In this document: positions 1-5,024 of the stretch, in pieces
How the letters are laid out: the number at the start of each line of letters is the position of its first letter
Position numbering within the stretch: position 1 is the first letter of the stretch
Source: Natrinema soli
GTDB lineage: Archaea > Halobacteriota > Halobacteria > Halobacteriales > Natrialbaceae
DNA: 5,024 bases
Reading direction: 5' to 3'
Assembly: GCF_028618695.1 (NCBI RefSeq)
Contig: NZ_JAQIVI010000713.1
Location: forward strand, 1 to 5,024
Notes under the pieces: model-generated
The model's database searches: none
The model's input: only the letters and a program-made list of their open reading frames with translations
What the model was told of the DNA's origin: nothing
Made by a program: the position numbers and the translations under genes

Positions 1-479
1 CCGCTGACCTCGTCGATCGGCCGGTCGGCCAACTCCGCCGTCCGGGTCCGCTCGAGGGCACGATCGACCGCGGCGCGGTCCTCCGGTGTCGCCGACGAGA
101 ACCGCGAGCGGTGTGGATGTCGCCCCATCTCGACGACGTCGCGGACGGGGAACGAAAACGAGAGCGTCGTATCCTGCGGGACCACGGAGACGAGTCGGCT
201 CGAGGCCCGCGAGGAGAGTTCGTGGATATCGGCTCCGCCGATCGAAACTGTCCCCGAATCGGGCTTGAGCGCGCCGCTGATCGCGCGGAGGAGCGTCGTC
301 TTGCCGGCCCCGTTCGGACCGACGAAGCCGACGAACTCCCCGGGTTTGACCGTGAAGGAGACGTCTTGGAGTACCTCGAGATCGCCGAAGGAAAGCGAGC
401 AGTCCTCGACGGTGACCGTCGCCGGGTCGGGGCTGGAGTCGGATTCCCACTCATCACTGCGGCGGTCAGGTTCACTCAC
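1..479 (-). CDS. btuD: Cobalamin-type ABC transporter ATP-binding protein BtuD (3' part beyond window)
   Basis: This is the ATPase subunit of a FecCD/BtuCD-type importer, which hydrolyses ATP in the cytoplasm to drive corrinoid uptake through BtuC. I see an acidic N-terminal leader (about residues 1-20), then an ABC domain. Walker A is GPNGAGKTT at residues 54-62, and the Q-loop glutamine is Q102 within VVPQD. The window ends at about residue 159, just as the VSGG-type signature motif begins, so Walker B, the H-loop and the C-terminus are not visible. I chose the GTG start at 479-477 because it overlaps the btuC stop by 4 bases (GTGA), which implies translational coupling, and because I see no upstream ATG in this frame. 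The ABC ATPase assignment is certain. The cobalamin specificity rests on the btuC-btuF context and on the known haloarchaeal btuFCD locus. Haem or siderophore uptake is the alternative. Confidence 0.9.
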   Translation of the reverse strand, partial: MSEPDRRSDEWESDSSPDPATVTVEDCSLSFGDLEVLQDVSFTVKPGEFVGFVGPNGAGKTTLLRAISGALKPDSGTVSIGGADIHELSSRASSRLVSVVPQDTTLSFSFPVRDVVEMGRHPHRSRFSSATPEDRAAVDRALERTRTAELADRPIDEVS

Positions 480-1573
480 AGCGAGTGCACCTCCCGGCGG
501 GTGAGCAGGAACAGGAAGAACGGCGCGCCCAGTGCCGCCGTGATGATCCCGACCGGAACGACGGCCGGACCGGTCCGTGCGAGCGTATCGGTCGCAACCA
601 GAAACGACGCGCCGGCGAGTGCGCTGGTCGGTAACAGGATCCGATGGTCCGGCCCCACGATCAGCCGCATGATGTGTGGGACGACGAGGCCGACGAAACC
701 GATAACGCCGGCGACCGCGACCCCAGCGGCGGTGACGATACTCGCGAGTGCGAGCAGGAGCAGTTTGGTCCGCTCGACCTCGACGCCGAGGTGGTCGGCA
801 TCCTCCTCACCGAGCAGGAGAACGTTCAGCTCTCGCCGAAAGGCACAGAGGACGAGGACGCCGACCAGCGTGATCGGCAGGGCGAACGTAACGTCACTCC
901 ACTGGCTGTTGTTGAGATGGCCCATCATCCAGTAGATGGCTTGCCTGAGCGAGTCGCCGCTGTGGACGAGCATATACGAGATCATCGCGCCGAGAAAGGC
1001 CTGAATCGCGACGCCCGCGAGCAGCAGCGTTGCGACCGGCGTTCGTCCACCGTCGGTCGCGATCGCGTAGACGAGAAATGCGGTCCCGAGCGCGCCGACG
1101 AACGCTGAGAGGTGGAGGCCCCCAAACGGAATCAGCGCCGGAAACGCGATCGCAGCGACCGCGCCCGCGGCCGCGCCCGAGGAGACGCCGATGATCGACG
1201 GATCTGCCAGCGGATTCCGGAAGAATCCCTGCATCACCGTCCCCGCAGCGGCGAGTGCCAGTCCGACCGTCGCTGCGAGCGCGATACGGGGGAGCCGAAT
1301 GTCCGCGACGATAATCTGGCGCGTTGCCGGCACGTCGAACGAAAAGATTGGGGCGTACTCGAGACCGGGGACCGGTACGGAAACGCCGACGATGGGAATT
1401 GAGGCGCTCCCGATGGCTACTCTCGAGGGGACGACGATCGCGTTCAGCATCGCCATCGCGACCGTCACCAAATCGATCCTGACCGGTCCGAGTGCGGCAC
1501 TGATGAGGACGACGGCGACGAGCACCACGAGCAGCCCCGCCGACCACGTCGCCGTTCGGACCGATCGGTACAT
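476..1573 (-). CDS. btuC: Cobalamin-type ABC transporter permease BtuC (FecCD family)
   Basis: A complete 365-residue polytopic membrane protein forms the translocation channel of the importer. FecCD-family marks are visible in order: the RLPR motif at residues 93-96, RNPLADP at 119-125, the ATPase-contacting stretch GFVGLVVPHIMR at 292-303, and the C-terminal PVGIITAALGAPFFLFLL at 340-357. The family is usually about 330-350 residues. The extra length here lies between the first helix (about 12-29) and the RLPR motif, where roughly 60 mostly polar and valine-rich residues form a longer loop than normal. The ATG at 1573 is preferred because it sits about 30 bases from a palindromic TATA element and because the hydrophobic first helix follows directly. 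The reading frame stays open far upstream, antisense to btuF, but that extension is not protein-like. The stop overlaps the btuD start. The permease assignment is firm; the substrate is inferred from context. Confidence 0.93.
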   Translation of the reverse strand: MYRSVRTATWSAGLLVVLVAVVLISAALGPVRIDLVTVAMAMLNAIVVPSRVAIGSASIPIVGVSVPVPGLEYAPIFSFDVPATRQIIVADIRLPRIALAATVGLALAAAGTVMQGFFRNPLADPSIIGVSSGAAAGAVAAIAFPALIPFGGLHLSAFVGALGTAFLVYAIATDGGRTPVATLLLAGVAIQAFLGAMISYMLVHSGDSLRQAIYWMMGHLNNSQWSDVTFALPITLVGVLVLCAFRRELNVLLLGEEDADHLGVEVERTKLLLLALASIVTAAGVAVAGVIGFVGLVVPHIMRLIVGPDHRILLPTSALAGASFLVATDTLARTGPAVVPVGIITAALGAPFFLFLLTRREVHSL

Positions 1574-1598
1574 ACTTAGCAACCAGTCTTGCAGTAGG

Positions 1599-1608
1599 CA
1601 AATATTTG
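1599..1608. promoter_or_regulatory. Palindromic TATA-like element shared by divergent btuC and btuF
   Basis: CAAATATTTG is a perfect 10-base palindrome and the main AT-rich stretch in the 60-base gap between the two start codons. Its centre (1603.5) is 30.5 bases from the btuC ATG (1573) and 30.5 bases from the btuF ATG (1634). That spacing suits archaeal transcripts with a leader of only a few bases, where the TATA box is centred about 26-27 bases before the transcription start. It may act as a single TATA box read in both directions, as an operator for a repressor, or both. I see no convincing BRE on either side. The gap is too short for a cobalamin riboswitch. Confidence 0.65.
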
Positions 1609-1633
1609 TTGAAGTAGCGTAGACGTGGTAGCG

Positions 1634-2701
1634 ATGCGACGATACATCTCCGTCTTCCTGGCCGTACTGATCGCCGTTTCCGCGTTCGCGCCCGCCGTAG
1701 CCGGGCAGTCGGACGACGGGGGCGAATCGACCGTCGACTGTGAATTCCCGCTCGAGATGACCGACGCCACGGGCGAGACGATTACACTCGAGGAGGCTCC
1801 CGAATCGGTCGTGGCGCTCCAGGCCAGCGACGCCCAGACGATGTTCGAAATCGGGGCCGAGGCTCGTCTCGTGGGAATGCCCGATAATCCGGCGACGAGC
1901 GGGCTGGACATCGGCGATCGGACGGCCGTCACGGATACTTATCAACTCGTTCACGAGCGGGTGATCGATCTCGATCCCGATCTCGTCCTGGCAGCGAATT
2001 CGACGGACGAAGAACACGTCGAGCAGCTTCGCGAGGCCGGACTCACCGTCTACCACTTCGACGCCGCCGAATCGCTCGACGACGTTCGTGAGAACGTCCG
2101 GACGACCGGGAAGCTCACCGGCGAGTGCGCCGGTGCCGAAGAGACCGTCGACTGGATGGACGAACAACTCGAGATCGTCGAACGGACGCTCGAAGAGACG
2201 GACCGCCCGCTGGCGTACTACGAGATGGGCGACGGGTACACCGCCGGATCCGGGACGTTCATCGACGAGGTTCTGACGACGGCCGGCGTCGAAAATCTGG
2301 CAGCAGAGGTCGGAATTCAGTCGTATGGCCAGACCAACCCCGAAACGGTCGTCGACGAGAATCCCGACTGGATCATCTATCCAGACGACAGGGACGAACC
2401 ACCGATTCACGAGTCGGTCCAGGCGACGACTGCCTACCAGAACGACAACGTCCTCGCCGTCAACGCGAATTACATGAGCCAGCCCGCACCGAATCTCGTC
2501 TACGCGGTCGTAGATATCGTTGAAACGGTCCATCCCGAGGCTTACGCGGAAGCGAGCGCAGAGCTCGATGCCGCTTCGGAGGACGCCAACGAATCGGACG
2601 ACGAAGATCAGAGCAACGAGAGTCCCATCCCCGGATTCGGCGTCTCCGCAGCTCTCGTCACCCTGCTGGCCGCTACTGCAGTCGTCGCACGGCGACGATA
2701 G
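1634..2701 (+). CDS. btuF: PGF-CTERM-anchored cobalamin-type ABC transporter substrate-binding protein BtuF
   Basis: This is the extracytoplasmic binding protein that captures corrinoid and delivers it to BtuC/BtuD. The 355-residue product has an N-terminal signal peptide (about residues 1-23, MRRYISVFLAVLIAV then AVA). A class III (BtuF/FepB-like) binding fold covers about residues 36-300, with the typical RVIDLDPDLVLA, VYHFDA and NPDWIIYPDD segments. A Ser/Asp/Glu/Asn linker follows at about 303-329. The end is a PGF-CTERM signal: SPIPGF at 330-335, a hydrophobic helix and a terminal ARRR. PGF-CTERM proteins are processed by archaeosortase A and lipid-anchored at the C-terminus, so this protein should be tethered outside the membrane; there is no lipobox. 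Cys36 and Cys165 are present and could pair. The ATG at 1634 is preferred over the in-frame GTG at 1625 because it matches the TATA spacing. Cobalamin as ligand is inferred from context. Confidence 0.9.
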   Translation: MRRYISVFLAVLIAVSAFAPAVAGQSDDGGESTVDCEFPLEMTDATGETITLEEAPESVVALQASDAQTMFEIGAEARLVGMPDNPATSGLDIGDRTAVTDTYQLVHERVIDLDPDLVLAANSTDEEHVEQLREAGLTVYHFDAAESLDDVRENVRTTGKLTGECAGAEETVDWMDEQLEIVERTLEETDRPLAYYEMGDGYTAGSGTFIDEVLTTAGVENLAAEVGIQSYGQTNPETVVDENPDWIIYPDDRDEPPIHESVQATTAYQNDNVLAVNANYMSQPAPNLVYAVVDIVETVHPEAYAEASAELDAASEDANESDDEDQSNESPIPGFGVSAALVTLLAATAVVARRR

Positions 2702-2711
2702 CTCGAGGAAT

Positions 2712-2735
2712 CCGTTTTCGCTTCAGTCTTCTCTC
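2712..2735 (+). terminator. Candidate T-rich terminator after btuF
   Basis: A pyrimidine- and T-rich tract starts 11 bases after the btuF stop and contains CGTTTTCGCTTCAGT (2713-2727). Archaeal terminators are often simple U-rich tracts without a hairpin. Nearly the same word recurs just after gar1, which strengthens the call. Confidence 0.4.
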
Positions 2736-2770
2736 TGGACGTCCCGTTGGCGGCACTGACGTATCGTTTT

Positions 2771-2784
2771 GAAAAGGGTTTACT
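2771..2784 (+). promoter_or_regulatory. Candidate BRE/TATA promoter of srp19-gar1
   Basis: GAAAAGGG (2771-2778), a purine-rich BRE-like stretch, is followed directly by TTTACT (2779-2784), a weak TATA-like word. The TATA word is centred about 27 bases before the srp19 ATG, the usual geometry for a leaderless haloarchaeal transcript. No Shine-Dalgarno site is visible before that ATG, which fits leaderless initiation. Confidence 0.5.
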
Positions 2785-2807
2785 CGCCGGGCTACCCAGA
2801 CCGTAGC

Positions 2808-3089
2808 ATGGTCGAGAACGTCATCTGGCCCGCCTATCTCGATGCGAGCCTCTCGAGGGCCGAGGGACGGCGCGTGTCCGAGGATCTGGCGGTCGAGGAA
2901 CCGACGGTCGACGAGATCGCGAAGTCCGTCCAGCAGATCGGGTACGACGCCACGATCGAGCGGGACAAGTCCTACTCCCGAGAGCACTGGGCCGACCGGG
3001 GCCGGGTCGTCGTTCGCGGGGCCGACGACTCGAGCAAAAACGATCTCGTCCAAGCCGTGGCGGCGTACGTCGTCGCGATGCGCGACTGA
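2808..3089 (+). CDS. srp19: Signal recognition particle subunit SRP19
   Basis: SRP19 binds the tips of helices 6 and 8 of the 7S SRP RNA and organises them so that SRP54 can load. The particle then targets ribosomes making membrane and secreted proteins. The 93-residue product matches the usual haloarchaeal length. Visible family features are the N-terminal NVIWPAYLD strand (residues 4-12), EGRRV (about 19-23), and the RNA-binding basic-aromatic segment [17 protein letters not shown] (about 55-71) before a C-terminal helix. The ATG at 2808 is chosen over an in-frame TTG at 2769 because the protein aligns with the family from [12 protein letters not shown] and because a TATA-like site lies about 27 bases upstream. 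gar1 begins 1 base after the stop, so the two are almost certainly co-transcribed. No 7S RNA gene was found in this window. Confidence 0.95.
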
Positions 3090-3090
3090 A

Positions 3091-3348
3091 ATGCGCCGAG
3101 TAGGCGCAGTCGTCCGGACCGCGCAGGGACTGGCCGTCCTCCGAGCGGACGAGGCGGACGACGCCGGCAGCAATACGCCCGAGGAGTTCCGCGACGAGAT
3201 CGGCACGATGGTCCTCGACGACGACCTCGAGGGGGTCGGCCGCGTCGTCGACGTCTTCGGCCCCGTCTCGAGGCCGTATCTGGCGGTGACGCCGGACGAC
3301 GGCGTTCACCTGCCGTCGCTGATTGGATCAACGTTGTACGCGCGGTAG
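3091..3348 (+). CDS. gar1: H/ACA ribonucleoprotein complex subunit Gar1
   Basis: Gar1 is a small beta-barrel protein of the H/ACA RNP (with Cbf5, Nop10 and L7Ae). It contacts the thumb loop of Cbf5 and promotes substrate turnover during RNA-guided pseudouridylation of rRNA. The 85-residue product shows the family core GRVVDVFGPVSRPYLAV in its centre (about residues 50-66), preceded by the acidic loop TMVLDDDLEGV and ending with the strand GSTLYAR. The N-terminal strand RVGAVVRTAQGLAVLRAD carries an acidic, Asp-rich insertion (DEADDAGSNTPEEFRDE), consistent with a salt-in halophile. It starts 1 base after the srp19 stop and has no promoter of its own that I can see. A T-rich tract follows the stop. 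Haloarchaeal Gar1 is commonly this short. Confidence 0.92.
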   Translation: MRRVGAVVRTAQGLAVLRADEADDAGSNTPEEFRDEIGTMVLDDDLEGVGRVVDVFGPVSRPYLAVTPDDGVHLPSLIGSTLYAR

Positions 3349-3363
3349 CGTCGTCGCTCGCCG

Positions 3364-3394
3364 TCTCGTTTTCCGCTTCAGTTCGGTTTTCGGC
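3364..3394 (+). terminator. Candidate T-rich terminator after srp19-gar1
   Basis: Two T4 runs (3369-3372 and 3387-3390) lie in a pyrimidine-rich stretch about 20 bases after the gar1 stop. The word CGTTTTCCGCTTCAGT (3367-3382) differs by one inserted C from the tract after btuF. No strong hairpin precedes it. Confidence 0.4.
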
Positions 3395-3460
3395 ACATCG
3401 TGCGGTGGCGCGCGCTGTCTGCGAGGCGCGACCGTCGGGAGCACCTCGAAAGCGAATAGT

Positions 3461-3479
3461 GCGGGACCGGCGGTCCCGC
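3461..3479. repeat. Perfect 8-base inverted repeat (hairpin)
   Basis: GCGGGACC (3461-3468) and GGTCCCGC (3472-3479) pair perfectly around a 3-base GGC loop. This would be a very stable hairpin in RNA or extruded DNA. It lacks a T-run afterwards on either strand, so it is not a typical intrinsic terminator. Confidence 0.7.
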
Positions 3480-3496
3480 GAACCATGCGAACGGTG

Positions 3497-3532
3497 CGCG
3501 GTTCGGAGCGACTGCCGGGAGCGAGAACCGCG
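3497..3532. repeat. 8-base inverted repeat with 20-base loop
   Basis: CGCGGTTC (3497-3504) pairs with GAACCGCG (3525-3532). Part of the left arm (GGTTCG, 3500-3505) could instead pair with CGAACC at 3479-3484, directly after the preceding hairpin, so two mutually exclusive folds are possible. Confidence 0.6.
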
Positions 3533-3632
3533 AGGTGAACGGGGAACGAGGTGACCCGTGAGCAGACGGAGAGCGAAGCGATCCGTGAGCAGGCCGTCCG
3601 AACGACAGTGAGGGCGGCCGACGATGCCGTGC

Positions 3633-3670
3633 GATGGATGAGTGAGTGAGCGGAGCGAGCGAACGAATCG
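3633..3670. repeat. Degenerate tetranucleotide tract (GAGT/GAGC/GAAC words)
   Basis: The plus strand reads as successive 4-base words close to GAGY: GATG, AGTG, AGTG, AGCG, GAGC, GAGC, GAAC, GAAT. This is low-complexity, purine-rich DNA of a kind I recall from haloarchaeal intergenic regions. It does not code for a recognisable protein in any frame. Confidence 0.5.
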
Positions 3671-3723
3671 GTTGGGGAGGGCGTTGCGATTCCTGTTGCC
3701 GCGATAGCAGGACTCTTCTGTTA

Positions 3724-3731
3724 CTTCGAGA
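3724..3731. repeat. Target-site duplication, left copy
   Basis: CTTCGAGA lies immediately outside the left inverted terminus. The identical 8 bases lie immediately outside the right terminus at 4145-4152. Eight-base duplications are typical of IS6-family insertion. Confidence 0.8.
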
Positions 3732-3747
3732 GGCTCTGTTGAAACCC
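3732..3747 (+). repeat. Left terminal inverted repeat
   Basis: GGCTCTGTTGAAACCC begins directly after the left target duplication. It matches the IS6-family terminal pattern GG..CTGTTG.AAA, with A in place of the usual C after TTG. Confidence 0.75.
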
Positions 3748-3758
3748 TATCATTCAGA

Positions 3759-3779
3759 TATGTTTTAGCGCGAAACATA
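3759..3779 (-). repeat. 7-base hairpin downstream of the small passenger gene
   Basis: TATGTTT (3759-3765) pairs perfectly with AAACATA (3773-3779) around the loop TAGCGCG. It lies about 40 bases after the stop of the minus-strand small gene and inside the left end of the element. It could stabilise or end that transcript, or be a subterminal transposase-recognition structure. Confidence 0.4.
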
Positions 3780-3817
3780 CGCTCACTATATGTGCGAACG
3801 TATCGTCACCTGTCGAA

Positions 3818-4015
3818 TCACCCATCAGTGGGTACAGTTAGGGGGAAAACAACATAGAACGTGAATGCAAGACCGATCCCAGTCCCAATAGCGGAGAAAG
3901 TCGTCTCCTGCCAAGACTCCCCAAACCCGCCGATCCCGATTACAAACCCCAGACCTAAACCAAGAAACAGTCCTAAAATGGCTCTCTGAAGCGGAGATTG
4001 AAAAATATCACGCAT
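3818..4015 (-). CDS. Small two-helix membrane protein carried by the element, function unknown
   Basis: I do not recognise this 65-residue protein. It has a short polar head (MRDIFQSPLQRA), then a glycine-rich hydrophobic helix (about residues 12-30, GLFLGLGLGFVIGIGGFG). A short acidic/aromatic turn (ESWQET) follows, then a second hydrophobic stretch (about 40-60, AIGTGIGLAFTFYVVFPLTV), so a hairpin of two membrane helices is likely. Repeated GxG spacing suggests close helix packing. Codon use is unlike the neighbours: TTA, TTT, CTT, GGT, ATT and AGA are common, where the host genes prefer CTC, GTC and CGA. This points to foreign origin or weak selection. The ATG at 4015 is supported by a TATA box centred about 25 bases upstream, giving a leaderless transcript. 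It could be a passenger gene, a small toxin-like or regulatory membrane peptide, or a chance frame; the TATA box and amphipathic layout favour a real gene. Confidence 0.6.
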   Translation of the reverse strand: MRDIFQSPLQRAILGLFLGLGLGFVIGIGGFGESWQETTFSAIGTGIGLAFTFYVVFPLTVPTDG

Positions 4016-4036
4016 ATCTGAAAATAGCTGTCATGG

Positions 4037-4044
4037 CTTATAAA
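4037..4044 (-). promoter_or_regulatory. TATA box of the small membrane-protein gene
   Basis: Read on the minus strand this is TTTATAAG, one of the best archaeal TATA matches in the window, preceded by the AT-rich CTATAA. Its centre is 25.5 bases before the ATG at 4015, so transcription would begin at or within a base or two of the start codon. Confidence 0.6.
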
Positions 4045-4128
4045 TTATAGCAATTGTACGATACATTGTGGCTGTTCACTGTCTCACCTGTACTTGCTGC
4101 AGAGGGTACCAACCCTATCATCTTCTAA

Positions 4129-4144
4129 GGATTTCAACAGACTC
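4129..4144 (-). repeat. Right terminal inverted repeat
   Basis: Read inward on the minus strand this is GAGTCTGTTGAAATCC. It matches the left end at 13 of 16 positions, with an uninterrupted 10-base core. Its outer tip has GAG where the left end has GGC. Confidence 0.72.
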
Positions 4145-4152
4145 CTTCGAGA
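4145..4152. repeat. Target-site duplication, right copy
   Basis: CTTCGAGA is identical to the copy at 3724-3731. Removing the element and one copy would restore an uninterrupted site reading TGTTA-CTTCGAGA-TTATC. Confidence 0.8.
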
Positions 4153-4162
4153 TTATCTGCGC

Positions 4163-4185
4163 ACACTGTTCGATATGCACAGTGT
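4163..4185. promoter_or_regulatory. Inverted repeat upstream of the presenilin-like gene, possible operator
   Basis: ACACTGT (4163-4169) and ACAGTGT (4179-4185) form a perfect 7-base inverted repeat with centres 16 bases apart. Further GTAC/ACAGTG words follow (ACAGTG at 4187-4192, GTAC at 4198-4201, GTACAC at 4211-4216). This clustered dyad, 110-130 bases before the protease start, may be a binding site for a dimeric regulator. The distance is long for a leaderless gene, so confidence is low. Confidence 0.3.
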
Positions 4186-4295
4186 ACAGTGCACTATGTA
4201 CGAGACACAGGTACACGATACACAGCCGCCCTTCCAAAGTAGACGCCAAATCTGAAGTGGAAAAGACGATAGGAGCGGGGTGCAAACCTCGCGAC

Positions 4296-5024
4296 ATGAA
4301 CGACCGGACGCGGGTCCTCGCCGCCGTCGGCACGACGGTCCTGCTGTTTCTCGGCGTCCAGCTCGGCGCGCTGGCGCTGCTCGAGCCGTTTCAGGAATCG
4401 GGACGGCAAGCCGTCGAGGATCCACAGAACCCGACGAATAGCGTCCTCTACGTCGGCGTCATGCTCGTCGCGACCGGGCTCATGCTCGCCGCGTTCAGGT
4501 ACGACCTCGAGTGGCTCATCAGGCTCCTGCTCGTCGGCGTCAGCGTGATGATCTCGTGGTACGTCTTCGCCGAACTCGTGCCGGCTATCGTCGGGACGCT
4601 CGTCTCCGACGGGGTCGCAAATGCCCTCGCGATCGTCGCCTCACTGGCCGTCGGCGCGGCCTTGCTGTGGTATCCCGAGTGGTACGTCATCGACAGCGCG
4701 GGGGTGGTGATGGGCGCCGGCGCCGCCGCCCTGTTCGGGATCAGTTTCGGCCTGCTGCCCGCGCTACTCCTGCTCTCGGTGCTCGCGATCTACGACGCCA
4801 TCAGCGTCTACGGCACCGAACACATGCTCGATCTCGCCGACGGCGTCATGGACCTCAAGATCCCCGTCGTACTCGTTATACCCATGACTCTCTCCTACTC
4901 CTATCTCGCGGCCGGCAGCACCGACGACGTGCTCGAGGACGATCGCAACCCCGATCAGACCGCCACCAACGAGAGCGCCACCGACGAGAGCGCCGCCGAC
5001 GGCGGTCAACGAGACAGCGGCGCG
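4296..5024 (+). CDS. Presenilin / signal-peptide-peptidase-like intramembrane aspartyl protease (N-terminal part)
   Basis: This family (peptidase A22, archaeal PSH type) cuts peptide bonds inside membrane helices using two aspartates on adjacent helices. The 243 residues visible include hydrophobic segments at about 8-30, 49-67, 72-90, 106-124, 133-153 and 155-175. The last carries the first catalytic motif, Tyr166-Asp167, in AIYDAISVYGTEHMLDLADG, followed by MDLKIPVVLVIP, which is typical of the family. The second motif (GxGD) and the PAL motif should lie downstream, outside the window. An acidic, low-complexity loop from about residue 207 onward (DDVLEDDRNPDQ, then ATNES/ATDES repeats) corresponds to the variable cytosolic loop between helices 6 and 7. 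The ATG at 4296 is the first sensible start. AGGAG at 4271 is 20 bases away, too far for a ribosome site, so a leaderless message is likely. The assignment is strong; activity cannot be judged without the second aspartate. Confidence 0.88.
   Translation, partial: MNDRTRVLAAVGTTVLLFLGVQLGALALLEPFQESGRQAVEDPQNPTNSVLYVGVMLVATGLMLAAFRYDLEWLIRLLLVGVSVMISWYVFAELVPAIVGTLVSDGVANALAIVASLAVGAALLWYPEWYVIDSAGVVMGAGAAALFGISFGLLPALLLLSVLAIYDAISVYGTEHMLDLADGVMDLKIPVVLVIPMTLSYSYLAAGSTDDVLEDDRNPDQTATNESATDESAADGGQRDSGA
4962..5006 (+). repeat. 15-base tandem repeat in the protease loop (3 units)
   Basis: Units are at 4962-4976, 4977-4991 and 4992-5006. Units 1 and 2 differ by one base; unit 3 is diverged. They encode ATNES, ATDES and AADGG at residues 223-237, within the acidic loop of the presenilin-like protein. 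Slippage here could vary loop length without breaking the frame. Confidence 0.65.

What the first reader, a model, noticed from the sequence alone, without database searches (positions are those of the whole stretch)
3724..4152. Non-autonomous IS6-like element with a clean 8-base insertion footprint
Inverted ends (13/16 matching, core TCTGTTGAAA) sit exactly inside an identical 8-base direct repeat CTTCGAGA. IS6-family elements have such ends and such duplications, but this 413-bp unit encodes no transposase. The diverged ends but intact duplication suggest a MITE-like derivative mobilised in trans, which may be undescribed.
Basis: partly seen in the sequence, partly recalled or inferred. Interest (0 to 1): 0.8.

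Follow-up and report, generated by a model that had tools for sequence, protein, structure and literature searches.

The report
Transposase-free gene cassette in haloarchaea
A 413-base mobile cassette in a salt-loving archaeon carries one small membrane-protein gene and no transposase; it belongs to a family of similar cassettes that carry very different genes and appear to be moved by a transposase of another family than first thought.

Summary
In detail: 13/16 inverted ends at 3732-4144 lie exactly inside the perfect 8-base repeat CTTCGAGA. One relative, Natrinema zhouii, shows the unoccupied site. (1) Transposases inside elements with these ends are IS5-family (named relatives ISHxa2, ISHla2), not IS6; the IS6 elements whose ends could be read have other ends. 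(2) It is not empty: it carries a conserved 65-aa gene. It belongs to a haloarchaeal set of cassettes with shared ends and mostly unrelated passengers (histidine kinase, SCO1, ABC transporter, cupin, Mrr nuclease, regulators). Of 116 convergent end pairs collected, 53 have 8-bp flanks with at most 1 mismatch (control 35 of 13,340 cross pairs); 27 of these hold no IS5 transposase sequence. The cassettes use a conserved right end (RE-A) with no IS5 transposase within 400 bp inside it: 0 of 36 by a strict motif, 0 of 74 by a loose one; the transposase-side end has it in 39 of 40 and 41 of 42. It works like a bacterial mobile insertion cassette. Mobilisation in trans is inferred, not shown.

The parts
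3724..3731 (.). left copy of the 8-bp target duplication CTTCGAGA
   Evidence: N. zhouii has one copy of the corresponding target (CCTCGATC in the alignment, 5 of 8 bases alike) and no element
3732..3747 (+). left terminal inverted repeat GGCTCTGTTGAAACCC
   Evidence: one base different from the ends of IS5 elements
3732..3799 (+). conserved left end (LE), 68 bp
   Evidence: 59/68 to the LE consensus; matches to the ends alone (left, right or both) in 42 of 125 Natrialbaceae genomes (counted from the list)
3732..4144 (.). the whole transposase-free cassette, 413 bp, GC 0.45
3818..4015 (-). passenger gene: 65-aa protein with two hydrophobic glycine-rich segments (by eye), no Pfam family
   Evidence: codon comparison with relatives
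4036..4050 (-). TATA-like stretch CTATAATTTATAAGC about 20-35 nt upstream of the passenger start (by eye; inferred promoter)
   Evidence: sequence; inference only
4085..4144 (-). cassette-type right end (RE-A), 60 bp, inner motif AAGTACAGG
   Evidence: 53/60 to the RE-A consensus; classed RE-A
4129..4144 (-). right terminal inverted repeat GAGTCTGTTGAAATCC (read inward)
   Evidence: two bases different from the ends of IS5 elements
4145..4152 (.). right copy of the 8-bp target duplication CTTCGAGA

Best explanation
It is a mobile insertion cassette: a transposase-free element made of an IS5-type left end, a passenger gene for a 65-aa membrane protein, and a cassette-type right end. An IS5-family transposase of the ISHxa2/ISHla2 kind, encoded elsewhere in the cell, binds the shared ends, excises or copies the unit and inserts it with an 8-bp staggered cut, leaving CTTCGAGA on both sides. 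Shown: the anatomy, the empty site in one relative, the shared ends, the 8-bp duplications of IS5 elements with these ends, and the range of passengers on the same ends. Inferred: that this transposase acts in trans on this cassette, and how genes get between the ends (perhaps through cassette-transposase fusions followed by loss of the transposase, as L285, L274, L265 and L261 suggest).
For: TSD and ends. Empty site in N. zhouii. Ends-only matches to other elements. L266: 1238 bp, GGCTCTGTTGAAATCCT at both ends, perfect TSD AGAAGCTC, 273-aa frame that is IS5 family: NCBIfam 219.6 bits, cut-off 140; Pfam DDE_Tnp_1 67 bits, cut-off 23. 16 of the 30 IS5 loci fetched have a perfect 8-bp TSD outside such ends. 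The window's LE matches the far end of one of them at 80% over 54 bp (G110:C1:3324777-3324830; element L284). 53 of 116 convergent pairs have TSDs with at most 1 mismatch against 35 of 13,340 cross pairs; 27 of the 53 lack IS5 transposase similarity. TIR pattern: 606 hits against 8 of the reversed control in 30 genomes chosen for a match (sums of the rows). ISHxa2 (94.5% aa) and ISHla2 (91.9% aa) are named relatives; the ISHxa2 locus L368 has the perfect TSD CACCGTCT around a 2490-bp element with two further genes inside. The passenger looks constrained in most comparisons.
Against: RE-A was not found beside an IS5 transposase (strict motif 0 of 36; loose motif 0 of 74 within 400 bp and 1 of 74 within 1000 bp), so recognition of RE-A by this transposase rests on the shared outer bases. 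The window's own genome is not held, so whether it encodes such a transposase is unknown. Relatives of the passenger (L240, L332, L333, L105, L106, L334-L336) sit elsewhere without clean ends, so the gene may also persist or spread by other means. Against the closest relative, L240, constraint is weak (dN/dS about 0.63). The empty site is seen in one relative only, at 63% identity. The window's own ends differ from the IS5 ends by 1 and 2 of 17 bases.
Confidence: 0.8

Rival explanations
1. IS6-family MITE: an IS6 transposase recognises the GG..CTGTTG..AAA tips.
For: The tips fit the IS6 description in PMC7986276 (passages), and 8-bp duplications occur in IS6 elements here. Two IS6 transposases lie inside RE-A ends (L113/L182 and L141).
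Against: 0 of 30 fetched IS6 transposase loci gave a pair of such ends bounded by a matching TSD or matching each other. The IS6 elements whose ends could be read have other ends. The IS6 in L141 has its own ends and a perfect TSD, and the one in L182 aligns to an IS6 element with its own ends, so both look nested. IS5 transposases do have these ends.
Confidence: 0.05
2. The cassette belongs to an undetected autonomous family that carries LE and RE-A with a different transposase; the IS5 elements share only the outer tips and LE-like sequence.
For: RE-A was not found with an IS5 transposase within 400 bp inside (0 of 36 and 0 of 74), and its conservation over about 58 bp suggests recognition beyond the tip.
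Against: Among the longest frames within 1.3 kb inside the 74 loosely defined RE-A ends no transposase recurs often: by eye IS6 twice, and an IS5 of another group, an IS1595, a TnpB-like and one further transposase-like frame once each. LE occurs on 16 of the 26 transposase-bearing pairs.
Confidence: 0.12
3. A dead relic: an old IS5 element whose transposase decayed and whose interior happens to hold an open frame, with no later mobility.
For: The two ends differ from each other at 3 of 16 positions; no second full-length copy was found.
Against: The duplication is still perfect and N. zhouii has the empty site, so the insertion is younger than that split; the interior shows no IS5 similarity and holds a gene conserved in other genomes.
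Confidence: 0.1

Closest known systems
Mobile insertion cassettes (MIC231 of Bacillus cereus; qnrD mic of Proteeae)
   Same: Inverted repeats without a transposase gene, target duplication, a passenger gene; MIC231A1 is described as mobilised in trans by the IS231A transposase (PMC3913671 passages).
   Different: IS5-type ends in archaea; a wide range of passengers; a conserved cassette-type right end not seen beside the transposase.
IS5-family ISHxa2 and ISHla2 and relatives (haloarchaea)
   Same: Same outer ends; ISHxa2 locus with a perfect 8-bp duplication; left end shared with many of these elements.
   Different: Those encode a 273-aa transposase and have another right end (RE-tnp). The far end of the ISHxa2 element is of neither class, and the ISHla2 locus fetched (L367) has non-matching 8-bp flanks.
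ISH2 of Halobacterium
   Same: Transposase-free haloarchaeal element, described as mobilised in trans by the ISH8 transposase, whose ends are related; ISH2-type elements contain an open frame (PMC10264941 and PMC3119063 passages).
   Different: 10-11 bp duplications in the table seen; described as one element type rather than many passengers. Sequence not compared here.
MITEHsal2 of Halobacterium salinarum
   Same: 413 and 411 bp, TSD 8 and 6 bp in a table of PMC10264941.
tIS (insertion sequences with passenger genes)
   Same: Several IS5 elements here hold another long frame beside the transposase (L282, L291, L293, L294, L305, L308).
   Different: The window unit has no transposase.

Membership tests
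Mobile insertion cassette (MIC) | two inverted repeats with no transposase gene between them | tested here: met
Mobile insertion cassette (MIC) | target duplication | tested here: met
   CTTCGAGA twice; empty site in N. zhouii
Mobile insertion cassette (MIC) | carries a non-transposase gene | tested here: met
   65-aa frame with homologues; dN/dS below 0.5 in 6 of the 7 comparisons used
Mobile insertion cassette (MIC) | mobilised in trans by a related IS | not testable with these tools
   needs an assay
IS5 family (ISHxa2/ISHla2 group) | shares terminal inverted repeats and 8-bp duplication with IS5-transposase elements | tested here: met
   1 and 2 differences in 17 bases
IS5 family (ISHxa2/ISHla2 group) | encodes the IS5 transposase | tested here: not met
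   no similarity in 3732-4144; so it uses IS5-type ends but is not an IS5 insertion sequence
IS5 family (ISHxa2/ISHla2 group) | transposase-side right end (RE-tnp) | tested here: not met
   the window's right end is RE-A
IS6 family | tip sequence GG, CTGTT, AAA | tested here: met
   against the description in PMC7986276
IS6 family | IS6 transposase element with the same ends | tested here: not met
   (30 loci from six genomes, plus further loci)
MITE | short, IS-like ends, no transposase | tested here: met
   413 bp
MITE | non-coding and present in several similar copies | tested here: not met
   conserved ORF; no full-length second copy among the candidates scored or in the plasmids

The most novel reading that the evidence does not exclude
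Haloarchaea share an open pool of transposase-free gene cassettes: one gene or small operon between a common left end and a dedicated cassette right end (RE-A), moved in trans by widespread IS5 transposases. Passengers are exchanged between cassettes and IS5 elements, so the ends act as a reusable carrier for horizontal gene transfer, an archaeal functional counterpart of MICs and, loosely, of integron cassettes.
Probability: 0.45. Interest if true: 0.75.

Novelty: new variant of a known kind. Interest (0 to 1): 0.58.

Why it matters
Haloarchaea are known for heavy gene exchange (recalled). A family of small cassettes that carry regulators, transporters, enzymes, a restriction nuclease and small membrane proteins on one set of ends would be a concrete, testable vehicle for it. 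Such genes are easily annotated as ordinary chromosomal or plasmid genes, because the elements carry no transposase. Recognising the two ends lets anyone list candidate cassettes in a genome. The dedicated right end raises a direct question: what does it add that the transposase-side end does not?

Tried and rejected
IS6 parent: IS6 transposases were searched in seven genomes (six had them), 30 loci were fetched and more stretches; those whose ends could be read have other ends. IS1595 parent: element L188 held an IS1595-like frame, so IS1595 loci were searched and five near-identical copies in one genome compared; that IS has its own ends, and the same end motifs can be read inside L188, so there it looks like a nested insertion. 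Two copies of the passenger in G095 turned out to be one: the two stretches are 99.7% identical over 6.5 kb at the two ends of one contig, which I read as an assembly overlap. The relatives of the passenger were searched for decayed ends; L335 and L336 keep left-end-like sequence, the rest only short inner motifs (by eye), so they were not counted as cassettes. Rfam and tRNA scans of the window gave nothing. No structure prediction was run.

Limits. Loci were fetched by similarity to the window, to its ends, to the transposases or to the TIR pattern, so the counts are not unbiased genome-wide rates. The listing was cut, and 20 stretches with visible candidate pairs were fetched. One search scored at most 2 matches per genome and its list was cut; one search scored at most 5 per genome. 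In the codon comparison I do not use L335 (19 aligned residues) and L115 (11 residues). End classes are fuzzy motifs: the 74 RE-A ends come from a loosened motif and include some misread left ends (both ends of L091 and of L127 came out as RE-A); the stricter count is 36. The 'longest frame' used to compare passengers is not always the likely gene (L110, L115).

Full report
OBSERVATION. The window reads as a Natrinema-like chromosome segment: genes of an ABC transporter (ABC_tran, FecCD and periplasmic-binding domains), SRP19 (2808-3089), a Gar1-like gene (3091-3348, below the Pfam cut-off) and, after the element, a presenilin-type protease (from 4296). Its best SRP19 match is Natrinema versiforme (96%); the relative with the most similar DNA over the window is N. 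zhouii (77% over 3473 bp and 89% over 734 bp). The 8-base repeat CTTCGAGA at 3724-3731 and 4145-4152 brackets a 413-bp unit whose ends match at 13 of 16 bases. Three of 300 Markov resamplings of the window hold any comparable arrangement.

EMPTY SITE. Of the 80 loci fetched with SRP19, 48 could be anchored on both sides of the intergenic region. In N. zhouii (L002) the joined window flanks match 38 of 60 bases across the junction, with no element and one target copy; elsewhere in that 10-kb locus the next best match is 29 of 60. In the other 47 the best match near the junction is at most 28 of 60, i.e. background, so they say nothing. One of them (L005) has a longer spacer than N. zhouii, but no end of this type was found in the L005 locus at up to 4 mismatches.

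ENDS ARE SHARED, INTERIORS ARE NOT. In 125 Natrialbaceae genomes, 47 matched the element at E <= 0.001. In 42 of them at least one match is to an end alone (about 1-77, mostly 1-68, or about 342-413). In seven there is a match to the interior instead (G095, G019, G090, G091, G093, G066 and, over 87 bases, G096). The ends therefore occur with other interiors, and the interior in other surroundings.

A FAMILY OF CASSETTES. In the final tally over the window and the loci from L081 on, 312 distinct ends form 116 distinct convergent pairs 150-4000 bp apart. The 8-bp flanks agree perfectly in 42 and with one mismatch in 11; in 13,340 cross pairings the figures are 13 and 22. Of the 53 pairs with at most one mismatch, 26 show IS5-transposase similarity and 27 do not. 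The longest frames of these 27 (one has none) give two related pairs at E <= 0.001 (L082/L273, L095/L355). Nineteen of the 27 were tested with Pfam, and 11 have a domain above its cut-off: HalOD1 (L095, L355), PALP (L117), PAS/HATPase kinase (L171), SCO1-SenC and YtkA (L173), ABC_tran (L181), GNAT (L278), cupin (L091), AsnC-type HTH plus DUF7344 (L109), HTH_10/BAT (L357) and Mrr_cat (L363). Eight had none above cut-off (L082, L110, L264, L272, L273, L276, L360 and the window). L115, L127, L269, L270, L271, L279, L344 and L365 were not tested. The pattern GGCTCTGTTGAAAYCCT with up to 2 mismatches occurs 606 times in 30 genomes against 8 for the reversed pattern (sums of the rows; these genomes were chosen because they had a match).

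THE TRANSPOSASE. L266 (1238 bp, perfect TSD AGAAGCTC) has GGCTCTGTTGAAATCCT at both ends, from which the window's ends differ by 1 and 2 bases, and a 273-aa frame of the IS5 family (NCBIfam 219.6 bits, cut-off 140; Pfam DDE_Tnp_1). Relatives at any distance occur in 113 of 125 Natrialbaceae genomes. Of the 30 loci fetched with it, 16 have a perfect 8-bp duplication outside such ends. Similar proteins are annotated on plasmids as ISHxa2 (94.5% identity) and ISHla2 (91.9%). The ISHxa2 locus has CACCGTCT on both sides of a 2490-bp element that also holds a hypothetical gene and an RDD-family gene; its far end is of none of my classes. The ISHla2 locus has non-matching flanks. IS6 transposases were searched in seven genomes; those whose ends could be read have other ends. 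An IS1595 candidate was set aside.

TWO KINDS OF RIGHT END. The transposase-bearing elements typically start the transposase 53 bases inside one end (RE-tnp); of the 26 transposase-bearing pairs, 16 have the LE type at the far end or at both ends. The cassettes mostly have LE and a second right end, RE-A (majority consensus GGCTCTGTTGAAATCCTTAGAACATGATAGGTTTGGCACCCTCTGCGGTAAGTACAGG). With a strict motif, IS5 transposase similarity lies within 400 bp inside 0 of 36 RE-A ends, 39 of 40 RE-tnp ends and 7 of 77 LE ends (5 ends with mixed motifs and 89 others set aside, of which 27 of the 89 others have it). With a loose motif the figures are 0 of 74, 41 of 42 and 7 of 81, and within 1000 bp 1 of 74, 41 of 42 and 26 of 81. 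In 392 Halobacteriales genomes, drawn evenly from a larger group, 137 match the RE-A consensus at E <= 0.001, but many hits cover only the outer 22-40 bases; in the visible part of the list I count 64 genomes with a match of 52 or more bases. The window has LE and RE-A.

LINKS BETWEEN CASSETTES AND IS5 ELEMENTS. L285 is a unit with the perfect duplication GAAATAGA that consists of LE, a 99-aa frame and an RE-A-like end, then a full 273-aa transposase frame whose own outer end is missing, and another LE. L261, L265 and L274 hold broken transposase remnants plus another frame inside duplications with 0, 1 and 0 mismatches. A 360-aa FMN-dependent enzyme is the passenger of the IS5 element L293, and a protein 86% identical over 303 residues lies inside an RE-A end in another genome (L350, partner end not found). 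These suggest how passengers enter and leave, but the steps are inference.

THE PASSENGER. The 65-aa protein has no Pfam family and four homologues besides itself in the protein search (which reaches only relatives sharing short exact words). Against relatives, dS and dN are L240 0.073/0.046, L332 0.231/0.051, L333 0.381/0.167, L105 0.447/0.170, L106 0.723/0.122, L336 0.518/0.223 and L334 1.53/0.30. Six of these seven indicate purifying selection; the closest (L240) is weak. These relatives sit at other places, two of them at one locus next to a uridine-kinase-like gene (by eye), and lack clean ends. The function of the protein is unknown; two hydrophobic segments suggest a small membrane hairpin (by eye).

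A SECOND END CLASS. Five cassettes (L264, L269, L273, L278, L279) have a GTGCTGAATACAG-like motif in both ends. Another IS5 subgroup with the tip GGCCTTGTTGAAACCCT has perfect 8-bp duplications (L314, L316, L317), and the far ends of L314 and L316 carry that motif or a near form of it. The arrangement may therefore have arisen more than once.

WHAT IS IN PRINT. Searches of the open paper library for passenger genes with IS1595, MITEs in haloarchaea, IS1595 with haloarchaea, mobile insertion cassettes, these with archaea, ISH1 and MITEs, passenger genes with haloarchaea, Natrinema with MITE terms, ISHla2, and cargo genes with haloarchaea showed no description of this cassette family in the listed titles and opening lines of abstracts, nor in the passages read. 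Passages were read in PMC7986276, PMC3119063, PMC10264941, PMC10544981, PMC3913671 and PMC10969869; all others were seen only as search listings. Related prior art: ISH2 is a transposase-free element with an open frame, moved by ISH8 (75, 76), and one passenger gene of a haloarchaeal transposon has been noted (77, 89). The library lacks most subscription papers, the 2007 archaeal IS review among them, so absence there is not proof.

VERDICT. The element is real, and its mobile nature is well supported. By function it is closest to mobile insertion cassettes; the conserved cassette end and the breadth of passengers make it a new variant of that kind.

Noticed in passing
window 3594-3722: Part of a dispersed intergenic repeat (with ...GCGAACGAATCGGTTGGGGAGG...) found again in L002, L018, L174/L096, L240/L102/L331 and L027; the element sits just beside it, and the relative of the passenger in L240 also lies near a copy.
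   Followed up: partly
window 3539-3592: Two tandem 27-bp units, 81% alike.
   Followed up: no
L363 182-1557: A 1376-bp cassette with perfect duplication AGCTATTT carries an Mrr-type restriction nuclease gene, i.e. a possible defence gene as passenger.
   Followed up: partly
L285 960-2610: A cassette fused to an IS5 transposase frame that lacks its own outer end, the whole flanked by a perfect 8-bp duplication.
   Followed up: partly
L293 324-1406 and L350: A 360-aa FMN-dependent enzyme (isopentenyl-diphosphate isomerase-like by recall) is a passenger of an IS5 element and, 86% identical, lies inside an RE-A end in another genome.
   Followed up: partly
L264, L269, L273, L278, L279: A second set of cassettes with a GTGCTGAATACAG-like motif at both ends and 8-bp duplications of 0 or 1 mismatch.
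   Followed up: partly
L188 1312-4289: A 2978-bp unit with perfect duplication AAATATTG carries a BCCT transporter gene, an IS5 remnant and what looks like a nested IS1595 element.
   Followed up: yes
L171, L081, L109, L090, L092, L098: Several cassette ends, mostly in N. zhouii, are flanked by TCTCGATT or near variants, which may point to a target preference.
   Followed up: no
L331 and L240 (genome G095, contig C1): The two ends of one contig overlap (99.7% over 6.5 kb), an apparent assembly redundancy that mimics a second copy.
   Followed up: yes
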